Assembly: GCF_017094505.1 (NCBI RefSeq)
Contig: NZ_CP064787.1
Span: 496,001 to 560,000 of the forward strand
DNA length: 64,000 nucleotides
Origin: Halapricum desulfuricans
Lineage (GTDB): Archaea; Halobacteriota; Halobacteria; Halobacteriales; Haloarculaceae
Direction: 5' to 3'
The notes under the pieces were generated by a model, which saw only the letters and a list, made by a program, of their open reading frames with translations, did no database searches and was not told the origin of the DNA. The position numbers and the translations under genes were made by a program. Positions 1 to 64,000 of the stretch are shown here, one piece after another. Each line of letters starts with the position of its first letter. Position 1 is the first letter of the stretch.

Positions 1-1190
<1,190 letters not shown>

Positions 1191-1196
1191 ACCCAC

Positions 1197-1301
1197 TTTT
1201 TACGCCGTCGGGCCTCGCATGCGCGCCTGTCGGCGCGCAGCGGACCACTCCGGCGTAAAAACTTGGGGAAAAAGGCCGCTCGCGTCCGGTCGGACGCGAG
1301 C
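1197..1301. terminator. Nested hairpins after the thermosome gene
   Basis: An 11-bp perfect outer stem pairs 1197-1207 (TTTTTACGCCG) with 1251-1261. Inside it lies an 8-bp stem, 1220-1227 with 1232-1239, with a 4-nt loop. A second hairpin with 10-bp arms, 1278-1287 and 1292-1301, follows. The T5 run directly after the stop codon fits archaeal termination. The structures could also stabilise the highly expressed chaperonin mRNA. The role is inferred; the pairing is directly visible. Confidence 0.6.
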
Positions 1302-1489
1302 GGGTGCATTCCCTGCCGACCTGCCGCACCGCCACTGCACTGCGTTTCGAACGAGCGGTTTTCTTTTGGTGGACGCAACGATTTACAGGCTGTCGAGGCG
1401 AATACCCCGAGGCGGTTCACTATCTCAGCGGTATCAGCGCGGACGCTCACGGTAGCCGCTGCGGACCGTTCCCTGGCTGTCGAAAAGCA

Positions 1490-2722
1490 CTACGTCCGCA
1501 GGTAGTGACCGGCAAACTTCGCCAGCAGCGGGACGTCATCGAGATGTAATAGCTTCGAGATCGCGCGCCAGCTGCCCTCGTTGGCCCGGCGCATCGTCTG
1601 CAGGTCGAGTCGATCGAGGTCGCGCATGAACCGATCGTAGCGCTCGTTGGGCGCGAAATACATCAACTGGGTCATGAACAGCCGCGAGTCCATGTCCGGG
1701 GCGACGGTCTCGTGCCACAGGTCGTCATAGACGGAGATGTTGTCGGCCGAGGTGTCCCGTTCGTCGGGCGTGAGGCAGTGATCGACCGCGATCGCGGCGG
1801 CGCGGGCCGACTGCATCCCCTTGTTGATCCCCTCTCCCCACAGCGGGTCTATCGTCGGGACGGTGTCCCCGATCGCCACGAAGTTGTCCGTACTCAGCTC
1901 GCCGGGCGACTGGATGTGGGCCGACCCGCGGTGTTGGGTCCCCTCGATCGGCTCGGCGTCCTCGAACCGGGGGTCGGTTTCCAGCCAGTGCTGGAGGTAG
2001 CCGTCGATGGTCCGATCGCCGTCGGCGTACTGCTGGTACTGTTCGTTCTGGATGTAACAGACCCCGACCTTGGCGGTGTCCTCGCCGGTGTGGAAGATCC
2101 AGGAGTAGCCGCCCGGTGCGTACTCGTGATCGAGTCGCAGCATCATCGCGTCCTCGAGGTCGGCGTAGCCGGGATGGTCGAGGTCGACGCCCTCGAACTC
2201 CCGTTCGATCCCGATCGCCTGCTTTTCGCGCTGCAAGTCGGTGACGCCCAGCGCCTTGGCGAGCGGGGCCGCCGGGCCGGTCGCGTCGATCACCACGTCG
2301 CCGTAGACCTCCTGATCGCCGTTGTACTCGACGCCGACGATCTCTCCGCCCTCCATGATCGGGCCGGACACGCGGGCGTCGAAGCGGTATTCGGCACCGT
2401 TCGCTCGGCTGTCCTCGACGAGGAACTCTTTGAAGTCGGCGAACTCGAGGACAGCCCCGGCCTGCGGTTGCTCGAAGTGGTGATTGGGCGATTCGAGGAC
2501 GACGCTGTCGGTGAACTGCATCACGACGTCGTCGGGGACGTTGAACGCGGTGAGCATCGAGGGGAACGTCCCCCCGGTCGACTTGTTGCTCTGTCGCGGG
2601 AACTCCGATTCCGGCTCGGTCTCCAGCACGACGACATCGTACCCCCTCGCGGCGATGTCGCGTGCAGCCTGCGCGCCGGCCGGGCCGGCCCCGGCGACGA
2701 CCACGTCGAAACGGTCGGACAT
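1490..2722 (-). CDS. Geranylgeranyl reductase family FAD oxidoreductase
   Basis: A 410-residue flavoprotein of the digeranylgeranylglycerophospholipid/geranylgeranyl reductase family, which saturates isoprenoid chains of archaeal lipids or related prenyl groups. The N-terminal Rossmann motif GAGPAG (residues 11-16), an acidic residue ending the second strand, and the later FVAIGDTVPTIDPLWGEGI segment that closes the FAD site are all present. Length is normal for the family. It starts with ATG just downstream of an AT-rich stretch and is divergent from an aldo/keto reductase gene. The exact prenyl substrate cannot be read from sequence; haloarchaea carry several paralogs. Confidence 0.85.
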   Translation of the reverse strand: MSDRFDVVVAGAGPAGAQAARDIAARGYDVVVLETEPESEFPRQSNKSTGGTFPSMLTAFNVPDDVVMQFTDSVVLESPNHHFEQPQAGAVLEFADFKEFLVEDSRANGAEYRFDARVSGPIMEGGEIVGVEYNGDQEVYGDVVIDATGPAAPLAKALGVTDLQREKQAIGIEREFEGVDLDHPGYADLEDAMMLRLDHEYAPGGYSWIFHTGEDTAKVGVCYIQNEQYQQYADGDRTIDGYLQHWLETDPRFEDAEPIEGTQHRGSAHIQSPGELSTDNFVAIGDTVPTIDPLWGEGINKGMQSARAAAIAVDHCLTPDERDTSADNISVYDDLWHETVAPDMDSRLFMTQLMYFAPNERYDRFMRDLDRLDLQTMRRANEGSWRAISKLLHLDDVPLLAKFAGHYLRT

Positions 2723-2854
2723 TAATTACCAAACACAGACAGCAATTGATAACGCTTTCCACTTCTGGATCGCTGTCGGACGCCCCGTTTTGCGGCGCGA
2801 TTCGAGGTCGAAAGCGGGCAGAAATTTCAAGCCCGGGCCGCCCCGCGTGTACGT

Positions 2855-3844
2855 ATGGAACTCGGATACGTCCCGCTGGGACGCACCGGCCTGCAAGTGA
2901 GCGAACTCGCGTTCGGGACCTGGCGGTTCGGCCGCACGACCGATCAGGACTCGATCGAGATCCCCGAGGAACGGGCCTACGAACTGCTCGACGCCTACGA
3001 AACGGCCGGTGGGCGGTTCATCGATACCGCCGACATCTACGGCGACGGCGACAGCGAGCGCTGGATCGGTAACTGGCTCGCCGAGCGTGATCGCAGCGAG
3101 TACGTCATCGCCTCGAAGATCTACTGGCCGACACGGGAGGACAACCCCAACTTCAGCGGCCTCTCGCGGACCCACGTCCGCCGGCAGGTCGAGGCGATCC
3201 TCGACCGTCTGGGGACCGACTACCTCGACGTGCTGTACATCCACCGCTGGGACGACGCCACGCCGGCCGAGCAGCTGATGCGCACGCTCAACGGCGTCGT
3301 TGAGGACGGCACGGTCAACTTCCTCGGGGCCTCGACGCACGTCCCCGACGCCTGGCATATCTCGAAGGCCAACGAGATCGCCAAACGGTACGGGTTCGAA
3401 CCCTTCACCGTCTCTCAGCCGCGCTATAATCTCGTCAACCGGGAGGTCGAGGACACCTACCTGGACATGTGCGCCGACTACGGGATCGAACTCGTCCCGT
3501 GGAGCCCGCTCGGACAGGGCGTGCTGACCGGCAAGTACAGCCGCGATGACATGCCTGAGGACTCGACGGCCTCGGAAGACGAGGGCTGGGAAGACTACTA
3601 CCTCACCGAGGCGAACTTCGAGGTCGTCGACGAGGTCCGGGCCGTCGCCGAGGAAGTCGACGCCACGCCCGCGCAGGTCAGCCTGGCCTGGCTGATGCAC
3701 CACCAGTCGGTCGCGGCCCCGATTGTCGGCGCACGGACCGTCGAACAGCTCGAGGAGAACCTCGGTGCGGCGGAGGTCGAACTGACAAGCGAACAGTTCG
3801 AACGACTCGCCGAGTCGAAGGCGTCGCCGCTGGAAGGCATCTGA
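2855..3844 (+). CDS. Aldo/keto reductase (329 aa)
   Basis: NAD(P)H-dependent oxidoreductase with an (alpha/beta)8 barrel. The catalytic tetrad is visible: Asp and Tyr in DTADIYGDGDSE, Lys in ASKIYW and His in YIHRWD. The length and the Gly-rich N-terminus (LGRTGLQVSELAFGTW) place it in the larger Kv-beta/YajO-type branch rather than the 280-residue branch seen at 34999-35835. A TATA-like AAATTTCAAG about 28 nt upstream of the ATG suggests a leaderless transcript. It is divergent from the reductase at 1490-2722. The substrate is unknown. Confidence 0.9.
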   Translation: MELGYVPLGRTGLQVSELAFGTWRFGRTTDQDSIEIPEERAYELLDAYETAGGRFIDTADIYGDGDSERWIGNWLAERDRSEYVIASKIYWPTREDNPNFSGLSRTHVRRQVEAILDRLGTDYLDVLYIHRWDDATPAEQLMRTLNGVVEDGTVNFLGASTHVPDAWHISKANEIAKRYGFEPFTVSQPRYNLVNREVEDTYLDMCADYGIELVPWSPLGQGVLTGKYSRDDMPEDSTASEDEGWEDYYLTEANFEVVDEVRAVAEEVDATPAQVSLAWLMHHQSVAAPIVGARTVEQLEENLGAAEVELTSEQFERLAESKASPLEGI

Positions 3845-4144
3845 GCCGCCGCCAGCGGCGCCGAGTCGCTCGCCGGTCAGTGCAAGAAATATCGATTTTG
3901 GACTGTGCGACGTTCCTCCGAGCGCGTTCGGACGTCTTTGAGAGCCAAACGATCAAAACAAGACTGTCGCCCGGAGCTGCGTGTGCTCGCCAGTACCCCG
4001 GTTCCGGGGCCCGTTTCACTTCTTGTGGCACCCGATGTGTTAAATGGTGACGAGAAATCCACTAATACAGCTAATCTATCTAACCGGGGATTGACAGTAG
4101 TCTGACGTGACATTAAGTATCTGACTCACATTTGTACAGTTTGT
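3845..4144. promoter_or_regulatory. Intergenic region with parA promoter
   Basis: No convincing gene lies in these 300 bases. Base composition drops to AT-rich near the right end. ATTAAGTAT at about 4112-4120 sits roughly 27-30 nt before the ATG at 4145, as expected for a haloarchaeal TATA box of a nearly leaderless parA transcript. Confidence 0.5.
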
Positions 4145-4942
4145 ATGGGAGATTCGGTCCGAATTGCGGTAAGCAATCAGAAGGGAGGTGTGGGAAAGAC
4201 AGCCGTTGCGATCAACGTGGCCGGAGCACTAAACGAAAGGGGGCACGACGTCCTGTTCGTCGACCTGGATCCGCAGGGGAATGCGACGGAAAATCTCGGT
4301 ATGCGGGACGTCTACGACGAGGGTCCGCCGTCGCTGTTCGACGTGTTGAGCGACGCCGAAAAGCGATCCTCTGTGACCGACCTCGTAAGGGAGCACGAAG
4401 AGATGGACGTCGTTCCGTCAAACATCGACATGACCGCCGTCGAGCCGGAGCTCACGCTCTCACGACGGTCGGGACAGCAACTGTCACTGACACTCGAACA
4501 CGTCGACCACGAGTACGATTACGTCATCATCGACTGTCCACCCTTTCTCGGGAATCTCATGGACAACGCGCTGTACGCGGCACAGAACATGCTCATACCG
4601 GCGCTGGCGGAAACCACGAGCAAGCGAGCCTTCGAACTCCTGTTCGATCACGTTTCGTCGCTCGAAAAAGACTACGACATCCGGATCCGGGAGCGTGGAG
4701 TCGTCATCAACCGGATCGACGTGCGCAAAAACCAGGCGCGTGAGATGATCGAGTGGATAGAGGACGCGTTCGACGATACGCCGGTCTGGAAAGTCAGGGA
4801 ACGTGCGGCGGTACAGCGCGCCATGACGAACGGCGGTTCGCTGTTCGTCGAAGCTCCCCAGTGTGATCAGTTGCCCTCTTTTCGGGACATCGCGCGCGGC
4901 CTCGACGAGCAGTTCCGCCGACGGAGGGCGAGCCATGACTGA
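4145..4942 (+). CDS. ParA/MinD-type ATPase
   Basis: A 265-residue deviant-Walker ATPase that forms ATP sandwich dimers and positions cargo such as chromosomes, plasmids or protein arrays. Visible motifs are the deviant P-loop KGGVGKT (residues 13-19), switch I DLDPQGNATENLG (about 40-52) and the Walker B-like DYVIIDCPP (about 124-132). It is full length. The next gene overlaps its stop by 8 nt (ATGACTGA), which implies co-translation, and a membrane histidine kinase follows. No parS-like array or ParB gene is seen, so the cargo is unknown; this may be a non-plasmid positioning ATPase. Confidence 0.9.
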   Translation: MGDSVRIAVSNQKGGVGKTAVAINVAGALNERGHDVLFVDLDPQGNATENLGMRDVYDEGPPSLFDVLSDAEKRSSVTDLVREHEEMDVVPSNIDMTAVEPELTLSRRSGQQLSLTLEHVDHEYDYVIIDCPPFLGNLMDNALYAAQNMLIPALAETTSKRAFELLFDHVSSLEKDYDIRIRERGVVINRIDVRKNQAREMIEWIEDAFDDTPVWKVRERAAVQRAMTNGGSLFVEAPQCDQLPSFRDIARGLDEQFRRRRASHD

Positions 4943-5327
4943 CGATCGAGCCGAACGGCTTCGGAAGCGCCGAAAGCAATCGACAGAGGGCGTCGAGTCG
5001 GAACGACAGCCCGCGCCAGCATCGAACGACGGGGAGGCGACAATCGAACGATCGGACTCGTCGAACGGAGCCTCGGAGTCCGGAGCGAGCGACTCGGTGT
5101 CTATCAAAGAGGAGCAAATCGGGACGTACATGTACTTGCCCGAGATCCAGACGAAGGAACTGAGACGGCTGTACAACGTGCTCAAAGCGGAGTACGAGTT
5201 CGAGTACGACGAAGAATTCGAGAAGAACCGGCATTTCTATCCGCTGGTCGTCCAGTACGGGATAGAGGGGCTGGACGGTCTGGATACGTCCGAGATACGA
5301 TCGCGCCTGGAGCAGCTCTACGAGTAA
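4935..5327 (+). CDS. Small ParA-associated protein
   Basis: A 130-residue protein not assigned to a known family. The first ~60 residues are basic then Ser/Glu/Asp-rich and probably disordered. The last ~70 residues form a compact predicted alpha/beta unit (IGTYMYLPEIQTKELRRLY onward). The ATG overlaps the parA stop, so this start is preferred over an in-frame codon at 4863 inside parA. The position is that of a ParB-like or adaptor partner of the ATPase, but no helix-turn-helix is evident. A partner role is inferred from overlap only. Confidence 0.75.
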   Translation: MTDDRAERLRKRRKQSTEGVESERQPAPASNDGEATIERSDSSNGASESGASDSVSIKEEQIGTYMYLPEIQTKELRRLYNVLKAEYEFEYDEEFEKNRHFYPLVVQYGIEGLDGLDTSEIRSRLEQLYE

Positions 5328-5349
5328 CAGATCAAAAGGGGGACATACG

Positions 5350-7023
5350 ATGTCGATATTCATGGCCATGCAGGCAGCCCTGATGGCGACGGTCGCCGTC
5401 GGTTTCGCGGGCGCTCTGCTGGCCTGGAGGGAGCGTCCGAAACCGGGATCCGTGTCGCTCACGATACTTCTGGCAGGGCAGTGCTGGTGGTCCTCGACGC
5501 TCCTGTTCCGGGTGCGGGCGTCGGGGATACAGGAGAAGATCCTGTGGACCGACGTCACCTGGATCGGCGTCGCCGTCCTCCCGGTCGCGTGGCTGTTCTT
5601 CTCGCTTTCCTATACCGGATACAGCGAGTACGTCCGGAAGGAGTATATGCTGCTGGCATCGGCTATTCCGGTGCTCACGATCGTACTCGGTCCGACCAAC
5701 GAAATGCATCACTTGCTGTATACCGATTCGGTTTTGCTCGACTACGGCGGCCGGGCAATCATCGACCGCACGCCCGGTCCCTGGTTCTGGGTCATCGCGT
5801 ATTACACGTACCTGTTAGGCCTGCTGGGCGCGATTCCGCTGGTGTCGTTCGTATCGAGCGATCTGTCGATTTTTCAGGCACAGAGCGTCGCGCTGTTGGC
5901 CGGGCTGGTCGTTCCCTGGGTGACGAACGTGGCCCATCTGCTGGGTGCGTTGCCGACCAGCGGTATCGATCCGACGCCCATCGCGTTCTCGCTCTCCGCA
6001 GTCCTGTTTCTGGGGGGGCTAACGCAGTTTCGACTCCTCGGGACGAACCCGGCACCGATCCGACCTGCTCGACAGCTACTGTTCGATCAGATCGAAGACG
6101 GTCTCGTGATACTGGACATGGATAGCCACATCATAAACATCAACGAGCCGGCAGCAGAAGCAGTCGGATCCGCGCCGTCCGACCTCCTCGGGCGGTCGCT
6201 CGACGACGCGATCCCACAGTTGGAAGATTTCGACGAAACACAGTCCGGACGGACCGTCTTGCGACCCGACGGTGGCCCGGCGAGCTTCGACGTTTCGGTG
6301 AGCGAGATACGCGATCCCCGTGGACAGATGATCGGACGCGTCCTCAGTCTGCACGACGTCAGCGAGTACTTGCGACAGCAACAGCGACTCGCAGTCCTCA
6401 ACCGAGTGTTCCGGCACAACGTCCGCACCAACACGCAGGTGATCCTGAGCCAGATCGAGTACCTGACGGAGCACAACAGCGAGGAACACGCCAAAAAGGC
6501 CGAAGAGAACTTGGTCGAGATCAACGAGTTGAGCGATCGGATCAGAACGATTCTCGAGATCTTCGAGCGGGAACGGGAGGATCCACAGCCGATCCGGGTC
6601 GAGAATACGACACAGGACTGCCTGGGGACGATGAAGGCGGAGTACCCGGATGCTTCGATCAGCTACGACGGCTGTGAGACGTCGGCCTACGTCGACCGTG
6701 TTTTCGACGACGTGTTCCGGAACGTCGTCAGAAACGCGCTGGAGCACAACACGAATCCCGAGCCCGAAGTATGGATCGACGTCGAATGTGAGGACGATGC
6801 GGTCGACGTCACCGTGACGGACAACGGCCCGGGCATCGACGACGAGGAAGTCGCACTGTTGAGCGAGGGAACGGAAACCCCGCTGAAACACGGAAGCGGA
6901 CTCGGGCTCGCCCTGATTATCTGGGGCGTCGAATTCGCCGGCGGGAACGTGACTTTCGACGAGAACGAACCACACGGTACGACCGTGTCTGTCGAACTTC
7001 CGAAGCTATCTGGCACGGGATGA
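5350..7023 (+). CDS. 7TM-PAS sensor histidine kinase
   Basis: A 557-residue membrane sensor kinase. Residues ~1-225 carry about seven hydrophobic helices resembling the histidine-kinase N-terminal 7TM sensor module. A PAS domain follows (~238-340), then a haloarchaeal HisKA with the phospho-acceptor in VFRHNVRTN (H356) and an HATPase with N-box VRNALEHN (~458-465), G1 DNGPGID (~491) and G2 GSGLGLA (~515). An SD-like AAAAGGGGGA precedes the ATG, 22 nt after the small ParA partner, suggesting one transcript. No response regulator is adjacent, so signalling may be to an orphan regulator. The link to ParA is by position. Confidence 0.9.
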   Translation: MSIFMAMQAALMATVAVGFAGALLAWRERPKPGSVSLTILLAGQCWWSSTLLFRVRASGIQEKILWTDVTWIGVAVLPVAWLFFSLSYTGYSEYVRKEYMLLASAIPVLTIVLGPTNEMHHLLYTDSVLLDYGGRAIIDRTPGPWFWVIAYYTYLLGLLGAIPLVSFVSSDLSIFQAQSVALLAGLVVPWVTNVAHLLGALPTSGIDPTPIAFSLSAVLFLGGLTQFRLLGTNPAPIRPARQLLFDQIEDGLVILDMDSHIININEPAAEAVGSAPSDLLGRSLDDAIPQLEDFDETQSGRTVLRPDGGPASFDVSVSEIRDPRGQMIGRVLSLHDVSEYLRQQQRLAVLNRVFRHNVRTNTQVILSQIEYLTEHNSEEHAKKAEENLVEINELSDRIRTILEIFEREREDPQPIRVENTTQDCLGTMKAEYPDASISYDGCETSAYVDRVFDDVFRNVVRNALEHNTNPEPEVWIDVECEDDAVDVTVTDNGPGIDDEEVALLSEGTETPLKHGSGLGLALIIWGVEFAGGNVTFDENEPHGTTVSVELPKLSGTG

Positions 7024-7034
7024 ACGTCGGTCCG

Positions 7035-7970
7035 CTACAGGGCGGACGTCACCACGAGCAGGACGAAGACAGGTACCGGCGAGCACTCCGCTCCGACCGT
7101 CAATGCCGCTCTGTCCTCGGCGCGACCGAGAAGACTGATTCCGGCCACGAGAGTCAGGACACCGGCCGACAGTATCGCCGCCTCGAAGAGGGTTAAATAG
7201 CTCCGTGACACGCCGTAGCCCAGGACAGCGACAGTGAGCGCGGCGAAGCCGTAGAGAACAGTCCGCGTTCGCTCGACGCCCAGTATCGTCGGGACAGTCT
7301 CGACGCCGCTGGCCCTGTCACTCTCGACGTCACGGACGTTCGCTATTTCGGTGCTGACGAGCGTCGTGAGAGCGAAGTAGACGAACAGGAGGACGGCAGC
7401 CGGCGTGAGTTGCGCATCGGAGAAAGCTATCGGTAACAGAACGACCGGCACGGACCACGCGGTGGCCACGAGAACCGAGCTGACGAACGGTACTTCCTTG
7501 AGCCGTTCGAACCCGACGCCGCCGACGCGGATCCACTCGATGGCGTATGACAACCAGACGACGCCGGGCAAGAGAGTCAGGCCGAACGCGAGGGGGCCAC
7601 CCAGTACCGAGAGAGCGACAGCGATGCCGTACGCCATCGCGGCGGTCACGTAGAGTATGCGGCGGTATCGCCGGACGAACGCGGCGCGTCGGGGGCGGAG
7701 AACGGTGTCGTCGGACAGGTCGACGAGCCGGTCGTTGGCATAGACGGCGAAGGTGACGAGTGCGCCGATCAGCGGTGCCAGCGTGACCGGCAGCGACAGG
7801 ACGAAGATCACGACGAACACCTTGAGTGCGGCGATAAGTGCGAGGTAGACGGAACTGTATTCGAGGACATGCCATGCCCGTCTCGATCTTCTGAGCACCC
7901 CTCCGGCGAAACTGCCACCGGTGACCGTCGGTTCGGCTGCGCCCTCCCAGTTGCGTGGTTCAGACGCCAT
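7035..7970 (-). CDS. UbiA-family prenyltransferase-like membrane protein
   Basis: A 311-residue, ~8-9 helix membrane protein of the UbiA superfamily, which transfers prenyl chains to aromatic, polar-lipid or carotenoid acceptors. Both Mg2+/diphosphate motifs are present: N79-D80-x3-D84 (ANDRLVDLSDD) and D214-x3-D218 (NVRDVESDRASG). The ATG at 7970 is preferred over an upstream in-frame start because a strong purine-rich SD (GGGAGGGAAGG) precedes it. A 38-residue ORF ends inside its first codons (see 7960-8076). Convergent with the histidine kinase. The acceptor substrate is unknown. Confidence 0.8.
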   Translation of the reverse strand: MASEPRNWEGAAEPTVTGGSFAGGVLRRSRRAWHVLEYSSVYLALIAALKVFVVIFVLSLPVTLAPLIGALVTFAVYANDRLVDLSDDTVLRPRRAAFVRRYRRILYVTAAMAYGIAVALSVLGGPLAFGLTLLPGVVWLSYAIEWIRVGGVGFERLKEVPFVSSVLVATAWSVPVVLLPIAFSDAQLTPAAVLLFVYFALTTLVSTEIANVRDVESDRASGVETVPTILGVERTRTVLYGFAALTVAVLGYGVSRSYLTLFEAAILSAGVLTLVAGISLLGRAEDRAALTVGAECSPVPVFVLLVVTSAL

Positions 7971-8076
7971 TCCTTCCCTCCCTGCGTTCGAGTTCCGACA
8001 CGGCGATACACAGTGATGTTCCGCCCACTCCCTGTTCGATAACCCCACCGGCCGAGCCCTGTGACAGTGTCGCCAT
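7960..8076 (-). CDS. Small leaderless ORF coupled to the UbiA gene
   Basis: A 38-residue ORF beginning MATLSQGSAGGVIEQG. On the minus strand a TATA-like TTTATATT (8106-8099) sits about 26 nt before its ATG, so a leaderless transcript would start at this codon. Its TGA lies 8-10 nt inside the UbiA gene (start 7970), and the SD for that gene is within this ORF. It may be a translated leader that couples translation of the membrane protein. No homolog is recognised, and it could be fortuitous. Confidence 0.4.
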   Translation of the reverse strand: MATLSQGSAGGVIEQGVGGTSLCIAVSELERREGRNGV

Positions 8077-8263
8077 AGTCTGACGCTCGTCGCACGGCAA
8101 TATAAATTCGAATATTTCTCGGAGTATTTTTACGTACGGGTGTTCAGAGCGATACCAACTATCAAAACTATCTCAGACCTACCAGAGAGTTCGGACTCTG
8201 TCGAGAAGGCTGATGGAACGCGATCGATATATCGGAGTGTGGCCCGCTGTCAGGGGTGCGCGC

Positions 8264-10099
8264 CTAGCCCAGCAGGTCCGTCTCGACGGTTCCGTTCGTC
8301 GCAAACATCGACAGCGGGACCGTCTCGGTCTGTCCGGCGGCTTCGATCGTCGCCCACGCGTCGACCGAGAGCGTCGATCGTTCGCCGTTTCTGACGTGGC
8401 TGACCCACCACTCGTCCATCCGGGAGTTGTCGAGACCGATCGTCAGATCGACGACCTCGCGTTCGCCGGGTTCGATCGTCGTCCCGTCGGGCTGGCTACC
8501 GTTGGCCAGCGTGACGCCGCCGATCGAGACGTCGTAGCTGACCTCCTGAATCGTGATCGAGGCCCGCTGGCGCTGGTTGCGAAGCGTGCTCTGGACGTCG
8601 AGGGGAGCCACCTGTGGCGTCGCCTCGCCCCACGTCGCGGTCGTCGACTCGGCGAGGAGGTACTCCCGGTCGCTCGTCCCGACCGGCTGTGATTCGTCGG
8701 TGTTCAGGTCGGCGAGCAGGTCCGTCTCAGTCGTCGCGTTCGCGTCCGGGGTCGGCACGTTGACCGTCGTGAAGCCGACGTCTGCGGTCGTCGTGGTCGT
8801 CGTGACTGTCTGCGACGTTTCGCCGCGGTTGAGGTGGCGCGCCCACCACGTCGGCACCTCGCCGTTGTCGAGTTCGGTCGTCACGCGCAGGTCGTTGGTC
8901 CCGGCCGAGAGCGTCGTCTCGCGCGAGCCCGAGCCGACGTCGACGCCGCTGATCGACGTCTCGGTGGTCGTCGTCAACCGGACGAAGTCGTTAATCGCGG
9001 GATCGGCGGTGGGGTTGTCGACGGTCACGTCCGCGTGCACCTCAGTCGTCTCGTCGGTGATCGTCCCCCAGTCGCGGTCGGTATCCCTGACAACGGGTGC
9101 AGTGAGCGAATCGCGCGAGCTCGACAACGCCTCGGTATTCGTCCCGTCGTCGCCGAGCAGGTCCGTCTCGAACTCGAGTCGCTGCTGGTAGAGCCGTACC
9201 GGCACGCGGACCTGCTCGCCGTTCCGTTCGACGAGTCCGTACAGCGTGACGCGCATCCGGCTGGTCTCGTCGTTACGGACGTGCGTCGGCCACCAGTCAG
9301 CGAACGCGTCTGTCTCAAGGGCGGTATCGACCGTCAGCGTCCCCGACTCGCCGGGCGAGAGGTCGACACCATCAGCCGTTGTTCCCTCGCCCAGCGTGAC
9401 GTTGTTCATCGTGACGACGTACTCGACGCCGGACAGCGTGACCGGCCGGTCGTGAGCGTTGTCCAGCTCGGCGTTCAACGTCAGCGGCGTCGTCTCGTCG
9501 GTCGCCTCGCCCCAGCTCGCGTTGCGATCGCCGAGCACGAGCAGCGGCTCGCCGTCGACGGTCACGGCCTCCTCCTCGGCGCTCTCGAACGACGAGAGCA
9601 GGTCGGTCGCGACAGTCGAGGTTTGCTCGGGCAGCGACTGGCTGACGCCCGGCCCGCTGGCTTTCGGCTCGATCGTCAGCGTCGAGCGCTCGTCGCCGTT
9701 GACGTGTGTCACCCACCAGTCCGCGATCCGGTCGTTGTCCATCGGAGCGGCGAACTCGACGGTGTTCTCGCCGGGGGACAGTCCGATCCCGGCCCGCTCG
9801 CCGTCCACGAGGACGACGTCGTTCAGCGACGCCGTGTACTCGATGGTGACGACGTCAGGCGTCCCGATGGGATTGGGGTTGTCGACGCGGGCCTGGGTCT
9901 CGATCTGGGTCGTCTCGTTCGTGACATCACCCCACTGGGTGTCGATGCTCTCGACGGTCGGCTGTGCGAGGACGCCGGTCGCGACGAGCACGGTCACGAG
10001 CATGGCGACCACTCCCAGCGACACGACGGCACCGACGACGACCGTGCGCAGGGAGGGCAACACGGCGAGTACGGATCGAACGGGTTCGGGCAGGTCCAT
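8264..10099 (-). CDS. Membrane-anchored protein with four WHy/LEA14-like repeats
   Basis: A 611-residue protein with one N-terminal membrane helix (~18-43); the rest is likely outside the cell. It is built from four units of about 145 residues that start at W56, W196, W344 and W490 with a shared W-G-x-x-T-x-E-T-T pattern. Each contains a WW-x-x-H-[VL] segment followed by E-[RT]-S (for example DWWVTHVNGDERST). The pattern fits the water-stress/hypersensitive response (WHy, LEA14/LEA_2) immunoglobulin-like fold. It lies 71 nt downstream of the Ste24 protease gene on the same strand. Function is unknown; envelope stress protection is plausible. Confidence 0.8.
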   Translation of the reverse strand: MDLPEPVRSVLAVLPSLRTVVVGAVVSLGVVAMLVTVLVATGVLAQPTVESIDTQWGDVTNETTQIETQARVDNPNPIGTPDVVTIEYTASLNDVVLVDGERAGIGLSPGENTVEFAAPMDNDRIADWWVTHVNGDERSTLTIEPKASGPGVSQSLPEQTSTVATDLLSSFESAEEEAVTVDGEPLLVLGDRNASWGEATDETTPLTLNAELDNAHDRPVTLSGVEYVVTMNNVTLGEGTTADGVDLSPGESGTLTVDTALETDAFADWWPTHVRNDETSRMRVTLYGLVERNGEQVRVPVRLYQQRLEFETDLLGDDGTNTEALSSSRDSLTAPVVRDTDRDWGTITDETTEVHADVTVDNPTADPAINDFVRLTTTTETSISGVDVGSGSRETTLSAGTNDLRVTTELDNGEVPTWWARHLNRGETSQTVTTTTTTADVGFTTVNVPTPDANATTETDLLADLNTDESQPVGTSDREYLLAESTTATWGEATPQVAPLDVQSTLRNQRQRASITIQEVSYDVSIGGVTLANGSQPDGTTIEPGEREVVDLTIGLDNSRMDEWWVSHVRNGERSTLSVDAWATIEAAGQTETVPLSMFATNGTVETDLLG

Positions 10100-10170
10100 T
10101 ACGTCACCAGTTGTGGACCCTCCCGGATATAGTATCTGCTATCCAGTGGACCGGTCTTTCGTCGGCCCGA

Positions 10171-11454
10171 TCAGTCCGCCGTCTCGCCGGCGTGGCCGTC
10201 CGCACTCGCCGCGTCACCCTGTCTTTCGATGTATCTGATTCGCTCGGGAATCGGCGGGTGCGTGTAGTGAAACGTCGCATAGAGCGGATGAGGGAACGGG
10301 TTGGCGAGGTTCTCGCTGGTCAGGTTCGCCAGCGCGTCCGACAGCGCCGACCCGCTTCCCATGACCTCGACGGCGAAGCTGTCGGCCTCGCGCTCGTGTC
10401 GCAGCGAGAGGCGGTTCTCCAGGGGCGCGCTGAGACGCACCAGCGGTTCGATCCACAGCGTCCCGAGCGCCAGCCCAGCGTAGGCCGTCTCCGGCACGCC
10501 GAACATCTCGTAGAGCCACGGTTGCTCGATCAGGACCGAGAAGATCGCCAGCACGACCCCGATCCGCAGAGCGGAACTGGCGAGTTGCTTCCAGATGTGT
10601 CCGCGCTTCCAGTGAGCGAGTTCGTGCGCGAGGACGCTCTTGATCTCCCCGTGGTCCATCTGCTCGATCAGCGTATCGAACAGGACGACTCGCTTGGTGC
10701 GACCGAAGCCCACGAAGTACGCGTTCGAGTGCGAGGAGCGACTGGACGCGTCCATGGTGTACACCTGCTCGCAGTCGAAGCCGGCGCGCTCGAAGACGTC
10801 ATCGACTGCGTCCCTGAGATCGCCCGTCTCGACCGGATCGAAGTCGTAGAACAGCGGTGCGATCACCCGCGGATAGATCACCAGCATCGCCAGCGAGAAG
10901 GCGACGAACAGCCCCCAGGCGCCGACCCACCACCACTCCGGAAACAGTGCAAGCGTCAGCAGGACCCCGCCGGCGACGATCGCCACGAGCACGAGCGAGA
11001 CGGCCAGCCCGACGACGAGGTCCCGGAGCCACAGCCGCGGCGACTGCTGGTTGAACCCGAACTGCTCCTCGACGACGAACGTCTCGTACAGCGAGAACGG
11101 GGCGCTCGCAACGCGCGCGACGGCGACGAGTCCGGCGAAAAAGACCACGCCGCGCGCGACCGGCGGGAGCGCAACTCCTTCAAGCGCGGCGACGACGTCG
11201 CCGAACAGCCCCGAGTAGAGCACGAGCAACACGACAGCCAGACCGACGACCGACCGAAGCAGCGACAGCCCCGTGCCGGCACGCTGATACGCCACCAGTC
11301 GTTCGGTGTCCTCGACGCCGAGGCGCTCGCCGACCCACTCCGCCCGCTCGGCGACGGCCTTGGCCCCGTACCGGACGTTTAACACCGCTAACACGGCGAA
11401 AAAGAGCTCCGTCCCCACGACAAGCGTCAGAAATACGGCGTGTAGTTTCAGCAT
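10171..11454 (-). CDS. M48 family (Ste24/CAAX-type) membrane metalloprotease
   Basis: A 427-residue integral membrane zinc protease. The Ste24-type N-terminal half contains the VEEQFGFNQQSP signature. The zinc site HELAH lies near residue 278 and the third ligand region EREADSFAVE near 353. Length and order match eukaryotic and archaeal Ste24p rather than the shorter HtpX branch. It likely cleaves membrane or exported proteins; a CAAX substrate is not implied in archaea. The gene is upstream of the WHy-repeat gene, and a zinc-ribbon ORF starts 215 nt upstream on the same strand. Confidence 0.9.
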   Translation of the reverse strand: MLKLHAVFLTLVVGTELFFAVLAVLNVRYGAKAVAERAEWVGERLGVEDTERLVAYQRAGTGLSLLRSVVGLAVVLLVLYSGLFGDVVAALEGVALPPVARGVVFFAGLVAVARVASAPFSLYETFVVEEQFGFNQQSPRLWLRDLVVGLAVSLVLVAIVAGGVLLTLALFPEWWWVGAWGLFVAFSLAMLVIYPRVIAPLFYDFDPVETGDLRDAVDDVFERAGFDCEQVYTMDASSRSSHSNAYFVGFGRTKRVVLFDTLIEQMDHGEIKSVLAHELAHWKRGHIWKQLASSALRIGVVLAIFSVLIEQPWLYEMFGVPETAYAGLALGTLWIEPLVRLSAPLENRLSLRHEREADSFAVEVMGSGSALSDALANLTSENLANPFPHPLYATFHYTHPPIPERIRYIERQGDAASADGHAGETAD

Positions 11455-11528
11455 GTCACACTACTCGGAGCGCGACTGACGAGAAAGCTACGGACGCCAG
11501 TCCCGAAGACGACCGGACAGACCGGCTC

Positions 11529-11669
11529 TCAGACGCGCCACTCGAACCCGCAGTCCCGACACTCGTAGTGTCGCCAGTCTGTGCCGCCCGGTACCCGTTC
11601 GTGCGCGGTTTTCACCCGCTGGCGACTCTCACAGGACGGGCAAGCGTGTATTGTGCCTTGTGGCGCCAT
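11529..11669 (-). CDS. 46-residue zinc-ribbon protein
   Basis: A micro-protein beginning MAPQGTIHACPSCESRQRV, with a second knuckle CRDCGFEW near the C-terminus. It therefore has two CxxC pairs about 26 residues apart, which fits a zinc ribbon. The pattern and length give coding support despite the small size. Its ATG lies 1 nt from a 22-bp near-palindrome that separates it from the divergent Lhr helicase gene. Single zinc ribbons of this type are common in haloarchaea and may bind nucleic acid or protein partners. Function is not assigned. Confidence 0.75.
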   Translation of the reverse strand: MAPQGTIHACPSCESRQRVKTAHERVPGGTDWRHYECRDCGFEWRV

Positions 11670-11691
11670 ACATAATTATTAACAATTATGT
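11670..11691. promoter_or_regulatory. 22-bp AT-rich palindrome, candidate operator
   Basis: The sequence ACATAATT..AATTATGT has 10 of 11 base pairs matched around its centre and sits immediately upstream of the zinc-ribbon ATG, facing the divergent helicase gene. A dyad at this position could bind a dimeric wHTH repressor or contain the TATA element. The role is inferred. Confidence 0.45.
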
Positions 11692-11785
11692 TTGATAACT
11701 CCCGGCGTTCCGGTAGTCGTTGCCGGCGATGCGTCTGTCGGGAGCCACCGCGGCGCTTAATCGGTTCAAGCCCCAAATCGTTCCG

Positions 11786-14617
11786 ATGGCAGAGTCAGCG
11801 GTCGACGGTCCGGACGCGTTCACCGCGCTGGGTGAGGCCGTCCGCGAGGCGCTGGGCGAGCGTGGCTTTCGGACGCCCACCGAGCCACAGCGTCGCGCGA
11901 TCGGACCGATCACACGAGGACGGGACGCGCTCGTCGTCGCGCCGACCGGCACTGGCAAGACAGAGACGGCTATGTTGCCCGTGCTGGACGCGCTCGAGGG
12001 CGAGGACCGGTTCGGGATCGGCGCGCTGTACGTCACGCCGCTGCGCGCGCTCAACCGCGACATGCGCGAACGCCTCGAGTGGTGGGGCCAGACGCTGGAC
12101 CTCGACGTCGACGTCCGCCACGGTGATACGACCGACTACCAGCGACAAAAGCAGGCCGACGACCCCCCGGACGTGCTCGTCACGACCCCCGAGACGCTGC
12201 AGGCGATGCTCACCGGCAAGAAGCTCCGACGGGCGCTGGAAGACGTCGAGCACGTCGTCGTCGACGAGGTCCACGAACTGGCCGCCGCGAAACGCGGGGC
12301 GCAACTGACCGTCGGGCTGGAACGGCTGCGCGAACTCGCCGGCCCGCTCCAGCGGGTCGGCCTCTCGGCGACCGTCGGCGACCCCGGGGAGGTCGGCAAG
12401 TTCCTCACCGGTGATCGGGGCTGTCGGATCGTCGAAGTCGACGTCGGGAGTCGCCTCGAGGTCGAAGTCCGGGAACCCCGGGTCACCGACGAGGACGAAC
12501 GGCTCGCCGGCCAGCTGATGACTGACGCCGACGTCGCCAGTCACGTCCGGACGATCGACGAGATTATCGACGATCACGACTCGACACTGGTCTTTGTCAA
12601 CACGCGTCAGACGGCCGAGGCGCTCGGCTCGCGATTCAAAAAGCTCGGTACCGACATCGGCGTCCACCACGGGTCGCTCTCCAAGGAGGCCCGGATCGAC
12701 GTCGAGGACCGGTTCAAGTCCGGCGACCTCGACGCGCTACTGTGTACGTCCTCGATGGAGCTGGGCATCGACGTCGGCCGCGTCGATCACGTCGTCCAGT
12801 ACAACAGCCCCCGCGAGGTGCGGCGGTTGCTCCAGCGCGTCGGCCGGGCCGGCCACCGCCGGGACGTCGTCTCCTCGGGGACGGTGATCACGACCCGGCC
12901 GGACGACACGCTCGAAGCGCTGGCGATCGCCCGTCGAGCGAGCGAGGGGGCGGTCGAACCCGCGGCGATCCACCACGGCAGCCTCGACACCGTCGCCAAC
13001 CAGATCGCCGGGATCGTCATGGACTTCGGCGAGATCCGGGCGATGGCTGCCTACGAGATCCTCACCCGCGCCTATCCGTTCGCCGACCTCGGCGAAGACG
13101 AGTTCAAGGAAATCGTCCGCGAACTGGCCGGCAACGACGTGATCTGGCTCGACGAGGACCGCGACACCCTCGAAAAGCGCCGTGGCACCTGGCAGTACTT
13201 CTATCAGAACCTCTCGATGATTCCCGACGAGGCCACCTACACCGTCGAGGACGTCGCTTCCGGCGATCGCATCGGGACGCTCGACGAACGGTTCGTCGTC
13301 AACTTCGCCCAGCCCGGCGAGATATTCATCCAGCGCGGGGAGATGTGGCGCATCGTCGAGATCGACGAGGAGGAGGAGCGCGTCCAGGTCAGTCCCGTCG
13401 CCGACCCCGGCGGCGAAGTCCCCTCCTGGGTCGGCCAGGAGATTCCCGTCCCCTACGAGGTCGCTCAGGAGGTCGGCGAGATCCGCGAGGTGGCGGGCAC
13501 GCAGCTCCGGGGCGGCGCGACGCCGGAAGCGACCGCCCGGGACCTGCGGCGGCGCTACCCGGCCGACGAGCACACGATCGCCGAGGCGCTCGACCCGCTG
13601 GACCGCCACGAGGCCGCGCTGCCGACCGACGACCGGCTCCTCGTGGAGTTCCGGGGCCGGCAGGTCGTGATCAACGCCCACTTCGGCCACACCGTCAACG
13701 AGACGCTCGGCAGGCTCGTCTCGGCGATGCTCGGCCAGCGGACCGGATCCTCGGTCGGCATGGAGATCGATCCCTACCGGATCGAACTGGAGGTGCCCGG
13801 CGGGATCGCGGCCCGGGACGTCGTCGAGGTGCTCGAAGACACCGACCCCGACCACCTGGAGGCGATCGTCGAACTCAGTCTGAAGAACGCCGACGTGCTC
13901 AAGTTCCGGCTGGCGCAGGTCGCGACGAAGTTCGGCGCGCTGAAGCGCTGGCGCGGGAACGGAAGCGGTCGGTTCGGTCGGGATCGGCTCCTCGCGGCGC
14001 TTGAGGACACGCCCGTCTACGACGAAGCACTACGGGCGGTGCTGCACGAAGAGCTGGCAGTCGAGGAAGCGAGCGAGGTCCTCGAACGGATCCAGTCAGG
14101 AGAGATCAGCGTCGAGACGATCGGCGAGCGTACCCCGATCGGCCGGGGCGGCCGCTCGAGCGGGCAGGAGCTGCTGTCCCCCGAAAACGCCGACGCCAGC
14201 GTCGTCCAGACCGTCCGCGAGCGCATCCGGAACGATCGGGTGCTGCTGTTCTGCCTGCACTGTCAGGACTGGGAATCCAGGCGGACGGTCAAGACCGTCA
14301 GCGACCAGCCGGCGTGTCCCCACTGTGGGTCGACCCAGATCGCCGCCCTGAATCCCTGGGCTGACGAGGTCGTCTCGGCAGTGACGGCCGACGACAAGGA
14401 CGACGAACAGGAGAAACAGACCGAGCGGGCCTACCGTGCGGCGAGTCTCGTCCAGAGTCACGGCAAGCGGGCGATCATCGCGCTCGCGGCCCGCGGCGTC
14501 GGGCCACATAACGCCGCCCGGATCATCAACAACCTTCGGGAGGACGAGGACGACTTCTACCGGGATATCCTCGCCCGGGAACGCGAGTACGCCCGGACGA
14601 AATCCTTCTGGGAGTGA
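11786..14617 (+). CDS. Lhr-type superfamily 2 helicase
   Basis: A 943-residue ATP-dependent helicase of the archaeal Lhr family, probably for DNA repair or replication-coupled unwinding. Visible motifs are Walker A APTGTGKTE (~51-59), DEVH in VVVDEVHEL (~157-165), motif III LSAT, and motif VI QRVGRAGHRR. The C-terminal region has a CxxC..CxxC zinc ribbon (CLHCQDW..CPHCGS, ~822-850), as in the Lhr2-like branch. The ATG at 11786 is chosen because CTTAAT lies ~28 nt upstream, giving a leaderless mRNA. A start at 11720 would add 22 residues without family similarity. Confidence 0.92.
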   Translation: MAESAVDGPDAFTALGEAVREALGERGFRTPTEPQRRAIGPITRGRDALVVAPTGTGKTETAMLPVLDALEGEDRFGIGALYVTPLRALNRDMRERLEWWGQTLDLDVDVRHGDTTDYQRQKQADDPPDVLVTTPETLQAMLTGKKLRRALEDVEHVVVDEVHELAAAKRGAQLTVGLERLRELAGPLQRVGLSATVGDPGEVGKFLTGDRGCRIVEVDVGSRLEVEVREPRVTDEDERLAGQLMTDADVASHVRTIDEIIDDHDSTLVFVNTRQTAEALGSRFKKLGTDIGVHHGSLSKEARIDVEDRFKSGDLDALLCTSSMELGIDVGRVDHVVQYNSPREVRRLLQRVGRAGHRRDVVSSGTVITTRPDDTLEALAIARRASEGAVEPAAIHHGSLDTVANQIAGIVMDFGEIRAMAAYEILTRAYPFADLGEDEFKEIVRELAGNDVIWLDEDRDTLEKRRGTWQYFYQNLSMIPDEATYTVEDVASGDRIGTLDERFVVNFAQPGEIFIQRGEMWRIVEIDEEEERVQVSPVADPGGEVPSWVGQEIPVPYEVAQEVGEIREVAGTQLRGGATPEATARDLRRRYPADEHTIAEALDPLDRHEAALPTDDRLLVEFRGRQVVINAHFGHTVNETLGRLVSAMLGQRTGSSVGMEIDPYRIELEVPGGIAARDVVEVLEDTDPDHLEAIVELSLKNADVLKFRLAQVATKFGALKRWRGNGSGRFGRDRLLAALEDTPVYDEALRAVLHEELAVEEASEVLERIQSGEISVETIGERTPIGRGGRSSGQELLSPENADASVVQTVRERIRNDRVLLFCLHCQDWESRRTVKTVSDQPACPHCGSTQIAALNPWADEVVSAVTADDKDDEQEKQTERAYRAASLVQSHGKRAIIALAARGVGPHNAARIINNLREDEDDFYRDILAREREYARTKSFWE

Positions 14618-14663
14618 GCGGCTGGGCGGTTTCGGGTCATTCACAAAATTCGTCTGAAAATTC

Positions 14664-14722
14664 TGCACTAACAGAGACCCTGCCGGAATTATCTAATACC
14701 AAATATATAGATATTTAGTGCA
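14664..14722. promoter_or_regulatory. Promoter with double dyad before the 14744 gene
   Basis: TGCACTAA at 14664-14671 is exactly reversed as TTAGTGCA at 14715-14722. Between them AAATAT (14701-14706) and ATATTT (14711-14716) form a second dyad that also looks like the TATA region. This fits a regulated promoter for the membrane protein starting at 14744. Confidence 0.4.
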
Positions 14723-14743
14723 TCGGGAAATCACACTCTGACA

Positions 14744-16063
14744 ATGCGCACTCGCCACGTGATCCTCGCCATCGCTGCAGCACTGCTCGTCGTGGCGATA
14801 CTTGCCCCCGCAGGTTCGACGGTCCCGCCACCGGAGGGCGTCTGTGGGATCTGCGGGCCGGAGTTCGAGCGGGCAGCCGAGGACAACGGCGTGAACGCCA
14901 CCGTCACTGAGAGCAGTCTTACCGTCGAAATCACCGCCGACGGGGAGAGTCACTGGACGGCAACCGCGACCCTGAATCGGGACGCCGCCGAGCGGTTCGC
15001 CGGGAACCGAACGCTCCTCTATCGCACCGTCGATCAGAGCTACAGTTCATACCGGACCGTCGTGGACGACCCGGAGAACCTCTCGGTGGCGCTTGCCGAC
15101 CGCACTGTCACGGCCACGTTCACGGCCACGGACGCCACGCACCGATACCCGGGCGGTGTGCTGTTGTTCGACGGCTTCGCTCGCTACCCGCCCCACGGCG
15201 CACCGTACATCAACACGGACGCGCTCACCGTCGAAGGGCCGTCCGGGACGGCGATCACCCACGCACCGCCAGGGGGGACAGTCAGCGGGAACCGGGCCGT
15301 CTGGAGGCCCGGCGACGACAGGCAACGATTCGATTCCCCGCTCGGCCGCGAGGCGACAGTCGCGTTCGCTCCCGACGACGGTCTCCCCGCGCAGGCGGCC
15401 ACTGTCGGCGCGGTCCGGCTGCACGCACTCGGAATGATCGAGTCGGAACTGCGCGCGTACGCCACAGTTCCGGCCGCACTTCTCGCGCTCGTCGCGACCG
15501 GCCTGTTGCTCGCCGGTGATCGTCTCCCTGCAACGCTCACGCGGGGACGGACGGTCCTGCGATGGCTCGCCGCAGGCGGCGGCCTGTACGCTGGCCTCAC
15601 CGCCGTCGTGGCGCTGGCGGGCAACGGTGTCGGGGTCGTTCTGGGGGCGACCGGCATCGGACTGATTCCGCAGGCGCTCTCGACGGCCACGGCTGCCGCG
15701 CTCGCCGACTTCGTGGACGAGGAGACCGACCGGAACGTCCCGGGAATGGCTGTGGCCGCGGTCGCGGTGTGGACAGTCGCGCTGCTCGTCGGTGCTCGAG
15801 CGGGCGGACTGCTCGTGCTCGTCGCCGGTCCGCTGATCTTCCTGCCGTTCGGTATTCTCGCCGCCGCGAGACATCGGGGCCGGTTTCTCTTCCCCTTTGT
15901 CGCCGCGCTCGGGGCAGTCGCGGCTGCGCTTCCGTTCGTGCCTCAATCCGGGGTCGTGTTCGTCACCCCGGCGATGTTGCTGCTGCTATCGGTCGGGACG
16001 GCGCTCCTCGGCACCCCACTGTTCGCTATCGGACAGCGGTTCGGAAACGCTTCGTCATCGTGA
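14744..16063 (+). CDS. Exported multi-pass membrane protein, unknown function
   Basis: A 439-residue protein with an N-terminal signal sequence (residues ~5-25), a CGICG motif near residue 34 just after cleavage, and a ~200-residue extracytoplasmic beta-rich domain. About six transmembrane helices follow from residue ~240 to the end. The Cys pair next to the membrane could be a disulfide or metal site. No family is recognised. It is preceded by an unusually AT-rich promoter with dyads, and convergent with the small wHTH gene at 16074. Confidence 0.75.
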   Translation: MRTRHVILAIAAALLVVAILAPAGSTVPPPEGVCGICGPEFERAAEDNGVNATVTESSLTVEITADGESHWTATATLNRDAAERFAGNRTLLYRTVDQSYSSYRTVVDDPENLSVALADRTVTATFTATDATHRYPGGVLLFDGFARYPPHGAPYINTDALTVEGPSGTAITHAPPGGTVSGNRAVWRPGDDRQRFDSPLGREATVAFAPDDGLPAQAATVGAVRLHALGMIESELRAYATVPAALLALVATGLLLAGDRLPATLTRGRTVLRWLAAGGGLYAGLTAVVALAGNGVGVVLGATGIGLIPQALSTATAAALADFVDEETDRNVPGMAVAAVAVWTVALLVGARAGGLLVLVAGPLIFLPFGILAAARHRGRFLFPFVAALGAVAAALPFVPQSGVVFVTPAMLLLLSVGTALLGTPLFAIGQRFGNASSS

Positions 16064-16073
16064 CTGTGGCAAA

Positions 16074-16361
16074 TCAGCGCCTCTCGCCACATCCGACCTC
16101 TTCGTCCAGCCACGCGGCGTACGCCTCGACGTGTTCCCGTCCGGCGTCAGTCAGCTCGTAAACGTCGCTCAGCCCCTCGGTTCGGGACCGGACGTGGCCC
16201 AGTCGTTCGAGCGCTTCCAGCGCGCCGTAGAACTGCTTGGGATCGATCCGCTCGTCGTAGCGACGTTCGAGCGCCGTCTTGAGTTTCTGTGTGGGCACCC
16301 CGTCGTCGCCGTACAGCAGGACACAGAGATCGCGGCGACGGCCGCTCTGGAGCCACTTCAT
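16074..16361 (-). CDS. Winged-helix (PadR-like) protein
   Basis: A 95-residue protein starting MKWLQSGRRRDLCVLLYG. The pattern of three helices followed by a beta wing (LEALERLGHVRSRTEGLSDVYELTDAG) is that of compact PadR-like or haloarchaeal wHTH regulators. The ATG at 16361 fits the domain start; upstream in-frame codons add basic sequence without similarity. It could regulate the adjacent glp operon or the membrane protein at 14744, but nothing in the sequence decides this. Confidence 0.75.
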   Translation of the reverse strand: MKWLQSGRRRDLCVLLYGDDGVPTQKLKTALERRYDERIDPKQFYGALEALERLGHVRSRTEGLSDVYELTDAGREHVEAYAAWLDEEVGCGERR

Positions 16362-16432
16362 GCCCGGACGGTCGGGGGCGGGCAACAACTCCGTTGCGCT
16401 TCGCTCGTCGGATGGCAGTCGATGCGACGCTG

Positions 16433-17758
16433 TCAGGACTCGACCAGCGCCGTCTCGAGCAGTTCCATTGGGTGTTTGACCTCGTAGCCGGTGCCGTGTT
16501 CGATCTGGGCGCTGCACATCGGGCACTCCGTCAGCGCGACTTCGCCCGGGGCCTCCTCGAAGGCCTCGAACATCTCCGCGCCGATCTCCATCGAGTCGTC
16601 GTACTTCTCCGCTTTCCAGCCGTACGTGCCGGCCAGGCCACAGCAGACGTCGCCCGTGTCCTCGAGTTCGACCCCGTCGACGTCCGCGAAGAGTTCGGTG
16701 ACGATCCCCTCGACGCCCATGACCTCGCCGTGACAGGGGGCGTGGTAGGTCATCGCCGGGAAGTCGACGTCGGCACCGGCGAGTTCGGCCTCGAGGTCCT
16801 CGTTGACCCGCAGATACTCGACCGCGTCGAACATGTGCGAGGCGACATCCTCGATCCCGTCGATGTCGAACAGTTCGGGGTACTCCTTGCGCAGGGCCAT
16901 CGAACAGGAGGTACAGGTCGCGATCAGGTCGTAGCCGTCCTCGACGAGCGAGCCGAAGGTGTCGACGTTGCCCTCGGCGACCCCGCGGGCGTCCTCAAGC
17001 ATCCCGTTCGCGAACATCGGCGTGCCACAGCAGCTCTGTTCGGGCACTGCGATCTCGTAGCCCAGCGACTCGTAGAGCCGGACCATCGACTTTGCGACCT
17101 CGGTCTGGTGGTAGTTAGCGTAACAGCCGTGGAAGAACGCGACCTTCTTGTCCTCGCCGGTCTCGCCGCGCGCCTCTCGGGCTTCGCGGGCTCGTTCGGT
17201 CGAGGTGGCGTCGCCGCCGCGGTCGCTCCACCAGCCCCGGAAGGTCTGGGTTGCGAAATCGGGGAAGGAACGCTCGCTCGGGAAGCCGAGCAGCTTCTCG
17301 TTCAGCCAGCGCGTCGCCCCGAGCCCGAAGACGGTGTTCGAGATCCGAGGCATCATGCTCCCGAGTTTCCCCAGCGTGCCGTAGTTGGCCAGCATCTTGT
17401 TGCGGAGGTACTCCCGGGAGGCGTGACTTTTCTGGTTTTTGACGTAGTTCGCCCGGGCGACGTTGTGCATCTGCCCCAGCGGCACGTCGTTCGTACAGGC
17501 GGTATCACACCGCATGCAGTTCAGACACTTGTCGACGGACTCGTCGAACTCGATGTCGCCCTTGCGGGTGAGACGCCACTGTTCGGGGCCCTGGAACTTC
17601 GGCCCCGGGAAGTCCTCGTTGACTTCCGCGACCGGACAGACTGTCTCGCAGTTGCCGTTCTTGTCGCACTTGTCGACTCCCGGACGGAGGTCCATCTCCG
17701 TCGCGTCCGGGAACAGGTCCACTGGATCGAACGTCTCGGATTCTGCTTGTTTGCTCAT
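16433..17758 (-). CDS. glpC: Anaerobic-type glycerol-3-phosphate dehydrogenase subunit C
   Basis: A 441-residue iron-sulfur subunit that passes electrons from GlpA to the quinone pool at the membrane. Two 4Fe-4S motifs lie near residues 31-41 (CDKNGNCETVCPV) and 78-88 (CLNCMRCDTACTN). Two CCG motifs follow (CCGTPM, CCGLAG), as in the heterodisulfide reductase D-like family. Its ATG overlaps the glpB stop by 4 nt (ATGA). It is the last gene of glpABC, which oxidises glycerol-3-phosphate to dihydroxyacetone phosphate. No glycerol kinase gene is seen nearby. Confidence 0.93.
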   Translation of the reverse strand: MSKQAESETFDPVDLFPDATEMDLRPGVDKCDKNGNCETVCPVAEVNEDFPGPKFQGPEQWRLTRKGDIEFDESVDKCLNCMRCDTACTNDVPLGQMHNVARANYVKNQKSHASREYLRNKMLANYGTLGKLGSMMPRISNTVFGLGATRWLNEKLLGFPSERSFPDFATQTFRGWWSDRGGDATSTERAREAREARGETGEDKKVAFFHGCYANYHQTEVAKSMVRLYESLGYEIAVPEQSCCGTPMFANGMLEDARGVAEGNVDTFGSLVEDGYDLIATCTSCSMALRKEYPELFDIDGIEDVASHMFDAVEYLRVNEDLEAELAGADVDFPAMTYHAPCHGEVMGVEGIVTELFADVDGVELEDTGDVCCGLAGTYGWKAEKYDDSMEIGAEMFEAFEEAPGEVALTECPMCSAQIEHGTGYEVKHPMELLETALVES

Positions 17759-19017
17759 ATCAACGCACCTGCCTCACTGCCGGCCACGTAGCCCGTGGCC
17801 AGCGAGACGCCACAGCCGGACTTCTCGGTGGCGAAGTCGTAGCCGCCGATCACGTTGCCGGCGGCGCGAAGGTTCTCGAACTGTACCTCCTCGGCCGCGA
17901 CCGGGCGCAGGTCGTCGTCGACGTCGACGCCGAACTCCGTGTAGGCGTGATCGCCCCAGACGTCGTCGTCGAACCACTCGTAGCGGTCCTCGGGGTGCTC
18001 GACCGGCAGACCGAAGACCGGTTCCTCGACGACGTCCCGGTCGGACTCGATCCCGCCGCCGACGGGGCCGCCGGTCGCCAGCACGTACTGCTGGGCCTCG
18101 TAGGCGACCTCCGAGCCCAGCCGGTCCATGAGCACCTGCTCGATCCGGCCGCCGTCGGCGTCGAAGTCGACAATCGGATTGCCCGAAGTGATCCGGACGC
18201 CGGCGTCCTCGGCCGCGTCGTAGAGAGCGTCTTCCAGCCGCAGCCCCGGGAGGCTCGGCGGCCCGGTGGGCACTTCGAAGACGTCGACGCCGAGCCGGTC
18301 CCGCAACTCCGTCCGGACGACCTCGTGACGGGAGTCGCCCAGCACCGCCGGGAAGCCGACGCGGCGCTCGTCTTCGAGGACGGCCTCGACGCGGTCGGCA
18401 AGCACTTCCCGGACGGTCCCGTCGTCGACCGACTCGTCGCGGTCGAGCGCACGGGCGTAGCGTGTCACGTCAGCGTCCTGCGGAAACGATACGGGGAAGC
18501 GGACGGTCTCGCCGCGCACGTCGAAGGGGACGTCGACGGCCGAGAGGTGGTCGGCCGCCATCGGCGCGTCGAAGCCGGTGACGCTGTCGATGCCGACAAG
18601 CAGCATGTCCCGGTCGTCGCTGGCGAGTCCCGGGGCGATCGAGCGCGGGTATCGCGCCGTCGGTTTGACCGAGCCGGCGTGTGTCACCACCAGCGCGTTC
18701 GCCTCCGAGTGGCCTCCGCGGTAGCGGTCCCCGACGGCGTCGTCGAACAGCGCCAGCCCCTCGCGGACGGCGTCGGCTCCGACCTTGCCGTAGGGATGCT
18801 CGTCCGGGAGTTGCGCGATCGCGTCGTAGGGATCGGCGCGGGGCGCGTCGTCGCCCGGAGCGTAGCCGAGCACGTCGACCAGCCCGCTCGCGTTCCCGAG
18901 CGTGCTCTGCTTGTGAGTCACCAGACGCGTGCGTGCGCCCGTCTCCGCGGCCGCGATGGCGCTCGACAGCCCCGCGATGCCGCCGCCGATCACCAGCACG
19001 TCGTCTTCAATCGCCAT
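17755..19017 (-). CDS. glpB: Anaerobic-type glycerol-3-phosphate dehydrogenase subunit B
   Basis: A 420-residue flavoprotein subunit with the N-terminal dinucleotide motif [17 protein letters not shown] (~8-24) and a C-terminal [13 protein letters not shown] segment. The ATG at 19017 is preferred to the in-frame codon at 19044 because family members begin directly at this motif, and it still overlaps the glpA end by 11 nt. GlpB works with GlpA and GlpC in the membrane-bound dehydrogenase. Translational coupling along glpABC is evident from both overlaps. Confidence 0.92.
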
Positions 19018-20701
19018 CTGACTCACCCCCGTCGGCCACGGCACGACCAGCGTCGAACGACTCGAAGTCGACGCTGACGTCCGTGGGGTCGCGATCGCGG
19101 TTCATCGTGCTCGCGTGCAGCGCGTGGTTGAGCGTCGCCTGATCCAGTTGCTCGCCCCAGAGGGCGTGGCGCTGGCCCTTCCAGCGCTCCTGGTACAGTT
19201 CTTCGAGTGCGGCCCGCGCGGCCTCTTCGTCGTACTCGGGGTGGAGCTCCGCGGCGAGTCGATGCGAGCAGTTCCCGCCCTGACAGGTCCCCATCGAGGC
19301 GCGGGTCTGCTGGCGCACCGAGTTGAGGTCGGTGCCGGCGCTCTCGATGGCGTCCCGGATCTCGGCACGGGTCACGCCCTCACAATCACAGACGACGGGG
19401 TTGGGATCCGCTCCCGAGAGCACGTCGTCGTAGCGGCTGCCGAGTCGCTGCTTGTTCCGGCGAGCCAGCGGCGATCGCAGCCCGTAGCGGTCCATCGCGT
19501 CGCTCAGTATCGCACCGTCCTCGCTGCCCGGGAGCGGTTCGTCGGCAGTCCGGCACTCGGTGTCGACGCCCAGCCGGCCACAGACGTGATCGGCACAGTC
19601 CTCGGCCATCTTCCGGTAGGTGACGAACTTCCCGCCGACGACGGTCGTCAGGCCGGGCGTGTCGTCGCGCTCGTCGTGGTCGAGCACGAAGTAGTTCCGC
19701 GTGATCTGTTCGGTCTCCTCGGTGCCCGTTCCCGGCGGTTCGTACAGCGGACGCACGCCCCAGTACGATCGCAGGGTCCGGGCGTCCTCGAGGATCGGCG
19801 CCATCTTCGACATCTCCTCGATGAGGAAGTCCACCTCCGCTTTCTCTTCGGGGAAGTCCTCGGGGTCTTCGACCTCCTCGTCGGTCGTCCCGAGGATGGC
19901 CGTGGTCTCGTGGGGGACGATGATGTCCGCGTTGCCACGCGGCTTGCAGCGGTTGATCACCATGTCGACCTGCCGGACGTTCATGATGGTCATGACGCCT
20001 TTCGCCGGGATGACCTCGACATCGAGGTCGGCCATCGCACCGATCTCCCCGGCCCATGCTCCCGCAGCGTTGACGACGTGGTCGGCGTAGATCGCCTCGG
20101 TTTCCCCCTCGTTGCCGTGGACGCGACTCCCCGCCCCTGACTTGTGTTCGACCTCGACGCCGACGACCTCGCCGTCCTCGACGAGGAGGTCGGTCACCTC
20201 GGAGTGGGTCTCGATCCGTGCCCCGTGGTTCTCCGCGCTGACGGCGTTTGCGACACAGAGACGGAAGGGATCGATCGCCCCGTCGGGCACCTGTATCGCC
20301 CGTTCGAGGTCCTCCGAGAGGTACGGCTCCATCTCCAGGACCTCCTCGGCGGACAGCACCTCGACGGGAATGTCACACTCGCGACACCCCTCCAGTTTCT
20401 GCTGGAAGTACTCGTCGTCGTCCTCGGGCATCTGGACGAACAGCCCGCCGGTCATCTCGACGCAGTGGGAGGCGATGTCCCGGAGGATTCGGTTCTCCGT
20501 CATGCAGTCTTCCGCGCTGTGCTGGTCGGTGACGGCGTACCGGCCACCGCTGTGGAGCATCCCGTGCATCCGGCCGGACGTCCCGTGGGTCAGATTCCCC
20601 TGCTCCACGAGCGTCACGTCGACGCCACGCATCGCGAGGTCGCGCGCGATCCCGACGCCGGTCGCGCCGCCTCCGATGACGATCGTCGATGGTTTACTCA
20701 T
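19007..20701 (-). CDS. glpA: Glycerol-3-phosphate dehydrogenase catalytic subunit A
   Basis: A 564-residue FAD enzyme that oxidises sn-glycerol-3-phosphate. The Rossmann motif [19 protein letters not shown] begins at residue ~7. [19 protein letters not shown] is the family's substrate/FAD signature. A C-terminal BFD-like [2Fe-2S] domain ([11 protein letters not shown].., then CQGGNC, ~460-515) is present as in other GlpA. The start at 20701 rather than 20728 places the Rossmann strand at the N-terminus. Haloarchaea use this complex for glycerol catabolism. An AGTAT/ATACT dyad lies in the promoter region. Confidence 0.95.
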
Positions 20702-21203
20702 CGGTTCTCGTCGGGACTTGGTAATCACTCCCCTTTAGTTTACTCACGCTACCCCAGTTACTGATAAAGAATAGTATTGGACATACTCAACTGTTCTGAG
20801 AGCCCAGCGTCTCGTTTCTCCGGGAACTTCCGCGCCGAGTCACGCGTTTTCACGGATCAGTTGCGATATTGATCGGGACGAGTAGTGGGCGATCGAGACA
20901 CAGTCGCGACCCAAAGGACAGATCATCGGACGGCACAGCGACAAACGCCGGCACGCGGGGAGAGCGAACGCCCGCACAACGGAGGTCACTGTCCGAACGG
21001 CAGGCGGACGTGCCAGTCAACGGCACACACGCAACCGTCATCCGCGTCAGGCGAGTATTGTACAGTATGAACGACACGAGACAGGGTCGATCTGACGAGG
21101 TCGGAGCGCGAGCGACGACATTCGGGGACGGCCCGGCCAGCAGTATCCGCGACGACGTTCGTACCAGTGCAGCCGAAGGTGCCACCGGCGTGCCCGGACG
21201 ACG
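20702..21203. promoter_or_regulatory. 502-base intergenic region between glpA and the multicopper oxidase gene
   Basis: No confident gene is seen here. For the minus-strand glp operon, a dyad AGTAT-N5-ATACT (20773-20787) lies next to an AT-rich TATA-like stretch (20763-20775), so it may bind a glycerol-responsive regulator. On the plus strand GTATTGTACA (~21054-21063) could be the oxidase promoter. A 46-residue ORF (21067-21207) ends in ATGA over the oxidase ATG, but its composition is not clearly coding. Confidence 0.5.
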
Positions 21204-22658
21204 ATGACCGGACAGCCATCGACGACGCGGCGACGGCTCCTGGGTGCACTGGGCGCGACCGGCCTCGGCGGACTCGCGGGCTGTACGGAAATCGGGGGGC
21301 TATCGAACGGGGACAGCGCCCCGACTGCCCCGACTGTGACGCCGCGCTCACCGCCATCGGGGCCGGCAGACTCCACTGAGACAGTCCGGGCGGCACCGGC
21401 ACAGGCGGCCAGCGGCCTGTCTCCGGACGCCTGGATCTACAACGAGGGGTTGCCCGGGCCCGAGCTTCGGGTCCCCGAGGGCGACGTGTTGGAGGTCGAG
21501 CTGGCGAACGATCTGCCCCGGGAGACGACAGTCCACTGGCACGGCGTGCCCGTGGCGAACCCGATGGACGGCGTCCCGGGCGTCACCCAGCAGCCGGTCG
21601 GGCCCGGCGAGTCGTTCACCTACCGGTTCCGTGCCGAACCGGCCGGGACGTACTTCTTCCACAGCCACGTCGGACTCCAGCTCGACCGGGGGTTGCTCGC
21701 CCCCCTGATCGTCGAAGAGTCCGACTCACACGTCGAGTACGACCGGGAGTACACGGTGGTACTCGACGACTACCTCGACGGAGCGCCCCAACCGCTCTAC
21801 GAGGGGGCCGACAGCGGCGGGCGCGGTCCAGGTATGGACGGGGGTGGTCCGGGCATGGGTGGCGGCCCCGGCACGGGCGGGATGATGGGAGACAGGCGAC
21901 CGCCGTACGCCGCGCTGCTCGCCAACGGTCGCCCGCCGAACGACCCCCAGACGTTCGACGTTCGCGAAGGCCAGCGCGTCCGATTCAGGTTCATCAACGC
22001 GAGCAGCGCGACGTACTTCCGGGTTGGACTGGGGGGTCACCCGATGACGGTCACGCACGCTGACGGCCGGCCGGTCGACCCGGTCGCTGTCGACTCGTTC
22101 CGTTTCGGCGCGGGCGAGCGCTACGACGCGGTCGTGGACGCGACGAACCCCGGAACGTGGGAGCTGCTTGCGACGGCTCTCAACGGGCGTGAATCGCCTG
22201 CCAGAGCGCTCCTGTCGTACGACGGGGACACCTCCGCGCCGGTCGCGCCGTCCGTCCCGAGACGGGAACTCTCTTACAGCGACCTCGTCGCACGCACGCC
22301 GATCGAGGGGCTCGATGGCAACCCGGACCGAACGTTCGATCTGACGCTCTCGGCGGGCCAGTCCGGGTGGCTGATCGACGGGCAGGCGTACCCGGACGCC
22401 GACCCCCTCCGGATCAGAGAGGGCGAACACGTCAGGGTCACGATGCGGAATCGAAGCCCGGTCGTCCACCCGATGCACCTCCACGGCCACTTCTTCCGGG
22501 TCGGGAACGCGGTCAAGGACACCGTCGTCGTTCCCGGCCACATGGGGACGGTGACGTTCGACTTCCTCGCCGACAACCCCGGCAACTGGCTGTTCCACTG
22601 TCACAACCTCTATCACCTCGAATCCGGGATGGCCCGTCTCTTCCAGTATGTGGAGTAA
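21204..22658 (+). CDS. Tat-exported lipoprotein multicopper oxidase
   Basis: A 484-residue laccase/copper-efflux-type oxidase. The N-terminus has a Tat motif (TRRRLLGALGATGLGG) and a lipobox LAGC with Cys at ~28, so it should be a surface lipoprotein. Copper ligands are visible in order: HWHG (~112), HSH (~153), HPMHLHGHFF (~423-432) and HCHNLYHLESGM (~465-476), covering the type 1 and trinuclear sites. A Gly/Met-rich loop (~210-230) may bind Cu(I), as in CueO-like enzymes. Possible substrates are Cu(I), Mn(II) or phenols; the sequence does not decide. Confidence 0.93.
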   Translation: MTGQPSTTRRRLLGALGATGLGGLAGCTEIGGLSNGDSAPTAPTVTPRSPPSGPADSTETVRAAPAQAASGLSPDAWIYNEGLPGPELRVPEGDVLEVELANDLPRETTVHWHGVPVANPMDGVPGVTQQPVGPGESFTYRFRAEPAGTYFFHSHVGLQLDRGLLAPLIVEESDSHVEYDREYTVVLDDYLDGAPQPLYEGADSGGRGPGMDGGGPGMGGGPGTGGMMGDRRPPYAALLANGRPPNDPQTFDVREGQRVRFRFINASSATYFRVGLGGHPMTVTHADGRPVDPVAVDSFRFGAGERYDAVVDATNPGTWELLATALNGRESPARALLSYDGDTSAPVAPSVPRRELSYSDLVARTPIEGLDGNPDRTFDLTLSAGQSGWLIDGQAYPDADPLRIREGEHVRVTMRNRSPVVHPMHLHGHFFRVGNAVKDTVVVPGHMGTVTFDFLADNPGNWLFHCHNLYHLESGMARLFQYVE

Positions 22659-22767
22659 CTGACACTCTCTGAACTCAACGGTCGCATCGTACCCGTGCGG
22701 GTCGCACCGCGTGCCAGCGTCTCCCGCGGAACGCTTTTGCGGCGGAGACGCCTACGGTCGGACAACA

Positions 22768-23211
22768 ATGGGTATCGGCGGCTCGGACATGTACCGACAG
22801 CAGATCCTCGATCACTACAAGAATCCCCGCAACTACGGGGAGATCGAGGATGCGACGTTCACGCACGTCGGCGAGAACCCGATGTGCGGCGACACCATCG
22901 AGATGGACGTGGTCCTCGACGACGACGAAGACACCATCGAGGCAGTCGCGTTCCGCGGGGACGGCTGTGCAATCTCGCAGGCCGCGGCCTCGATGCTCAG
23001 CGAGCGACTCCCGGGAACCTCGATCGAGGAACTGCGGGAGATGGACCGCGACGACATCATCGACATGCTCGGCGTCGAGATCTCGCCGATGCGGGTGAAA
23101 TGCGCAGTCCTGGCCGAGAAAGTCGCCCAGGACGGGGCGGAGATCTACCTCGGCGAGAAAGACCTCGACAAGACGCGAACCGAAAGCGACGATCCGGACG
23201 TTCCCGAGTAG
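22768..23211 (+). CDS. Fe-S cluster assembly scaffold SufU/IscU family
   Basis: A 147-residue scaffold on which [Fe-S] clusters are built before transfer. It begins MGIGGSDMYRQQILDHYKNP and has the three family cysteines in PMCGD, GDGCAIS and VKCAV, plus the Asp of CGD. The ATG at 22768 is chosen because family members start here; the in-frame codon at 22711 adds unrelated residues. No cysteine desulfurase lies adjacent. The last ~74 coding bases and the stop are part of an 87-bp duplication (see 23137-23419). Confidence 0.92.
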   Translation: MGIGGSDMYRQQILDHYKNPRNYGEIEDATFTHVGENPMCGDTIEMDVVLDDDEDTIEAVAFRGDGCAISQAAASMLSERLPGTSIEELREMDRDDIIDMLGVEISPMRVKCAVLAEKVAQDGAEIYLGEKDLDKTRTESDDPDVPE

Positions 23212-23419
23212 GACCGCTGGCGATGCCGACGGCGAGCCAGCGGGTCGTTTTGTACTAAATTTTGCGACGAGTGGTTCCCCGCAGTGAGCGGCGTAGCCGC
23301 GAACGAGGAAACCCGAGGAGTAAAATTTAGGTGCGGAGATCTACCTCGGCGAGAAAGACCTCGACAAGACGCGGACCGAAAGCGACGATCCGGACGTTCC
23401 CGAGTAGGACCGCTGGCGA
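23137..23419. repeat. 87-bp direct repeat of the scaffold gene 3' end
   Basis: Bases 23137-23223 recur at 23333-23419 with one difference (A23178 versus G23374). The repeated unit includes the last 24 sense codons of the scaffold gene, its TAG and 12 following bases. The copies are separated by 109 bp that hold a 76-bp hairpin element. The near identity suggests a recent segmental duplication, perhaps linked to insertion of the hairpin element. The second copy has no start codon of its own and is taken as a non-coding remnant. Confidence 0.9.
23255..23330. repeat. 76-bp MITE/REP-like hairpin element
   Basis: CTAAATTTT (23255-23263) is exactly inverted as AAAATTTAG (23322-23330). Inside, an imperfect stem continues toward a central GCGGC-gta-GCCGC hairpin, so the whole element can fold into one long hairpin. 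It carries no ORF. It sits between the two 87-bp copies of the scaffold 3' end, which could represent an unusually long target duplication or a recombination scar. Confidence 0.7.
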
Positions 23420-23435
23420 CGGTCCCGAGCGACGG

Positions 23436-23828
23436 TCACCGCTCCGGCGCGGTGACGACGTCCGCCTCTTGCTCGCCGTGTTCGATCGCTACGCTGTGGT
23501 GGGTGTGGCGAGCGTGTGTCTCGGCCCAGCGTCTGGCGGCGCTCTCCTCGAGACGTTCGACGGTCTCCGGACACTGTCGACAGCTCGCCTGCCAGGTCGA
23601 GATTCCGTCGGGGAAGTGGCCGGTGTGGCGGTGATGGTCCAGCGCGAACTGCTGGACAGCCTGATTACCGACGGCCAGTTCGTCGAGTTCGTACGCCAGA
23701 TCCCAGGACCGGCCACAGCGCTCGCAGGTGATCGTGGGCGTGTCGTCGATCTCGTCGTGCCCGGCCACGCCGTCGGGCTCGTGGCGTCCGGGCGCGTCCT
23801 CAGGCTGGCGATCGGAGTCGTCCGTCAC
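23436..23828 (-). CDS. Zinc-finger-like hypothetical protein
   Basis: A 130-residue acidic, His-rich protein. It has one CxxC pair in TCERCGRSWD (~35-40) and a second pair in SCRQCPE (~82-87), which together could bind zinc. The stretch between is rich in His (DHHRHTGH), as is ARHTHHS near the C-terminus. Acidic composition and codon usage support it as a real gene. No family is recognised with certainty. It is convergent with the duplicated scaffold region. Confidence 0.7.
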   Translation of the reverse strand: MTDDSDRQPEDAPGRHEPDGVAGHDEIDDTPTITCERCGRSWDLAYELDELAVGNQAVQQFALDHHRHTGHFPDGISTWQASCRQCPETVERLEESAARRWAETHARHTHHSVAIEHGEQEADVVTAPER

Positions 23829-23993
23829 GTCCGTCCGTCGTGGCTCCAGGCTCTTCTCGCTTTGGACGGTCCGGTCTATTCATCAGAGGAGTGAAAGTAC
23901 GGTGCTGGCTACTTGCACTGAGACTGACGGCGATACGTTCGGAATGACATTCGGCACGTCGCCGTGCTGAATCAGTTGGCATCGCTGCCGGTA

Positions 23994-24030
23994 TGAGAGT
24001 GGCCGTTGACCCCCACCGTCGCAACTCTCA
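23994..24030. terminator. Hairpin after the PAP2 gene
   Basis: TGAGAGT (23994-24000) pairs perfectly with ACTCTCA (24024-24030), 18 bases beyond the PAP2 stop in the minus-strand direction. It could act as a 3' stem. Between 23829 and 24047 no gene is seen. Confidence 0.3.
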
Positions 24031-24047
24031 CGGACGGGTGGTTCGAA

Positions 24048-24734
24048 TCAGTCGCCTCGAACGCCGTCGACAGGTGCCGGTTCCCGACTGTCTTCGAGGT
24101 GCGCTTGCACGACCGGGAGCGCGACGTAACAGCCGTACGCGAGCGCGCCGCCGACGAGCAGGTCGCTCACCCAGTGGATCCCGAGGTACAGCGTCGAGAT
24201 CGCGATGAGACTGGTGGCGCTCCAGCTGACGAACTCGTACCCCCGCGGGGCGTGAAGCGACGCCGTTACCGCGAGCGCAAGGTGGAGACTCGGCATCGCC
24301 TTCTGGAGCGTATCGATGCTCGTCACGGCCGCGCCGACGATGCCGCTGTGTTCGTACAGCAGCGGCTCGACGCCCCCGATGGCATAGCCGGTAACACCGA
24401 CAGGGGCGAAATAGAACAGCGGCGTCGCCGCCAGGATGACGGCGGTGTAGGCCAGCGCGTATCTGACGTGTCGACTGCCGGGTTCGCGCTTGAGGGCGAC
24501 GTAGGTCAGCCCCAACAGCAGCGGGTAGAGTCCGACGTAGACGAGAACGAACAGCGTCGTGACGGCGGGATGGGTGACCTGCTGGAACAGTGAGACGAGA
24601 TCCCCCTCGAGCCCGTGCAGTACCGACGTCTGAACTGGGTGCGGCGTCACCTTCGACGCCACGCTTGCGATACCAGATGCGAGAAGTGGAGGGACAACGT
24701 ACCGCGCGTCGCGCACCCCGATCGAGATGTTCAT
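24048..24734 (-). CDS. PAP2-superfamily membrane phosphatase/transferase
   Basis: A 228-residue protein with about six membrane helices. The motif KAMPSLHLA (~145-153) supplies one catalytic His, and LGIHWVSDLLVGG (~185-197) the second His and the Asp, as in the PAP2/Aur1-like branch. The classical KxxxxxxRP motif is not clear, which fits the PAP2_3/Aur1 type. It probably acts on a lipid phosphate or phospho-headgroup at the membrane. It is transcribed alone, with an AT-rich region upstream of the ATG. Confidence 0.8.
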   Translation of the reverse strand: MNISIGVRDARYVVPPLLASGIASVASKVTPHPVQTSVLHGLEGDLVSLFQQVTHPAVTTLFVLVYVGLYPLLLGLTYVALKREPGSRHVRYALAYTAVILAATPLFYFAPVGVTGYAIGGVEPLLYEHSGIVGAAVTSIDTLQKAMPSLHLALAVTASLHAPRGYEFVSWSATSLIAISTLYLGIHWVSDLLVGGALAYGCYVALPVVQAHLEDSREPAPVDGVRGD

Positions 24735-24831
24735 CTCCGAGATCCCTGTCAGCTACATCTAACAGAATTGTAAATAATCTTGCGGTTTCGGTAGTCGAGC
24801 CCTGACGGCCCCGTTTCGGACATCGCCCGGG

Positions 24832-25731
24832 TCACGCGATTGCGAGTTCGGTTTCGACGTCGTCACCGGCGACGAGGTCGGCGACGATGTCAGTCTCGTC
24901 GGTTCGCTCGGCGTCGTTTTCAAGCAGTACGGTCTCGCTGGGGAACAGCGACTGGCCGACGACGAGTCCGTGTTCGCGGGCAGTCGACCCGGTTACTGTC
25001 AGGTAGACGCCCAGTCCGGCGTTCGCGACGGCTTTCTCCTCAGTCTGGCCCGCGTCGGGATAGGTGAACTCGACGCCGTCGAGCGCGTCGGTCCCGACGA
25101 CGGCCTCGACGAGACGTTCATACCGCGGCGAGATACACAGCGGTCCCGTGTAGTCTGCGACGAAGGATCGGTCGAGCGGCGTGTCACCGGCCGGAGCGAC
25201 ATCGGGTGTCGAGAGCAGCGTGTGATAGACTGTATCACCGAGACCGGTCCGGACCCGGACGTCGGTATCCATCGGATCGATGCGCTCGTTCACTGCCCCG
25301 AGGTCACCGAGCGGATCGGAGCGCAGTTCGACGACCTCTTCGAGGACGAGATCCGCGCTGTCGAACCCGAGCGCGAACTCGTGGGTTCGAAGCGCGCGAA
25401 ACGGTTCCTCACGCCCGACCAACCGGATGTCGACCTCGTCGGTCGGGATCGTCACGCTGTCGAACACGATCCGCCGGGGCATTCCGTCCCGGTCGTCACG
25501 GAGCAGCGAATACTCCGGCTCGGTCGGATCTGTCGCGTCGCTGTAGTCCGCGAGACGGTCGTAGACTCCCTCCTCGACCGACTGGTCGCCTTTCGTGATC
25601 GCCTTCTCGTAGCGCAGCGTCGAACTGATCCGGTCGGCCACTCCCGTGGCACCGGTTCGGTCGGCGATCCGTTCGAGCACCGCTTCGAGCGGCCGTCCCT
25701 TGCGCGGGACAGCGACGCTGACGGTCGTCAT
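24832..25731 (-). CDS. Conserved hypothetical, possibly HisG-like fold
   Basis: A 299-residue acidic soluble protein. The start VSVAVPRKGRPLEAVLERIA resembles the N-terminus of ATP phosphoribosyltransferases (HisG: a KGR-loop followed by a helix). The segment THEFALGFDSADLVLEEV matches the periplasmic-binding-type fold where HisG has its 'DIPTYVE..DLGITG' region. Key HisG residues are not clearly conserved, so it may be a non-enzymatic relative. No histidine genes lie nearby. The fold suggestion is tentative. Confidence 0.65.
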   Translation of the reverse strand: MTTVSVAVPRKGRPLEAVLERIADRTGATGVADRISSTLRYEKAITKGDQSVEEGVYDRLADYSDATDPTEPEYSLLRDDRDGMPRRIVFDSVTIPTDEVDIRLVGREEPFRALRTHEFALGFDSADLVLEEVVELRSDPLGDLGAVNERIDPMDTDVRVRTGLGDTVYHTLLSTPDVAPAGDTPLDRSFVADYTGPLCISPRYERLVEAVVGTDALDGVEFTYPDAGQTEEKAVANAGLGVYLTVTGSTAREHGLVVGQSLFPSETVLLENDAERTDETDIVADLVAGDDVETELAIA

Positions 25732-25776
25732 TGTCGGTTCCAGTACCGGGGCGGATAAAACGGGACCGGTTCGGCG

Positions 25777-27039
25777 CTAGTTGCCGCCGATGACCGACGA
25801 GAGCTGTTCGCGCCACTGTTTCAGGTCCTCGATCTCGGACTCGATGTCGTCGATGCGAGCGTCGACATCGTCGACGTCGCTGACGCGACTGTCGACGTCC
25901 TCGATGTCGTCCCGGAGCGAACCGATCTCGTCTTCGAGCGTCGAGAGGTGTTCGTCCATCCCGCTGACGTCGTCGCCGAGCGAGTCGACCTCCGAATCGA
26001 GCGATTCGACCTGCGAGTCCAGCGTCTCGGTCGTGTTCTCGATCTCTCCGACGGAACCTTCGACTTCCTGCACGGTGGCCTCGACGTTCCCGACGGTGTC
26101 TTCGACGCCGGACACACGATCGGAGACGTCCCCGACCTCGGTCCGGACCTCGTCGAGTCGCTCCTCGTTTTCCATCGTCATCCCCTGAATGCGGTCGAGT
26201 TCGTCCTCGAAGGACGTCAGGCGACTCCGGAAGTCCTCGATCAGCTGGTCGCCCGTCCCGTTCTCGGCGAGGAACTCCTCGAGCGCTTCGGTGTAGGCCG
26301 CCAGATCGCTGACCTCGCTCTGGAGGTGCTGGATCCTGGCGTCAGTCGCACCGCCGCCGGCGTCCGCCCCGTCCAGAGACAGTTCCTGTCTGAGTGCCCG
26401 GACGACGTCGTCGTCGACGGTCCCGTGGTGGATCTCCGCGAGCAGCGTCGTCGTCACGTTTGACTGGTCGAGCTCACCGCTGTCGGCCCCCTCGCCTGCG
26501 TCACCTGAACGTCCGGCCTGTTGTGCGTCCGGGTCGTTCGGGTCTTTCAGGTCGAGCGTCTCGATCTCGTCGTCATCCTCGTCCTCCAGTCCGGGCACGC
26601 TGTCGCTCTCGCCGGCGATCACGTCCTTGACGACGTCGGAACTGGACTCCTCGAGCACGTCGCCGCCTTCCTCGAGCGGCGGATCGACCTGTTCGATCGT
26701 CGGTTCCGTGAGGAACTTCTCGACGTCGTCGGTCCCCGTCGAGCGGATGCCGTAGACGGTCGTGTATTCGGAATCGGCCTCGATCTCCCGCTCGAACATG
26801 ATCTGCTGGCCGTCGATCGTCCAGTGCTCGCTGCCGTACTCCGGGTGGAAACCGAGGTCCTCGACCGCCACGTCCTCGGGGACGATATCGACCAGTGTGA
26901 TCGTCACTGGCTCCGAACGACGTGATTCGATCCGGAACGCGATCGCCGGCACGGGGAACTCGTCGGCCTCGAATCGCTTGGCCACGGCCACCCCGTCTGA
27001 CGACACCGTGACCGGATCGTACGTCTGTGAATCACTCAT
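25777..27039 (-). CDS. Long coiled-coil protein with N-terminal beta domain
   Basis: A 420-residue protein starting MSDSQTYDPVTVSSDGVAV. Residues ~1-110 look like a beta-sandwich domain. Residues ~110-200 are acidic and probably disordered. Residues ~220-410 form a nearly continuous coiled coil with V/L/I heptads and a short tail. The ATG at 27039 is preferred because the upstream extension is Arg-rich and non-haloarchaeal. It follows the ArlD/E-like gene by 110 nt on the same strand, suggesting it may belong to a motility-like or surface complex. No name can be assigned. Confidence 0.8.
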   Translation of the reverse strand: MSDSQTYDPVTVSSDGVAVAKRFEADEFPVPAIAFRIESRRSEPVTITLVDIVPEDVAVEDLGFHPEYGSEHWTIDGQQIMFEREIEADSEYTTVYGIRSTGTDDVEKFLTEPTIEQVDPPLEEGGDVLEESSSDVVKDVIAGESDSVPGLEDEDDDEIETLDLKDPNDPDAQQAGRSGDAGEGADSGELDQSNVTTTLLAEIHHGTVDDDVVRALRQELSLDGADAGGGATDARIQHLQSEVSDLAAYTEALEEFLAENGTGDQLIEDFRSRLTSFEDELDRIQGMTMENEERLDEVRTEVGDVSDRVSGVEDTVGNVEATVQEVEGSVGEIENTTETLDSQVESLDSEVDSLGDDVSGMDEHLSTLEDEIGSLRDDIEDVDSRVSDVDDVDARIDDIESEIEDLKQWREQLSSVIGGN

Positions 27040-27149
27040 GGTTCCATGTCGGTCGACCCATCGTATTAAAGTTACTTCCCGGTTCTCAGTCGCTGTTCTG
27101 GTCGCTAGTCGCTGTTCTGGTCGCCTCGGACGGCCGACCGTCCCGGCGG

Positions 27150-27638
27150 TCACTGCATCGCGGCCAGCTTGGCGATGTAGACGAGACTCAGCAGGTGGTC
27201 GTCGACGTCCAGTTGCGATCCGTCGCCGGCACCGGTCTCCTCGATGCCCATCAGGTACTCGTCCAGATCGGACTCGACGTCGTCGGTTATCCAGTCGATC
27301 GACTCGTAGTAATCCAGCGCTTCCCGTGCGCCCCGGAACCCGCCGTGGAGCAAAAGAAACTCGAGCCACTCGAAGAGCAGAAACTCCGCGGCCTGAACCT
27401 CCGGCAACGTCGACAGATAGGGCTTTGACGTATCGTCGCCGGCCATCAGCGGCATCAGTTCCCGATAGAGGCGCGCTCGAAACCCGTCGTCGGTCGCGGC
27501 CGACCCGCTCTCCAGCTCGCTCCACTCGAGGTTCGGCTCCGCGTCCGGGACCTCCTCGTCGGGGACCGAGCCTCGTTCGCGGTCGTGGGCCATCTTCCGC
27601 AACTCCTCGAGGTCGTAGTCCTTGGGGTTGATCGTCAT
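27150..27638 (-). CDS. Archaellum ArlD/ArlE (FlaD/E)-like protein
   Basis: A 162-residue protein resembling the conserved domain of FlaD/FlaE archaellum accessory proteins. It begins MTINPKDYDLEELRKMA and contains KPYLSTLPEVQAAEFLLFEW and the ending LDVDDHLLSLVYIAKLAAM, the two family hallmarks. In archaella, this domain helps build the cytosolic ring that links the motor to chemotaxis signals. The rest of the arl cluster is absent from this window, so the copy may serve a different machine with the downstream coiled-coil protein. The ATG at 27638 matches the family start. Confidence 0.78.
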   Translation of the reverse strand: MTINPKDYDLEELRKMAHDRERGSVPDEEVPDAEPNLEWSELESGSAATDDGFRARLYRELMPLMAGDDTSKPYLSTLPEVQAAEFLLFEWLEFLLLHGGFRGAREALDYYESIDWITDDVESDLDEYLMGIEETGAGDGSQLDVDDHLLSLVYIAKLAAMQ

Positions 27639-27820
27639 ACCTGCTGTGTAGATATTGCTGCTACCGCGTGTTAAATCTTCCACACCGGTCAGACGCCCGT
27701 CAGACGCGCTCTCGATAGTGAACCGTTTCGACCTGCTCCGCTGTCGATCTCCGTTGACAGAACCTGCAGTGTTCTTTCGTATCACACTATCTATAAGACG
27801 ACGCGTAGCGTAGTTTTCGC

Positions 27821-28105
27821 ATGGTTCAGAAATTGACCCTCTTCGAGGTACACTTGGACGATGCGCGACTCGGGACCAACGACATGCAGGAAGCGTCTGA
27901 CGCGGAGGCGGCCGGCACCGAGCGCCACGAGATCGGCGAGCCGGAGACGACTGCCCGGAAACCGAACGTCCGACGGCTCGTCGTGGCGAGTCTGGTCGTC
28001 TCGGTCGTCGTCTCGGCGATCGCCCGCCGGCTGTTCGCCGACGACGAACCGGCGGCGTCGATCGAGATCGACGAGACAGACGCGGAGCTCGACGTCGAGG
28101 CGTAG
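27821..28105 (+). CDS. Small single-pass membrane protein
   Basis: A 94-residue protein with an acidic N-terminal half and one membrane helix (VRRLVVASLVVSVVVSAI, ~50-67), followed by a short acidic tail. CTATAAG about 27-30 nt upstream of the ATG suggests a leaderless transcript. No family is recognised. It is convergent with the UbiA/lycopene-cyclase fusion gene. Confidence 0.65.
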   Translation: MVQKLTLFEVHLDDARLGTNDMQEASDAEAAGTERHEIGEPETTARKPNVRRLVVASLVVSVVVSAIARRLFADDEPAASIEIDETDAELDVEA

Positions 28106-28131
28106 CATTGTTTGACCCCTCGGTGCGCGAA

Positions 28132-29325
28132 CTACCGATCGGCGTCCGTTGGCGTCTCGTCCATCGACGTTAGCGTCTCGTGGATACCGAGCACTAACGC
28201 GGGCACGACGAGCATGAATAGATGCTCTTCGACGGGAATCCCCAGGAGATCGATCCCGGTACGCAACTCGATGGCGAACACGCCGACTTCGAGCGTGTAC
28301 CAGTCCCAGACGTACGCGACCGGGTACAGGACCGCGATCGTCCGGGCCGCCCGAGTCAGTGCGTCGGCGCGGACCAGCAACGCCAGCGCCGCGATGCCGA
28401 AGACGACCTCGGTCGCGAGATAGGTGTATGGGCCTAGAATCCCAACGTCGGCGGGTAACGGCCCGGAGAACGGCCGATACCACAGCGCGACCAGCAGCAA
28501 CGCAAGGAGGACGTACGCGCCCCGGACCAACAGCATCGTCGCCACTCGCGGTCCCGCTCGCCGGCTGATCGCCGCCACGGCACCGAACGCGAACGCGGCC
28601 ATGACGCTTCCGGTGGGGAACACGCCGATAGCCGCCAGAACGACGATGAGACCGGAACCTGCTGCCAGCAGCGCATACGCCAGCTGTCGGGCACGGGCCG
28701 GGCCGAGGACGACCGCGACCGTCCGCTTGTCGATCGAACGGTCGTAGGCCAGGTCCTGGGCGTCGTCGATCACCTTGATGCCGAGCAGGACGGCGACGAG
28801 CACGCCGGCCAGCCCGAGGACGGTCGGTCCGAACTGCCCGCCCTGAGCGGCGTAGCCGCCGAGCAGCGCCAGCCCGATCCCCACGGGATAGCCCCCGGTC
28901 GCCGAGATCGGCCCGGTGTCGAGTTGCGGTGCGTGGAAGTACCCCAGCGCCCAGGTCGGTGCCGTCAGCGCGACGGCGACGGGCCCGGTCGTCGCCCACA
29001 GGCCCGCGAGAGTGCCTGCGAATACCGTGCCGGCCGCGATCAGTGCAACACGACAGCCGCTCACCGAGAGGGGGTGGTCGTCGTCCTCGCCACGGACGAA
29101 GAAATCGACGTAGCCGTCCTTGACGTGTGCCGTGTAGACGGCCGCGAAAATCGCCAGTGCGTGCAGTGCCGCGACGCCGGCCGCGAACGTGCCCTCCGTC
29201 CGAGCGGCGAGCAACGCTCCGGTCAGCGAGACCGCAACGGGCGGCAACATGAACACGGGATGGACCTGCGACGCCAGCGCACGGATCGCAGGGGCGGGTC
29301 CGGCCCCGTGGCGGGCGATCGCCAT
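28132..29325 (-). CDS. UbiA prenyltransferase-lycopene cyclase domain fusion
   Basis: A 397-residue polytopic membrane protein. Residues ~15-290 form a UbiA-type domain with D-x3-D-like motifs in HVKDGYVDFF and KVIDDAQDLAYDRSIDKRT. The last ~100 residues match one half of a CarR/CrtYcd-type lycopene cyclase: VWDWYTLEVGVF then GIPVEEHLFML with the catalytic PxEE. Normal haloarchaeal lycopene cyclases carry two such halves, and lycopene elongase is a separate UbiA protein. The fusion suggests coupled chain transfer and ring closure on a carotenoid or prenyl substrate. Divergent from radB. Confidence 0.75.
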   Translation of the reverse strand: MAIARHGAGPAPAIRALASQVHPVFMLPPVAVSLTGALLAARTEGTFAAGVAALHALAIFAAVYTAHVKDGYVDFFVRGEDDDHPLSVSGCRVALIAAGTVFAGTLAGLWATTGPVAVALTAPTWALGYFHAPQLDTGPISATGGYPVGIGLALLGGYAAQGGQFGPTVLGLAGVLVAVLLGIKVIDDAQDLAYDRSIDKRTVAVVLGPARARQLAYALLAAGSGLIVVLAAIGVFPTGSVMAAFAFGAVAAISRRAGPRVATMLLVRGAYVLLALLLVALWYRPFSGPLPADVGILGPYTYLATEVVFGIAALALLVRADALTRAARTIAVLYPVAYVWDWYTLEVGVFAIELRTGIDLLGIPVEEHLFMLVVPALVLGIHETLTSMDETPTDADR

Positions 29326-29462
29326 GACTAAATTTTGGTATCAATTCACATATCCCGTTCGACGCTCCCAAATGTTGCTGGTGTATCCCGGACAGTCACT
29401 GCGAGGCCGGGGCGTCGGCGGTCATGCGAGCGCTTTTGGGCGTCGGCGACGAACCGGCGAGC

Positions 29463-30146
29463 GTGTCAGAGCCGATTCCGACGGGCTGTTCGCCCATCGA
29501 CGACCTCCTCGGCGGCGGCCTGCCGCGCGGCGCGGCGACCCAGATTTACGGACAGCCGGCCGCCGGCAAGACGAATCTCGCGCTCGGCGCGGCCGTGGAG
29601 GTCGCCGCCAGCGGCTCGTCGGCACTGTTCGTCGACACCGAGGGCGTCTCCGTCGATCGGATGGAACAGCTCGCGGCGGCTCGCGGCGATGTCGAGTCAA
29701 TCGCCTCGAACATCATCGTCTCGGAAGCAACGACCTTCGAGGAACAGGAGCAGGCGGTCAGAGACGCCGCTGAACTCGCGAGCCAGGTCGAGCTGATCGT
29801 CCTCGACAGCGCGACCGGATTCTACCGGCTGGAACGGACCGAACAGCAGGAGGGCGAAGCGCTCCGGGCGGTCGCGCGCCAGATCACTCACCTGCTCGCA
29901 CAGGCCCGCAAACACGACCTGTCGGTCGCGTTTACCAACCAGGTCTACACCGATCCCGACAGCGACGGGACGCGCGCGCTCGGCGGTCACACGCTCAATC
30001 ACTGGTCGGCAGTCGTCCTTCGGCTCGACCGGTTCCGGGGCGGCAACCGGCGCGCGACGCTCGAGAAACACCAGTCGAAAGCCGCCGGCGACACGGCGAC
30101 GTTCCAGATCACCGGCGACGGACTCGAGGGTGTCGAGGAGTTCTGA
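29463..30146 (+). CDS. radB: DNA repair and recombination protein RadB
   Basis: A 227-residue RecA/RadA paralog that modulates homologous recombination and lacks the RadA N-terminal HhH domain. The Walker A GQPAAGKTN and a Walker B-like VELIVLDSATG are visible. The GTG at 29463 gives MSEPIPTGCSPIDDLL, which matches usual RadB N-termini; the ATG at 29424 would add 13 residues. A T-rich TTTT about 30 nt upstream supports the GTG weakly. mutS starts 104 nt downstream on the same strand. Confidence 0.93.
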   Translation: MSEPIPTGCSPIDDLLGGGLPRGAATQIYGQPAAGKTNLALGAAVEVAASGSSALFVDTEGVSVDRMEQLAAARGDVESIASNIIVSEATTFEEQEQAVRDAAELASQVELIVLDSATGFYRLERTEQQEGEALRAVARQITHLLAQARKHDLSVAFTNQVYTDPDSDGTRALGGHTLNHWSAVVLRLDRFRGGNRRATLEKHQSKAAGDTATFQITGDGLEGVEEF

Positions 30147-30250
30147 CAACACTCGGGTGTCACCGGAATGAGCACCCGAGAGCGACAGTCGCGGCCGCCG
30201 GACGAGCCGAGTCCTAAGTGTTTTAGCCGATACCACACTCACCAGGGAGT

Positions 30251-32905
30251 ATGAGCGAGGCGACGGGAATCGTCGGGGAGTTCTTCGATCTGAAAGCCGA
30301 GACCGACGCGGACGTGCTGGCGATGCAGGTGGGCGACTTCTACGAGTTCTTCGACTCGGACGCCGAACTGGTCGCCGACGAGCTCGACCTGAAAGTGAGC
30401 CAGAAGTCCAGTCACGGCTCCTCGTATCCGATGGCCGGCGTTCCGGTCGACGAGTTGACGCCCTACCTGAAGGCACTGGTCGAGCGCGGCTATCGCGTCG
30501 CAGTCGCCGACCAGCGCGAGGCGGGTGACGGCCACGAGCGCGAGATCGCGCGCGTCGTCTCGCCCGGCACGTTGCTGTCGACGACCGACGCCGACGCCCG
30601 GCATCTCGCGACGATCGTCGACGGGGACGGCTACGGGCTGGCCTTCGCGGACGTGACGACCGGGCAGTTTCACGTCACGACCGCGGTCGACGGCGACGAA
30701 CTCCTGACGACGCTCTACCGGTTCGATCCGGTCGAGATCCTACCCGGACCGGACGTGCGAAACGACGACGACCTGCTTTCGCGACTGCGCGATCGGACCG
30801 ACGCGGCGCTGACGCTGCATACCGCCGAGGCCTTCGCTCCGGGGCGGGCACGCCACCGCGTCCGCGAGCAGTTCGGCGAGGGCGCGATCGAGAGCGTCGG
30901 CGTCGAGGCCGAGGAAGCCGTCCGGGCGGCCGGGGCGATCCTGCGCTACGTCGAAGACACCGGGCAGGGCGTGCTGGCCTCGATGACTCGACTGCAGGCC
31001 CACGGGAACGGCGACCACGTCGAACTCGACGCGACGACCCAGCGCAACCTCGAGCTCACCGAGACGATGCAGGGGGACGGCACGGGCTCGCTGTTCGCGA
31101 CGATCGATCACACCGTCACCAGCGCCGGCGGTCGCCTGCTGAAAAGCTGGCTCCAGCGACCCCGCCGGGACCGCCCGGAACTGCAGCGCCGCCAGTCCGC
31201 CGTGGCCGCGCTGGCCGAGGCCGCGCTCGCACGCGACCGGCTGCGGGAAGTGCTCGGGGACGCCTACGACCTCGAACGGCTGGCGAGCAAGGCCGCCTCC
31301 GGCAGCGCCGACGCCCGGGATCTGACCGCCGCCCGCGAGACGCTCTCCCTGCTGCCGACGGTCCGGGAGATCGTCGCCGAGACCGATCGGCTGGCCGACT
31401 CGACGCTCGGCGACGTGCTCGATCGGGCCGACCTCGATCGCGCTCGCGAGCTCCGGGAGACCCTCGAGACCGCACTCGTCGAGGATCCACCCGGGACAGT
31501 CACCCAGGGCGGGCTGATCCGGGAGGGGTACGACGAGCGACTGGACGAGTTGATCGAGCGCAACGAGGCGATCGAGGAGTGGCTCGAGGCACTCCCGAAA
31601 CGCGAGAAGCGGCGCCACGGGATCACTCACCTCTCGGTCGATCGCAACAAGACCGACGGCTACTACATCCAGGTCGGGAAAAGCGAGACCGACGCCGTCC
31701 CCGACAGCTACGAGCAGATCAAGACGCTGAAGAACTCCGAGCGGTACACGATCGACGAACTCGAGGACAAAGAGCGGGAACTGCTCCGGATCGAAGAACA
31801 GCGCCACGATCTCGAGCGCCGACTGTTCGAGGAGGTCCGCGAGGCGGTCGCCGCCCACGCCGAACTGCTGCAGGACGTGGGCCGCGCGCTCGCGGCGGTT
31901 GACGCCTTCGCGGGGCTTGCGACCCACGCCGTCCGGGCCGACTGGACGCGCCCCGAACTGACTGACGGCGACGAGATAGCGATCGAGGCCGGCCGTCACC
32001 CCGTTGTCGAGCGGACGACCGAGTTCGTCCCCAACGACGTCCGCATGGACCGCGATCGGCGGTTCCTCGTCGTGACCGGGCCGAACATGAGCGGGAAGTC
32101 GACCTACATGCGCCAGACCGCGCTGATCACGCTGCTCGCGCAGGTGGGCAGCTTCGTGCCCGCCCGACAAGCGCGGATCGGCCTCGTCGACGGCATCTAC
32201 ACCCGCGTCGGCGCGCTGGACGAGCTCGCGCAGGGCCGCTCGACGTTCATGGTCGAGATGCAGGAACTCTCGAACATCCTCCACTCGGCCGGTGAGGACT
32301 CGCTGGTCATCCTTGATGAGGTCGGGCGCGGGACGGCGACCTTCGACGGCATCTCGATCGCCTGGGCCGCCACGGAGTATCTGGTCAACGAGGTCGGCGC
32401 GAAGACGCTGTTCGCGACTCACTACCACGAACTCACGGAACTCGGCGACCAGCTCGATCCCGTTCGGAACGTCCATGTGGCGGTCGACGGCGACCCTGAC
32501 TCGGACGGCGAGGAGGTGACCTTCCTGCGGACCGTCCGAGAGGGGCCGGCCGACCGATCCTACGGCGTCCACGTCGCCGACCTCGCGGGCGTTCCCGAAC
32601 CCGTCGTCGAGCGCTCGCGCAAGGTGCTCGATCGGCTCCGCAACGACGAGGCGATCGACGTCCGCGGCGGCGGTGGCGGGACGACCCAGGCCGTGTTCGA
32701 CCTCTCCTCGGGGCAGTTTCGCGGTGAGGGCGGCGGATCGGCGAGCGCCGACGGCGGCTCGGCGGAAGACGCGATCGCCGAGCAGTTCGGCGAGCACGCC
32801 GACGAGGTGCTGGCAGCGCTGTCCGAACTCGACGTCGACGAGACGGCCCCGGTCGAGCTGCTGTCGAAGGTGCAGGGATGGCAGGACCGGCTCGAGGGTC
32901 CCTGA
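30251..32905 (+). CDS. mutS: DNA mismatch repair protein MutS
   Basis: An 884-residue mismatch-recognition ATPase. The N-terminal domain keeps the Phe-x-Glu signature in VGDFYEFF (~27-34), which marks MutS1 rather than MutS5. The core/clamp domain spans ~250-560. The ATPase has Walker A TGPNMSGKSTYMRQ (~611), Walker B LVILDEVGRGT and the FATHYHEL helix-turn. The C-terminal dimerisation region (TAPVELLSKVQGWQ) is intact. A TTTTAG-like box lies ~26-28 nt upstream of the ATG. The gene ends exactly where an 80-bp concentric dyad begins. Confidence 0.96.
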   Translation: MSEATGIVGEFFDLKAETDADVLAMQVGDFYEFFDSDAELVADELDLKVSQKSSHGSSYPMAGVPVDELTPYLKALVERGYRVAVADQREAGDGHEREIARVVSPGTLLSTTDADARHLATIVDGDGYGLAFADVTTGQFHVTTAVDGDELLTTLYRFDPVEILPGPDVRNDDDLLSRLRDRTDAALTLHTAEAFAPGRARHRVREQFGEGAIESVGVEAEEAVRAAGAILRYVEDTGQGVLASMTRLQAHGNGDHVELDATTQRNLELTETMQGDGTGSLFATIDHTVTSAGGRLLKSWLQRPRRDRPELQRRQSAVAALAEAALARDRLREVLGDAYDLERLASKAASGSADARDLTAARETLSLLPTVREIVAETDRLADSTLGDVLDRADLDRARELRETLETALVEDPPGTVTQGGLIREGYDERLDELIERNEAIEEWLEALPKREKRRHGITHLSVDRNKTDGYYIQVGKSETDAVPDSYEQIKTLKNSERYTIDELEDKERELLRIEEQRHDLERRLFEEVREAVAAHAELLQDVGRALAAVDAFAGLATHAVRADWTRPELTDGDEIAIEAGRHPVVERTTEFVPNDVRMDRDRRFLVVTGPNMSGKSTYMRQTALITLLAQVGSFVPARQARIGLVDGIYTRVGALDELAQGRSTFMVEMQELSNILHSAGEDSLVILDEVGRGTATFDGISIAWAATEYLVNEVGAKTLFATHYHELTELGDQLDPVRNVHVAVDGDPDSDGEEVTFLRTVREGPADRSYGVHVADLAGVPEPVVERSRKVLDRLRNDEAIDVRGGGGGTTQAVFDLSSGQFRGEGGGSASADGGSAEDAIAEQFGEHADEVLAALSELDVDETAPVELLSKVQGWQDRLEGP

Positions 32906-32984
32906 TACTGCCGGCTGTAACAAACTGAAGGAATTCGCCACCCCGGGGTGGCGAATATCTTTACGAACTTACAGCCGGCAGTAT
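32905..32984. repeat. 80-bp concentric inverted repeat after mutS
   Basis: A 16-bp outer arm (32905-32920) is perfectly inverted at 32969-32984, and a 12-bp inner arm (32933-32944) is immediately inverted at 32945-32956. Both pairs share the same centre at 32944/32945. The inner 24-bp palindrome has no loop, so it may be read as DNA (protein-binding site) as well as RNA. An AATATCTTTA box on the right arm side lies ~26 nt before an ATG with a 6-codon ORF (32983-33003). It may act as the mutS terminator, a promoter/operator or a conserved repeat. Confidence 0.75.
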
Positions 32985-33059
32985 GAGCGCCGACGTCATG
33001 TAAGCAAACAGTTCGTTGTCTGACGGTATTTTATATCGTTGAGGGACAGATCTGTGTGT

Positions 33060-33443
33060 ATGAGTAGCGAACCCGCAGATTCGAACCCCGAGTCACCGAC
33101 CGACGACGAGTCGAACTCACCCAGGCTGACCATCGCGCTGCCGGACGGGAGCACGAGCGTCTCGGACGCGATCGTGACCAACCGGGAGATGCTGCGCGAA
33201 CCCCAGGAACACGGGCTGGCGACCCAGGAGGAGATCACACACCTCTCGGAGGCGATCGAGGGGCTCTCGGAGAAGGCACAGACGGCGACCACCCAGTCCG
33301 AACAGACGCAGGCGAGCGTCGACGAACTGCAGGCGGTCGTCGAACGGCAGCGCCGACAGATCGAGGAACTGCAGTCGATGGTTTCTTCGCTTGCGGACAT
33401 TCTGGGGACGGAAGCGGAGTGGGAAACTTTCGACGACGCGTAG
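33060..33443 (+). CDS. Acidic coiled-coil protein
   Basis: A 127-residue protein. The N-terminal ~30 residues are Ser/Asp/Glu-rich, a short beta segment follows (RLTIALPDGSTSV), and residues ~60-115 form a coiled coil with Gln/Glu-rich heptads. TTTTATAT (33029-33036) is ~27 nt upstream of the ATG at 33060, so a leaderless start there is preferred over the codon at 33039. No family is recognised. Its position after the mutS dyad does not by itself imply a repair role. Confidence 0.7.
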   Translation: MSSEPADSNPESPTDDESNSPRLTIALPDGSTSVSDAIVTNREMLREPQEHGLATQEEITHLSEAIEGLSEKAQTATTQSEQTQASVDELQAVVERQRRQIEELQSMVSSLADILGTEAEWETFDDA

Positions 33444-33540
33444 TCGGTCCGCGAGCTGCGGGCGATTCCCGTGTGCCGGACCTGCTGTGCCGAAACTGTG
33501 ACCGAACAGCCGAGGCGACGGCTACTCGATCGATCTCAGT

Positions 33541-33581
33541 AGAAGGCTCGCTATCAGCCATTACAACGAGAGGTACTTAAA
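33541..33581. repeat. 41-bp direct repeat, left copy
   Basis: AGAAGGCTCGCTATCAGCCA and the following 21 bases match 34954-34994 at 35 of 41 positions in the same orientation. The pair flanks the nuclease-like gene at 33599-34846. Read on the minus strand, each copy contains TTTAAG followed 14 nt later by ATGGCTGATAG, so the unit may be a duplicated promoter. Confidence 0.8.
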
Positions 33582-33598
33582 CGGTACCGAGATCGAGC

Positions 33599-34846
33599 CT
33601 ACCGTCGACGCGACAGCGGTTCACAGAGTACCCACTCGTCGGTTCGGGGATCGAGATTCGTCGGCTCGCTGCCGCGCTCGGTGAGGATGCCCGCGTGGAA
33701 CAACATGGCCTTCAGCTGGAAGACCGTCGGCGAGTGGTAGCTCGCCCCCTCTTCGAGCACTGGCGTCCGGAGTTCGCCGTCGGCGGTCAGCGCACGCTCG
33801 CGCACGTCTTCGTCGCCTCGAAGGAAGAGCTCGACGGTGAAGGTCGGATGCTGCTCGTGGAGCCACGTGACGAGGTCGATCAGCGACGGACGGGCGAGGC
33901 CGTCGTCGTGCATCGTCTGCAGTTCGGTGACGAGCAACTCGGTGGCCGGATACTCGAAGACGACTCGTCGGGCGAGCTGGCCCCAGCGCGGCGCGAGGTC
34001 ACGAAAGCGCTTGCGCGAGCGCTGCCACTGCTCGAAGGCGGCGAGCGCGTCGTCCAGAGCGGGATACTCCCGGAGCGCGAACCGGACGACCTCCTGCCCG
34101 AGCGAGGTGAGCCGGTAGCTCGCGCCGCGCTCGTCGATCAACCCCAGAAACGCCGCGCCGTCGATCGCGCCGTCGACCGCGCTGACGACGTGCGCGTCGA
34201 GCAACGCGCGGTGATCGCGGTCGTGAGCGAGCGCGAGCGGGACCGCGAGGTAGTTCTTCGGATGGTTGAGACTGAAGTTGCGGTCGGCGACGCCCTGTGC
34301 GCTGGCCTGGAATCGGATCGCCGTGGCCTCCTCCGCGGTTCGGTTGCCGACCACGCGCGGGCGTTCGAGTACCTCGATCGAACCGTCCGCTTCGACGCCG
34401 AGCACGCCGACGTTGAGTTGCCGGGCGAGCGTCCGGTCGGTCGCGGTGGTCGCCCCAGCCGGCGCGCTGACGAACGCGACGTTAGCCTCGCCGAGCCGAT
34501 CGTAGGCCTGGACGATGCCACGCTGGACGTCCACCCCGCCGCGCTTGCGGCCCTTGGCCTCGACGACGACCAGCGGCGGCTCGTCGCCGAGGCGATCGAC
34601 CGCCAGGTACTCTGCCTCCAGTCTCCGGACGCCGATCAGATCCGGATAGCCCGAGCCGACCCGGACGTGGTTGAAGGGCGCGAGAGTGGACGTGACCTCG
34701 GCGGCGATCTCGCGGTCCTCGATCCACTGATCGCGCGCGAACTGCGTGTCCGCGACGACGTAACTGTCGCTCCCGTCCTCGGGGAAGAGCTGGGACTTCG
34801 TGTGCGCGAGCACGGTCGGCTCGGTCAGCGACGCCGCGGCGGCCAT
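33599..34846 (-). CDS. PD-(D/E)XK-like nuclease domain protein
   Basis: A 415-residue protein without a known name. The segment GSGYPDLIGVRR.. followed by VVVEAKGRKRGG has the PD..ExK arrangement of restriction-endonuclease-fold nucleases, and the following DVQRGIVQAYDRL helix fits motif IV of the same fold. The C-terminal ~230 residues are alpha-helical, with a wHTH-like stretch (LIDERGASYRLTSLGQEVV). It could be a DNA-repair, anti-phage or chromosome-processing nuclease. It is flanked by 41-bp direct repeats and stands between mutS-linked genes and an aldo/keto reductase. Confidence 0.72.
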   Translation of the reverse strand: MAAAASLTEPTVLAHTKSQLFPEDGSDSYVVADTQFARDQWIEDREIAAEVTSTLAPFNHVRVGSGYPDLIGVRRLEAEYLAVDRLGDEPPLVVVEAKGRKRGGVDVQRGIVQAYDRLGEANVAFVSAPAGATTATDRTLARQLNVGVLGVEADGSIEVLERPRVVGNRTAEEATAIRFQASAQGVADRNFSLNHPKNYLAVPLALAHDRDHRALLDAHVVSAVDGAIDGAAFLGLIDERGASYRLTSLGQEVVRFALREYPALDDALAAFEQWQRSRKRFRDLAPRWGQLARRVVFEYPATELLVTELQTMHDDGLARPSLIDLVTWLHEQHPTFTVELFLRGDEDVRERALTADGELRTPVLEEGASYHSPTVFQLKAMLFHAGILTERGSEPTNLDPRTDEWVLCEPLSRRR

Positions 34847-34953
34847 AGATCCGGCTTCGGCGGGCCGGCCAAAGAGCGTTCCGCCGATCGCGGACCGGCG
34901 AGCGAACGGAACCAGTCTCTGGAGAGTGCGGTCGCTCGACGATTGGAGGCCCC

Positions 34954-34994
34954 AGAAGGCTCACTATCAGCCATTGCGACCAGAAGCACTTAAA
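34954..34994. repeat. 41-bp direct repeat, right copy
   Basis: Right partner of the repeat at 33541-33581 (6 mismatches). It lies between the aldo/keto reductase stop (34999) and the nuclease start (34846), all on the minus strand, so its TTTAAG box probably drives the nuclease gene. Confidence 0.8.
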
Positions 34995-34998
34995 GGAA

Positions 34999-35835
34999 CT
35001 ACTCGGCGATGCCCCAGACGTCGTCGTCCCAGCTGCGGCCGCGGACGTCGTAGACCGGTTCGTCGCGGTCGAGGTCGTCGATGCGCCGTCGGTCCTCGGG
35101 ATCGAGTTCCCAGCCGAACAGCTCGAAGTTCTGCCGGATGTGTGCCTCGGAGGTCGACCGCGGCAGGACGACCACGTCGTGATCGAGCGCCCACCGGAGG
35201 ACGACCTGCGCGGGCGTGCGGTCGTGTTTCTTGGCGATCTCTTCGATGGTGGGGTCGTCGAGCACTTCGGTGCGAGCAAGCGGCGCGGCGGCCTCGACGA
35301 CGACGTCGTTGGCCTGGCAGTACTCGACCAGTTCGGGCCGCTGAAGGTAGGGGTGGAACTCGATCTGGTTGACCGCGATCGGGACGTCCGAAATATGCAG
35401 CGCCGCGGAGAGCTGATACCGGCTGAAGTTCGAGACGCCGACGTTGCGGACGAGCCCGCGGTCGTGCAGCGTCGCCATCGCGTTCAGCGTCTCCCGCAGC
35501 GAGATCGCCGGGTTCGGCCAGTGGATCAGGTACAGGTCGAGGTACTCCGTGCCGAGGCGATCGAGCGTCGACTCGCAGGCGTCGATCACCGACTCGTAGT
35601 CGAGGTTCTTCGCCAGCACCTTCGAGGTGACAAAGAGGTCCTCGCGGTCGCGGTCGGCGAGCACGTCGCCGATCTCGTCCTCGTTGTGATAGCCTTCGGC
35701 GGTGTCGATGTGGGTGTAACCGGTTTCGAGCGCCGCCGAGACGGCCGTCCTGGCTGTCTCACCGTCGAGACGATACGTTCCCTTGCCGACGACGGGCAGC
35801 TCACCGTCCGGAAGCGTGGCTGTCGGTACAGACAT
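34999..35835 (-). CDS. Aldo/keto reductase (278 aa)
   Basis: An NADPH-dependent reductase of the 2,5-diketo-gluconate reductase-like branch. The catalytic residues are Asp in IDTAEGYHNE, Tyr in the same motif, Lys in VTSKVL and His in LIHWPNP. LPRSTSEAHIRQNFELFGWELD fits the cofactor-binding C-terminus. Length is normal. It is read from the minus strand with the nuclease gene 152 nt downstream; the interval between them contains the 41-bp repeat. The substrate is unknown. Confidence 0.92.
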   Translation of the reverse strand: MSVPTATLPDGELPVVGKGTYRLDGETARTAVSAALETGYTHIDTAEGYHNEDEIGDVLADRDREDLFVTSKVLAKNLDYESVIDACESTLDRLGTEYLDLYLIHWPNPAISLRETLNAMATLHDRGLVRNVGVSNFSRYQLSAALHISDVPIAVNQIEFHPYLQRPELVEYCQANDVVVEAAAPLARTEVLDDPTIEEIAKKHDRTPAQVVLRWALDHDVVVLPRSTSEAHIRQNFELFGWELDPEDRRRIDDLDRDEPVYDVRGRSWDDDVWGIAE

Positions 35836-36099
35836 CGCTCGACAGTTCGATGTCGACGTTGTAAGGTCCTTCGCCTGAGACTCCGGATCGTATTACCGCG
35901 CCAACAAGATTTACAACCGTGATGGTCGTAGCTCGACACGGCGGGTCCCCGATACCAACCCTCCCCCACTGTTGGTGTCATCGCCCGGTGTCCGTCCCGC
36001 CATTGTTGATCGACCGACGTGGACGCCCGTTTCTCCCGGCGTCCCCATTTCGCCGTCGTCAATTGTCCGTCTGTGCTGTCGCCTTGCTCGTTGTCGAAG

Positions 36100-36105
36100 T
36101 TTAAG
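36100..36105 (+). promoter_or_regulatory. TATA-like box of the pilus operon
   Basis: TTTAAG is centred ~28 nt before the ATG at 36130, the spacing of leaderless haloarchaeal transcripts. It decides the pilus ATPase start against the in-frame codon at 36019. No gene was seen in 35836-36099. Confidence 0.55.
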
Positions 36106-36129
36106 TCCGATCGGGAGGCCACGCGTGGT

Positions 36130-38103
36130 ATGTCCGGACCCAGCACTGGAACAGCCGCCCGGTCAGTGGCCGCGTCGCTCGGTATCGAGCCACTGCTTTC
36201 GCCGATTCTGCCCGACCGGGATCCGCCGGCATGCACCTGTACGACGACAGTCGAGGACGGGACGCTGACGGTCGACGCCTCCGAGTGCAGCGGCGATCTG
36301 GCGGCGTCGACGGCCTGTCGTCGAACGGTCGTCGAGACGATGATCGATCACGGCGTCACGGAGCTGATCGTCCGTGATCGGGGCCTGGAATACGGCTACG
36401 GCGAGCGCGCGATCGACCTGCTGGCCGCGGCGGCCCGGTTCGTCGACCTTCTGGGCGACCGTCACGATCGCCTCGCGGAAACGGCGGTCACCGACCCGCT
36501 GTCGGTCGCCGATGAACTGCGCGACCGCGTCGATCCGATCGCGAACGTCGCGAGCAGAGCCGGGCTGATCGAGGCCGCCGCGGGAATCGACGACTACGAG
36601 GCGGTCCTCACGCCGACGATCGGACTGTCGGTCGGCCACTACTTCGTCGATCAGCGCGTCTCCGAGCACGCCTCGCTCCGAGACGTCACGTCGCTGGAGA
36701 CCGGCACCGAGGCCCGGATCTACGACCGGCCCGAAGGGACGTCGCTGTACGCGCTCGATCTCGTCGATACGGATCTCGACGCCGACCAGCGCCGGCTCGT
36801 GGTCGAGGGCTACGAGGCGATCGCGAACGGGCTGGTCGATGGTCGACGGCTGGCCTCGGAAGCGATCAAGCACGTCGCCGACGGGTCGGTCGACCCCCGC
36901 GTGACGGCGGTGCTTGAGAAACACACGAGCGGGTACGGGGTGCTGGAGGATTTCTTCGCTGACTCGCGCGTGACAGACGTGTACGTCACTTCGCCAGTGA
37001 CGACGAATCCGCTTCGAGTCGTCGTCGACGGCGAGTTGCTGTCGACAAACGTCACCCTAACCCGCAGCGGCGGCGGCGCGCTGGCCTCGCGGGTGCGAAA
37101 GACCAGCGGCCGGTCGTTCTCGCGGGCCAACCCGACCGTCGACGCCACGGCGTCGCTGCACAACGGCACCGGAATCCGAGTCGCCGGCGTGACCGACCCG
37201 GTCGCCGACGGCGTCGCCTTCGCGTTCCGCGAGCGGGCCGACGACGCGTTCACGCTTCCGGCACTGGTCGCGAACGGCACGCTCACCGCCGGGGCCGCGG
37301 CGTTTCTCTCTGTTGCCGTCGAGCGCAACGCTGCGACGCTGATCGCGGGGACGCGCGGCGCCGGGAAGACGACGCTGCTCGGGACGCTCCTGTACGAACT
37401 CCCGCCCGGAACGCGGACGGTCGTCATCGAGGACACGCCCGAGCTTCCCGTCGAGCAACTCCAGCGGGTCGACCGCGACGTGCAGGCGCTGCGGACCGGG
37501 ACCGGCGAGGGGCCGGAGATCACTGCCGTCGACGCGCTCCGGACCGCCCTCAGGCTCGGTGACGGGGCACTCGTCGTCGGGGAGATCCGCGGCGAGGAGG
37601 CGCAGGTCCTCTACGAGGCGATGCGCGTCGGGGCGAACGCGAACGCGGTCCTCGGAACGATCCACGGCGACGGGGCCGCCGACGTCTACGAGCGGGTGGT
37701 GTCGGACCTGAACGTCGCGCCGTCGTCGTTCGGTGCGACGGACCTCGTCGTGACCGTGCAGGCGTATCAGACCCCGACCGGCCGCAAGCGCCGCCTCTCA
37801 CGGGTCGAAGAGGTCGTCGTCGAGGACGGCGACATCCGGTTCGAGCCGCTGTACGAAATCGACGGCGACAGCGCGACCGCCACGGACCTGATCGACCGCG
37901 GCGAGAGCCGGCTGCTGGGCCAACTCGCAAAGCCGACCGAAGAGTACGCGGATCTGCTCGCACACATCGACGAGCGCGAGCAGTTGATCGCGGGGCTCGC
38001 CGCGGACGGGACGACAGACCCGCGGGAAGTCGCCGTCGCCTACGGGAACCGCGGCACTGGTCAGCCGGCCAACCGACCGACTGCGTTCGAACTGTCGGGG
38101 TGA
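36130..38103 (+). CDS. Type IV pilus/type II secretion ATPase (PilB/TadA-like)
   Basis: A 657-residue cytosolic hexameric motor that powers assembly of pilus-like filaments. A Cys-rich N-terminal stretch (PACTCTTT..SECSG..ACRR) could be a zinc site. The NTPase core has Walker A TRGAGKTTLL (~409), an Asp box region (VVIEDTPELP), Walker B-like ALVVGEIRGEEA (~481) and the His box GTIHGDGA. The start at 36130 fits the TATA-like box at 36100. A TadC-like membrane protein follows after 4 nt, then a pilin-like protein, so this is a complete small assembly locus. Confidence 0.9.
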   Translation: MSGPSTGTAARSVAASLGIEPLLSPILPDRDPPACTCTTTVEDGTLTVDASECSGDLAASTACRRTVVETMIDHGVTELIVRDRGLEYGYGERAIDLLAAAARFVDLLGDRHDRLAETAVTDPLSVADELRDRVDPIANVASRAGLIEAAAGIDDYEAVLTPTIGLSVGHYFVDQRVSEHASLRDVTSLETGTEARIYDRPEGTSLYALDLVDTDLDADQRRLVVEGYEAIANGLVDGRRLASEAIKHVADGSVDPRVTAVLEKHTSGYGVLEDFFADSRVTDVYVTSPVTTNPLRVVVDGELLSTNVTLTRSGGGALASRVRKTSGRSFSRANPTVDATASLHNGTGIRVAGVTDPVADGVAFAFRERADDAFTLPALVANGTLTAGAAAFLSVAVERNAATLIAGTRGAGKTTLLGTLLYELPPGTRTVVIEDTPELPVEQLQRVDRDVQALRTGTGEGPEITAVDALRTALRLGDGALVVGEIRGEEAQVLYEAMRVGANANAVLGTIHGDGAADVYERVVSDLNVAPSSFGATDLVVTVQAYQTPTGRKRRLSRVEEVVVEDGDIRFEPLYEIDGDSATATDLIDRGESRLLGQLAKPTEEYADLLAHIDEREQLIAGLAADGTTDPREVAVAYGNRGTGQPANRPTAFELSG

Positions 38104-38107
38104 GAGG

Positions 38108-39817
38108 ATGCTCGCTGTGCTCGGGATACTGGCGTCGCTAGCACCGATCGAGGCGGATCCGTCGGACGAACTCACGCAGGCGGTGGCGTTTATCGAGGCA
38201 CCGTACGATCCGGAGACGGTCGTTCGAGCCGGATACGGCGCCGGCATCGTCGGCGTCGCGCTCGGCGTCGGGCTGTCCGTTTTCCTCCCCGTCCCGCCGC
38301 CCGTCGCAGTGCTGGTGACACTCGCGATCGCGCTTGGCTCGGTCCACGCAGTACACGAGCTGCCGGGACTGCTCGCGGCGTTCAAGCGCACCCGGGCGCT
38401 CGGGGACGCGCCAAATCTCGTCGGGCGTGTCGTCTTGCGGATGGAGATCCGTCCGGCAACCGAGACTGCGGTCGCGTTCGCCGCCGAAACCGGTCAGGGA
38501 CCGCTTTCCGAGAGTCTCCAGTCGAGCATCGACCGGGCGATGGGGACGCCCCGGACGGGACTGATCGCGTTCGCGGAGCACTGGGCAGGGGACTTCCCGG
38601 CGTTGCGACGGTCGGCGCACCTGCTCTCGACGGCGGAGAACGCGCCGGACGGCGAGCGTGCTCGAACGCTCGATCGATCGCTCGAGGCGGTCCTGAACGG
38701 CACGCGCGAGCAGATGGCCGATTTCACCAGCGCGATCCGCGGACCGACGACGGGGCTGTACGCGTTCGGCGTGATGATTCCGATGGCGATGATCGCGCTG
38801 GTGCCCGCCGCCGCGATGGCCGGCGTTCCGGTGTCGATATGGGTGTTCGTCGTGCTCTACGATATCGCGTTACCGGCGGTGTTGATCGGCGTCAGTGTCT
38901 GGCTGCTCGTGCGACGGCCGGTGGCGTTTCCGCCGCCGCGGGTGGACCGCGACCACCCGGACGTCCCCGATCGGCTGTGGCTCCCGCTGGTCGTCGGACT
39001 CGCAACCGGGGCGATTGGGTACGTCGTGCCGTCGCTCGGTGCGGTCGGCGTCGGCTATCTCTCGCCTGTCACGGCCGTCGGAACGGGTGTCGGCGGGTTC
39101 CTGCTGTCGTATTTCGACCCGATCACCGACGTCCGCGAGCACGTCCGCGACGTGGAGGAGCACCTCACGGACGCGCTGTATCTCGTCGGACGTCAGGTAT
39201 CGGAAGGTGAGGCCGTCGAGGCTGCGATCCGGCAGGCCGGCGATCGCGTCCCGGGCGAGACGGGCGAGGTCTTCGCGCAGGCCGCCGGGATCCAGAAGCG
39301 ACTCCACCTGACCGTTCGCGAGGCGTTCTTCGGGGAGTACGGCGCACTCAGGGGGGTTCCGAGCGCTCGCGCGCACGGGACGGCGTCGCTGCTCTCGATC
39401 GCGGCCGACGAGGGACAGCCGGCCGGTCGCGCGGTCGTCTCGATGGCAGATCACCTCGAGGAACTCCAGGACGTCGAAAGCGAGGCCAAGCGCCAGCTGT
39501 CGACGGTCACCGGGACGCTCGATACGACGGCCGCGTACTTCGGCCCGCTCATCGCCGGCACGGTGCTGGCGCTCGCAGACGTCATCAACAGTACCGATTC
39601 AATCGGCGAGTTCGGAGCCGAACCGCTGGCGACGGAACCGCTCGGGCTCGTCGTCGGCGTATACGTGCTGGTCATGTCGGTCGTGCTGACGGCGCTCTCG
39701 GTGGGGCTCCGACACGGGCTCGACCGCCCGCTGGTCGGCTATCGCGTCGGTCAGTCACTGCTGACGGCGATGGCGCTGTACGTCGGTTCGGTCGTGCTCG
39801 TCGGACAGGTGATGTGA
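38108..39817 (+). CDS. TadC/PilC-like pilus membrane platform protein
   Basis: A 569-residue polytopic protein with two type II secretion F (GspF/TadC) halves, each a cytosolic helical bundle followed by paired membrane helices. An N-terminal hydrophobic pair (~40-75) is followed by a cytosolic region, helices at ~215-265 and ~290-350, a second cytosolic region, and C-terminal helices (~480-569). It anchors the ATPase at 36130-38103 and organises pilin insertion. The ATG is 4 nt after the ATPase stop with an SD-like GGTGAGAGG. Confidence 0.88.
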   Translation: MLAVLGILASLAPIEADPSDELTQAVAFIEAPYDPETVVRAGYGAGIVGVALGVGLSVFLPVPPPVAVLVTLAIALGSVHAVHELPGLLAAFKRTRALGDAPNLVGRVVLRMEIRPATETAVAFAAETGQGPLSESLQSSIDRAMGTPRTGLIAFAEHWAGDFPALRRSAHLLSTAENAPDGERARTLDRSLEAVLNGTREQMADFTSAIRGPTTGLYAFGVMIPMAMIALVPAAAMAGVPVSIWVFVVLYDIALPAVLIGVSVWLLVRRPVAFPPPRVDRDHPDVPDRLWLPLVVGLATGAIGYVVPSLGAVGVGYLSPVTAVGTGVGGFLLSYFDPITDVREHVRDVEEHLTDALYLVGRQVSEGEAVEAAIRQAGDRVPGETGEVFAQAAGIQKRLHLTVREAFFGEYGALRGVPSARAHGTASLLSIAADEGQPAGRAVVSMADHLEELQDVESEAKRQLSTVTGTLDTTAAYFGPLIAGTVLALADVINSTDSIGEFGAEPLATEPLGLVVGVYVLVMSVVLTALSVGLRHGLDRPLVGYRVGQSLLTAMALYVGSVVLVGQVM

Positions 39818-39820
39818 CGA

Positions 39821-39826
39821 TTTAAG
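39821..39826 (+). promoter_or_regulatory. Internal TATA-like box
   Basis: TTTAAG lies 25-30 nt before the ATG at 39851, suggesting a second leaderless promoter inside the pilus locus that can express the two distal genes separately. Confidence 0.45.
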
Positions 39827-39850
39827 TACGATGGCCGGACCAGCGACGGT

Positions 39851-40372
39851 ATGGACCTCGAGGCACCGGCCGACGCGTGGTACGTCTGGGTGGGCGTCGC
39901 TCTGGTGAGCGTCGCCGCGATCGGGATCGCGCTCGGACTCCCGTCGGGGCCGCCGCCGGACGCACACGCGGCGGCCAACGCCGTCGACCGCGTCGCCGGG
40001 AGCGCACACGAGGCCACCGGGACCTACGAACACGACGCGCGCTCCTACTGGGTGGACAGAGAACGCATCGCGATGCGAAACGAGCACGGCGTCACGAAGG
40101 CGACGCTCGCGTACGGGCCCGTGGTCCCGGTCGAGGAGGACACGGAACTCGCCGCCGTCCTGCACGGCAACTCCATTGCGATCGCGTATACGTCCCAGCT
40201 CCGCCCTTCGAAGCCGTCACAGGAACAGTTCCACGAGGACGTCGAGGAGGCGATCGCGGCCGTCGATTCGGCGGACCCGCAGTGGCGTAGCGCCGACGGG
40301 ACGTTACGCGTGCGTGCAGTCGAGTACGAGTTGGGCGGAGGTGAGCAGCGTGTCGTCCTGCTCGCGATGTGA
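39851..40372 (+). CDS. Pilus-locus membrane protein
   Basis: A 173-residue protein with one N-terminal helix (VWVGVALVSVAAIGIALGL, ~12-30) and an extracytoplasmic alpha/beta domain. The 'helix then ~140-residue domain' architecture is pseudopilin-like, but a clear PibD cleavage motif is not seen. It lies between TadC and the pilin-like gene and overlaps the latter by 23 nt, so it probably belongs to the same surface structure. No family name is assigned. Confidence 0.78.
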   Translation: MDLEAPADAWYVWVGVALVSVAAIGIALGLPSGPPPDAHAAANAVDRVAGSAHEATGTYEHDARSYWVDRERIAMRNEHGVTKATLAYGPVVPVEEDTELAAVLHGNSIAIAYTSQLRPSKPSQEQFHEDVEEAIAAVDSADPQWRSADGTLRVRAVEYELGGGEQRVVLLAM

Positions 40373-40814
40373 TCGCGGACAGACGGAACCGATCGCGGCG
40401 CTGTTCGCTGTCGTGCTGGTCGCGATCGCGATCACGACCTACGGCGGCGTGCTGGTGGAACTGTTGCCCGGGCAGTCCGACAGAGCGCCGACGGTGGCCA
40501 CCGAAGAGCGCGTCTGGGACGAACTCGGCGGCGACGGCGTCTACGACGCCGGGACGCTCTCGGATCCGTCGAGCGCGATCGATCACTCGGTACTTCCCCG
40601 GGGGTTCAGCGTCTCCGTCGACGTCACGTACCGCACCGACGACGGCCGGAAGTCAGACGGTAGAGTCGTCTACACACCGGACGGGAACACCGACGAGTAC
40701 GGGTCCGGGGAGATACCGGAACGGGCCGACGTGATCACCCGTCCGATCCCCGTCCGGATCGCCCCCGGCGTCGTCGAGTCCGGCAGACTGTCCGTCGCCG
40801 TCTGGAAACGGTGA
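40350..40814 (+). CDS. Pilin-like protein with type IV pilin-type N-terminus
   Basis: A 154-residue protein. The start is set at GTG 40350, because GGAGGTGA (40337-40344) lies 5 nt before it; an earlier GTG at 40341 overlaps that SD. The N-terminus RGQTEPIAALFAVVLVAIAI has the haloarchaeal pilin pattern: a charged stretch, GQTEP, then a hydrophobic helix for filament packing. The C-terminal ~110 residues form a beta-rich domain. With the ATPase and TadC it would make the filament or minor pilin. Overlap with the preceding gene implies coupling. Confidence 0.78.
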   Translation: MSSCSRCDRGQTEPIAALFAVVLVAIAITTYGGVLVELLPGQSDRAPTVATEERVWDELGGDGVYDAGTLSDPSSAIDHSVLPRGFSVSVDVTYRTDDGRKSDGRVVYTPDGNTDEYGSGEIPERADVITRPIPVRIAPGVVESGRLSVAVWKR

Positions 40815-40891
40815 ATCGGGCCGGGCGGCAACGGCCCGGCGATCGTCGTCCGCGAGACGACCGGTCCCGAGCCACACGGCAGATGTATAAT

Positions 40892-40937
40892 AGAGATAAA
40901 ATATAGAATTAGATCAAATCAAAATTGATTTATCTCT
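40892..40937. promoter_or_regulatory. Nested dyads upstream of the TrkA-C-like pair
   Basis: AGAGATAAA (40892-40900) is perfectly inverted at 40929-40937. Within it AAATCAA-AA-TTGATTT (40916-40931) forms a 16-bp dyad. The region (40880-40945) is very AT-rich against a GC-rich background. It lies 20-65 nt before the ATG at 40957 and probably combines promoter and operator. Confidence 0.5.
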
Positions 40938-40956
40938 CGTTGATAGTTGACGTCAC

Positions 40957-42102
40957 ATGGGGGATATCGCGGTCGAGATCCTGCTGGGGATCTCGTTCGG
41001 GTTGCTCGTCGGCGTGTTGCCGGCGATCGCACTGGGAGTACTGCACGCAACCGCCGTCTACGCCGCCGATCGGACGCTGCCGGCGTCGGTCGTCGCGTCG
41101 CTCGCACTGGTGGTGGTCGCCGCGAGCGGGTATTCCGCCGACGTGATCGCTTTCGAGACGGGATTGGCTGCTCGGAACGCGGTCGTGCTGGTCGTCGGCG
41201 TGTTGCTGTCGGTGTTCGCCGCAAGTCAGGGCGAGCGTCTCGCGCGGACGCTTCCGCGCAACGTCGGTGTCGCCGTCAGGCCGGAGCGAACACTGTCCGG
41301 AGACGCGATCGACGCGGTCGACGGGGTCGGACAGGTGACGGTGCGACCGGCCGGTCGGGTCTGCGATCTCGAGGGGCATCCGCCGCTGTCGCCGACGCTT
41401 CGTACACAGATCGCCGACGACAGCTGGCGCTTGCCGGCCGACCTTCCGCTCTCGGCGCTCGCGTCCCGTCTCGAGGCGACGCTGATCACGCAGTACGGCC
41501 TCGAGGCGGCGTCCGTGGAGGTGGACCCGCGAGGTCAGGCGACGATCGCGGCGGCACCGCCGTCGAACACCATTTCGTCTCGACTCGAGGCGGATCACAG
41601 AGCGGTCTCGGTACGCGCGATCGCGCCGACGGGACTGGCGCCCGGGGACTCCGTCGTCGTTCACACGGGCGACGAATCGATCGGCGGGACTGTCCTCGCC
41701 GTTGGAACCGATCTCGACGATGCAGTCAGCGAGCGTTCCGCCGACGGCGGCGAGACGCGGATCACGGTCGACGTGCCGACCGAATCGGCGGGTGAGATCC
41801 TGTCGGCGGATCGGGTCCGCGTCGTCGCGGTGTCGGACGGGACGACCAGCGCTTTCGAGGCCTTCCGCGCGCTCTCGCAAGCCGGAGCGTCCGTCCGAAA
41901 GGTGCTCGTCGGCGAGAGGGACACGGCCGACCTCGGGGACGACGTCAGCGTGCTCGCGGTCGAGGCGTCCGACGGCAGCTGGCAGTTTACGCCGGAACGG
42001 GATGCCATGAAGCCGGGTCGGACCGCGTTCGTGACCGGGACGACCGGAAGCGACGCACTCCGGCGCTTCGAGGGGGCCCGGAAGGGAGGTGACGGTTCGT
42101 GA
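40957..42102 (+). CDS. Membrane protein with TrkA-C (RCK_C)-like domain, first of pair
   Basis: A 381-residue protein. About three or four N-terminal membrane helices (~5-90) are followed by a soluble region. The last ~80 residues, ending in MKPGRTAFVTGTTGSDALRRF, resemble the RCK_C ligand-binding domain of potassium-channel regulators (a GD/PG-x-x-[FL]-V-x-G-T pattern). There is no pore motif. The next gene starts on its stop (GTGA overlap), and the two products share the same layout, suggesting a heteromeric membrane complex responding to an ion or nucleotide. Confidence 0.75.
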   Translation: MGDIAVEILLGISFGLLVGVLPAIALGVLHATAVYAADRTLPASVVASLALVVVAASGYSADVIAFETGLAARNAVVLVVGVLLSVFAASQGERLARTLPRNVGVAVRPERTLSGDAIDAVDGVGQVTVRPAGRVCDLEGHPPLSPTLRTQIADDSWRLPADLPLSALASRLEATLITQYGLEAASVEVDPRGQATIAAAPPSNTISSRLEADHRAVSVRAIAPTGLAPGDSVVVHTGDESIGGTVLAVGTDLDDAVSERSADGGETRITVDVPTESAGEILSADRVRVVAVSDGTTSAFEAFRALSQAGASVRKVLVGERDTADLGDDVSVLAVEASDGSWQFTPERDAMKPGRTAFVTGTTGSDALRRFEGARKGGDGS

Positions 42103-43262
42103 TCCCGCTGGCGGTGGTCGGTGACTGGACGGTCCGCGCGCTCGTCCGGATACTCGGGTTCGGGCTGCTCGCGGGCGTCGTGACCGTGCTCGTCGCGGTC
42201 GCTCACCGGTGGTACAGCCGTCGTCGTCTCGCCGCCGGGATCGGACTGCTCGTCGGCCTGTCGGTCCCGTCGGCGTGGCTGTATATCGAAACCGTGACCG
42301 GCGGCCCTCTCGTTTCCCCGACGCCGCTATTCCATCGGGCGAGCGGGGCGTACGTCCTCGGCGTGTTCGTCGCCGCCGCGGTCGCCTCGGCGGCCGGCCG
42401 GCGGATCGGCGACCGAATCGCCCGGGACGTCTACGATATCAACGACGTGGACGCAAGCGGGCCGGCGGCGAGACTCGTCCGCGCCGGGAACCTCGCGGTC
42501 CCCGTGACGTTACCGGACATGATCGAACGCCTCGACGGCTACGAGCCCGTCGGGGAAGCGACGCGGGCCAGACTGGCCGGTCGGACGATGCTGTTCCCGC
42601 GCCGGCTCGCTGCCGACGAACTGGGCGACCGACTCGCCGGGCGCATCCGGGACGACTTCGATGTCGATCACGTCCACGCGACGGTCGGGCCGGACGGGAC
42701 CGTCGAGCGGTTCGCGGTCGGCGCGCGCCCGAGCGGGCTCAGTCCGCGAGTTCCGCCCGGCGTGGGCGCTGTCGGGATCGTGGCCGATCCGCCCGCGAGC
42801 GTCGGCGCTGGCGACCCCGTCGAGATCCGGGACGACCGCGGCGACACGACCCGGCCAGTCGCGACCGGGAGCGTCCGTGCGACGGACGGCGACGTGACGA
42901 CGGTGGCGGTCGACGCCGACGACGCGTACGCGCTCGAGGACGGCCAGTATCGACTGCTCGTCCGCCCCGACGGAGTCGACGACGCCCGCGAACTGGCCGA
43001 ACACGTCTGGGAGAGTGATTCGACGGTGACGACGGTGTCCGTGGCTGCCGGAGATCCCATGGTGGGCGAGTTCGTCGGTTGGCTTCCCGGCGACGTGCTC
43101 CTGATCGAGCGCGAGGAGCCGATCCCGTTCCCCGACGACAGCGTGACGTTGCAGGCCGGTGATTCGCTGTACGTCCTCGGGACGCCGTCCCAGCACCACC
43201 GGCTCGCCGACTACGATCCGGATATCGACCGGACGCCTCCGGAAGCCGCGTCGACGATCTAG
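42099..43262 (+). CDS. Membrane protein with TrkA-C (RCK_C)-like domain, second of pair
   Basis: A 387-residue paralog-like partner of the preceding gene. N-terminal membrane helices span ~10-110. A central soluble domain follows, and the C-terminal RCK_C-like domain (LPGDVLLIEREEPIPFPDD, then LQAGDSLYVLGTPSQHHRL) is clearer here than in the partner. It starts with GTG, overlapping the previous stop by 4 nt (GTGA). Complex formation and ion-transport regulation are inferred from domain and coupling. Confidence 0.78.
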   Translation: MIPLAVVGDWTVRALVRILGFGLLAGVVTVLVAVAHRWYSRRRLAAGIGLLVGLSVPSAWLYIETVTGGPLVSPTPLFHRASGAYVLGVFVAAAVASAAGRRIGDRIARDVYDINDVDASGPAARLVRAGNLAVPVTLPDMIERLDGYEPVGEATRARLAGRTMLFPRRLAADELGDRLAGRIRDDFDVDHVHATVGPDGTVERFAVGARPSGLSPRVPPGVGAVGIVADPPASVGAGDPVEIRDDRGDTTRPVATGSVRATDGDVTTVAVDADDAYALEDGQYRLLVRPDGVDDARELAEHVWESDSTVTTVSVAAGDPMVGEFVGWLPGDVLLIEREEPIPFPDDSVTLQAGDSLYVLGTPSQHHRLADYDPDIDRTPPEAASTI

Positions 43263-43338
43263 CGGGTCCGGACGGCGACGCGTCGAGACAGCCGAAGCGT
43301 CGGTTGGAGGCGAAAGCGCGACCGCCAGCGCGGATCGA

Positions 43339-44433
43339 CTACCATTCGGTGTCGTTCAGCACGGCCCTGAACCGCCGGCCGGCGTCGTTGTTTGCTTCGA
43401 TCGCGGCCTCGATCCGGTCGGGACACCAGCCGGCTTCGAGATAGCGGTCGTACACCGGGAGTCGCTCCGACAGCGGGACGCCGGCCTCCTCGGCGAGTTC
43501 CTCGAGCCGGTCGACCGCCGGCCAGGCGTGCTCGGGGTTGATGTGATCGTCGGTGACCGGCGAGACGCCGCCGAGATCGTCGACGCCACAGTCCAGCAGG
43601 TCTTCGACGGGCGCGAGGTTCGGCGGCGACTGGACGCTGACCTCGTTGGGCAGGGCGGCGCGGGCCATCGCCGTCGCCCGTCGCATCGTCGCCATATCGG
43701 GCGAGCCACTCGACCAGCGCTCGTTCTCGACGACCGGCTGGACGATCACTTCCTGGATGTGGCCGTATCGCTCGTGGAGTTCGCGGATAGCCAGGAGGCT
43801 CTCGGCCCGATCGCGCCAGTCCTCGCCGATCCCGACGAGGATCCCGGTCGTGAACGGCACCCCCAGCTCGCCGGCAGTGCGGATCGTCGCCAGCCGCTGG
43901 CCGGGCGACTTCGATCGCGGGCCGGAGTGAGCCCTGACGTCGGCTGTCGTCTCCAGCATGACGCCCATCGAGGCGTTCACGTCGGCCACCGTGGCCATCT
44001 GCTCGCGCGTCTGATCGCCCGGGTTCGAGTGGGGTAGCAGTCCCTCCTCGAGCGCGATCTCCGAGGCCGCCCGCAGGTACTCGTGGATGGAGTCGTAGCC
44101 CCACTCCGCGAGCTGGTCGTGGACCGCCGTGTAGCGATCGTCGGGATCGTCACCGAACGTGAACAGTGCCTCCGTACAGCCCGCCTGTGCCCCCGTCCGG
44201 CAGATCTCTCTGACCTCCTCTGGCGAGAGCAGCGAGGCCTCTCCCGGCGGATCGTAGTAAGTGCAGTAGGTGCAGGTGTACCGGCAGGCCGTCGTCAGCG
44301 GGACGAAGACGTTACGGGCGAAGGTCAACTCGTCGGCCGCCTCGACGTCGGCCGGCGTCACCGCAAGCAGTCGCTCGATGGCCGCTTCGTCGATATCGAT
44401 GTCCACGTCGTGGGCGTCGGCCCCGGGAATCAC
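43339..44433 (-). CDS. cofG: FO synthase subunit 1, CofG (radical SAM)
   Basis: A 364-residue radical-SAM enzyme that, with CofH, makes the 7,8-didemethyl-8-hydroxy-5-deazariboflavin (FO) core of coenzyme F420. The 4Fe-4S motif CRYTCTYC gives C50, C54 and C57. The GTG at 44433 (MIPGADAHDVDIDID) is chosen: family members start this way, and TTTT (44462-44459) lies ~27 nt upstream. A longer GTG start at 44490 would add 19 residues. The MFS gene lies 88 nt upstream in the same direction. CofH is not in the window. Confidence 0.93.
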   Translation of the reverse strand: MIPGADAHDVDIDIDEAAIERLLAVTPADVEAADELTFARNVFVPLTTACRYTCTYCTYYDPPGEASLLSPEEVREICRTGAQAGCTEALFTFGDDPDDRYTAVHDQLAEWGYDSIHEYLRAASEIALEEGLLPHSNPGDQTREQMATVADVNASMGVMLETTADVRAHSGPRSKSPGQRLATIRTAGELGVPFTTGILVGIGEDWRDRAESLLAIRELHERYGHIQEVIVQPVVENERWSSGSPDMATMRRATAMARAALPNEVSVQSPPNLAPVEDLLDCGVDDLGGVSPVTDDHINPEHAWPAVDRLEELAEEAGVPLSERLPVYDRYLEAGWCPDRIEAAIEANNDAGRRFRAVLNDTEW

Positions 44434-44520
44434 ATCGACCGATAGCCGACTGGCGGGCAAAAGCGTACCGCCACCGGTCGCACTCGCCACCGGGGACGAT
44501 TGCCAGCCGAGCGGCGACCG

Positions 44521-45723
44521 TCAGGACGACCGCGGCAGTCGCGTCGTGAGCGCGACGATCAGCGCCATCAGTCCCGCGAGGGCGAGATACGCGGCGTCAA
44601 AGTACCCGCGATCGGCGAGCAGTCCGAACCCGACCGGGCCGAGCGCGCCAAGCGACGCCGCCGTTGTCCGGACGACGCCCAGTCCCGTTCCCCTAATATC
44701 GGCCGGGATCGCGTCAGCGAGATACGACTGGGTGATCGCCCCGGAGCCCAGCATCGTACTGACCAGCGCCGTGAGCGCGACGATCGGCCAGAACCCCTCC
44801 AGGAAGGGGAGCGCGGTCAGTCCGAGCACCGGTCCGACCAGCACGGCAAGCAGCGATCGACGCATCCCGAAGCGGTCGTAAGCGGTCCCGGCGATCGGCT
44901 TCACGACGACGCCGAAGCCGAAAAACAGCGCGAAGACCGCGCTGGCCACGCTCTCGGATAGCCCCTTCATCTCGACGAGATACGTCGGGTAGAAGCCGGT
45001 GAACGACTGCCAGACCAGGATGTAAAAGAAGAGCACGACCGTAACGAGTCCCATCGTCCGGGTGCGCAGTACTCCGAAGACGTCCCGGGCGAGCTCGGCC
45101 GAGAGCGCCTCGCGCTCCGATCCGGTCCCCCCGTTTGGGACGACGACCCAGACGACCGCCGCGAGGACGAGAAAGATCGGGACGAGCAGCCCTAATCCGA
45201 GTTGCCAGGCGATCGCGGCGGCGACGACGCCGATCGCGGGTGGCAGGACCGTCTGGCCGACGTCGCCGGTCGCCATCGTCACGCCCAGCGCGCTCCCGAC
45301 CGAGTCGGCGTAGATCGACGACAGCACGGTGATCCGGGCGATGGGATACAGCGAGAGGCCGATCCCGACGAGTCCGGTCGCCAGAAAGACGACGACCGGG
45401 CCGGGAGCCAGAACGACGCCAGTCAGCGCGACCGCGACGACCCCGAGCCCGGCGGTCAGGACGCGCCGCTCGCTGTAACGGTCGGCCAGGATTCCCCCCG
45501 GGAGCTGTCCGATGGCCGAGCCGAGCCACAGGATCGTCACCAGCAACCCCGCGACCGACAGCGAGAAGCCATAGGTCTCCCGGAAGTACGGCAGCAAGAC
45601 CGGATAGGTCATTCGCGTCCCGACGAGCAGTCCCCAGCCCGACGCGATCGCGACCAGAACCCGGCCGCGTCCCTCGCCGCGCAACGCGCCCACGGACCGT
45701 CGAATCGACCGGATCGGATTCAT
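44521..45723 (-). CDS. MFS transporter
   Basis: A 400-residue major facilitator with 12 predicted helices. The loop 2-3 signature GGILADRYSERRVL is present, with a similar loop 8-9 segment (AGTAYDRFGMRRSLL). It resembles the sugar-phosphate/anion or drug efflux branches, but specificity cannot be read. It lies between gtrA and cofG in a minus-strand run that starts with cetZ1. Confidence 0.88.
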   Translation of the reverse strand: MNPIRSIRRSVGALRGEGRGRVLVAIASGWGLLVGTRMTYPVLLPYFRETYGFSLSVAGLLVTILWLGSAIGQLPGGILADRYSERRVLTAGLGVVAVALTGVVLAPGPVVVFLATGLVGIGLSLYPIARITVLSSIYADSVGSALGVTMATGDVGQTVLPPAIGVVAAAIAWQLGLGLLVPIFLVLAAVVWVVVPNGGTGSEREALSAELARDVFGVLRTRTMGLVTVVLFFYILVWQSFTGFYPTYLVEMKGLSESVASAVFALFFGFGVVVKPIAGTAYDRFGMRRSLLAVLVGPVLGLTALPFLEGFWPIVALTALVSTMLGSGAITQSYLADAIPADIRGTGLGVVRTTAASLGALGPVGFGLLADRGYFDAAYLALAGLMALIVALTTRLPRSS

Positions 45724-45775
45724 TGAGGATCGATCGTTGGAACTGCTCGCGCCAAGACAGTTCCGTTCGCCGTCC

Positions 45776-45864
45776 GCGATGGACGCGCCTGGTCGTTCCG
45801 GTTGTCGTTCGAACTACCCGCGATAGACGCGCCGACCGTCCACGTCACCTGCGATGGACGCGCC
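45776..45864. repeat. Three short copies of the gtrA 3'-end motif
   Basis: GCGATGGACGCGCC at 45776-45789, the same with one change at 45820-45833, and again at 45851-45864. The last copy lies in the 3' coding end of gtrA (WRVHR). Spacing is 44 then 31 bp. They may be slippage products or a short sequence-specific binding array. Confidence 0.6.
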
Positions 45865-46288
45865 AGGTGAGCAGGCTCTCGAAGGAGTAGTTGACGAAGA
45901 AGCCGACGCCGATCCCGACGGCGTTGGCCAGCGGATACCAGAGGTCGACGGTTTCGGTGAGCACGACCAGCACGGTCGTCGCGGTCGCGAGCCCGCCCAG
46001 CCGGACGCCGTTGGACGTGGCGAGCCGGCGCAGTCGAGCGCGCAGTGACGTCTTGCCGAACGACTCGAACGTCCAGCGTTCGTTGATCACGAACATCACG
46101 AGAAACGAGATTTCGGCCCCGGTCAGTTTCGAGATGACCAGTGGCAGGCCGACGACGCTGTGGAAGACGACGAGCAGGGACATGTCCACGCTCGCGCCGA
46201 TCGTCCCGACCGCGACGAACTGCGCGAGCCGATCGGCCGCGGCCAGACTGCGGAGTCGGTCACGGAGCGGGATCGAGAACATGTTCAT
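45845..46288 (-). CDS. GtrA-like membrane protein
   Basis: A 147-residue protein with four membrane helices and the GtrA pattern: [19 protein letters not shown], then [13 protein letters not shown], then [19 protein letters not shown]. GtrA proteins are thought to move lipid-linked sugars or assist surface glycosylation. The ATG at 46288 overlaps the cofC stop (ATGA), so it is preferred over a longer form. It is coupled to the F420 gene cofC by position; a shared role is not evident. Confidence 0.88.
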
Positions 46289-46899
46289 TCGTCTCGTTGT
46301 ACGGTCACTCGCCCGTCGGCGACGGCCACTTCGACGGCGTGATCGCGGAGCCATGCGGTCGGTTCCCCCTGGCCGTGCAGCAACACCTCGGCCAGGTCAG
46401 CCGGTTCGTCGACGTCGGTCGCGAGCCGGAACGAATCGACGAACTCGGGCTCGACCCCGACTGCGGCGGCTCGCTCGCGGTGATCGCGGATCGAAACGCC
46501 GTGGTAGTCCACCCGAAAGTCGGGGTGGCGCGCCAGCGCGACGTTGGTGCCGCCGCCGCGGCCCGCCACGAGGACGACCTCGCCGTCGGCCGCGAAGACT
46601 CGCTCCAGCGCGGCGGGCGTTGAAAGCGCTAGATCCGCCATGACGACCGCAACGGGGTCGGCACGCTCGGCCAGCATCGCGTTGACGGCGTCGCTCAGCG
46701 ACCGGTCGTCGACGCGGACGGGCCACTCGATGTCGGGATCGGCCGTCGCCAGGACCGTCGGCTCGTGACCCGTCGCCTCGACGGTCGAGCAGACGCTCTG
46801 GAGCATCACCCGTGCGAACTCGCGGCGCTCGTCGGGCTCGAGGACGGGGGACAGACGGGTTTTCGGCTCGCGAGCGTCGAACGGGACGACGACGTGCAT
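46285..46899 (-). CDS. cofC: 2-phospho-L-lactate guanylyltransferase CofC
   Basis: A 204-residue nucleotidyltransferase that activates 2-phospho-L-lactate (or an equivalent) with GTP for F420 assembly. It starts [20 protein letters not shown], the nucleotide-binding loop of the family. [10 protein letters not shown] gives the metal-binding Asp and [14 protein letters not shown] the later motif. The ATG at 46899 shares its A with the upstream stop (TGATG). The coupling from cetZ1 to cofC to gtrA suggests one mRNA. cofG lies further downstream on the same strand. Confidence 0.92.
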
Positions 46900-47678
46900 C
46901 ACCGGAGCTTGTCGTAGTCGTCCTGCTGGTTGCGGTAGTAGTAGACGCCGCCCCCGATCAGCGCCAGCACGACGAGCGCGCCGACGCCGTACAGGAGCAG
47001 TTGCATCGTGTCCTGAGACTGGGTAGCCTCGTTTGCGGTCTGCTCGGCGTCCTCGGCGTTGCTGATCGCTCGATCGAACTCGCCCTCGTTGTACCAATCG
47101 ATCGCGTTCTGCAGATCCGACTCCGCGTCGGCGCTGTCGGCGTCGCTGACGGCCGTTTCGGCGTCCCGAATGATCTGACGCGCGTTTTCGCTCTCGTTGG
47201 TGTAATGGTGGACCTCGACGGTCTCGATGACGCTTTCGCTGTCACCGACGATTTTCGTCAGTTCGGCGGCCGCGAACGACTGTGGCGGCTGGTAGGAGAA
47301 CGACTCGACGGCGGGCGCGTCGCCGGTGATCGAGACGGTGATCGACTCGAAGTTGTCACTTGAAGAGATCTGACGTTCGAACTCCGAGTCGCCCTCGTAG
47401 CTCTCCTCGGCGGTCGTCCCGTTCGGGTAGGTCTGGACCACGTCCCAGCCCGTGACGTTTTCCAGCTGGGTCGTCCCCCGAAGCGTCCAGTCGTCGTCGG
47501 TTTCGTACAGCTCCGACAGGGTTACCTCGACGGTGACCTCTTCGCCGACCCCCGCCTCGTCGGGTGCGGCAGTGTCGGACGGCTGGACGGCCGCGACAGT
47601 CCCGACTGCCGCCGCCGCGATCACGAGCGCTACCACGACTGCCGTACGCTTAGAAGAGGGGATCGAGTTCATCTTCAT
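46899..47678 (-). CDS. Secreted/membrane-anchored protein between cetZ1 and cofC
   Basis: A 259-residue protein with an N-terminal signal sequence ([20 protein letters not shown]), a ~180-residue extracytoplasmic region that ends in an acidic helical stretch, and a C-terminal membrane helix ([20 protein letters not shown]) with a short cytosolic tail. The gene overlaps the cetZ1 3' end by 29 nt (or 23 nt from the Met at 47672). The surface-facing, C-anchored layout suggests an envelope partner of CetZ1, but function is unknown. Confidence 0.8.
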
Positions 47679-48828
47679 CGTCTTCGACCAATTGCTCTAA
47701 GTTTTCTTCGCTTTCCGCGCGGATCTCGTCGATGTTCTCCTGGGCCTCGATGGCCACCTGCTGGAGTTCCTTGATGCGCGGCACGTTGTGGACGCCCGAC
47801 AGCAAGATGACGCTCGCCACGTACGAGGAATCGGAGACGGGATAGTCGCCGCCCCGGACCTCCATGCTGCCGGTCTGCTCTTCGAGCCACTTGCGTCCCC
47901 GCTCGATGCCCTTCCGGTTGAGTTCGGTTGGGGGTCCCGATAACACGAGTAGCGCACGCTCGGCCCCGTCGATCTCACAGGGTAGCGTCAGTCGACCGAG
48001 CGCGGCTTTCCGGACCAGCGACGTGATCCTGTTTGTCGTGTTGGCCGCGTCCATGCTGTCGCTTGTGCCGTCGCTTTTGAACCGCGAGAGCAGCCCGCCG
48101 CCGGAATCGTCGGTCACTTCCTCGGCGGCGTACCCGACCGTCGAGACGCCGCCGGAGTCGAGCGTGTTGACGATCTCGCTGGAGTCGACGACGCTCTCCG
48201 CGACCTCGCCCTGGGCGCCGACCTCGCCCGCGCCGAAGAGAATTCCGAACCGCTTGACGATCTCGTCGTTGATCTCCTCGTAGCCGGACTCCATCGATTC
48301 GCCGGTCTTGCGCCAGGCGTCGTTGTCGAACACCAGCAGGTTGTCCACCTCTCGGACGAACGTCTGGAAGGACCGTGCGGCGTTGAGCGTGTAGATCCCG
48401 CCCTCGTCGCTGGAGGGCAGGATACCCAGTCCGTACACCGGCTCGGTGTAGATCCGCTTGAGGTGTTTCGCCAGGACCGGCGAGCCGCCCGATCCGGTCC
48501 CGCCGCCGAGTCCGGCGATGATGAGGAACGCGTCGACCTCGTGGACCGGGATGTTGTCGATGACGCTCTGAACCTCGTCGATGTCCTCTTCGGCGATCTC
48601 CGCGCCGAGCTCGTTGTCCGCGCCGACGCCGTGACCTTTCACGCGCGTCTGGCCGATCAATACCCTGTTTTCCTCCGGAACGCGTTCGAGCCCGAGCAGG
48701 TCGGCTTTCGCCGTGTTGACTGCCACGGCCGAGCGGACGATCCCGCTGCCCGTCCGATCGTCGTACTCTAGGAACTTCTCGACGATCTTCCCGCCGGCCT
48801 GCCCGAAGCCGATCATCGCGAGCTTCAT
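47650..48828 (-). CDS. cetZ1: Tubulin/FtsZ-superfamily protein CetZ (CetZ1-like)
   Basis: A 392-residue GTPase of the archaeal CetZ family, which controls cell shape and motility-associated rod development in haloarchaea. The N-terminal GTP loop MIGFGQAGGK (~5-14) and the tubulin signature GGGTGSG (~108-114) are intact. The C-terminal acidic tail ends [10 protein letters not shown]. The start MKLAMIGFGQAGGK is typical of CetZ1. A TTTTAAT-like box lies about 40 nt upstream. The linkage to cofC/cofG appears characteristic of CetZ1 loci, as far as I recall. Confidence 0.93.
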   Translation of the reverse strand: MKLAMIGFGQAGGKIVEKFLEYDDRTGSGIVRSAVAVNTAKADLLGLERVPEENRVLIGQTRVKGHGVGADNELGAEIAEEDIDEVQSVIDNIPVHEVDAFLIIAGLGGGTGSGGSPVLAKHLKRIYTEPVYGLGILPSSDEGGIYTLNAARSFQTFVREVDNLLVFDNDAWRKTGESMESGYEEINDEIVKRFGILFGAGEVGAQGEVAESVVDSSEIVNTLDSGGVSTVGYAAEEVTDDSGGGLLSRFKSDGTSDSMDAANTTNRITSLVRKAALGRLTLPCEIDGAERALLVLSGPPTELNRKGIERGRKWLEEQTGSMEVRGGDYPVSDSSYVASVILLSGVHNVPRIKELQQVAIEAQENIDEIRAESEENLEQLVEDDEDELDPLF

Positions 48829-48966
48829 AAGTGTCTCTTAAGGTAGTACGATACGTATAACGATTAAAAGCCTTGTGCCCGTCTATCATTTCTAAGAACA
48901 GCCTCTGTGTGGAAATAACACACGGGACCGGAGGCGAGACAACGAGACGACAGGTCCGGCTACCGA

Positions 48967-49872
48967 TCAGTCGAGCCCGAGATACGCCGCGAGCGGGGTC
49001 AGCGCTTCGGGGTCGACGCCGAACGCCTCGAGATCGTTGTCGTCGGTCGTGTTGTCGAACTGCAGCGACCGGTACTGGTCGGCTCCCATCGGGAACCCGG
49101 GGACGGAGCCGAGCGTCTTCAGACCGACGCCGGCAAGCCCCATCGGGAGGCTCACGATCTTGATCGAGCGGCCCTCGCTCTCGTAGACTAGTTCCGTGAT
49201 CTCTCGGAGCGTCAGTACCTCCGGGCCGCCGAGTTCGTAGGTCTCGCCCGCGTGGGCGGCTTCGACGGCCGCGTCGACGAGCATCGGAACCAGATCGCCG
49301 ATCCAGATCGGCTGGAACCGCGTGCGCGTCCCACCGCCGGGGAGCGGATAGATCGGCACGCCCGGCGCGAACAGCCCCTTCAGGCGCTTGGTGAAGCTGA
49401 CGAACTCCCCGCCCTCGCCGAAGATGACCGACGGTCGGACGATCGTCCACTCCAGGTCGGATCCCCGGACTACCGCTTCGGCCTTCCCTTTCGCCCGGAT
49501 GTAGTGTGTCGGTCCGTTCGGATCGGCACCGAGCGCGCTCATCTGGACGATCCGATCGACGCCCGCCCCTTCGGCGGCCGCGACGACGTTCTCGGTGCCG
49601 CCGAGGTGGACCTTCTCATGCATCTTGTCGCCGCCGCTGGGCGTGAAAAGCGGGGACAGCGCCACGAGGTTGATAACGACGTCGACTCCCTCGAACGCGT
49701 CGCCGAAGGAGTCGGGGTCAGTCACGTCGCCCCGAACAGTTTCGACGCCGTCGGGTAACACCGACGGGTCCGGATCCCGGGAGAGGCTTACCACGTCGTG
49801 GTCACGATCGGCCAGTTCGGCACACAGGTGACGGCCGACGAAGCCGTCACCGCCGGTCACGAGGACGCGCAT
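48967..49872 (-). CDS. NAD-dependent epimerase/NDUFA9-like SDR protein
   Basis: A 301-residue extended short-chain dehydrogenase-like protein. The dinucleotide motif TGGDGFVGRHL begins at residue ~6. HYIRAKGKAE takes the place of the usual YxxxK, with Tyr and Lys present, and WTIVRPSVIFG follows. It resembles NDUFA9-like proteins of complex I and NAD(P)H-binding sugar epimerases. Substrate and partner are unknown. It lies upstream of cetZ1 in the same direction, with 138 nt between them. Confidence 0.88.
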   Translation of the reverse strand: MRVLVTGGDGFVGRHLCAELADRDHDVVSLSRDPDPSVLPDGVETVRGDVTDPDSFGDAFEGVDVVINLVALSPLFTPSGGDKMHEKVHLGGTENVVAAAEGAGVDRIVQMSALGADPNGPTHYIRAKGKAEAVVRGSDLEWTIVRPSVIFGEGGEFVSFTKRLKGLFAPGVPIYPLPGGGTRTRFQPIWIGDLVPMLVDAAVEAAHAGETYELGGPEVLTLREITELVYESEGRSIKIVSLPMGLAGVGLKTLGSVPGFPMGADQYRSLQFDNTTDDNDLEAFGVDPEALTPLAAYLGLD

Positions 49873-49938
49873 GTCGATATACAGGGTCGGATCAGTGTTG
49901 AATGTTCCCCAAGCACGGTGGCGCGGGGAATCCTGCTC

Positions 49939-50598
49939 TCACGAGGACATGCTTCCTGTTTCGACGACGTGGCTTGCAGACACTGCATGGATGTCATCCG
50001 TGTCCGTAGCGTTAACGAGAGCAAAGCTCTCGTTCGCACACCAGAAACTCGAAGAGTTTCTGGGGACGGTCACAGTCTCGACAGGTCGTTCGAAGATTTT
50101 CGTGATCACGAGAGACGAAGTCTCTCGGACGACGTCGATTCGGGCCATCCCAACACTCATGCAGCAAGCCCACGCTTGAGGACGTTCATCGCCGCGTTCG
50201 CATCTCTATCTGTTTCGAACCCGCACGCTGGACAGGAGTGGTCCCTGACCCAGATCGGCTTTGCCGTCTCCACGCCGCATCGAGCGCACTCGTTGGTTGT
50301 CCCTTCGGGTTCGACCTGCACGACGTGACACCCGTACGGGTCGGCCTTGTATTCGAGAAGCGTGATGAATTGTCGCCACGCCGCATCTTGCTTGTTGCGA
50401 GCATTGTGCGACTGCTCCAACGTTTCCACTCGGGGAGGTTGTTGTTCTGGTCGTACTCGCTGGGCTTGTGTCCGCTGGGCTGTTCTCGTAGTCCCAGCGG
50501 ACGTGGTTGTAGAGCTGGCGATGCACATCGGGATGGTGTTCCAGTCGCTCCGCTACCTCGTCTGTCGGGTAAGCCTGGTAGCGGTGACTGTATTCCAT
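49939..50598 (-). pseudogene. Decayed IS1341-type TnpB (IS200/IS605 OrfB)
   Basis: The N-terminus starts at 50598 with MEYSHRYQAYPTDEVAER, breaks after ~43 residues and reappears in another frame. The C-terminal part has the TnpB zinc finger, CARCGVETAKP then CPACGFETDRDANAAMNVL. The middle ~250 residues, with most of the RuvC sites, are missing. The frame then shifts again after LKRGLAA into a tail like that of intact haloarchaeal TnpB (VVETGS). No TnpA is seen. Three hairpins lie in the 3' part (49939-50160). The protein is not functional. Confidence 0.85.
50014..50127 (-). ncRNA. Triloop hairpin array in the TnpB 3' region
   Basis: Three perfect stems with 3-nt loops lie in a row: 50014-50022/50026-50034 (9 bp), 50041-50050/50054-50063 (10 bp) and 50109-50116/50120-50127 (8 bp). 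A 10-bp palindrome, CGTGATCACG, abuts the last stem. Read on the minus strand the loops are TTT, TTC and TTC. TnpB guide RNAs (omega RNA/reRNA) and haloarchaeal sense-overlapping transcripts are known to arise from this end of IS1341-type genes, so this may be an RNA remnant. Expression is unknown. Confidence 0.45.
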
Positions 50599-50782
50599 CG
50601 CTGTCTATCGATTATCTATATATCGACTTAATGGTTTGTCTCCTGGTGTGTCGGCTTCATCCTCGATCATAGTGGATCGGGGTATTCGCCTCGATCTTTA
50701 TGTAAAATGCCGGGCCTATTCGGTCAATTAGGGGATAGAGAAACGGCCACACGCTGTTCGAGAACGCGACTATATACGTAAC

Positions 50783-50807
50783 AATAGCCGTCTTAGCAAA
50801 CGCTATT
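50783..50807. promoter_or_regulatory. arsC promoter with ArsR-type dyad
   Basis: The core TAGC-AAAC-GCTA (50794-50805) and a wider AATAGC/GCTATT pair (50783-50788, 50802-50807) lie ~25-30 nt downstream of CTATATACG (50770-50778) and before the GTG at 50832. The core has the same geometry as the arsD operator at 51789-51806, which suggests repression by one ArsR protein. Confidence 0.55.
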
Positions 50808-50831
50808 TCCCGGCTTCCCGTCCCGACGAAC

Positions 50832-51248
50832 GTGACCGATAATGTCAAACTCGGTTTCGTCTGCGTCCAGAACGCGGGCCGAAGCCAGATGTCAGCCGCG
50901 TTCGCGCGCCGAGAACGGGACCGACGGGGACTGAACGGGGACATCGAAATACTCACCGGCGGGACCGACCCTGCTGAGGAGGTCCATCCGGAAGTCGTCG
51001 AAGCGATGGCGGAACTCGATATCGATATCTCCGACCGAAAGCCTCGGGCGGTCTCGACGGACGAACTGAACGACTGTGACGTCGTCGCCACCATGGGCTG
51101 TTCGACGCTCGAACTCGACGCCGACGTCGACGTCCGCGACTGGGCACTGGAGGACCCCCACGGCAAGGACGTCGAGACCGTCCGGGAGATCCGCGAGGAG
51201 ATCGAGGGTCGCGTCACCGAGCTTTTCGAAGAGTTCGTCGGGGCGTAG
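50832..51248 (+). CDS. arsC: Arsenate reductase, LMW-phosphatase/thioredoxin-coupled type
   Basis: A 138-residue enzyme that reduces arsenate to arsenite. The anion-binding loop CVQNAGRS places the nucleophile at C11, and C82 and C90 fall where the thioredoxin-linked ArsC family has its second and third redox cysteines. DPHGKDVETVREI resembles the catalytic Asp loop (DP). It starts with GTG at 50832; the nearby ATG is out of frame. It is convergent with arsR and controlled by a dyad like the one before arsD. Arsenite produced here would be the ligand of the downstream ArsD/ArsA. Confidence 0.9.
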   Translation: MTDNVKLGFVCVQNAGRSQMSAAFARRERDRRGLNGDIEILTGGTDPAEEVHPEVVEAMAELDIDISDRKPRAVSTDELNDCDVVATMGCSTLELDADVDVRDWALEDPHGKDVETVREIREEIEGRVTELFEEFVGA

Positions 51249-51274
51249 CCAGTTCGAGACCTAGCAAGTCCGGA

Positions 51275-51670
51275 CTACCGATCGCTCTCGCGAGCGCCGT
51301 CGAGCGCGATCAGGAGCGCGGTCGCCCGCCTCGTGGTCCGGTACTTGCGCCACTTGCCCTCTTTGCGGCGGGTCACCAGTCCGGCGTCAGTGAGTTTCGA
51401 CAGCGCGTGGCTGATCGCCCCGTCGCTGACGTCGAGCAGCGGTGCGAACTCACAGACGCACAGTTCCCCCTCTGCTGCCTCCAGCAGTCGGACGATCTTG
51501 TACCGCGTCTCGTTGGCGAGCGCCGAAAGGATCTCGACGTCCGTATCGATCGAGTCTCCGACCGCCGCATCGAGCGCCTCGAGCTGTTCGACCCGCTGCT
51601 CGAACTCGTCGTCCTGACAGCTCCCGAGATCGTCCTCCATGTACCGCCGGAGCCGATCGTGAGTGGCCAT
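51275..51670 (-). CDS. arsR: ArsR-family metalloregulatory repressor
   Basis: A 131-residue winged-helix repressor. ELCVCEF gives the CVC metal site (C71, C73) that senses As(III)/Sb(III) in the classical ArsR type. ISHALSKLTDAGLVTRRKEGKW is the recognition helix and wing. The ATG at 51670 is preferred to the upstream TTG. CTTAAT lies ~20 nt upstream as the TATA-like element. The probable operators are the TAGC-N4-GCTA dyads at the arsC and arsD promoters; none is seen at its own promoter. Confidence 0.9.
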   Translation of the reverse strand: MATHDRLRRYMEDDLGSCQDDEFEQRVEQLEALDAAVGDSIDTDVEILSALANETRYKIVRLLEAAEGELCVCEFAPLLDVSDGAISHALSKLTDAGLVTRRKEGKWRKYRTTRRATALLIALDGARESDR

Positions 51671-51784
51671 GCGAATCAATTAAGCACGTATTGAAATAAC
51701 TGTTTTCCTCTTCTGGGGCAGCGACACCGGTAATATCGACTGAAAGACTATTACGTATCCCAAGAGGGGAGGATCTCCAAAGGG

Positions 51785-51806
51785 TTTATTTTAGCGAAGG
51801 CTAAAA
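51785..51806 (+). promoter_or_regulatory. arsDA promoter and ArsR operator
   Basis: TTTATTTTA (51785-51793) acts as a TATA-like box. The perfect dyad TTTTAGC-GAAG-GCTAAAA (51789-51806) overlaps it, so a bound repressor would block TBP. The core matches the dyad before arsC. The first ATG after it is at 51820, about 31 nt from the box. Confidence 0.7.
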
Positions 51807-51819
51807 CAATTGTGTGACG

Positions 51820-51918
51820 ATGGACTGGATACCCGACGGATATCCGGCGAGAGGTCCCGAGAAAGTCGATCCGGCGGCCGGTGGCTGTCTCAGTCTTTCA
51901 ACAGCGAGTAAACTATGA
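51820..51918 (+). CDS. 32-residue ORF leading the arsDA operon
   Basis: The ORF starts at the first ATG after the promoter and reads MDWIPDGYPARGPEKVDPAA and on for 12 more residues, with one Cys (GGCLSL). Its TGA overlaps the arsD ATG (ATGA at 51915-51918), the same type of junction used between arsA and the next gene. It would be the first translated codon set of a nearly leaderless mRNA. It may be a small protein or a coupling leader; no homolog is recognised. Confidence 0.5.
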   Translation: MDWIPDGYPARGPEKVDPAAGGCLSLSTASKL

Positions 51919-52241
51919 TCGAGGTAACTGTCTTCGAGGAAGCGATGTGTTGTACGACCGGGGTGTGCGGTCCGGATCCCGACGAGGAACTGGTCCGGTT
52001 CACAAGAACCGTCGACCGGCTCGAGGAGGAGTACGAGGCGGTCGAAGTGCGACGGGCCAGTCTGGCTCACGACACCGACGCGTTCCTGAACCACCAGGCG
52101 ATCTACGACACGGTCCAGGAGAACGGGCCGGAAGTGCTCCCGATCACTACCGTCGACGACGAGGTAATCGCGGAGGGAGAGTATCTCGACTACGACCGGA
52201 TCGAGAGCGCGGTCTCACAGCGCGTCGCACAGGAGGCCTGA
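51915..52241 (+). CDS. arsD: Arsenite metallochaperone ArsD
   Basis: A 108-residue chaperone that delivers As(III) to ArsA. The N-terminus holds C12-C13 and C18 (EAMCCTTGVCGPD), at the positions of the conserved metal-binding triad. The C-terminal vicinal Cys pairs seen in enterobacterial ArsD are absent, which is normal for shorter ArsD. The gene overlaps the upstream ORF by ATGA and ends 1 nt before arsA. Confidence 0.92.
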   Translation: MIEVTVFEEAMCCTTGVCGPDPDEELVRFTRTVDRLEEEYEAVEVRRASLAHDTDAFLNHQAIYDTVQENGPEVLPITTVDDEVIAEGEYLDYDRIESAVSQRVAQEA

Positions 52242-52242
52242 G

Positions 52243-54123
52243 ATGGGGTCGACTGCACCCCGGCAACTGGTCGAGCCGTCCGGCGGGGAGACGGAGTTCG
52301 TCTTCTTCAGCGGCAAGGGCGGCGTCGGCAAGAGCACGGTCAGTTGCGCGACCGCACAGTGGCTTGCCGAGGAGGGCTACGACACCCTGTTGGTGACGAC
52401 CGATCCCGCGCCGAACCTCGGGGACATCTTCGATCAGCCGATCGGGCACAGCGTGACGGCCATCGACGGCGTCGAGAACCTCTCGGCGATGGAAATCGAC
52501 CCCGATCAGGCCGCCGAGGAGTACCGCCAGGAGACCCTCGAACCGATGGAAGCGCTGCTGGACGAGGAGCAACTGAAGACAGTCGAGGAGCAACTCGACA
52601 GCCCTTGCGTCGAGGAGATTGCTGCTTTCGACAAGTTCGTCGACTTCATGGACGAGCCCGAGCACGACGTGATCGTCTTCGACACTGCGCCGACGGGCCA
52701 CACCATCCGGCTGATGGAGCTACCCAGCGGCTGGAACGCGGAACTCGAAGAAGGCGGTGCGACCTGTATCGGCCCCGCGGCATCGATGGAAGACCAGAAG
52801 GCACAGTACGAGAACGCCATGGAGACCCTCGAAGGCGATCGGAGCTCGTTCGTGTTCGTCGGCAAGCCCGAGGAGTCATCGATCGAGGAGATCGAGCGAA
52901 GCGCCGGCGAACTCGGGGAACTCGGAATAGAAACGGACCTGCTGGTCGTCAACGGACATCTCCCCGAGGCGGTCTGTGAGGACCCGTTCTTCGAGAGCAA
53001 GCGCGCGGACGAACAGGAAGTTATCGAGTACGTCCGCGAGGAATTCGACGATCGGCCGGTCGCGACTTATCCGCTCCGGCCAGGCGAGATTACAGGGTCA
53101 GAGTTGCTCGCCGACGTCGCGGCGGCGCTGTACGAGGGCGCCGAACCCGAGATCGATGTCGAGTCGTCGGCCAAAGCCGACGCCAGCAGCCTCGATACGA
53201 CGACCGACACCGAGGCCGTCATGGAGCAACTCCGCCCCCAGGAGGACACTCGATATCTGTTCTTCACAGGCAAGGGCGGCGTCGGCAAGAGCACGATTGC
53301 GGCGACGGCGGCGACCGCACTGGCCGGCGACGGCCAGGAGACGCTGATCGTGACGACCGACCCGGCGGCTCACCTCAAGGACGTTTTCGGGGCCGAAGTC
53401 GGTCACGAGCCGACGCCGATCACCGACGGACTCGACGCGGCCCGGATCGACCAGGAAAAAGCACTCGAGGAGTACAAGGCACGCACCCTCTCGCAGGTCG
53501 AGCAGTCCTACGAGGGCGAGGATATCGAGGAAGCTAAAGCGCAGGTCATGGAAGAACTCGAGTCGCCCTGTGCCGAGGAGATGGCCGCCTTAGAGAAGTT
53601 CGTCGACTACTTCGAAGTCGAGGGCTACGACACCGTCGTCTTCGACACCGCGCCGACGGGCCATACGCTTCGGCTGCTGGAACTGCCCTCCGACTGGAAG
53701 GGTTTCATGGACCTCGGATCGCTGACAAAGGAGGCTTCCGAGTCGGGCGAGCGATACGATCGGGTCATCGAGACGATGCGCGATCCCGAGCAGAGTTCGT
53801 TCGTGTTCGTGATGTACCCCGAGTACACGCCGATGATGGAGGCTTGGCGGGCCGCCGAGGACCTCCGGGATCAAGTCGGGATCGAGACCTCGATGGTCGC
53901 GGTCAACTACCTGTTGCCCGAGGAGTACGGCGACAACGCCTTCTTCGAGAGCCGCCGCCGCCAGCAGGCGGAGTATCTCGAACGGATCGAGGATCGCTTC
54001 GAGGTGCCGATGTTACTCGCGCCGCTCCGCCAGGAGGAACCGACCGGTCTCGACGATCTACGATCGTTCGGGGCCGAGATGCTCGACCGACCAGAAGCGA
54101 AACCACGGATGGAGATACAATGA
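52243..54123 (+). CDS. arsA: Arsenite-stimulated ATPase ArsA (duplicated)
   Basis: A 626-residue ATPase with two halves. P-loops GKGGVGKST lie near residues 24 and 343, and the signal-transduction DTAPTGHT appears in both halves. C122, C175 and C443 sit where the three arsenite ligands of characterised ArsA (C113, C172, C422) are expected. It normally drives an ArsB pump, but no arsB or acr3 gene is seen in this window. The following gene starts on its stop codon (ATGA). Confidence 0.94.
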   Translation: MGSTAPRQLVEPSGGETEFVFFSGKGGVGKSTVSCATAQWLAEEGYDTLLVTTDPAPNLGDIFDQPIGHSVTAIDGVENLSAMEIDPDQAAEEYRQETLEPMEALLDEEQLKTVEEQLDSPCVEEIAAFDKFVDFMDEPEHDVIVFDTAPTGHTIRLMELPSGWNAELEEGGATCIGPAASMEDQKAQYENAMETLEGDRSSFVFVGKPEESSIEEIERSAGELGELGIETDLLVVNGHLPEAVCEDPFFESKRADEQEVIEYVREEFDDRPVATYPLRPGEITGSELLADVAAALYEGAEPEIDVESSAKADASSLDTTTDTEAVMEQLRPQEDTRYLFFTGKGGVGKSTIAATAATALAGDGQETLIVTTDPAAHLKDVFGAEVGHEPTPITDGLDAARIDQEKALEEYKARTLSQVEQSYEGEDIEEAKAQVMEELESPCAEEMAALEKFVDYFEVEGYDTVVFDTAPTGHTLRLLELPSDWKGFMDLGSLTKEASESGERYDRVIETMRDPEQSSFVFVMYPEYTPMMEAWRAAEDLRDQVGIETSMVAVNYLLPEEYGDNAFFESRRRQQAEYLERIEDRFEVPMLLAPLRQEEPTGLDDLRSFGAEMLDRPEAKPRMEIQ

Positions 54124-54482
54124 GTGAACAACAGACTGTCGACGTGAACGACGCACTGCGCGAGTTCGTCGACGCGATCAAAGACTGCGAACAGTACCGG
54201 ACGTTCCGCGAGGCACACGAACGCCTCGACGAGGACGACGATGCCCAGCAACTCCTGCAGACCTACCAGGAAAAACAGATCCAGCTACAGCGCGGTGGAC
54301 ACGACCAGGAGGTGATGGCCGAACTCCGTGACGTCAAACGCGAGATGGACGACAACGAGACGATCAACGAATATATGCAGGCCGAGAAAACGCTGATCGA
54401 GTTGCTGGATCAGACCAACGACGTCATCAGCGAGCGGATCGACGAGGAGTTCGCCCGCTCGACTGGTGGGGGGTGTTGCTGA
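54120..54482 (+). CDS. YlbF/YmcA-like helical protein with Cys-Cys tail
   Basis: A 120-residue mostly helical protein: VNDALREFVDAIKDCEQYRT and ETINEYMQAEKTLIELLDQT match the YlbF/YmcA (Com_YlbF) fold. The C-terminus ends GGGCC after a short Gly linker. The ATG at 54120 overlaps the arsA stop, so it is co-translated. A terminal vicinal Cys pair next to arsDA suggests As(III) or metal binding. No arsenic role of this family is known to me; inference is from context. Confidence 0.78.
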   Translation: MSEQQTVDVNDALREFVDAIKDCEQYRTFREAHERLDEDDDAQQLLQTYQEKQIQLQRGGHDQEVMAELRDVKREMDDNETINEYMQAEKTLIELLDQTNDVISERIDEEFARSTGGGCC

Positions 54483-54664
54483 TGAGCACCACCGAATCGG
54501 AGGTCATCGAGGCCGCCGAGGCCCTTGGCGACGCGCTGGCCGCGGAAAAAGAAGAGATCGACCGCACGGAGTTCTTCGGGCTCGTCTCGCGGTGCAACCA
54601 GGCGATCGAGCAGGAGATCGGCATCGATTACGGATCGGTGTGTGGCGACGACGGGTGTTGCTGA
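54482..54664 (+). CDS. 60-residue Cys-tailed small protein
   Basis: A small acidic helical protein starting MSTTESEVIEAAEALGDALA and ending VCGDDGCC, with another Cys in SRCNQA. Its ATG shares one base with the previous stop (TGATG). The similar layout (helical body, Cys-pair tail) suggests a short relative or partner of the preceding gene. It is the last gene of the arsD-arsA run. Function unknown; a metal/As(III) shuttle is plausible. Confidence 0.72.
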   Translation: MSTTESEVIEAAEALGDALAAEKEEIDRTEFFGLVSRCNQAIEQEIGIDYGSVCGDDGCC

Positions 54665-54730
54665 CCGTCTCGCGAACGCGCGATCGAATTTCTCGGCCCA
54701 CGCTGCGGACGGCCCGCAAAGAGTGACCAG

Positions 54731-55981
54731 ATGAACACCAACCAATCCCGCGAATCGGACCGACGACGCGATCGCTTGAGCGAGATGACAGCGGCGCTAC
54801 TGTCTTTTGACACCCAAAACCCGCCGGGCGAGACGCAGACAGCCATAGAGTGGCTCCGCGAGCGCGTCGCCCGGCTGAACGTCGAGACGGAGTGGGTCGC
54901 ATCCGACCCAGAGAAGCCGAACCTCGTCGTGACGCTGCCCGGCCAGTCCGACCGGACGTTGCTGTACGCAGGGCATCTCGACACGGTCCCGTTCGATCGC
55001 GAGGCGTGGTCGGTCGATCCGCTCGGCGAGGTCCGCGACGGCCGTCTCTACGGCCGCGGCGCGACCGACATGAAGGGGACAGTCGCGGTGATGCTTGAGA
55101 CGCTGGAGACGTTCGCGACGGCCGACGAACGGCCGCCGATCACGCTGCAGTTCGCGTTCGTCAGCGACGAGGAGACGGGCGGCGAGGCCGGCATCGACGC
55201 CGTCCTGGAGACCGACGCGATCGACGCGGAGGCGGCCGTCGTCGGCGAGACGACCTGCGTGGGCGACAACTACTCCATCGCCGTCGCGGACAAGGGCTGG
55301 ATCTGGCTCACGCTGGAGGCGAGCGGCCGGGCCGCCCACGGCTCGCGACCGATGAACGGCGAGAACGCCATCGACTACCTCTACTCGGTGATCGACTCCT
55401 GCCGGGAGTCGGTCTCCTCGCTGGAGTTGGAGTACGGCGAGGCGGTCGAACGGATCGTCGCGGAGTCCCACGAGTATTACGGTTCCTGTCCCTGCGGCGC
55501 GGGGACCCACGTCGAAGAGTTGTTCGCACATCCGACGGTCAACCTCGGGCAACTGGACGGCGGCAACACCGTCAACAGCGTGCCACAGACCGCAACGGCC
55601 GAACTCGACGTTCGGGTGACGCCCGGCGCATCCACCGAGGACGTGCTCGAGCACATCCGGTCGTGTATCGACGCCCGCGAGCACGTCTCGATCCGGGAGG
55701 TATCCTGGACGGAAGGGACGTACGTCGACCCATCGGCACCGATCGTCGAGGCCGTCACCGACGCCGCCGAGGGCGTGCTACCCGAGCGGCCGCTGGGCCG
55801 GTGTGCGACCGGGGGTAGCGACGCCAAGAAACTCCGCGAAGCGGGCGTCCCGGCCGTCGAGTGTGCCGTCGGCAGCGATACCGCACACGGCGTCGACGAA
55901 TACGTGACAGTCGAGGACCTCGAACGGACGGCTGCGTGGTACGAGCGGATCCCGTCGGTGTTTGCAGGATGGGCCGTTTGA
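54731..55981 (+). CDS. M20 family metallopeptidase (ArgE/DapE/ACY1-like)
   Basis: A 416-residue dinuclear zinc hydrolase that removes acyl or succinyl groups from amino acids or cleaves small peptides. Metal ligands are seen in AGHLDTVP, GATDMKGT and DEETGGEAG (catalytic Glu and ligand Glu), with the dimerisation-lid domain in the middle and GSDTAHGVDEYV near the end. The ATG is ~66 nt after the Cys-tailed protein with no overlap. It probably belongs to its own transcript. The substrate is unknown. Confidence 0.92.
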   Translation: MNTNQSRESDRRRDRLSEMTAALLSFDTQNPPGETQTAIEWLRERVARLNVETEWVASDPEKPNLVVTLPGQSDRTLLYAGHLDTVPFDREAWSVDPLGEVRDGRLYGRGATDMKGTVAVMLETLETFATADERPPITLQFAFVSDEETGGEAGIDAVLETDAIDAEAAVVGETTCVGDNYSIAVADKGWIWLTLEASGRAAHGSRPMNGENAIDYLYSVIDSCRESVSSLELEYGEAVERIVAESHEYYGSCPCGAGTHVEELFAHPTVNLGQLDGGNTVNSVPQTATAELDVRVTPGASTEDVLEHIRSCIDAREHVSIREVSWTEGTYVDPSAPIVEAVTDAAEGVLPERPLGRCATGGSDAKKLREAGVPAVECAVGSDTAHGVDEYVTVEDLERTAAWYERIPSVFAGWAV

Positions 55982-56250
55982 GAGTGGTCTTGTACCTCTG
56001 TTCCACCTAGACATTGGGCGATCGCATCGCTGACTCGCCCCAGGACTTCGTCTCGGGAACTCGTCCCGTGTGTGAACTGTCGCGGGGTCAAGCCCCGGAG
56101 TACTCGCGCTGTTCGCAGACGTAGCCCAGATCACAGACGCCGGACAGGGCCTCTGAACTGTGGACGCCTCGACGACTCCTCCCTCAGCCGGTCACAGCGG
56201 CACCAGCGCGGGAGCCCGCCCGTAGGGTAGGTCACCGGCCGCAGTCCGTT
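55982..56250. other. Gene-poor interval
   Basis: About 270 bp between the convergent M20 and histidine kinase genes. A minus-strand reading (starting near 56091) resembles a haloarchaeal small-domain start (DEVLGRVSDAIAQCLGG) but soon reaches no convincing end; it is not called as a gene. No repeat or RNA gene is seen. Confidence 0.3.
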
Positions 56251-57397
56251 TCAGTCGACCACGTGTAGCGGCTCCGTGACGACCCCGACCCCGGAGAATT
56301 CGAATCGGGTTCCGCTCTCGTCGGATTCGACACTGCCGTTCCAACCGTGGCCGGAAGCGACCCGTTCGACGATCAACAGGCCGAGTCCGCGGCGTCCCGT
56401 TCCATACGCACCGCCGAACAGCGACTCGACAATCTCCTCGGGGAGGCCAGGACCCGTGTCTTCGACGGCAAACCCATCTGGAGTCCCCGCGACGGTGACA
56501 TGCACGTCCGCATCGCAGTGTTCCTTGACGTTGCGAAAGAGGTTTTCGAACAGCTGGCGGAGTCGGGATCTGTCGGCTTGGACAGTCCGATCGTTGCTGA
56601 TTTCGAGGGTCGCTGCCGACGGTGACACGGTCTCCCACGCCATCTGAGTGACCGATGACAGTTGCACCGACTCTCGTTCCCCGATGTCCACGCCCTCTTT
56701 GGCCAGCGTGAGCGTCTCGGTGATCAGCGTCTCCATCCGGTCGAGTGAGTCAAGCGCCGTCTGGAGGTAGTCCGCTTCGGGGTCCGAGACCGATTCGGCA
56801 GCCAATTCCGTGTATCCCCGGGCCCCCGTCAGCGTGTTTCGAAGGTCGTGTGCGAGCACGCCGGCGAACTCAGTGAGTCGTTCGTTCTGCGCATCGAGCG
56901 CGCGATGGTGGCGCTCACGTTCGATCTCGTGGCCGATCCACTGGGTGAGCAACTCCACGAACTGTTTTTTCGGTCCCGAACGCGGACGACCGCGGCTCGT
57001 CACCCGAGAAACACAGCGTCCCGTAGGTATCGCCATCGACCACGATCGACGCGCCGATGTAACACTGGAGACCGGTCACGTCTCGTGCGATGTCGTCGCT
57101 GTATGGCGAGTCACTCGCATCGGAGATCGCGAGCGTCTCGTCGTCACTGACGACGTCCCGACACCACGTCGTCTCGAGGTCGTGTGTCGAGCCGGCAGCG
57201 TACTGGCCGCTCTCTATCGTCGAGTCGATCACCTCGTAATCGCCGCTACCAGTGTAGGAGAGGATTCCGTAATCGACGTCGAGACGGTCCCGTCCGATCG
57301 TAATCGCCTGCTCGATTTTCCCCTCGAGTGGTGCCGACGTGTCACTCCCCAATCGATAGAGATCCTGAAAGTAATCCCGCACCTCCGCGTCTGTCAT
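56251..57397 (-). pseudogene. GAF-histidine kinase with a homopolymer frameshift
   Basis: The GAF part (57397 downward, MTDAEVRDYFQDLYRLG..YGTLCFSGDEPRSSAFGTEK) and the kinase part (KKQFVELLTQWIGHEIER.. H-box AHDLRNTLTG, HATPase VEDTGPGLPEE) are in different frames. The junction is a T6 run on the plus strand (56965-56970). Deleting one base or adding two restores one ORF. It may be a true mutation, a sequencing error or a recoding site. The domains are otherwise intact. It is the last gene of the response regulator-HEAT-GT2 run. Confidence 0.8.
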
Positions 57398-57421
57398 ACA
57401 TATAGTTCGGTCCCGAACCCA

Positions 57422-58849
57422 CTAATCATCCCCGGTGGTGAAACCGGCTCGCTCCATCGCGCCCCACGTCTCGACGCCACGGAGGTACTCGAACAGCCCG
57501 CGCCAGGCGATAAACGCTCGCCACTGTCTGTAGCCGACGTTCTCCAGCACACCGTACCACAGCAGTCGAAGGATCTGCCAGGGGCTGTCGTAGCGGTTGA
57601 AGCTCCAGACCTCGCTAAACACGCCGAACCACGACAGGAAGATACCGAACCCGGTCGTCAGCAGGACGAACACGAGGAAGAACTCGACGTTCAACAGTCC
57701 GAAATACCACGCCAGTGGCAACACGACGTATCCGAGGCCCTCGACGAGCCGGCCAACTGTCTCCGCTGCGACGAAGAACGGCAGGATTACTGTCCCGACC
57801 CGGCCGTACCGGCGATTGAACAACATCCGTCTGTGCGTCACGATCGTCTCGACCATCCCCCGGAACCACCGCCGGCGCTGCCTGCTGAGTACTCGTAACT
57901 TCGAGGGGACCTCCGTCCACGCGACCGGCTCCGGGACGAAATCGACGGTGTAGGTCCGGTCGTGCTCTTTGAGATAGCGATGCAGGCGAACGACGATGTC
58001 GAAGTCCTCGGTGATCGTGTCGTGTCTGTAGCCACCGATCTCTTGGACGACATCGGTCCGGAACAGTCCGAACGCGCCGGAGATGAGGATGAGACCGTTG
58101 ACGCGATTGAGGCCTAGCCGCCCCGAATAGAACGCCCGTAGGTACTCCATCACCTGAATCCCCGGCAACCCGGTCTTCGGTAGCGCGGTCTCTTTGACGA
58201 CCCCGTCCTCGATCGTAGACGCGTTGGCGACCCGGATCACGCCACCGGACGCGACGGCCGTCGTCGGCTCGTTCAGGAACGGCCGGACCAGTGACAGCAG
58301 CGCGTCTCGGTCAATGATCGTATCGGCGTCGACGGCGCAAAATAGCGGCATCTCGGTCAGCCACAGGCCGGCGTTGAGCGCGTCGCTTTTGCCGCCGTTT
58401 TCCTTGTCAACGACGAGCAGTTCTTCGTAGGTCGTCGATCGGTATACGTCGTGAATCTCCTCGGCTGGGACCTCAAACGGGACCTCGGCGTCGACAGATT
58501 CGAGATCGAAGGTATCGATCAGCTGTTCGAGCGTACGATCGGTTGAGCCGTCGTTGACCACGACGACTTCCAGTTCCGGATAGTTCAACGAGAGCATCGA
58601 CTGCACGCTCTCGGCGATCGTCGCCTCCTCGTTGTAGGCCGGGACGACGACCCCGATTCCGGGGTAAAACGGGCTGGCGAACTGCCGAAACGGCGGGTCC
58701 CAGCGCGACTCCCGGACGTTGTCGCGCAGTTCGAGCAGTGCCAGCGCGTGCAACAGGAGATAGCCGACGTTGATCAGCGCGTAGAGACTGACGGCAAAGA
58801 CGCCGAAGGCGAACACGACCGTCGCGACGAGATGTGCGAGCGTGTGCAT
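57422..58849 (-). CDS. Processive family-2 glycosyltransferase
   Basis: A 475-residue membrane glycosyltransferase of the PgaC/cellulose/hyaluronan synthase-like type. The D,D,D..QxxRW set is visible: VVVNDGSTD (~97-104), FCAVDADT (~176), TEDFD (~266) and QRRRW (~306). Helices flank the catalytic domain, two before and several after. The ATG at 58849 gives the first helix (MHTLAHLVATVV). It lies 1 nt downstream of the HEAT gene's stop and 24 nt before the kinase. It probably makes a beta-linked exopolysaccharide at the membrane. Confidence 0.9.
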   Translation of the reverse strand: MHTLAHLVATVVFAFGVFAVSLYALINVGYLLLHALALLELRDNVRESRWDPPFRQFASPFYPGIGVVVPAYNEEATIAESVQSMLSLNYPELEVVVVNDGSTDRTLEQLIDTFDLESVDAEVPFEVPAEEIHDVYRSTTYEELLVVDKENGGKSDALNAGLWLTEMPLFCAVDADTIIDRDALLSLVRPFLNEPTTAVASGGVIRVANASTIEDGVVKETALPKTGLPGIQVMEYLRAFYSGRLGLNRVNGLILISGAFGLFRTDVVQEIGGYRHDTITEDFDIVVRLHRYLKEHDRTYTVDFVPEPVAWTEVPSKLRVLSRQRRRWFRGMVETIVTHRRMLFNRRYGRVGTVILPFFVAAETVGRLVEGLGYVVLPLAWYFGLLNVEFFLVFVLLTTGFGIFLSWFGVFSEVWSFNRYDSPWQILRLLWYGVLENVGYRQWRAFIAWRGLFEYLRGVETWGAMERAGFTTGDD

Positions 58850-58850
58850 A

Positions 58851-59984
58851 CTAGCGCACCTTCTGGGTCTCCGCCCGGCGTGCGAGACGGTCGTACTCGA
58901 CGTGTTCGAGACTCCAGTCCCACGCCGCCCCAAGCATCACGCCGGGGTCGGTCTCGAAGCGGTCCCGTCGTCTTGCCAGTGCCGTCATCCCCGCCGTGAG
59001 CGCACCGGGATCCGTCTCCTCTGCCAGCGCCTGCTGGAGGACGTCAAGCGCCGCTCGGTCGCCCCACGACGCGAGCATCTCGTAGACTGCGTTTCGAACG
59101 CGCGGCGATGGATCGTTTACCGCGCGTTCGAGAAACGCCCGATCGCGGAGCGACTCTCGCCACCCGAAACTGGCGAGCGCGTCGGCAGCGGCGGCCCGCG
59201 TGGCCTCTGTGCCGGTCTCAAGCACAGCGACGATCCAGGCCAGTTCGCCGTCTCGAACGCTTGTTTCCAGCTGTGCACAGACCGCGAGCACCTGCCCCAA
59301 CAGCGGTTCGGGCCACGTCTGATAGGCCACGCTTGCCGTCCGAAGCAGGGGAGCGGGATCCCGGCGTGCGACGCGATAGAGCGTGTCCTGTCCGAATACG
59401 GTGAACTGCGCGTCGATACCGTCGAGCAGGATCTCTATGCCAGTCTCCTCGTCCGCGAGTCGGTCAGTCTGCTCCAGCAGCGTAACCACTGACGCGCGCT
59501 CGCGTGGCGTCCGGGGCTCGAACGACGATTCGAGGTGCGGTCCCGGGCGACGTAGCAGTGTCAGCCACGTGAGCGCGTGCAAGCGCTCGTACTCGTCACC
59601 GGCTTCAAGTCGCTGACCCGCACGCTCGGGGATTCCGAGTGCGTCCCCCAGGCCTCGAAGCGTCTCGGCTTCGGTGCCGTCGAGTTCTCGGAGATGTTCG
59701 TCCAAAAGCGACTCGACGACGTCACGTTCGACGGTCGAGAGACCACCGACCCACGCCTCCCAGCCCGGGTCCTCGGCGAACAGCCGGTCGAGAAGTTCAC
59801 CACGCAGTTCCGGCTCGACTCGGTCATGACGCGTTTGCTTCACCGAGCGATAGACAGAGAGGCCGATCGTGAGATAGAACTGCACCGCGAGCAGGAGACC
59901 GACGACGAGCGCGACGAACACGAGCACCACAGTTCGCGGAACGGAATACCCGAACGCCGTCACGGCGAGGACGAACCCGATCAT
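58851..59984 (-). CDS. Membrane-anchored HEAT-repeat protein
   Basis: A 377-residue protein. Two N-terminal membrane segments (~1-45) are followed by a helical region and HEAT-like repeats, for example AAADALASFGW and SPRVRNAVYEMLASWGD. It ends with a basic tail. The gene lies 3 nt after the response-regulator stop and 1 nt before the GT2 start. A scaffold linking the regulator to the polysaccharide synthase is a reasonable inference. No catalytic motif is seen. Confidence 0.8.
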   Translation of the reverse strand: MIGFVLAVTAFGYSVPRTVVLVFVALVVGLLLAVQFYLTIGLSVYRSVKQTRHDRVEPELRGELLDRLFAEDPGWEAWVGGLSTVERDVVESLLDEHLRELDGTEAETLRGLGDALGIPERAGQRLEAGDEYERLHALTWLTLLRRPGPHLESSFEPRTPRERASVVTLLEQTDRLADEETGIEILLDGIDAQFTVFGQDTLYRVARRDPAPLLRTASVAYQTWPEPLLGQVLAVCAQLETSVRDGELAWIVAVLETGTEATRAAAADALASFGWRESLRDRAFLERAVNDPSPRVRNAVYEMLASWGDRAALDVLQQALAEETDPGALTAGMTALARRRDRFETDPGVMLGAAWDWSLEHVEYDRLARRAETQKVR

Positions 59985-59987
59985 CAG

Positions 59988-60362
59988 TCACACACCGATG
60001 TGACGGCTGATCCGGGCCAGCAGTTCGGAGCTGCGGAACGGTTTCGATATGTAATCGTCGACGCCGGCCTCGAACCCTTCGAGAACGTGCTCCTCGCGCC
60101 CGCGAGAGGTGAGCATGACGATCGGCAGGTCGGGTCGGACCGACAGCTCCCCGTTTCGGACCATCCGTGCGAGCCGAGTGCCGTTGAGGCGCGGCATCAT
60201 CACGTCCAACACGACCAGATCGGGGTCGCACTCACCGTCGAGCAGGTCGGCAGCCTCGCGGCCGTCCTTACAGGCCCGAACCTCGTATCCGGAGGCTTCG
60301 AGCCGGTGTGTGACCAGCTGTCTGATCGTTTCGTCGTCGTCGACGACGAGTACCGACGTCAT
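59988..60362 (-). CDS. Single-domain response regulator
   Basis: A 124-residue CheY-like receiver. The acidic pocket is DDD at 8-10, the phospho-acceptor is D53 (VVLDVMMP), T85 is in MLTSR and K107 in YISKP. There is no output domain, so it must act by protein contact, possibly on the HEAT protein encoded right after it. The frameshifted GAF kinase at the end of the same run is a likely cognate kinase. Confidence 0.9.
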   Translation of the reverse strand: MTSVLVVDDDETIRQLVTHRLEASGYEVRACKDGREAADLLDGECDPDLVVLDVMMPRLNGTRLARMVRNGELSVRPDLPIVMLTSRGREEHVLEGFEAGVDDYISKPFRSSELLARISRHIGV

Positions 60363-60478
60363 TGTCGCCCCGTTGGCAGCGGTCGGGCATAAGTGTGGTT
60401 ATCCCTGCGACGGAAGCGGGAGACAAGCAGGCGAAACAGCGCCGACAGTCTCATTGTATCCCGACGGAATACAGACGT

Positions 60479-62701
60479 GTGGACCGAAGACGCTTTATCG
60501 CGGCAGTCGGGGCTGCAGGTACCGGAACGATTGCGGGATGCCAATCTCAGAGTCCGGAAAACCGAACGGAGTCCGAACGGTCGACCCGGACTGACACCGA
60601 GCGGCCGGACCAGTCAGAGCAGCCGGACAAGCCGCAATTCCGGGTCGGCGACGACGGATTCGAAAAACTGCGTGGGGATGCGTATCAGTCGTCGTCCGTG
60701 CGAGGGATCAACCTCGGAATGGCGAAGCCGGGACGGTTTCCGGGTGAGGCGGCGATAACTCGAGCGGAATACGACCGCTGGCTGGCGGATATCGGCGAGA
60801 TCGCGAACGTCATCCGGGTCTACACGATCCACCCGCCGGCCTTCTACCGGGCGCTGGCAGCGTATAACCGCGAGGCCACGGAACCGCTCCTGTTGCTCCA
60901 GGGGACGTGGGTCCCGACGTCCGATCTCCTCGAGGCGGGCGACGCGACCGCCGTCTCGGAGTCGGTCGACCGGGAACTCGAACGGACCGTAGACGCCGTT
61001 CACGGGCAGACGACCCTACCGGAGCGGCCCGGACACGCCGCTGGCACCTACGACGCCGACGTGAGCGACGCCGTCCTCGGGTTCCTGTTCGGGATCGAGT
61101 GGCCTCCGGAAGTAGTCGCCGAGACGAACGACAGCGGCGAGCGCGGAGAGTACAGCGGCCGATACTTGCAGACCCAGGACGGACGCCCCTTCGAGCGATG
61201 GCTGGCCGGACGGCTGGATCGCGTTGTCACACACCAGCTGGAACAGTACGGGATCCAGCGCCCCGTCTCGTTTGTCAACTGGGTGACGACAGACCCGATG
61301 GACCATCCCTACGAACCGTTCGGCTCGGAGGATCGGGTCAGCGTCGACCCCGACCGCATCGGCCCGACGGACGCGTTCGCTGCCGGCACCTTCGCGTCCT
61401 ATCACGTCTATCCCTACTATCCGGACCTGTTGAACGAGACGCCGGAGTACGTCGAGTACGTCGACCATCGCGGCGAGCCGAACAATTACGCTGGCTATCT
61501 CGACGACCTTACGAGCCAGACCGACCTCCCGGTGTTGATCGCTGAGTTCGGCGTCCCGAGTTCCCGCGGGATCGCCCACCGAAACGTGCACGGGCGCGAT
61601 CAGGGACGACTCACCGAGACCCAGCAGGGCGAAATCGCCGTTGCGATGTTCGAGGATATCGCTCACGCGGATACCGCCGGCGGCGTACTGTTCTCCTGGC
61701 AAAACGAGTGGTTCAAGCGGACCTGGAACCTCGCCGAGCGTTCGGTGCCCGGGCGGCGTCCGTTCTGGTCGAACGTCGAGACGCCGGAACAGCGGTTCGG
61801 CCTCCTGGGATTCGATCCGGTCGACGGCGTCTCGCTCGACGGCTCAGCGAGCGACTGGACCGACGCGATGACGGTCGAGCCAGCCGAATCGACGACAGCA
61901 CAACCGGATCGAACACTGTCGCGTCTGCAGGTGACACACGACCTCGAAGGTCTCAACATCCGACTGCAGTTCCAGGCGCTGCCGGAACCGATCGACTGGA
62001 CGCGGGTGAACGCACTCGTGGCTGTGGGCGTGACCGGGCGGGAGACGACGCTCCCGTTCGACACGGGGGCGGAAACGACGGCGGATTTCGTGGCTCGACT
62101 CGCCGGCCCGAACGCCTCGCGGCTCCTTGTGGATTCGAGATACGACGCGTTCGCTAGGGAGTTCGGACGAATAGCGGATCTGTCGGTTGACGCCTATCGG
62201 GACGGCTCTGCCGGGTTCGTGCCGGTTCGAGAGACAGTCAACCGAGGGTACACCGTCCCGGCAAACGGGAAGCGGGTCCCGTTCGATGCGGTCGAGACCG
62301 GACGGTTGCGCTACGGCAACGGGAATCCGAACGCGGAGGACTACGACTCGCTGACCGACGTCCACGTCGACACCGACGGAAACGCCATCGAGATGCGACT
62401 CCCGTGGATCCTGCTGAACGTCGCCGATCCATCCAGCAAGCAACGCATCGCGACCGAGTGGGACGACGGACTGCAGAAAACCGCATTCGATGGATTGGAA
62501 ATCAGTGCGATGACGTTCGTTCCCGACGGGAACGGACAGGCGGCCAGCATCGATGGGCCGACGAACCTGTGTCATCAGATCCCCGACCGACAAGGCGCTC
62601 GTGTCGAAACGGCTGAATATACCTGGGAACCGTGGGACCAGCCGGCCTACGAAGAGCGATTAAAGGAGTCCTACGAGATACTTCGCGAGTATCTGTCCTG
62701 A
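60479..62701 (+). CDS. Tat-lipoprotein glycoside hydrolase (GH-A clan-like)
   Basis: A 740-residue surface lipoprotein. The GTG at 60479 gives MDRRRFIAAVGAAGTGTIAGC, a Tat motif with lipobox Cys at 21. The TTG at 60362 would hide this signal. Residues ~90-430 look like a TIM-barrel glycosidase, with a candidate nucleophile E356 in LIAEFGVPSSRG and VSFVNWVTT in the preceding strand region. From ~450 (DGSASDWTD) a CBM9/DOMON-like beta domain follows. It is divergent from the GT2 operon by 116 bp, the layout of a polymer synthase with its trimming hydrolase. Confidence 0.85.
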   Translation: MDRRRFIAAVGAAGTGTIAGCQSQSPENRTESERSTRTDTERPDQSEQPDKPQFRVGDDGFEKLRGDAYQSSSVRGINLGMAKPGRFPGEAAITRAEYDRWLADIGEIANVIRVYTIHPPAFYRALAAYNREATEPLLLLQGTWVPTSDLLEAGDATAVSESVDRELERTVDAVHGQTTLPERPGHAAGTYDADVSDAVLGFLFGIEWPPEVVAETNDSGERGEYSGRYLQTQDGRPFERWLAGRLDRVVTHQLEQYGIQRPVSFVNWVTTDPMDHPYEPFGSEDRVSVDPDRIGPTDAFAAGTFASYHVYPYYPDLLNETPEYVEYVDHRGEPNNYAGYLDDLTSQTDLPVLIAEFGVPSSRGIAHRNVHGRDQGRLTETQQGEIAVAMFEDIAHADTAGGVLFSWQNEWFKRTWNLAERSVPGRRPFWSNVETPEQRFGLLGFDPVDGVSLDGSASDWTDAMTVEPAESTTAQPDRTLSRLQVTHDLEGLNIRLQFQALPEPIDWTRVNALVAVGVTGRETTLPFDTGAETTADFVARLAGPNASRLLVDSRYDAFAREFGRIADLSVDAYRDGSAGFVPVRETVNRGYTVPANGKRVPFDAVETGRLRYGNGNPNAEDYDSLTDVHVDTDGNAIEMRLPWILLNVADPSSKQRIATEWDDGLQKTAFDGLEISAMTFVPDGNGQAASIDGPTNLCHQIPDRQGARVETAEYTWEPWDQPAYEERLKESYEILREYLS

Positions 62702-62857
62702 TACCGGTGACGATGCGTTCAGAGCGATATTCGGCACGACAGCGTGCCAAATCGGTTCGAAATGGTATACCTACCAGTACGACAGCAGTCCGAACAGGTG
62801 AGAGTAAACCCCGCGTCTATTACTGTCTTGGTCCCCTACCAATAGTGGGAACCTCAT

Positions 62858-64000
62858 ATGTCAGACACCTCTGATGCGGACACCTCTACTGAAGGCTTTC
62901 AAATCGGCGGTGAGCACGGGGAAAACGTCTACGAGACGATCTTTTGCGAAATCGAGGACGCGGTCTTTCTGATCGATGTCGAACAAACCGACGACGACTA
63001 TACGTTTACGTTCCGACGGAACAACGCGTCCCATCAGGAACAGACTGGCATTTCCGAAGACGAGATTCGGGGGCGCACACCGGCGGAACTGCTCGGCGAG
63101 AAACAGGGCGCAGAGGTTTCGGCGCGCTATCGCCGGTGTGTCGAACAGGAAGAGACGATCGAGTACGAGGAGACACTGGATCTCCCCGGAGGGACGAAAC
63201 ACTGGCAGACGAAACTCACGCCGATCATCGGAGACGGCGACATAAGGGGGATCGTCGGGGTCGCCAGAGACGTGACAGAGCGAAAGGAACAGCGGCGAGA
63301 GCTGCAGCGTCTCAAAGAGCGACTCGAACTTGCCGTCGAGGGCGCGAATCTGGGCGTCTGGGACTGGGATATGACCACAGACGAGGTGGAGTTCAACGAG
63401 CAGTGGGCCGAACTGCTCGGTCACTCGCTCGAGGAGATCGAACCGCGTCTCGAGGAGTGGGAAACGCGGGTCCATCCCGACGACCTCGACGCCGTCGAGG
63501 ACGCCCTCGAGAGACACATCGCAGGCGAGGCCGAGTACTACGACACGGAACACCGAATGCAGACTGCCGACGGCGACTACAGGTGGATCCGGGACGTCGG
63601 CAAGGTCGTCGAACGCGACGCGGACGGCGAGCCGGCTCGGGCCGTTGGCATCCACCTCGATATCGACGACCGCAAGACGTCCGAACGGCAGTTGAAAGAG
63701 GAGCGGGATATGTTCACACAGGGGCCCGCAGTCGTCTTCAAGTGGCGAGAGGCCGAAGGGTGGCCGGTCGAGTACGTCTCCGAGAACGTCGAAGACGTAC
63801 TCGGGTACACGGCCGAACAGTTCCGGTCGGGAGCGATAGCCTACGGGGACATCATCCACGACCAGGACCGCGAGCGGGTGTTCGAGGAAGTCGCCGAGCA
63901 CAGCGACGGGGAGACCGACCAGTTCAGTCACGACCCGTATCGGATTGTCACCCCCGACGGAGCCGTTCGGTGGGTACTCGATTATACCAAAAACGTCCGA
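62858..64000 (+). CDS. Multi-PAS sensor protein, 3'-truncated
   Basis: The ORF starts at ATG 62858 and is open to the end of the window (381 codons). Three PAS units are visible: ~22-145 (ending GIVGVARDVTERKEQ), ~150-275 (ANLGVWDWDMTTDEVEFNE, ending GIHLDIDDRK) and ~285-381 (VEYVSENVEDVLGYTAEQF). A PAC-like R-D-V-T/D-D-R-K pattern separates them. Most such haloarchaeal proteins end in a histidine kinase or bacterio-opsin activator-type output, but that part is outside the window. The preceding 156 bp hold the promoter. Confidence 0.88.
   Translation, partial: MSDTSDADTSTEGFQIGGEHGENVYETIFCEIEDAVFLIDVEQTDDDYTFTFRRNNASHQEQTGISEDEIRGRTPAELLGEKQGAEVSARYRRCVEQEETIEYEETLDLPGGTKHWQTKLTPIIGDGDIRGIVGVARDVTERKEQRRELQRLKERLELAVEGANLGVWDWDMTTDEVEFNEQWAELLGHSLEEIEPRLEEWETRVHPDDLDAVEDALERHIAGEAEYYDTEHRMQTADGDYRWIRDVGKVVERDADGEPARAVGIHLDIDDRKTSERQLKEERDMFTQGPAVVFKWREAEGWPVEYVSENVEDVLGYTAEQFRSGAIAYGDIIHDQDRERVFEEVAEHSDGETDQFSHDPYRIVTPDGAVRWVLDYTKNVR

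Follow-up and report, generated by a model that had tools for sequence, protein, structure and literature searches.

The window, which is the whole 64,000-nt stretch of DNA analyzed here (Halapricum desulfuricans contig NZ_CP064787.1, positions 496,001 to 560,000), contains an ars cassette that ends with two small overlapping genes. A gene for an ArsC-like protein of the low-molecular-weight phosphatase family (50832..51248, + strand; 138 aa) was recognized by Pfam LMWPc with an E-value of 6e-27, and the best NCBIfam models for its product were arsenate reductases, all of them below cut-off. Next to it lies a divergent gene for an ArsR-type repressor (51275..51679, − strand), which scored 80 bits against the NF033788 metalloregulator ArsR/SmtB model (cut-off 55). 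The AT-rich inverted repeat TTATTTTAGC-4-GCTAAAACAA, located between arsR and arsD (51786..51809, strand not assigned), is a possible ArsR operator or promoter region. The arsD gene (51915..52241, + strand; NF033727, 108 bits versus a cut-off of 90) encodes an As(III) metallochaperone of 108 aa, which contains Cys12, Cys13, and Cys18 and no C-terminal Cys pair. It is followed by arsA (52243..54123, + strand), encoding a two-domain haloarchaeal arsenical ATPase (ArsA_halo), and then by hcsL (54120..54482, + strand) and hcsS (54482..54664, + strand), whose products of 120 aa and 60 aa end in STGGGCC and CGDDGCC, respectively. The arsA stop codon TGA (54121-54123) overlaps the hcsL ATG at position 54120 within the sequence ATGA (54120..54123, + strand). 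At the next junction, TGT TGC TGA TG (54474..54484, + strand), which includes both cysteine codons of HcsL, the hcsL stop codon at 54480-54482 overlaps the hcsS ATG at 54482 (TGATG), and the hcsS stop codon ends at 54664. An alternative, longer reading of hcsS, starting from GTG at 54473, would give 63 aa. The positions, both junctions, and the GGGCC and CGDDGCC ends had been described in an earlier sequence-only reading, and they were confirmed on the sequence. An identical arrangement is present in Halapricum hydrolyticum, the nearest named relative found, with 83% identity for HcsL, 93% for ArsA, and 95% for HcsS. An M20-family peptidase/deacylase gene (54731-55981) begins 67 bp past hcsS in the window, and homologs of it also follow hcsS in Halapricum and in three further cassettes of the sample (L054, L059, and L075). 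In three cassettes (L056, L059, and L070) a small CxxC protein of the Rdx family (SelW-like), ending in CSPGCC or CGPGCC, is encoded just downstream from hcsS.

The comparison with NCBIfam showed that HcsL scores 153.8 bits against NF041416 (cut-off 140), with residues 8-120 placed on positions 1-113 of the 113-position model, while HcsS scores 88.2 bits against NF041415 (cut-off 55), with residues 6-60 on positions 1-55 of 55; both proteins end in CC. The window ArsA scored 1135.2 bits against NF041417 (cut-off 800) and was matched by PF02374 in two stretches. HcsL and HcsS are the "halo-CC-star" proteins of NCBIfam, and RefSeq plasmid records name them beside arsA. A text search of the literature returned no paper using the names HcsL or HcsS for these proteins, and, judging by titles and abstracts, none of the papers containing both "YlbF" and "arsenic" is about such a gene pair. 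The two families are already catalogued and named, and no assigned function was found for them.

The earlier suggestion that the 120-residue protein is YlbF-like was upheld by its match to Pfam Com_YlbF (PF06133), with 78.9 bits at a cut-off of 23.9 and an E-value of 4.6e-22. Profile comparison also matched HcsL to YmcA/RicA (E 5e-7) and RicF (E 1e-6). The AF2 model of HcsL had a pLDDT of 86.5, and its best PDB match in Foldseek was RicF (6prk_A; TM 0.72, E 7.4e-5), so that HcsL is predicted to have the YlbF/RicA/RicF fold. The pLDDT of residues 117-120 was below 50, which suggests that this tail is flexible. HcsS had no Pfam match, and its membership in Com_YlbF follows solely from its relation to HcsL. 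Its model consists of two helices and one short helix (pLDDT 79) and retrieved no similar structure from the PDB with Foldseek, while its sequence aligned with HcsL over the C-terminal half and the tail of the latter (hhalign probability 94.4, E 8.8e-8). By this alignment, HcsS is a half-length paralog of the C-terminal part of HcsL. No hydrophobic transmembrane-like stretch was found in either protein, and neither matched the ArsD profiles PF06953 and NF033727.

The distribution of these genes was compared among 242 haloarchaeal genomes of a single class, using a threshold of at least 130 bits for HcsL. HcsL was detected in 48 genomes, HcsS in 50, and ArsA_halo in 49, with all three present in 48. 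Roughly one in five of the haloarchaea sampled thus has ArsA_halo, and the HcsL–HcsS pair occurs in 48 of those 49 genomes. The co-occurrence gave a Fisher p value of 3e-50, which does not allow for the relatedness of the genomes or for block transfer of the cassette. For this reason the exceptions are more telling than this value. The only complete ArsA_halo without hcsL-hcsS was found in genome G129 (L084:7740-9641), and it retains the same cysteines as the other ArsA proteins, which argues that HcsL and HcsS are not strictly required. No arsD was found beside this arsA, and divergent to it lies a set of genes for a molybdopterin oxidoreductase, the substrate of which is uncertain. The two other exceptions were HcsS alone, near a contig end, in G060 and one degraded copy in G068.

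In the sampled neighborhoods, for which gene calls were heuristic and some cassettes sit at contig ends, the conserved gene order was divergent arsR, arsD, arsA, hcsL, and hcsS, and the arsA/hcsL overlap had 4 bases in all 48 loci. An alignment-based search with HcsL in a GTDB-based collection returned 67 loci, all of them haloarchaeal, with arsA directly upstream in 65 (the other two were partial matches) and hcsS downstream in all 67; a search of genome contigs with the single HcsL sequence gave no matches. The sequence-only reading had proposed looking for the trio of arsA, a YlbF-like gene, and a small-Cys gene in other haloarchaea, and had named the lack of co-occurrence as the result that would speak against it. 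The trio was instead found in nearly every genome with ArsA_halo, and its conserved synteny and overlap support the view, also put forward there, that the tight coupling reflects a function shared with ArsA. The distance matrices of HcsL and HcsS were correlated with r of 0.86, and those of ArsA and HcsL with r of 0.80. The co-occurrence together with the correlated trees would also follow from cassette-wise inheritance. Chance or artefact as the source of the trio is ruled out by co-occurrence and synteny.

The permeases vary around this conserved block, with acr3 present in eight neighborhoods and an arsP-like gene in eight. Neither ArsB (PF02040) nor Acr3 had a match in the genome of the window. 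Among the 242 genomes ArsB is practically absent (three weak matches), Acr3 was found in 15 of the 49 ArsA_halo genomes versus 121 of the 193 others, and 12 of the 49 had no Acr3, ArsB, or ArsP at the thresholds used. ArsP showed no association with ArsA (Fisher p 0.49). As HcsL and HcsS accompany ArsA far more faithfully than any permease does, they most likely work with ArsA itself. An ArsP-type permease gene is located 1.7 kb past the end of the window, about 11.5 kb downstream from hcsS (G000:C1:561678-562784). It was rejected as a partner of the cassette, given the lack of an ArsP–ArsA association; since ArsP-type permeases also occur in members of the genus that lack ArsA, this gene is probably outside the cassette.

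Get3 is a homolog of ArsA and is brought to the membrane by Get1. By analogy, HcsL and HcsS could be helical docking adaptors, which recruit ArsA to the membrane or to a permease other than ArsB and whose CC tails are lipid-modified, as in Rab proteins, or bridge subunits. The scarcity of the known permeases described above is in line with such a role, as are the reports of diphytanylglyceryl-thioether proteins from Halobacteria (PMC3461281) and of XXCC and CCXX as Rab prenylation motifs (PMC13290415). On the other hand, the profile match to the Get1 coiled coil was at chance level (E 0.8) and this resemblance was discarded, a transmembrane-like stretch is missing from both proteins, and a lipid anchor would not need the conserved Cys38 and Cys54 of HcsS. 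The protein prenyltransferase alpha subunit (PF01239) was above cut-off in none of 145 genomes, although the control set likewise gave no positive, and a different enzyme might carry out lipidation in archaea. Overall, we consider docking adaptors distinctly unlikely.

Haloarchaeal ArsA is found in genomes without ArsB, and often without Acr3, and the question of its arsenite route there dates back to the knockouts in Halobacterium NRC-1. According to the passages on the NRC-1 ars cluster, deletion of arsADRC led to higher arsenite sensitivity (PMC1447603), the ars region provides resistance to As(III)/Sb(III) (PMC3600143), and the knockout of arsB had no effect, with the existence of a novel pump being suggested (PMC1447603; PMC3600143). 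We found that the cluster on pNRC100 has the order arsM-arsR2-hcsS-hcsL-arsA-arsD, which places hcsL-hcsS between arsA and arsR2-arsM; the passages cited here do not mention the two genes. HcsL and HcsS might be the coupling subunits that have been missing from an ArsA machine working without ArsB, as a YlbF-fold heteromer with the CC tails receiving As(III)/Sb(III) and ArsA feeding a non-ArsB exit. We regard this as possible but on the whole unlikely; if true, it would help to account for the novel pump inferred in NRC-1 and would make YlbF-family proteins partners of an ATPase of the ArsA/Get3 type, which is a new role for them. Two small genes that are near-constant beside ArsA make the question of the arsenite route directly testable.

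The structure of the junctions would favor termination–reinitiation at both sites and coupled amounts of HcsL and HcsS. The hcsL/hcsS junction read TGC TGT TGA in all 48 other sampled loci, where the TTG overlapping the stop codon aligns with the ATG of the window, while TGT TGC TGA TG is found in the window and its Halapricum relative. The invariance of TGC TGT in the 48 loci suggests a constraint at the nucleotide level, imposed by the TTGA start/stop overlap; the second cysteine codon of HcsS, unlike TGC TGT of HcsL, varies freely among the sampled loci. In the window and in Halapricum the cysteine codons are swapped and the start is moved, and CC is nonetheless retained, which indicates that the pair is kept at the protein level. 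The explanation that CC of HcsL is preserved merely through the codons of the hcsS start was rejected, because these two loci break the codon pattern and keep CC, and because the tails of HcsS and of housekeeping YlbF proteins carry Cys pairs without such an overlap.

The earlier emphasis on thiols agrees with the conservation data, as cysteines are the most conserved feature of both proteins. Cys119 and Cys120 of HcsL were conserved in 49 of 49 sequences, while in HcsS Cys38 was kept in 53 of 54, Cys54 in 53, Cys59 in 49, and Cys60 in 52; HcsS retains three or four cysteines. This stands against a mean pairwise divergence between loci of about 41% for HcsL and HcsS, compared with 14% for ArsA. 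In ArsA, Cys35, Cys122, Cys175, Cys245, and Cys443 were kept in 50 of 50 sequences; Cys122, Cys175, and Cys443 probably correspond to Cys113, Cys172, and Cys422 of E. coli ArsA, as judged by context. The sequence-only reading had correctly observed that the window ArsD lacks the C-terminal Cys pairs of enterobacterial ArsD, but its proposal that HcsL and HcsS replace these pairs did not hold. The C-terminal pairs of ArsD are tied to its repressor role and are also absent from ArsD of Bacillus CDB3, while Cys12, Cys13, and Cys18 carry the chaperone role (PMC4562236). These three cysteines are intact in 48 of 48 cassettes, and compensation for ArsD was therefore rejected.

Two other roles for the thiols were considered. 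HcsL–HcsS could act through redox-active vicinal thiols, recycling the ArsC-like phosphatase-family enzyme or keeping the cysteines of ArsA and ArsD reduced, in the manner of thioredoxin or glutaredoxin. An ArsC-like gene is near most cassettes, and thioredoxin-like and Rdx-family CC-ended proteins adjoin some of them. However, HcsL and HcsS have neither the thioredoxin fold nor a CxxC motif, and several cassettes have no ArsC-like gene in their vicinity, nor does this gene ever lie inside the overlapping block, which makes this role very unlikely. It is even less probable that they are passive, metallothionein-like buffers sequestering As(III)/Sb(III) without contacting ArsA. Both proteins are small, contain cysteines, and are coupled to a resistance operon, but the small number of conserved cysteines (two to four each), an ordered and conserved YlbF fold, and a tight link that is to ArsA and not to the ars genes in general speak against such buffers.

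Housekeeping haloarchaeal YlbF proteins also have cysteines near their C termini: a near-terminal GGCC was found in 19 and SGCC in one of the 20 checked. The C-terminal Cys pair thus probably arose before the arsenic cassette and is not specific to arsenic. Among 24 loci, the housekeeping ylbF gene mostly has dph2 (diphthamide synthesis) in its vicinity, and in 10 of the 24 (L088, L090, L183-L185, L188, L190, L193, L201, and L202) it is followed by a same-strand MinD/ParA-like ATPase gene. This neighborhood of a CC-tailed YlbF-type protein and a P-loop ATPase recalls that of HcsL and ArsA. These observations touch on another explanation, in which HcsL and HcsS form a RicAF-like pair. Its C-terminal cysteines would bind an Fe-S cluster or some other metal, and the pair would act as a sensor of damage by redox stress or metalloids, with a regulatory output, either RNA processing or control of ArsA, in place of metalloid transfer. 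In RicF and RicA, the C-terminal cysteines C134/C146 and C141, respectively, ligate a 4Fe-4S cluster shared with RicT (PMC6751060), HcsL–HcsS and RicA–RicF each consist of two paralogous proteins, RicA/YmcA and RicF are the best matches of HcsL, and dph2 near the GGCC-bearing YlbF encodes an Fe-S enzyme. However, RicT/PSP1 (PF04468) was absent from 194 of 194 haloarchaeal genomes, including that of the window, so that an Fe-S site of this kind would need another partner. Adjacent cysteines ligating one cluster have almost no known precedent according to the authors of the Ric study (PMC6751060), and the genomic tie of hcsL-hcsS is to arsA and not to an RNase. An Fe-S or sensory role thus seems rather unlikely.

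The reading we prefer, at somewhat less than even confidence, is that HcsL–HcsS is a dedicated accessory of ArsA, which holds and exchanges As(III)/Sb(III) via flexible thiol tails. It is favored because the genes track ArsA and because the strongest visible conservation falls on thiols at flexible ends, and the resistance phenotypes reported for the NRC-1 cluster, which includes the pair, are in line with it. The two proteins would be made in coupled amounts via the stop/start overlaps and would probably form a heteromer of two YlbF-type paralogs, comparable to that of RicF and RicA in Bacillus. The flexible C-terminal tails of the two proteins, with CC of HcsL and Cys38, Cys54, and Cys59/60 of HcsS, could jointly form a thiolate site for soft metalloids, which would take As(III)/Sb(III) from the ArsD–ArsA pair or hand it to this pair. 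ArsA might thereby work with any exit route of the host, be it Acr3, a permease of the ArsP type, or some further route. Against this accessory role, the three-Cys chaperone site is already complete in ArsD, and GGCC in ordinary haloarchaeal YlbF shows that a Cys pair can serve another purpose. HcsL and HcsS would also represent a new kind of task for the YlbF family, whose known roles, to our knowledge, lie in RNA processing and development in bacteria.

When compared with known systems, the window proteins are fully within the membership of the NCBIfam families HcsL, HcsS, and ArsA_halo and show no difference from them. HcsS has the spacing C-x4/5-CC, longer in some sequences, which is similar to CC-x4-C of ArsD in reverse order, while no sequence relation of HcsL or HcsS to ArsD was found. 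CstX and CstY are likewise small proteins consistently linked to an ArsA homolog, but they are membrane proteins of a different system (PMC2963123). The RicA (YmcA) and RicF (YlbF) proteins of Bacillus subtilis share with HcsL and HcsS the Com_YlbF family and fold, the presence of two paralogs, even though HcsS has half the length, and C-terminal cysteines. The haloarchaeal pair differs from them in having vicinal terminal CC instead of spaced cysteines, in its tie to arsA, and in the lack of RicT in its hosts. A further counterpart of the window cassette is the arsADRC/arsR2M cluster on pNRC100 of Halobacterium NRC-1, which contains the same cassette, including hcsL-hcsS, and differs by the second arsR and arsM located beyond these two genes.
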